A stretch of 11,058 nt of DNA from Rikenellaceae bacterium (GTDB lineage Bacteria > Bacteroidota > Bacteroidia > Bacteroidales > UBA932): positions 1 through 11,058 of the forward strand of contig CAAGGO010000088.1 of NCBI GenBank assembly GCA_900769385.1, written 5' to 3'. The notes under the pieces were generated by a model. That model did no database searches. It was not told the DNA's origin and saw nothing but the letters and a program-made list of their open reading frames with translations. The position numbers and the translations under genes were made by a program. Below are positions 1 to 11,058 of this stretch, in pieces. How positions within the stretch are numbered: position 1 is the stretch's first letter; each line of letters opens with the position of its first letter.

Positions 1-1
1 G

Positions 2-685
2 ATGTATGGTAACCTGGATTTAAAGACAGTTGTTTCAGATGCCCTAACATTAACCTACCGCTATGGAGGGGTGACTTGGGATATTACCGCCCGCACATAC
101 GGCACACTCTGCAATAACAAAATAGAATATCTTTCAAATGTTAATCCCGACGGCATTAAAGTTTCCACTTATGAGAATGCTGTTACGCACAACCATATTG
201 ATGAGATGATAAGTTTCAGTTGGGCTCCCGGCAAGAAGTTCAATTTGCAGGCTTCAGCACAACTGGGGTACAACTATTTCCATTGCCCTTCACTGAATCA
301 ATCAAATGAAGGTATTGCCTGGGAATTTGATCTCAGTTCCAATATTGTGCTTTGGCAAGGTGCTATGGCATTTACATCAGCAAATATTTATGGAGGTGAA
401 ACTACCTTGCAACGTACCTACCACGGAGCTGATTATGTCTACTCTTTTGGCCTCCGCCAAGGCCTGTTCCAAAACCGTCTTGTTTTTACAGCAACGGCTG
501 TGATGCCATTTCAGAAATACTACTATGGCCAGGAAAGGGACACTTATGCCCAAAACTATCACCAACACAACAAATCATGGTACTACCCACGTTTGTTCAG
601 ACTTAATGTTTCCTGGAGATTTGGTAAAACTGAAATAAACTTAAAGCGTACCAGAAAAAACAATGTGAGTGATAAGCATATTTGA
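2..685 (+). CDS. Outer-membrane beta-barrel protein, C-terminal part (5'-truncated by window)
   Basis: This is the C-terminal part of a large outer-membrane beta-barrel, most like the barrel domain of Bacteroidota CarboxypepD_reg/TonB-receptor-like proteins (OMP_b-brl_3 type). The reading frame is open from the first codon at the window edge, so the ATG at position 2 is probably internal and the gene starts upstream. The visible 227 residues alternate hydrophobic and polar/aromatic residues as amphipathic strands do, with Tyr/Trp girdles (for example YNYFHCPSL, KYYYGQERD). The last strand reads RLFRLNVSWRFGK and is followed by a short basic tail, a common ending in this family. A role in outer-membrane transport or structure is inferred; substrate and plug domain cannot be seen. 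It is followed after 193 bp by the ABC permease on the same strand, but separate regulatory elements lie between, so co-transcription is uncertain. Confidence 0.75.
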   Translation: MYGNLDLKTVVSDALTLTYRYGGVTWDITARTYGTLCNNKIEYLSNVNPDGIKVSTYENAVTHNHIDEMISFSWAPGKKFNLQASAQLGYNYFHCPSLNQSNEGIAWEFDLSSNIVLWQGAMAFTSANIYGGETTLQRTYHGADYVYSFGLRQGLFQNRLVFTATAVMPFQKYYYGQERDTYAQNYHQHNKSWYYPRLFRLNVSWRFGKTEINLKRTRKNNVSDKHI

Positions 686-720
686 GTTTAAATTTGGATT
701 AAGTTTGGCAAGTGCCTGAA

Positions 721-756
721 TGTAAAGAAGCATTACAACTGTAAAGAAACCTTACA
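721..756. promoter_or_regulatory. Two tandem 17-bp inverted repeats upstream of the ABC permease
   Basis: TGTAAAGAAGCATTACA (721-737) and TGTAAAGAAACCTTACA (740-756) are near-identical imperfect palindromes of the form TGTAAAG-N3-C(T)TTACA. Their starts are 19 bp apart, so they lie on roughly the same face of the DNA. A third copy lies at 859-875. This arrangement is what paired dimer sites of a transcription factor look like. Their distance upstream of the sigma-54-like element at 810 would suit upstream activating sequences of an NtrC-family activator. The regulator is not in the window. Confidence 0.5.
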
Positions 757-809
757 TCCTTTAATTGGTGTGTTTTTGTATATTATTGATATATAGTAGA
801 ATACAAGTT

Positions 810-824
810 TGGCACAGTTTTGTC
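810..824 (+). promoter_or_regulatory. Possible sigma-54-like -24/-12 element (weak)
   Basis: TGGCACAGTTTTGTC carries a good -24 half (TGGCAC), but the -12 half is poor. TTG is present one base too early compared with the usual TGGCAC-N5-TTGC layout, and spacing matters in sigma-54 promoters. The call rests partly on context: paired palindromes 54-89 bp upstream, and an FtsX-type permease downstream, a gene class that in Bacteroidota is often found near sigma-54-dependent response regulators. It may be a chance match. Confidence 0.25.
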
Positions 825-858
825 ACTTGTAAGGATATATAGATGAATTATGTAAAAT

Positions 859-875
859 TGTAAAGTAACTTTACA
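859..875. promoter_or_regulatory. Third copy of the 17-bp inverted repeat, abutting the permease start
   Basis: TGTAAAGTAACTTTACA is the most symmetrical of the three copies and ends three bases before the ATG at 879. It therefore covers the region where a ribosome would bind. A factor bound here could block transcript elongation, and the same sequence in RNA could form a 7-bp hairpin that masks the start. Both roles are inferred. Confidence 0.45.
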
Positions 876-878
876 CTT

Positions 879-3215
879 ATGAAAAATTTCCTTGCTATAC
901 TTAAGAAATATACCCTGGCAATGGTGATGAACTTCACAGGCCTTGTACTTGCTTTTACAGCATTCATGGCATTGATGCTCCAAGTGGGATACCAGCAGAG
1001 TTTTGATAAGATGCACCCTACATCTGGAAGAATATATAGAGTAGATAAGGTTGGAATAGGAAATGATGATGTGTTCCGCAATATCTTGCCAAGAGGATAT
1101 GTAGATGATATTATTGGTTCTTCACCCCATATCCAAACTGCCACTATCAGTTGTCCATTTATTGAGGAGGGGGTTTTCTATGCCCAGAGGGGAAATAATC
1201 TTGAACCGTTTGCATTTAAATCGGCATGGGATGTGTGCTATCCTGGAATTTTTGAGATTTTTGGAACTGAAATTATTGAAGGGAGTGCAAAGAATCTTGA
1301 GAGCTATTCCAACATCGCAATACCGGAATCATTGGCAAAGAGGCTGTATGGGGATGAATCTGCTTACGGAAAAGTAATTACCAATGACCGGATGTTTGGA
1401 TTCAGCGATGCCAACGCCAGAGAAATGGTAGTTGGAGTAGTATATAGGGACTTTCCTGCAAACTCCCAGATGCGTAACTGTATCTACAGGCATATAGGTA
1501 CAATGCAACAGGGAAATTATGGCGGTGCAAATTTCGCTTGCTGGATTCTTTTGGATTCACCGGAGAACAAGACTCTTGTAGAAGATAATTTTAACAGTAA
1601 TCTTGATTACGGAGAAAACAAGGATTGGCTTACTGATATAGAACTTACCCCTATAGAGGATATTTATTTTGAGGATGAAGGGAGCGCCATATACCGTAAC
1701 GGCAGTAGAGGGCAGATGTGGCTCTTGATATGTATCTCAGCTCTGGTGATGCTTATAGGTGGAATAAATTACTCTACATTCTTTACTGCTCTGGCCCCAA
1801 TAAGGGTAAAAACAATAAATACACAGAAAGTGTTGGGCAGTTCCCAGTTCCAGTTGCGCAGGGGATTGATTGTGGAAGCTGTAGTATTCTGCCTTTCGGC
1901 ATTTGCAATATCACTGTGCATTATTGCTCCTGTTACAGAGTGGCTGTATTCTCAAGGCCTGTCTGAATCATATTTTACATTTGCAGGACAGCTTCCGTTG
2001 GTATTGCTTTCTGCTGGAATTGCTGTTTGCACAGGCCTTGCTGCGGGGATATACCCAAGTTTATATGTTACCTCATTGCCACCTGCATTTGCTCTGAAAG
2101 GGAATTTTGCATTTTCACTGTCGGGAAGAAGATTCAGGACCATAATGATGGTATTGCAGTATGTAATCTCATTTGCACTGCTGGTATTTGTGGCACAGGT
2201 CTATAGACAGAATAAGTTTATGATGGAGCACGATTTGGGTTTTGACAGGGAACAGGTGCTGGTAACCAGGATTTCACAGAAGCATTATCTGGAAAAAGAG
2301 GATTGGCTGAGAGAAAGACTATGTTCGCTACCGGAAGTGGAGGATGTGGCATACGCATCTGATCTGGTTGGAGGAGAGGATGTATATGGAGTAACTACCC
2401 TGAATCTGCGCGGCGAGGACGTGAGAACCTTTACCCTTTATTGTTCATACAACTTTTTGGACGTGTTGGGAATCCCAGTGGTTGACGGAAGAAATTTCCT
2501 GGAGTCCGACACGCACGGCACACAACACTACGCCATAATGAATCAGAAAGTGAAGGACCTGGGCGGGGCAATAGAGGAGACAATTATAGGCCAGAGTGGC
2601 CCGGTAAGGGTAAATTCTATGAGGAATGAGTCTGCACCACTCTTATATATTGTTCTTCCCGACGGATATGCCGCATTGGACTATACATATATCAGGCTTC
2701 ACAGCGGATTCAGCAAAACTGAAGCACTTGAGAAAGTATATTCAGTCTTGAAGGAGATGGATTCTGAATATCTGTTTGAGGTGAAACATTACGACGAGAT
2801 TCTGGGTATCCTATATGAACCGGAAGTAAAACAAGGGAAGATAATTTCACTGTTTACCCTCCTTGCAGCGGCTCTCTCACTTATAGGAGTATTTGGACAA
2901 GTATTGCTTGATGTGCAGTACCGCAAAAGGGATATTGCAGTAAGGAAAGTATATGGAGCAGAAATATCAGGTTTGATTGTTGGAGGATTGCGTAAATATT
3001 TCATGCTTGTAATGGTATCTTTTATAATTGCAGTACCGGTTGCCTGGTACGCAGTAACCCAATGGCAGCAGAACTTTGCAGAGAGGACAGGTGTTTCAGC
3101 CTTACTTTTCATAGGTGCATTCATAGCAATCCAAGCCATTACCATTGCAATTGTGGCCTTTCAGTACTGGCGTGCCGCCACCTTAGATCCTGCAGATACA
3201 TTGCATAAGGAGTAG
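879..3215 (+). CDS. MacB/FtsX-type ABC transporter permease
   Basis: An inner-membrane permease of the MacB/FtsX superfamily, which couples ATP hydrolysis by a separate ATPase to movement of its large periplasmic domains (efflux of peptides, lipids or drugs, or mechanotransmission). The 778-residue protein has the duplicated plan common in Bacteroidota. TM1 is at about 13-37, a first periplasmic domain at about 40-275, and three TMs lie at about 281-400. The second half starts with a TM at about 423-445 (MMVLQYVISFALLVF), has a second periplasmic domain, and ends in three TMs from about 655. The cytoplasmic motif RKRDIAVRKVYGA just after the first of the last three TMs matches the family's coupling helix (usually EIGIRKxxGA). 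No ATPase, HlyD-type adaptor or TolC is in the window, so its partners must lie elsewhere or upstream. Substrate unknown. Confidence 0.9.
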   Translation: MKNFLAILKKYTLAMVMNFTGLVLAFTAFMALMLQVGYQQSFDKMHPTSGRIYRVDKVGIGNDDVFRNILPRGYVDDIIGSSPHIQTATISCPFIEEGVFYAQRGNNLEPFAFKSAWDVCYPGIFEIFGTEIIEGSAKNLESYSNIAIPESLAKRLYGDESAYGKVITNDRMFGFSDANAREMVVGVVYRDFPANSQMRNCIYRHIGTMQQGNYGGANFACWILLDSPENKTLVEDNFNSNLDYGENKDWLTDIELTPIEDIYFEDEGSAIYRNGSRGQMWLLICISALVMLIGGINYSTFFTALAPIRVKTINTQKVLGSSQFQLRRGLIVEAVVFCLSAFAISLCIIAPVTEWLYSQGLSESYFTFAGQLPLVLLSAGIAVCTGLAAGIYPSLYVTSLPPAFALKGNFAFSLSGRRFRTIMMVLQYVISFALLVFVAQVYRQNKFMMEHDLGFDREQVLVTRISQKHYLEKEDWLRERLCSLPEVEDVAYASDLVGGEDVYGVTTLNLRGEDVRTFTLYCSYNFLDVLGIPVVDGRNFLESDTHGTQHYAIMNQKVKDLGGAIEETIIGQSGPVRVNSMRNESAPLLYIVLPDGYAALDYTYIRLHSGFSKTEALEKVYSVLKEMDSEYLFEVKHYDEILGILYEPEVKQGKIISLFTLLAAALSLIGVFGQVLLDVQYRKRDIAVRKVYGAEISGLIVGGLRKYFMLVMVSFIIAVPVAWYAVTQWQQNFAERTGVSALLFIGAFIAIQAITIAIVAFQYWRAATLDPADTLHKE

Positions 3216-3276
3216 GTAGCGTTGCTCAGTTTATGTTGTTCCACTCTCTACGCACTAAAGTGCTACGTTCCCTACA

Positions 3277-3376
3277 CAACAACACTCAGCAACCTGTTAT
3301 ATATTTGGTGGAGGGCAAGAGTGTTGTTGCTCCCGTGGTACTCATTTGGGAGAAGACCGACAAAGGCGGTCTCTCC
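3277..3376. repeat. Two nested-arm inverted repeats in the non-coding region after the permease
   Basis: CAACAACACTC (3277-3287) and GAGTGTTGTTG (3319-3329) form a perfect 11-bp inverted repeat with a 31-nt loop. Just downstream, GGGAGAAGACC and GGTCTCTCCC (about 3350-3379) form a second long stem with one bulge. Small open frames exist here but none looks like a protein. The stretch also contains AAAGGCGGT (3362-3370), a motif shared with the repeat units at 7423 and 7750. I read it as the 5' part of a degenerate repeat unit whose 3' part is the hairpin at 3426-3472. Confidence 0.4.
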
Positions 3377-3425
3377 CTTATCACTCGCACCACTCCCACA
3401 AAACAACACACTTGCCTACAGAAAA

Positions 3426-3472
3426 CTCCGTAGCAAAATGAGTGATTTTAAATTGTCTCACCAGTGGTGAGA
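3426..3472. repeat. Hairpin repeat, left copy (cargo flank)
   Basis: The 19-mer CTCCGTAGCAAAATGAGTG (3426-3444) recurs exactly at 7786-7804. After a 6-bp variable spacer both copies continue with AATTGTCTCA and then a tight stem-loop. Here the stem is TCTCACC / GGTGAGA around an AGT loop (3456-3472). Compared with the right copy, both stem positions next to the loop differ in a compensating way (C-G here, G-C there). This is the left member of the repeat pair that brackets the two defence operons. Confidence 0.6.
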
Positions 3473-3481
3473 GTTTTATAA

Positions 3482-3601
3482 ACGCCCGGTCAAGACTTCA
3501 GCCGGCAGGCCGTCAGAAGACTAGTCCTTAATGGGCTGATAGAAAAAGCGATAAGATTACATTCAGCTGTGCAAAATGTAGCCTTATCACTTTTGTCTTA
3601 A
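3482..3601 (+). pseudogene. Possible remnant of a winged-helix-like C-terminus
   Basis: One frame is open for 39 codons without a start codon and ends in TAA at 3599-3601. Its translation contains FSRQAVRRLVLNGLIEKA, which has the look of a helix-turn-helix recognition region (S-x-x-A-V-R-R-L-V-x-x-G-L-I-E). The frame is closed just upstream by a TAA at 3479-3481. The piece is too short to assign, and the resemblance may be chance. If real, it is debris of a gene once located at this island edge. Confidence 0.2.
3550..3588. terminator. Probable bidirectional terminator between the permease side and rloB
   Basis: GATAAG (3550-3555) and TACATT (3558-3563) pair with AATGTA (3575-3580) and CTTATC (3583-3588), giving two 6-bp helices separated by a 2x2 internal loop. 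On the plus strand the hairpin is followed by ACTTTTGTC. On the minus strand it is followed by GCTTTTTC. It lies about 50 bp downstream of the rloB-like stop codon, so it most likely ends the minus-strand defence operon and may also stop readthrough from the left. Confidence 0.5.
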
Positions 3602-3637
3602 AACTCAAATTCCTAAAGACAGATCCAATGTTATTGT

Positions 3638-4225
3638 TTATCCTTTATTTTCTTCAAATAGTCTGATAGCCTTGTAAATGAGTGAATATGACTGGCTGTC
3701 TTCAGGTAAAGATTCGGCTGTCGTGCAAGCATTTTCAAGTTTATTGTCTGCACATAGATTGGCTACCCATTGTTGCTTTTCAAGATAGTTGCCGTGTTTG
3801 TTGTATCCTGTAAGATACTTGTTGAGTGTTTTGATGACATCTTCGGAACTGTGGAAATACTTGCTGGTTTCTATATAGTGCAGCAGGAACCAGAATTCAA
3901 TGGATGGCATGCTGTCGCAGATAAAAACTCTCTCATTTTTCTTGTAATCAGATTTCATCTTCTCAAGTCTTTTGCGCTCGTTTTCGTTGGTTCTAGTGAT
4001 GTCGGCATCACAGATGCAGACAGCAATTCCACCGTTTTGAAGAACATGCTCAATAAGTTTGCCCATCTCAGTGTATGATTGCTGAGAAAAGAATCTGGGT
4101 TTGCAGTCGTAACGGAATCCTTTAAGGTTTCTCAAATGCTCAACGTACCATCTTTCTGTAAGGCCTTCTCCAATTACAGTTATTCTTGAGCGTTTCAGCT
4201 CTCTTTCTCTTCTACCTCTCGCCAT
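3638..4225 (-). CDS. rloB: RloB-family Toprim-like protein (AbiL-type abortive infection, second component)
   Basis: A 195-residue protein of the RloB family, the partner of an AAA ATPase in RloA-RloB / AbiL abortive-infection loci. The visible motifs fit a Toprim-like metal-binding nuclease core: a basic start (MARGRRERELKR), then VIGEGLTERWY with Glu20 and Glu24, then ICDAD with Asp73 and Asp75, then SMPSIEFWFLLHY with Glu110 and His116, the block most typical of RloB proteins. From the family, the expected role is the toxic effector that acts on nucleic acid when the ATPase senses infection; the substrate is not known from sequence. The gene starts 11 bp after the ATPase stop codon on the same strand, so the two are one operon. 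Length is normal for the family and no key residue appears to be missing. Confidence 0.85.
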   Translation of the reverse strand: MARGRRERELKRSRITVIGEGLTERWYVEHLRNLKGFRYDCKPRFFSQQSYTEMGKLIEHVLQNGGIAVCICDADITRTNENERKRLEKMKSDYKKNERVFICDSMPSIEFWFLLHYIETSKYFHSSEDVIKTLNKYLTGYNKHGNYLEKQQWVANLCADNKLENACTTAESLPEDSQSYSLIYKAIRLFEENKG

Positions 4226-4236
4226 AGCATATAACT

Positions 4237-5523
4237 TTAAATGTAAATTTCTGGAATTGCGCCAAACTGGCCGTTTTTGTATGATTTGCGGATTGAAGAA
4301 AGTTTATTCAACCCCTTAAAGTCTGTCAACGGATATATTTCCGTATTGCCGTCTTCTTTTTTCTCTGTAAACCATACAGAGTCTTTTCCAAATAGGTCAT
4401 CAATACCATCTAGTAAAGGATCATAGTGGGTAGTTACAAGCAACTGGGATCTGTTGTCCTCTTCCTTAAGGAATCTGTCCAATATGAAATCGAGTAGTAC
4501 AGGGTGCAATGAAGCCTCAATCTCATCTATATCCAAAAAGGCCTGCTCTTTGATTGTTGTAAAGATTGCAGATTCAATCTCTATCACTCTTTTTGTCCCG
4601 GCAGACTGGCTGCTCTCCGGTAGTATATATTCTTCATCTCCACGAGAATTCTTTACTTGAATTTTGAATCCCGTATTTATGTCATTAATAGTTCCTCTTG
4701 CCAAAATCTCTGCCTTTTCTGATTCATCTATGAATTTTGCAGAAGATATGGCCTCAATTTGACGTGGGCTTAGATTATATGTAGTCTCTTCCACCTTGAT
4801 TTCTGCAATCCTCAAGTCTGCTTTCTTTGTGAACTCTTTAATATATTTGCGGAATGCTTCATCCCTAAGCATTTTGTCCTTGGCATATCCTGAAAGCTCA
4901 GTAGTGCTGTCAATACCGGGCAAAAGCTTTTCGTTAATCCATCGGATAACACTGCTTATTCTGTCAATATTCATATTTACCTTTGTCATAGAGGCAAAAA
5001 ATGACATGTTTTTCCAGCAGTTCAGATTGATGGCATCAATCTCTGCTGGTTTAAGTTTTACTGCAGCTGGATTGAATTTAACCACCGATTGATCATTAGT
5101 GTATTCTCTCCAGAAAATACGAGTGGGCTGTACAGATTCATAAAAATATAAAGACTCCGCAGAAACCCTCTCCTTGTTAAGCTCAAGTTTGTACCAGTAT
5201 TTTGTTCCATCTGCGTAGAACTTCATCTCAAAACTGCTGTCCTCATTTGGAGTGTTCTTGTCCAAAAGGAATGGTGCTACTCGGGTTGAAAGGTCGTTTC
5301 TTGCAGGGACCTGAGACCAGAATCGGCGCAGAAAATCCAATGCCTCAAGGAAATTGGACTTTCCTGAAGCATTTGCACCAAAAATCACTGCAAATCTCAG
5401 AAGTTTTGTGCCGTCTGGCATTATTGCCACTCTATTTATAGGGTCGTCTTTTGTCGGCTCAAAGCTGAAGTATGCCTCGTCTCTGAATGACAAAAAGTTC
5501 TTGAATTTTATCTCTTGTATCAT
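4237..5523 (-). CDS. rloA: RloA/AbiLi-type AAA ATPase (ABC-type ATPase fold)
   Basis: A 428-residue soluble ATPase related to the OLD/SMC/ABC-type AAA_15/AAA_21 group. The N-terminal signature IQEIKFKNFLSFRDE is the typical first strand of these proteins. Walker A is GANASGKS at residues 49-56. The late SSQSAGTKR segment is a signature-like motif, Walker B plus catalytic Glu is LDIDEIE at about 330-336, and TTHYDPLL carries the switch His (about 366). The ATG at 5523 is chosen over one 60 bp upstream because the homologous fold starts there and because the upstream start would overlap the promoter box at 5542-5549. It is followed by rloB at 11 bp. In related two-gene systems (AbiL, PARIS) the ATPase is the sensor or scaffold that restrains and releases its Toprim partner; applying that here is inference. 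Confidence 0.88.
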   Translation of the reverse strand: MIQEIKFKNFLSFRDEAYFSFEPTKDDPINRVAIMPDGTKLLRFAVIFGANASGKSNFLEALDFLRRFWSQVPARNDLSTRVAPFLLDKNTPNEDSSFEMKFYADGTKYWYKLELNKERVSAESLYFYESVQPTRIFWREYTNDQSVVKFNPAAVKLKPAEIDAINLNCWKNMSFFASMTKVNMNIDRISSVIRWINEKLLPGIDSTTELSGYAKDKMLRDEAFRKYIKEFTKKADLRIAEIKVEETTYNLSPRQIEAISSAKFIDESEKAEILARGTINDINTGFKIQVKNSRGDEEYILPESSQSAGTKRVIEIESAIFTTIKEQAFLDIDEIEASLHPVLLDFILDRFLKEEDNRSQLLVTTHYDPLLDGIDDLFGKDSVWFTEKKEDGNTEIYPLTDFKGLNKLSSIRKSYKNGQFGAIPEIYI

Positions 5524-5541
5524 AATCTGCCAATGTTTTTG

Positions 5542-5549
5542 CAAAGTTA
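5542..5549 (-). promoter_or_regulatory. Bacteroidota -7 box of the rloA-rloB operon
   Basis: On the minus strand this reads TAACTTTG, an exact TAnnTTTG match, and would give a leader of only about 10-15 nt before the ATG at 5523. No TTTG lies at the usual 19-21 bp upstream; the nearest is 11 bp away. That upstream zone is instead filled by the 36-nt palindrome at 5568-5603. Confidence 0.5.
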
Positions 5550-5567
5550 TATAATATAAACAAATAT

Positions 5568-5603
5568 TAAAATAAAATAGCAAATACTTGCTATTTTATT
5601 TTA
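5568..5603. promoter_or_regulatory. Perfect 16-bp inverted repeat with 4-nt loop upstream of rloA
   Basis: The arm TAAAATAAAATAGCAA (5568-5583) is followed by ATAC and then its exact reverse complement (5588-5603). Sixteen paired bases without a mismatch is far beyond chance even in AT-rich DNA. It lies just upstream of the rloA -7 box, where a -33 element or an operator would be expected, and between two divergent operons. It may be a repressor or activator site, or a hairpin in a transcript entering from the right. Confidence 0.6.
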
Positions 5604-5693
5604 GAAAATAGGCGCATATATGCCAATAATGGGTACAAACTGTCAAAATGGCAAGATTCTCCAATTGGTATAGAAATTGCCACTCCTGGTATT

Positions 5694-5709
5694 AAAGATG
5701 GCCATCTTT
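5694..5709. promoter_or_regulatory. Perfect 16-bp palindrome upstream of the TIR operon
   Basis: AAAGATGGCCATCTTT is a perfect palindrome without spacer, ending 43 bp before the ATG at 5753. Its position and symmetry suit an operator for the plus-strand trio. No TAnnTTTG box was found between 5604 and 5752, so the promoter of this operon is not defined. A shorter palindrome, GCATATATGC, lies at 5614-5623. Confidence 0.5.
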
Positions 5710-5752
5710 TTAAAATTAATTTAACAAAAAGAAATATAATAATGAATAGATT

Positions 5753-6175
5753 ATGAACAATACATTAGATTCGGAGCCTATACGCCATTATCTTTCCTTG
5801 CTCCAGGACAATATTACGAGAATGGCATCCAATTCTGCAAATTGTAAAACGTGGACTATTACCATTGTAACTGCACTTTTAGCCTTAACTCTTGCTGATA
5901 AAGCAATTACTGAATTTTTGCAAGTATTGTACATACCTGTATTTCTATTCTATCTGTTGGATTCGTATTATCTATCAGTTGAGCAAAGGTTTAGAAGTGT
6001 TGAGAATGAGTTTGTCTGTAAAGCAAAGATTGGAGAGGATATAACTGATTTGCTTTACGCATTCAATATCCATAAATTTACTTGGTATAAGCAGTTTTTC
6101 AGTGCTACCACTTCCATTTCTGTATGGCCGTTTTATTTAATTATTGGGTTTGTAATAACATTAATAATATTGTAA
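5753..6175 (+). CDS. Small three-pass membrane protein of a TIR-associated operon
   Basis: A 140-residue protein of a family I recognise only as uncharacterised membrane proteins found beside TIR genes. A soluble N-terminal helix (about 1-30) leads into TM1 at about 33-49 (TWTITIVTALLALTLA) and TM2 at about 56-74. Next comes the striking segment LLDSYYLSVEQRFR at 68-81, a cytoplasmic helical region, and TM3 at about 122-140, where the protein ends. There is no signal peptide and no enzymatic motif. The gene is first in a tight operon, with only 4 bp before the TIR start codon. From context I infer that it is a membrane effector (pore or depolariser) or membrane anchor for the TIR protein. It could also be an accessory control protein. 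Its DNA looks more AT-rich than the flanking chromosomal genes, which fits horizontal transfer. Confidence 0.7.
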   Translation: MNNTLDSEPIRHYLSLLQDNITRMASNSANCKTWTITIVTALLALTLADKAITEFLQVLYIPVFLFYLLDSYYLSVEQRFRSVENEFVCKAKIGEDITDLLYAFNIHKFTWYKQFFSATTSISVWPFYLIIGFVITLIIL

Positions 6176-6179
6176 TACT

Positions 6180-6851
6180 ATGGGGCGAAATGTTTTTGTA
6201 TCATACAAATTTGGAGATTCCAATGTTCAGCCTTTAAGAGGGGAATGGAGTACTACTGCAAGGAGTTATGTGAATGAAATTGAAAGACTGTTGGCAAATA
6301 ATGGCCATGCATATTATGGAGAACATCAAAATGAAGATTTGAGTTATTGGAGTGATCAACAGATATACGAAAGGCTGAAGAATAAGATCTTTCCCACTTC
6401 CTGTACGATAGTTTTAATTTCACCCAATATGAGAGAAAAAGGAAGGCTTGACAAAAGTCAGTGGATACCATGGGAAATATATTATTCACTTCGTGAAACA
6501 ACAAGGAATAATTTTACGAGTCGTAGGAATGCTATCTTGGCAGTAGTATTACCCGATATTAATGGTAGTTACAATTATGCAATAAGTAAAAAACAATGTT
6601 GCCATCTCGGGTGTACGGAATTTCACAGGACAAACTTATTTACTATTCTTAAAGAAAACATGTTTAACCTGAAAAATCCTACTACAAGTATATGCGGACA
6701 AAACGATAAGATATGGTATGGAGAATTTAGTTATATACCAATGGTCAGGTGGGATTATTTCAAAGACAATGTTGATGATTGTATTGAGAGAGCTGAGAGA
6801 ATAAAAGACAATGTAGAGAATTACGAATTACATATAAATGTCAATCAATAA
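6180..6851 (+). CDS. ThsB-like TIR-domain protein
   Basis: A 223-residue protein whose first 140 or so residues are a TIR domain of the Thoeris ThsB-like group. It opens with the classic first strand NVFVSYKFGD (4-13). It continues with the YYGEHQNEDLS segment (45-55) and TIVLISPNM (76-84), and it carries the motif WIPWEIYYSL with Glu99 at the position of the TIR catalytic glutamate. The C-terminal part (about 140-223) contains CCHLGC and the GEFSYIPMVRWDYF stretch, which resembles the tail of this TIR subfamily. TIR proteins of this kind sense phage and make ADP-ribose-derived signals from NAD+. In classical Thoeris the signal activates ThsA, but no SIR2/SLOG, Macro or caspase-like protein is encoded here; instead two membrane proteins flank this gene at 4 and 8 bp. 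NADase activity is inferred, not shown. Confidence 0.85.
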   Translation: MGRNVFVSYKFGDSNVQPLRGEWSTTARSYVNEIERLLANNGHAYYGEHQNEDLSYWSDQQIYERLKNKIFPTSCTIVLISPNMREKGRLDKSQWIPWEIYYSLRETTRNNFTSRRNAILAVVLPDINGSYNYAISKKQCCHLGCTEFHRTNLFTILKENMFNLKNPTTSICGQNDKIWYGEFSYIPMVRWDYFKDNVDDCIERAERIKDNVENYELHINVNQ

Positions 6852-6859
6852 CTGTACAG

Positions 6860-7321
6860 ATGGAAACAACCAATATTATAATCAGTATATTAAGCTTGCT
6901 TGTTTCATTTGCAACCTTAATCTTTTGTGTGATAAAATATTCAATTCACGAAAAGATACTCAATAAACAACAGAAACAGATCAATGATTTTATGTTGCAG
7001 GAATATGAGAATGAAATAAATGCTCAGAAACAAGCTTTCATAGACGGAAAAATTGAACCCTTTACCAAAGGAAGTGTAAGATTAAGAGTAGCTAACATAG
7101 GGTACGCAAATGCTAAAAATATTAGGGTGCAGGTTATAAGTGATACATCTGGTTTAATAATGCCACAAATAAATGATATAGAATTATTGAATCCTGGAGC
7201 AGATTACGCGTACGAAATCCATTTAATGAATGGATATATTAAAACACTAAGACTAAAATTTATCTGGGATGATGATTATGAATCTAATCGCGAAGCAGAG
7301 GTTCATTTACAAATAAGATAA
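6860..7321 (+). CDS. Membrane-anchored protein with coiled coil and Ig-like beta domain
   Basis: A 153-residue protein with one N-terminal TM (about 5-26, NIIISILSLLVSFATLIFC). A basic/glutamine-rich helix follows that may form a coiled coil (about 28-65, KILNKQQKQINDFMLQEY). The C-terminal half (about 68-153) alternates like an Ig/CARDB-type beta sandwich: SVRLRVANIGYANAKNIRVQV is the usual 'valine-rich strand, N-x-G turn, A-K-N-I-x-V' pattern. It closes with KFIWDDDY and a final strand. I know similar unnamed proteins from Bacteroidota accessory loci but no assigned function. It starts 8 bp after the TIR stop codon, so it belongs to the same operon. By architecture it could bind a ligand or a phage protein with its soluble domain, and so act as a receptor or effector partner of the TIR enzyme; this is inference. 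Confidence 0.7.
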   Translation: METTNIIISILSLLVSFATLIFCVIKYSIHEKILNKQQKQINDFMLQEYENEINAQKQAFIDGKIEPFTKGSVRLRVANIGYANAKNIRVQVISDTSGLIMPQINDIELLNPGADYAYEIHLMNGYIKTLRLKFIWDDDYESNREAEVHLQIR

Positions 7322-7362
7322 ATTATTAATTGCCAATATTTTATTAATAAAATTAAATTCTT

Positions 7363-7602
7363 TCAACACTGTTGACCAAATTTGGAAAAGTGCAGCACTG
7401 TTGCCCTAATTATGATGGCACTAAAGGCGGCACTAAGGAAAGATTTGATAAACTGTATATTGTGATTGATAACCATAAATGCAACAGTAGGTATATCATA
7501 AAGAAATCTTATTCAAAAGGTGAATATTATTGTGATTTATGTAGATGTAATTGTCTCAACACTATCGAGACAATTTTAAAACTCTCAGTAGAGCGCTGAG
7601 AG
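7363..7602. repeat. Diverged hairpin-repeat unit, first right-hand copy
   Basis: This unit has the same order of elements as the one at 7723-7862. It has GCACTGTTGC (7395-7404), AAAGGCGGCAC (7423-7433), and a stem AATTGTCTC / GAGACAATT (7549-7575). An AAA linker and a second stem CTCTCAG / CTGAGAG (7582-7602) follow. At its left edge, TCAACACTGTTGA (7363-7375) is the same AGT-loop hairpin in the opposite orientation. A 75-codon frame at 7372-7599 runs through it but shows no recognisable protein, so I treat the segment as repeat DNA. Confidence 0.5.
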
Positions 7603-7625
7603 AATTTGCTTCAGATATACATGCA

Positions 7626-7660
7626 TTTTGTCCGAAATATATGCTAAATATCGGACAAAA
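7626..7660. terminator. Perfect 10-bp inverted repeat, possible terminator of the TIR operon
   Basis: TTTTGTCCGA (7626-7635) pairs exactly with TCGGACAAAA (7651-7660) around a 15-nt AT-rich loop, followed by TTTTG. The AT-rich outer stem and short T run fit an intrinsic terminator read in the plus direction, though it lies about 300 bp past the last stop codon. It does not resemble the AGT-loop hairpins and may be independent of them. Confidence 0.35.
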
Positions 7661-7722
7661 TTTTGAACATAAGATTTTGTTAATCAGAGGTAACGTATAA
7701 TAGATGTGGAGAAGAGGGGGAC

Positions 7723-7862
7723 GCACTGTTGCTAAGTTGTACTACCTGGAAAGGTGGTACAAATGCAAAAGGTGGTACAGAGATGCTCCGTAGCAAAATG
7801 AGTGTGTTGAAATTGTCTCAGCAGTGCTGAGACAAACTGAAAACTCTCAACAGTGTTGAGAG
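7723..7862. repeat. Diverged hairpin-repeat unit, second right-hand copy (matches the left flank)
   Basis: In order it has GCACTGTTGC (7723-7732), AAAGGTGGTAC twice (7750-7760 and 7768-7778, period 18 bp), and the 19-mer shared with 3426-3444 (7786-7804). Two perfect stem-loops follow, both with loop AGT: TTGTCTCAGC / GCTGAGACAA (7813-7835) and CTCTCAAC / GTTGAGAG (7844-7862). Upstream, TGTACTACCT and AGGTGGTACA form another 10-bp stem with one G-T. This is the right member of the pair that brackets the defence cargo. Confidence 0.6.
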
Positions 7863-7898
7863 AAATAGAAGGTTTAGTAAAATTACTTTTTGAAAAAA

Positions 7899-7953
7899 TA
7901 CGCTCAACTACACTCTCCTGTGAGCGTAAATTTGAGCGTAATTCTAAATTTGA
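7899..7953 (+). promoter_or_regulatory. TGAGCGTA cluster with two TAAATTTG boxes
   Basis: TACGCTCA (7899-7906) faces TGAGCGTA (7921-7928), and a second TGAGCGTA follows at 7933-7940. TAAATTTGA occurs twice, 18 bp apart (7927-7935, 7945-7953). Each contains an exact plus-strand TAnnTTTG box, which would direct transcription into the GC-rich hairpin stretch at 7964-8047. No -33 TTTG at proper spacing is clear. The promoter reading is tentative. Confidence 0.3.
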
Positions 7954-7963
7954 CTGTTCAGAA

Positions 7964-8047
7964 GCCGCCATCAGGCGGCCCGCGGAGCCCGTGTATTTGC
8001 GTAGCAAATACGGCAAGGGCAGGAGCGGCTAGTCTGGCGAGAGCCAG
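7964..8047. other. GC-rich structured stretch beside the tmRNA 3' end; possible small RNA or island end
   Basis: Three perfect stem-loops are packed into 84 bp that are much richer in GC than the AT-rich DNA to the left. They are GCCGCC-ATCA-GGCGGC (7964-7979), GTATTTGC-GTA-GCAAATAC (7993-8011, enclosed by GCCC/GGGC at 7987-7990 and 8017-8020), and CTGGC-GAGA-GCCAG (8034-8047, a GNRA-type tetraloop). AGCCGC (7963-7968) could alternatively pair with GCGGCT (8025-8030) to close a multibranch. It may be a small RNA read rightward, the terminator region of the leftward tmRNA, or the end of an integrated element. No long T run supports the terminator reading. Confidence 0.35.
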
Positions 8048-8056
8048 TAAACAAAG

Positions 8057-8456
8057 TGGAGATGGGCGGACTCGAACCGCCGTCCAACCAAACCATCAAT
8101 ATGCTTTCTACATGCTTATTCTTTCTTTAATTGTAGGGAGCAGGCTGCCGAAAGACAGGCCACCTGAACCTTACCCTTTGAGTCTTAGGGTGCTTTAAAG
8201 GAGTCCACACCGGCATCCCGCTTGGAATGATACCCCATATGCCAGACCCATAGCAGGATTAAAGGGTTGGCGGGATACTTGTCCACCCGGCAACCTTGGC
8301 GGGGCGGATTAAGCGTAATAGCTTGGCTGATTACGCAGCAAGTGCATAAGAATTGTTGCCAGTTATAGGCGTGCAGTTGGAGATTATAGAGCTTGGCTGC
8401 CAATGCTCTGCATGCTTACATACCAATTAATCTGATGTCAAAACCAAAACATCCCC
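8057..8456 (-). ncRNA. ssrA: tmRNA (transfer-messenger RNA), tag GNNSYALAA
   Basis: tmRNA rescues ribosomes stalled on broken mRNA and adds a degradation tag. The 5' GGGGATG (8456-8450) pairs with 3' CATCTCC (8064-8058) as a 7-bp acceptor stem with one G-U. The T arm is a 5-bp GGCGG/CCGCC stem around TTCGAGT (8081-8065), and the discriminator is A. The tag frame reads from GGC at 8360 to TAA at 8331 and encodes GNNSYALAA, with the Tyr-Ala-Leu-Ala-Ala end normal for Bacteroidota. The bases after the discriminator are CTT, so CCA is not encoded and must be added. About 400 nt is the usual length. The 3' end faces the defence region, the orientation expected if ssrA served as an integration site. 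Confidence 0.95.
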
Positions 8457-8472
8457 TTATCAGTATGAACTG

Positions 8473-8480
8473 CAAATGTA
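8473..8480 (-). promoter_or_regulatory. -7 box of the tmRNA gene
   Basis: On the minus strand this reads TACATTTG, an exact TAnnTTTG match 16 bp upstream of the mature tmRNA 5' end, so a short leader would be removed by processing. Immediately upstream, AACAATT and AATTGTT form a 7-bp inverted repeat (8480-8498) of unknown role. No clear -33 TTTG is seen. Confidence 0.5.
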
Positions 8481-8546
8481 ACAATTTTTTCAATTGTTGG
8501 TTCAAGAATCTTGAAGGACTGCTACCTTAATGTTATGGTACATAGG

Positions 8547-9260
8547 TTACATTTTTCCTTCCAGCCTTACATATTTTCTTACAAACTTTATTGCTGCATA
8601 GGCCAATGGGGTTCCAAAAATGGCCTCAATTACAAGTTTGCTGCAATACTGGAATCCTATCATAAGAAGAAGTTCCCTGGTTGAAACCACTCCGGCAAAA
8701 GCTATAAGTACAAACGGTATACTGTCAAAGAGATATCCCACGGCTGAACTTCCTATTGTTCTCACCCACAAATGCTTTCCTTTGGTCTTCTCCCTTATTT
8801 TCACCATTATCCATGCATTGGAAAGCTCTCCGCAAAGAAATCCAACCAAAGAGGCAAGGACAATGCGGGGCACATAGTTGAATATTGTACCGTAGGCATC
8901 CGCAATGGGTTGCATATCTTCCGGAGAAGGGAGCCACACCCCTATCTGTGTACATATGACCATAAGTATATTGCAGAAGAAAGTGGTCCATATTACCCTC
9001 TTGGCAATACGCAAGCCCCAAAGCTCTGTAACCACATCACCCAGCATATAAGCCAACGGAAAAACAATAGTCCCGGCATCAAAATAAAAGAGATTGAATA
9101 TACCTATAACCTTTACGGCCATAGTATTTGAAACCAGATAGGAAGTTACAAAGAGAGCTGTAACAACCATAAGGGCCGTCTGGTTGCTCACAGACTGGCC
9201 TCCTGCACGCAAATGTGCCAAAACTCGGTTTTTTAAAGGGTTTCCCGATACCTTATCCAT
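8547..9260 (-). CDS. yhhQ: Queuosine precursor transporter, YhhQ family
   Basis: An integral membrane protein of the YhhQ / vitamin-uptake-transporter-like family, known to import queuosine precursors (preQ0/preQ1) for modification of tRNA wobble position 34. The 237-residue protein has about six hydrophobic segments. Typical family stretches are visible: FVTSYLVSNTMAVK in the first TM, YMLGDVVTELWG, the GFLCGELSNAWIM block, and VGYLFDSIPFVLIAF. The charged DVVTE and GELSN residues inside membrane segments are family hallmarks. I chose the ATG at 9260. A longer frame begins with TTG at 9284, but that TTG is part of the -7 box TATCTTTG (9289-9282). The gene is transcribed toward ssrA, ending 90 bp before it. 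No preQ1 riboswitch is visible in the short leader. Confidence 0.88.
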   Translation of the reverse strand: MDKVSGNPLKNRVLAHLRAGGQSVSNQTALMVVTALFVTSYLVSNTMAVKVIGIFNLFYFDAGTIVFPLAYMLGDVVTELWGLRIAKRVIWTTFFCNILMVICTQIGVWLPSPEDMQPIADAYGTIFNYVPRIVLASLVGFLCGELSNAWIMVKIREKTKGKHLWVRTIGSSAVGYLFDSIPFVLIAFAGVVSTRELLLMIGFQYCSKLVIEAIFGTPLAYAAIKFVRKYVRLEGKM

Positions 9261-9281
9261 ACTTTCAATATTTATTGAAGG

Positions 9282-9289
9282 CAAAGATA
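9282..9289 (-). promoter_or_regulatory. -7 box of yhhQ
   Basis: On the minus strand this reads TATCTTTG, an exact TAnnTTTG match 21 bp before the ATG at 9260. A TTTG lies 23 bp further upstream (9316-9313), slightly wider than the usual 19-21 bp. Its presence argues against the longer TTG-start reading of yhhQ. Confidence 0.5.
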
Positions 9290-9331
9290 CAACATATCAT
9301 TGGCAGTTTTTCCAAAATGTACTTTTTTAAT

Positions 9332-9339
9332 TAAATTTG
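9332..9339 (+). promoter_or_regulatory. -7 box of the serine hydrolase gene
   Basis: TAAATTTG matches TAnnTTTG and would give a leader of about 25-30 nt before the ATG at 9375. A TTTT at 9307-9310 lies 21 bp upstream as a weak -33 element. It is divergent from the yhhQ promoter, with about 40 bp between the two boxes. Confidence 0.45.
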
Positions 9340-9374
9340 GGTTCGCATTCAGAACATATTTAATCTTAAACCAT

Positions 9375-10913
9375 ATGAAAAACTATCTTAAAAAATCATT
9401 GCTTGCAGCTTCAATGTGCCTTTTGATGGCCCTTACAGCCTGCAACAGCAACACTTCTGAAAAGTATTACAAATCTATTCCCGACGGATTTGACGCAATG
9501 TGCCAGCGTGCAATTGACGAGTGGAAAGTTCCAGGAATGGCAGTAGCCGTTGTTAAGGACGGTGAAGTTGTATTTATGAAAGGATACGGAAACGCACACC
9601 TTGGAGATTCAACCACAGCCCCTGTGCCAGTAACCCCACAAACCCAGTTTGTCATTGCATCCACATCCAAAGCATTCACTTCAGGCCTTTTGGCAAACGT
9701 AATGGATGAGTATCCTGAAATCAAATGGGACGCACCGGTAAAGAATTATCTTCCCGACTTTAAAATGTATGACCCTTGGGTAACGGAGAATTTCCAGGTA
9801 AGGGAGATTATGTCACACCACAGCGGATTCAACAGCTACGCATTGGATGATCTTCCAACCTGGGGCTATGACCGCGATGACCTATACAGAATTTACTCTG
9901 TACTTCAGCCAACCTACAGCTTCCGTACAAAATATGCATACAACAACAGTATGTATACCATCTCTGCAAAAATCATTGAGAAATACACCGGAAAGAGCTG
10001 GGACGATGCTTTGATTGAGAGAATCTTCACTCCCCTTGGAATGAAGAACAGTACAACCGGAAACAAGGCATTCTACACAGCCGAGAACCTTGCACAGGGT
10101 TACAGAATGAGAAAGGCTGAAGGCAAAAACGAGATTGAGGTTGTAGCACGTACAGACAAGGATGATGCATTTGCATGGCTCTCAGCTGTAGCTCCAGCAG
10201 GTTTTGTAATCTCTACAGTTGAGGATATGGCAAACTGGGTTAAGATGCACCTTAACCACGGTACATTCAACGGCAAGGAGATCATCTCCCGCAAGAACCA
10301 CAATATGCTATGGTATCCTCAGACCATTACCGGCAGTGATTCTACCCGTCTTACCAACTATGCCCAGGGCTGGACAGTTGAGTACGGCCTTCAGGGACGC
10401 TATATCAGACATACCGGTTTGGCTTACGGTTACACAGCACTTGTAGGTTTGCATCCTGAACTTAACCTTGGTTTTGTATTCCTTACAAACAACGGCAGCA
10501 GCTCGGATCCTCAATCGGCATTGGGTAGAGACCTTATTGAGCTTTACAAAGGCAATGCAAATGCAGGCCACTTTGATGAGTATCTTGCTGATTACCTTGA
10601 GGACCTGTTCAGCGAGGATGAGGATGAGAAGAAACCTGAAGAGACACCTGTAGCAGCATTGGCAAACAAGGCATACACAGGAAATTATGTATTGGAGCCT
10701 TTCGGTACAGCAAAAGTTTACGAGAAGGAGGGCAAACTGTACTTCAATCTTAAGAAAGTTGATTCTGAGCTTGTTCACAAAAACGGCAATGTATTCAAAT
10801 TCTACCAGCCTGGTTCAGGTACATTTGACGTTACATTTACAGTTAAGGGTGGCAAAGCACAGTCATTGACATTTGACATTGTAGACCCTGTAGGAGAGTT
10901 TGTACGCAAATAA
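9375..10913 (+). CDS. Lipoprotein serine hydrolase of the beta-lactamase class C / PBP4* family
   Basis: A 512-residue serine hydrolase with the penicillin-recognising fold, secreted and lipid-anchored. The signal peptide MKNYLKKSLLAASMCLLMALTAC ends in a lipobox with Cys23. The catalytic SxxK motif is S96-T-S-K99. The second motif is Y189-N-N191 in YAYNNSMY, and HTG in IRHTGLAYGY stands for the KTG-like third motif. The C-terminal 90 or so residues (from about LANKAYTGNY) are a beta-rich domain of the DUF3471 type common in these proteins, preceded by an acidic linker (SEDEDEKKPEE). The frame is open upstream to 9300, but the ATG at 9375 gives the signal peptide and follows a -7 box. Family members include esterases, D-aminopeptidases and carboxypeptidases, so true beta-lactamase activity should not be assumed. 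A thioesterase-like gene follows after 5 bp. Confidence 0.9.
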   Translation: MKNYLKKSLLAASMCLLMALTACNSNTSEKYYKSIPDGFDAMCQRAIDEWKVPGMAVAVVKDGEVVFMKGYGNAHLGDSTTAPVPVTPQTQFVIASTSKAFTSGLLANVMDEYPEIKWDAPVKNYLPDFKMYDPWVTENFQVREIMSHHSGFNSYALDDLPTWGYDRDDLYRIYSVLQPTYSFRTKYAYNNSMYTISAKIIEKYTGKSWDDALIERIFTPLGMKNSTTGNKAFYTAENLAQGYRMRKAEGKNEIEVVARTDKDDAFAWLSAVAPAGFVISTVEDMANWVKMHLNHGTFNGKEIISRKNHNMLWYPQTITGSDSTRLTNYAQGWTVEYGLQGRYIRHTGLAYGYTALVGLHPELNLGFVFLTNNGSSSDPQSALGRDLIELYKGNANAGHFDEYLADYLEDLFSEDEDEKKPEETPVAALANKAYTGNYVLEPFGTAKVYEKEGKLYFNLKKVDSELVHKNGNVFKFYQPGSGTFDVTFTVKGGKAQSLTFDIVDPVGEFVRK

Positions 10914-10918
10914 GATTT

Positions 10919-11058
10919 ATGAAGAAAATTATAAATCCTTATGCCGGCACAGCAGAAGAGTTGGGATACAACTGTTTTGCTTGTGCTCCCGGCAATCCTT
11001 GCGGGCTAAAGATGGAATTTTATGAAGATGGGGATGATGTTGTGTGTTTCTGGGAACC
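10919..11058 (+). CDS. PaaI-like hotdog thioesterase, N-terminal part (3'-truncated by window)
   Basis: Only the first 46 codons are visible. The start MKKIINPYAGTAEELGYNCF and the block CFACAPGNPCGLKMEF match the N-terminus of PaaI/YigI-like hotdog thioesterases, where C-F-x-C-x-x-x-N-P-x-G-L-x-M/L is a common opening. These enzymes hydrolyse acyl-CoA thioesters; the substrate cannot be told. It begins 5 bp after the serine hydrolase stop codon on the same strand, so the two are probably co-transcribed. The catalytic region lies beyond the window. Confidence 0.75.
   Translation, partial: MKKIINPYAGTAEELGYNCFACAPGNPCGLKMEFYEDGDDVVCFWE

Follow-up and report, generated by a model that had tools for sequence, protein, structure and literature searches.

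In this study, we found that a three-gene operon of a Rikenellaceae bacterium carries, directly upstream of a TIR gene, the gene for a small membrane protein of the M50A family, whose relatives recur next to TIR genes in many phyla. Judged from gene neighbourhoods, the conserved unit is M50A plus TIR, not the trio. We see an even chance that these two genes form a Thoeris-like defence unit, in which a signal made by the TIR protein, or the TIR protein itself, would act on M50A as a membrane effector, with gene 3 as an accessory of the lineage. TIR enzymes have a central part in the immunity of bacteria, plants, and animals, and the way in which their signals are read is an open question.

Organization of the operon and its surroundings

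The features discussed here lie in the window, that is, the whole stretch of 11,058 nucleotides that was analysed:

3638-4225, minus strand: RloB protein, matching PADLOC AbiLii at 1.4e-14
4237-5583, minus strand: AAA ATPase, matching PADLOC AbiLi at 9.1e-78
5753-6175, plus strand: gene 1 (M50A), 140 residues, predicted three-pass membrane protein of the PADLOC candidate family PDC-M50A
6180-6851, plus strand: gene 2 (TIR), 223 residues, ThsB-type TIR protein, putative NAD+-using enzyme with Glu99
6860-7321, plus strand: gene 3, 153 residues, one membrane helix and an Ig/adaptin-ear-like beta domain, apparently accessory and outside the conserved core
about 8056-8456, minus strand: tmRNA gene, 3' of the trio

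The three genes of the operon lie on the same strand with intergenic gaps of 4 bp (gene 1/TIR) and 8 bp (TIR/gene 3), which is the layout and spacing that an earlier, sequence-only reading of this DNA had described. That reading had also called the operon one without ThsA, and this holds for the nine ORFs of the window that were scanned, because Pfam gave no SIR2, STALD, macro, or caspase-type match there. Thus neither a SIR2-SLOG nor a TM-macro ThsA effector was found among these nine ORFs (a caspase-type ThsA also exists). For a protein identical to gene 1, the longest contig recorded has 11,058 bases, so that the window is probably a complete contig, and a ThsA gene may still be present elsewhere in the genome.

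The AAA ATPase and RloB genes are back to back with the TIR operon and divergent from it. They are also present in L001, the nearest relative, and are likely a second defence system of the same island. A 47-bp direct repeat (89%), at 3426-3472 and 7786-7832, brackets the five-gene island, and a palindrome is visible in the sequence at about 7813-7835. The left flank of the island (3449-3542) is an 89% match to the island's right-hand side in L001. A mobile cassette close to the tmRNA gene possibly has its ends at the repeats and the palindrome.

The TIR protein

Gene 2 has the ThsB-like core that it had been credited with, as it matches Pfam ThsB_TIR (PF08937) with 34.9 bits against a cut-off of 21.2 and the PADLOC ThsB model PDLC00428 at 1.2e-71. 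The match to the PADLOC PDC-M50B model PDLC04688 is weak (1.1e-3, residues 3-106), that to the ThsB model being far better. The only close solved relative of this protein, PDB 9vyl (3.1e-61), is named 'Putative cyclic ADP-D-ribose synthase TIR1'. Glu99, which had been proposed as the candidate catalytic residue, is retained: it is invariant in 27 aligned TIR rows, and Glu is found at this column in 55 of the 56 TIR proteins that neighbour M50A across bacteria, the exception being a 112-residue ORF with a gap there.

M50A, a membrane protein with an invariant polar motif

Gene 1 matches four PADLOC PDC-M50A models, the best being PDLC04686 (6.2e-27, residues 11-138). No Pfam family corresponds to M50A, judged from scans of gene 1 and of 64 M50A members, and Pfam detected in them no recognised nucleotide-binding domain and no NADase, SLOG, or macro domain. 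With hydropathy windows of 1.4 or more, residues 34-56, 50-76, and 116-140 are covered, and the AF2 model, built from 64 sequences, has helices at 8-48, 50-93, 98-101, 111-119, and 125-139 with a mean pLDDT of 80. Taken together, hydropathy at 1.4 and the modelled helices fit the three membrane passes proposed in the earlier reading, two passes being counted at the stricter hydropathy threshold of 1.6.

Because our scan of GTDB genomes used the pattern LD[SCA]YYL[SG][LVQ]E, the conservation of M50A was recounted on 23 M50A sequences fetched via TIRs or by plasmid tblastn, without the motif pattern. R23, N27, S28, K32, W34, F66, D70, and E77 are kept in all 23 rows, and either Tyr or Phe occupies positions 72 and 73. 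R23, N27, S28, K32, and W34 shortly precede membrane helix 1, and D70 and E77 come shortly after helix 2; provided that the N terminus is in the cytoplasm, all of these residues would lie on one side of the membrane. An invariant motif of this kind exceeds the needs of a plain pore and points to a site for a specific contact or a ligand.

Pairing of M50A with TIR across bacteria

A scan of GTDB species genomes gave M50A relatives at 62 loci in many phyla, including Bacteroidota, Bacillota, Cyanobacteriota, Pseudomonadota, Planctomycetota, and Chloroflexota, and in one archaeal MAG. A TIR-type ORF is adjacent on the same strand in 40 of the 62 loci and lies within two ORFs on either strand in 44; as a control, only 2 of 352 ORFs located four or more positions from M50A are TIR-type. 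The nearest adjacent TIR is no more than 20 bp from M50A in 33 of the 40 loci, and two or more same-strand TIRs lie within two ORFs in 11 of the 62. The loci with no TIR within two ORFs number 18, among them L060, where Pfam finds an adjoining TIR_2 protein. The TIR neighbours of M50A are of several unlike kinds (ThsB_TIR is matched by 43 and TIR_2 by 39 of 56, Pfam, E ≤ 0.01, the two sets overlapping). Among annotated plasmids, a TIR-annotated gene lies within two genes in 12 of 13 M50A records, three of which had been picked via TIR.

These tabulated neighbourhoods extend the co-occurrence beyond the present locus for gene 1, which is found with TIR across phyla, but hardly at all for gene 3. 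The earlier suggestion that the trio is complete in itself therefore survives in part. M50A with TIR is plausibly complete without ThsA, because the TIR is of the ThsB kind, the window has no ThsA, the Glu is kept, and the membrane partner is recurrent; the trio, however, is not the conserved unit, as gene 3 was seen to adjoin a TIR only in the window and in L001.

M50A with TIR is carried by conjugative plasmids of E. coli and Klebsiella, and therefore the pair could be studied in E. coli K-12. One such plasmid pair is matched at near level by 10 of 5,426 E. coli genomes, in 9 of them over at least 80% of the pair. In one region of enterobacterial conjugative plasmids (L124:2175-3461), M50A and TIR are annotated as a hypothetical protein and a TIR protein.

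Several loci have other arrangements. In L003 (325-2374), an M50A gene (45% identical) is followed after 1 bp by a gene for a 540-residue protein without a Pfam match, and there is no TIR. In an L. plantarum plasmid (L127:1676-3399), a TIR gene, an AGS_C sensor-domain gene, and M50A stand in a row, and L046, L048, and L051 (about 4885-6423) have TIR, an Nmad2-type gene, and M50A in a row, where Nmad2 was assigned by Pfam for L051 and the genes of L046 and L048 cluster with it.

Exchange of M50A and ThsA beside the same TIR type

With a profile of the window TIR's subfamily (A3), matches were obtained in 7 of 393 genomes of one order, in 12 of 399 genomes of one family, and in 2 viral contigs. 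Two genomes (G001 and G012) were already known to carry an A3 TIR, and with the repeat loci (L063 and L076) dropped, 19 TIR-fetched loci were obtained. M50A is present in 9 of them, a SIR2-STALD ThsA in 2, and neither in 8. At 37% or higher identity to the window TIR (14 loci, including L071, which runs into the end of its contig and is compared over just 65 residues), 9 loci have M50A and none has ThsA; below 37% identity (5 loci), none has M50A and 2 have ThsA. M50A is on the opposite strand in L077, and the neighbouring stretch is masked in L065. Three of the loci with neither partner (L068, L074, and L081) have a SLOG cluster3 gene by Pfam, and some such loci also have further TIRs.

Together with the window, five M50A-fetched loci, and seven plasmid regions chosen by TIR match, these make 32 A3-type TIR loci. 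With ThsA sought by SIR2-STALD queries only, the partner is M50A in 17, a SIR2-type ThsA in 7, both in none, and neither in 8; by the same queries, ThsA is absent from the stretches of the 16 M50A-bearing loci other than the window. Most genome loci were covered over about 3.6 kb and pEM3 over positions 1-6,798 of its 56,151 bp, and with stretches as short as these a ThsA gene may still lie farther off; of the 313 records with a ThsA match, 60 were covered. In four plasmid relatives of the TIR (38-44% identity), a SIR2 gene is the direct neighbour or stands two genes away. The possibility, raised in the earlier reading, that ThsA is the usual neighbour of this TIR subfamily is thus true of these four plasmid relatives but not of the close relatives among the TIR-fetched loci (0 of 14 at 37% or higher identity).

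A tree of 31 TIRs (L071 omitted) has 5 partner-label changes, of which at least three are forced by starred (well supported) branches. Since the partner labels are not clustered on this tree beyond shuffles (93 of 500 shuffles were as low for M50A and 89 for ThsA), the inferred partner switches rest on few starred branches. The most clear-cut case, a starred pair of sisters, consists of the TIR of the L. plantarum plasmid pEM3, where TIR is followed by M50A, and that of a Leuconostoc plasmid, where a SIR2-STALD ThsA is followed by TIR; the two TIRs are 71% identical over 222 residues. They amount to a natural experiment, in which one plasmid has its TIR with ThsA and the other with an uncharacterised membrane protein. 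The arrangement with M50A recurs in a 9,596-bp plasmid record of L. plantarum, where the TIR shares 68% identity with that of Leuconostoc and no SIR2 gene is annotated. We read M50A as a stand-in for ThsA, because the same TIR type pairs with either one, the two were never seen together, and the 71% identical sisters differ in their partner. Thus M50A seems to take the place of ThsA and, in that place, is probably a membrane effector.

How M50A and TIR may work together

In the favoured scenario for the two-gene unit, phage infection would activate the TIR protein, which, as its family and Glu99 suggest, would turn NAD+ into an ADP-ribose-derived signal. This signal, or the activated TIR protein itself, would act at the polar patch of M50A (R23, N27, S28, K32, and W34 with D70 and E77), on the presumed cytoplasmic face. 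M50A would then open or damage the inner membrane, and the infected cell would stop, dying before the phage matures. Nucleotide-related domains in related loci (SLOG cluster3, AGS_C between TIR and M50A in L127, and Nmad2 beside M50A in L051) were counted in favour of this scenario. On the other hand, M50A shows no recognised nucleotide-binding domain, and one small M50A that serves unlike TIRs is more easily explained by direct contact than by one nucleotide. The 18 M50A loci with no TIR within two ORFs and the M50A frame of L001, interrupted beside an intact TIR, also count against the scenario.

We also put forward, tentatively and with less than even confidence, that M50A represents a further class of Thoeris. 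This would be a three-pass effector without a ligand domain of its own, gated when ADPR signals from the TIR enzyme, or the activated TIR protein itself, act at a conserved interfacial motif (R-x3-N-S-x3-K-x-W ... D-x6-E). It would have been exchanged repeatedly with ThsA beside the same TIRs and would serve many TIR types across bacteria, including those of enterobacterial conjugative plasmids. M50A thus raises the question of whether ADP-ribose signals can be received by a membrane protein that has no recognised nucleotide-binding fold, or whether such a protein is driven by contact with TIR.

Alternatively, and this is the chief doubt about the scenario above, M50A may act upstream, holding or triggering TIRs as a membrane-bound sensor or scaffold, in which case the TIR protein would be the NAD+-destroying effector of an NADase system. 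A single M50A family with many unlike TIR types suits such protein contact, as does the lack of a known ligand-binding domain in M50A, and docking could take place at the conserved polar residues. We nevertheless regard it as unlikely, for TIRs of the same clade, one pair of them the 71% identical sisters, sit with ThsA, which PMC11204291 describes as the effector of the ThsB signal, and M50A and ThsA never occur together in the 32 stretches.

Gene 3 and the nearest relative

Gene 3 has one N-terminal membrane helix by hydropathy and a seven-stranded beta domain (pLDDT 85), in agreement with its earlier description as a TM/beta-domain protein. The best Foldseek PDB match of the beta domain is the yeast GGA1 GAE domain (3.8e-4). 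If both membrane proteins were needed, the trio would be one system in which gene 3 reads the signal or regulates M50A, and a membrane helix with a beta domain is a plausible receptor. Gene 3 is just 8 bp from the TIR gene, and L001 keeps the order of the trio, with the three proteins aligning to those of the window at 84-90% identity. However, a large protein search gave only four gene 3 homologues, of which three are 80-98% identical and the fourth is a chimeric fragment. A search of the order's genomes matched 9 of 393, namely the genome of L001, with the trio, five clear relatives (E 7.7e-18 to 2.4e-8), and three further matches (E about 0.003-0.006) that were treated as chance. The five distant relatives have neither M50A nor an A3-type TIR in their 3.4-kb stretches, and M50A with TIR is widespread without gene 3. 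Thus we consider a system that needs all three proteins quite improbable, and from this distribution gene 3 looks like a lineage-specific, accessory add-on to M50A and TIR.

The chimeric fragment (P0004, 97 residues) joins the start of M50A to the end of gene 3, and represents either a deletion spanning TIR or an assembly artefact. In L088-L091, the gene 3 relatives adjoin a gene of about 90 residues with zinc-ribbon-like cysteines, for which Pfam support, in the one member scanned, is weak, and in L087 and L088 they adjoin genes that by eye resemble hsdS. The zinc-ribbon-like small genes, all beside gene 3 relatives in Bacteroidales, are located as follows:

L088, 1968-2240
L089, 1232-1507
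L090, 1902-2315
L091, 1238-1513

The zinc-ribbon-like gene and the gene 3 relative are possibly a two-gene module of their own.

In L001, the TIR and gene 3 frames are intact, and the M50A frame (L001:6001-6430) stops after 89 residues, with tblastn similarity running on to residue 128. That M50A is an antitoxin-like or immunity protein restraining TIR is highly improbable, for although a small partner within 20 bp of TIR in 33 of 40 loci recalls toxin-antitoxin pairs, 15 of 32 A3-type TIR loci are without M50A (with ThsA or neither) and L001 keeps its TIR whole although the M50A frame next to it is interrupted. The 89-residue form of M50A (P0011) is recorded for 12 contigs, but these may derive from few samples that were assembled repeatedly.

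Relation to known systems

PADLOC lists M50A with a partner, M50B, as PDC-M50, a label which we take to mark an untested phage defence candidate. Gene 1 resembles this system through its matches to the M50A models; the match of the TIR to M50B is weak, and the TIR is far closer to ThsB. Full-text search of the literature gave no paper with the name 'PDC-M50', and no test of a pair like this one turned up in literature searches. The concern that the operon is already a named system is therefore justified only to the extent of a candidate label: M50A with its partner was already known as a PADLOC candidate and, as far as we found, the pair has a database label only. What we add is that this ThsB-type TIR is assigned to PDC-M50, that M50A keeps a motif, that M50A and ThsA occur separately in the stretches covered, and that two sister TIRs, 71% identical, differ in their partner.

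According to PMC11204291, the signal of Thoeris is produced by ThsB, and ThsA acts as the effector. The M50A unit shares with Thoeris of the SIR2-SLOG type its TIR family, TIRs as much as 71% identical being found with ThsA or M50A, and has, like it, one or several TIRs per partner. Unlike that type, it has no SIR2 or SLOG/STALD in the nine window ORFs, and M50A matches no NADase or SLOG. In Thoeris with a TM-macro ThsA, as PMC11204291 describes it, a TIR enzyme is paired with a membrane protein whose presumed role is membrane disruption upon the signal. A TIR enzyme with a membrane protein is also what the M50A unit has, but in M50A three membrane helices are apparent and no macro domain is matched.

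PMC9503650 predicts that in pairs of TIR with SLATT (2TM) proteins, the SLATT protein is a membrane-permeability effector. The M50A unit resembles them in having a small membrane protein beside TIR, with a layout of cytosolic helix, membrane hairpin, and cytosolic helix, but M50A has a third helix and a motif of its own. Membership of M50A in SLATT was considered and rejected. No SLATT model was among the Pfam matches of 64 M50A members (E ≤ 0.1), and hhalign gave probabilities of 2.3% with SLATT_1 (6 sequences) and 0.1% with SLATT_5 (2 sequences), the other SLATT families being covered by the Pfam scan alone. By this comparison, the M50A unit would share the membrane-permeability logic of TIR-SLATT, not the SLATT domain. 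SLATT_1 genes were themselves seen to adjoin what by eye resembles TIR in L099, L101, and L102.
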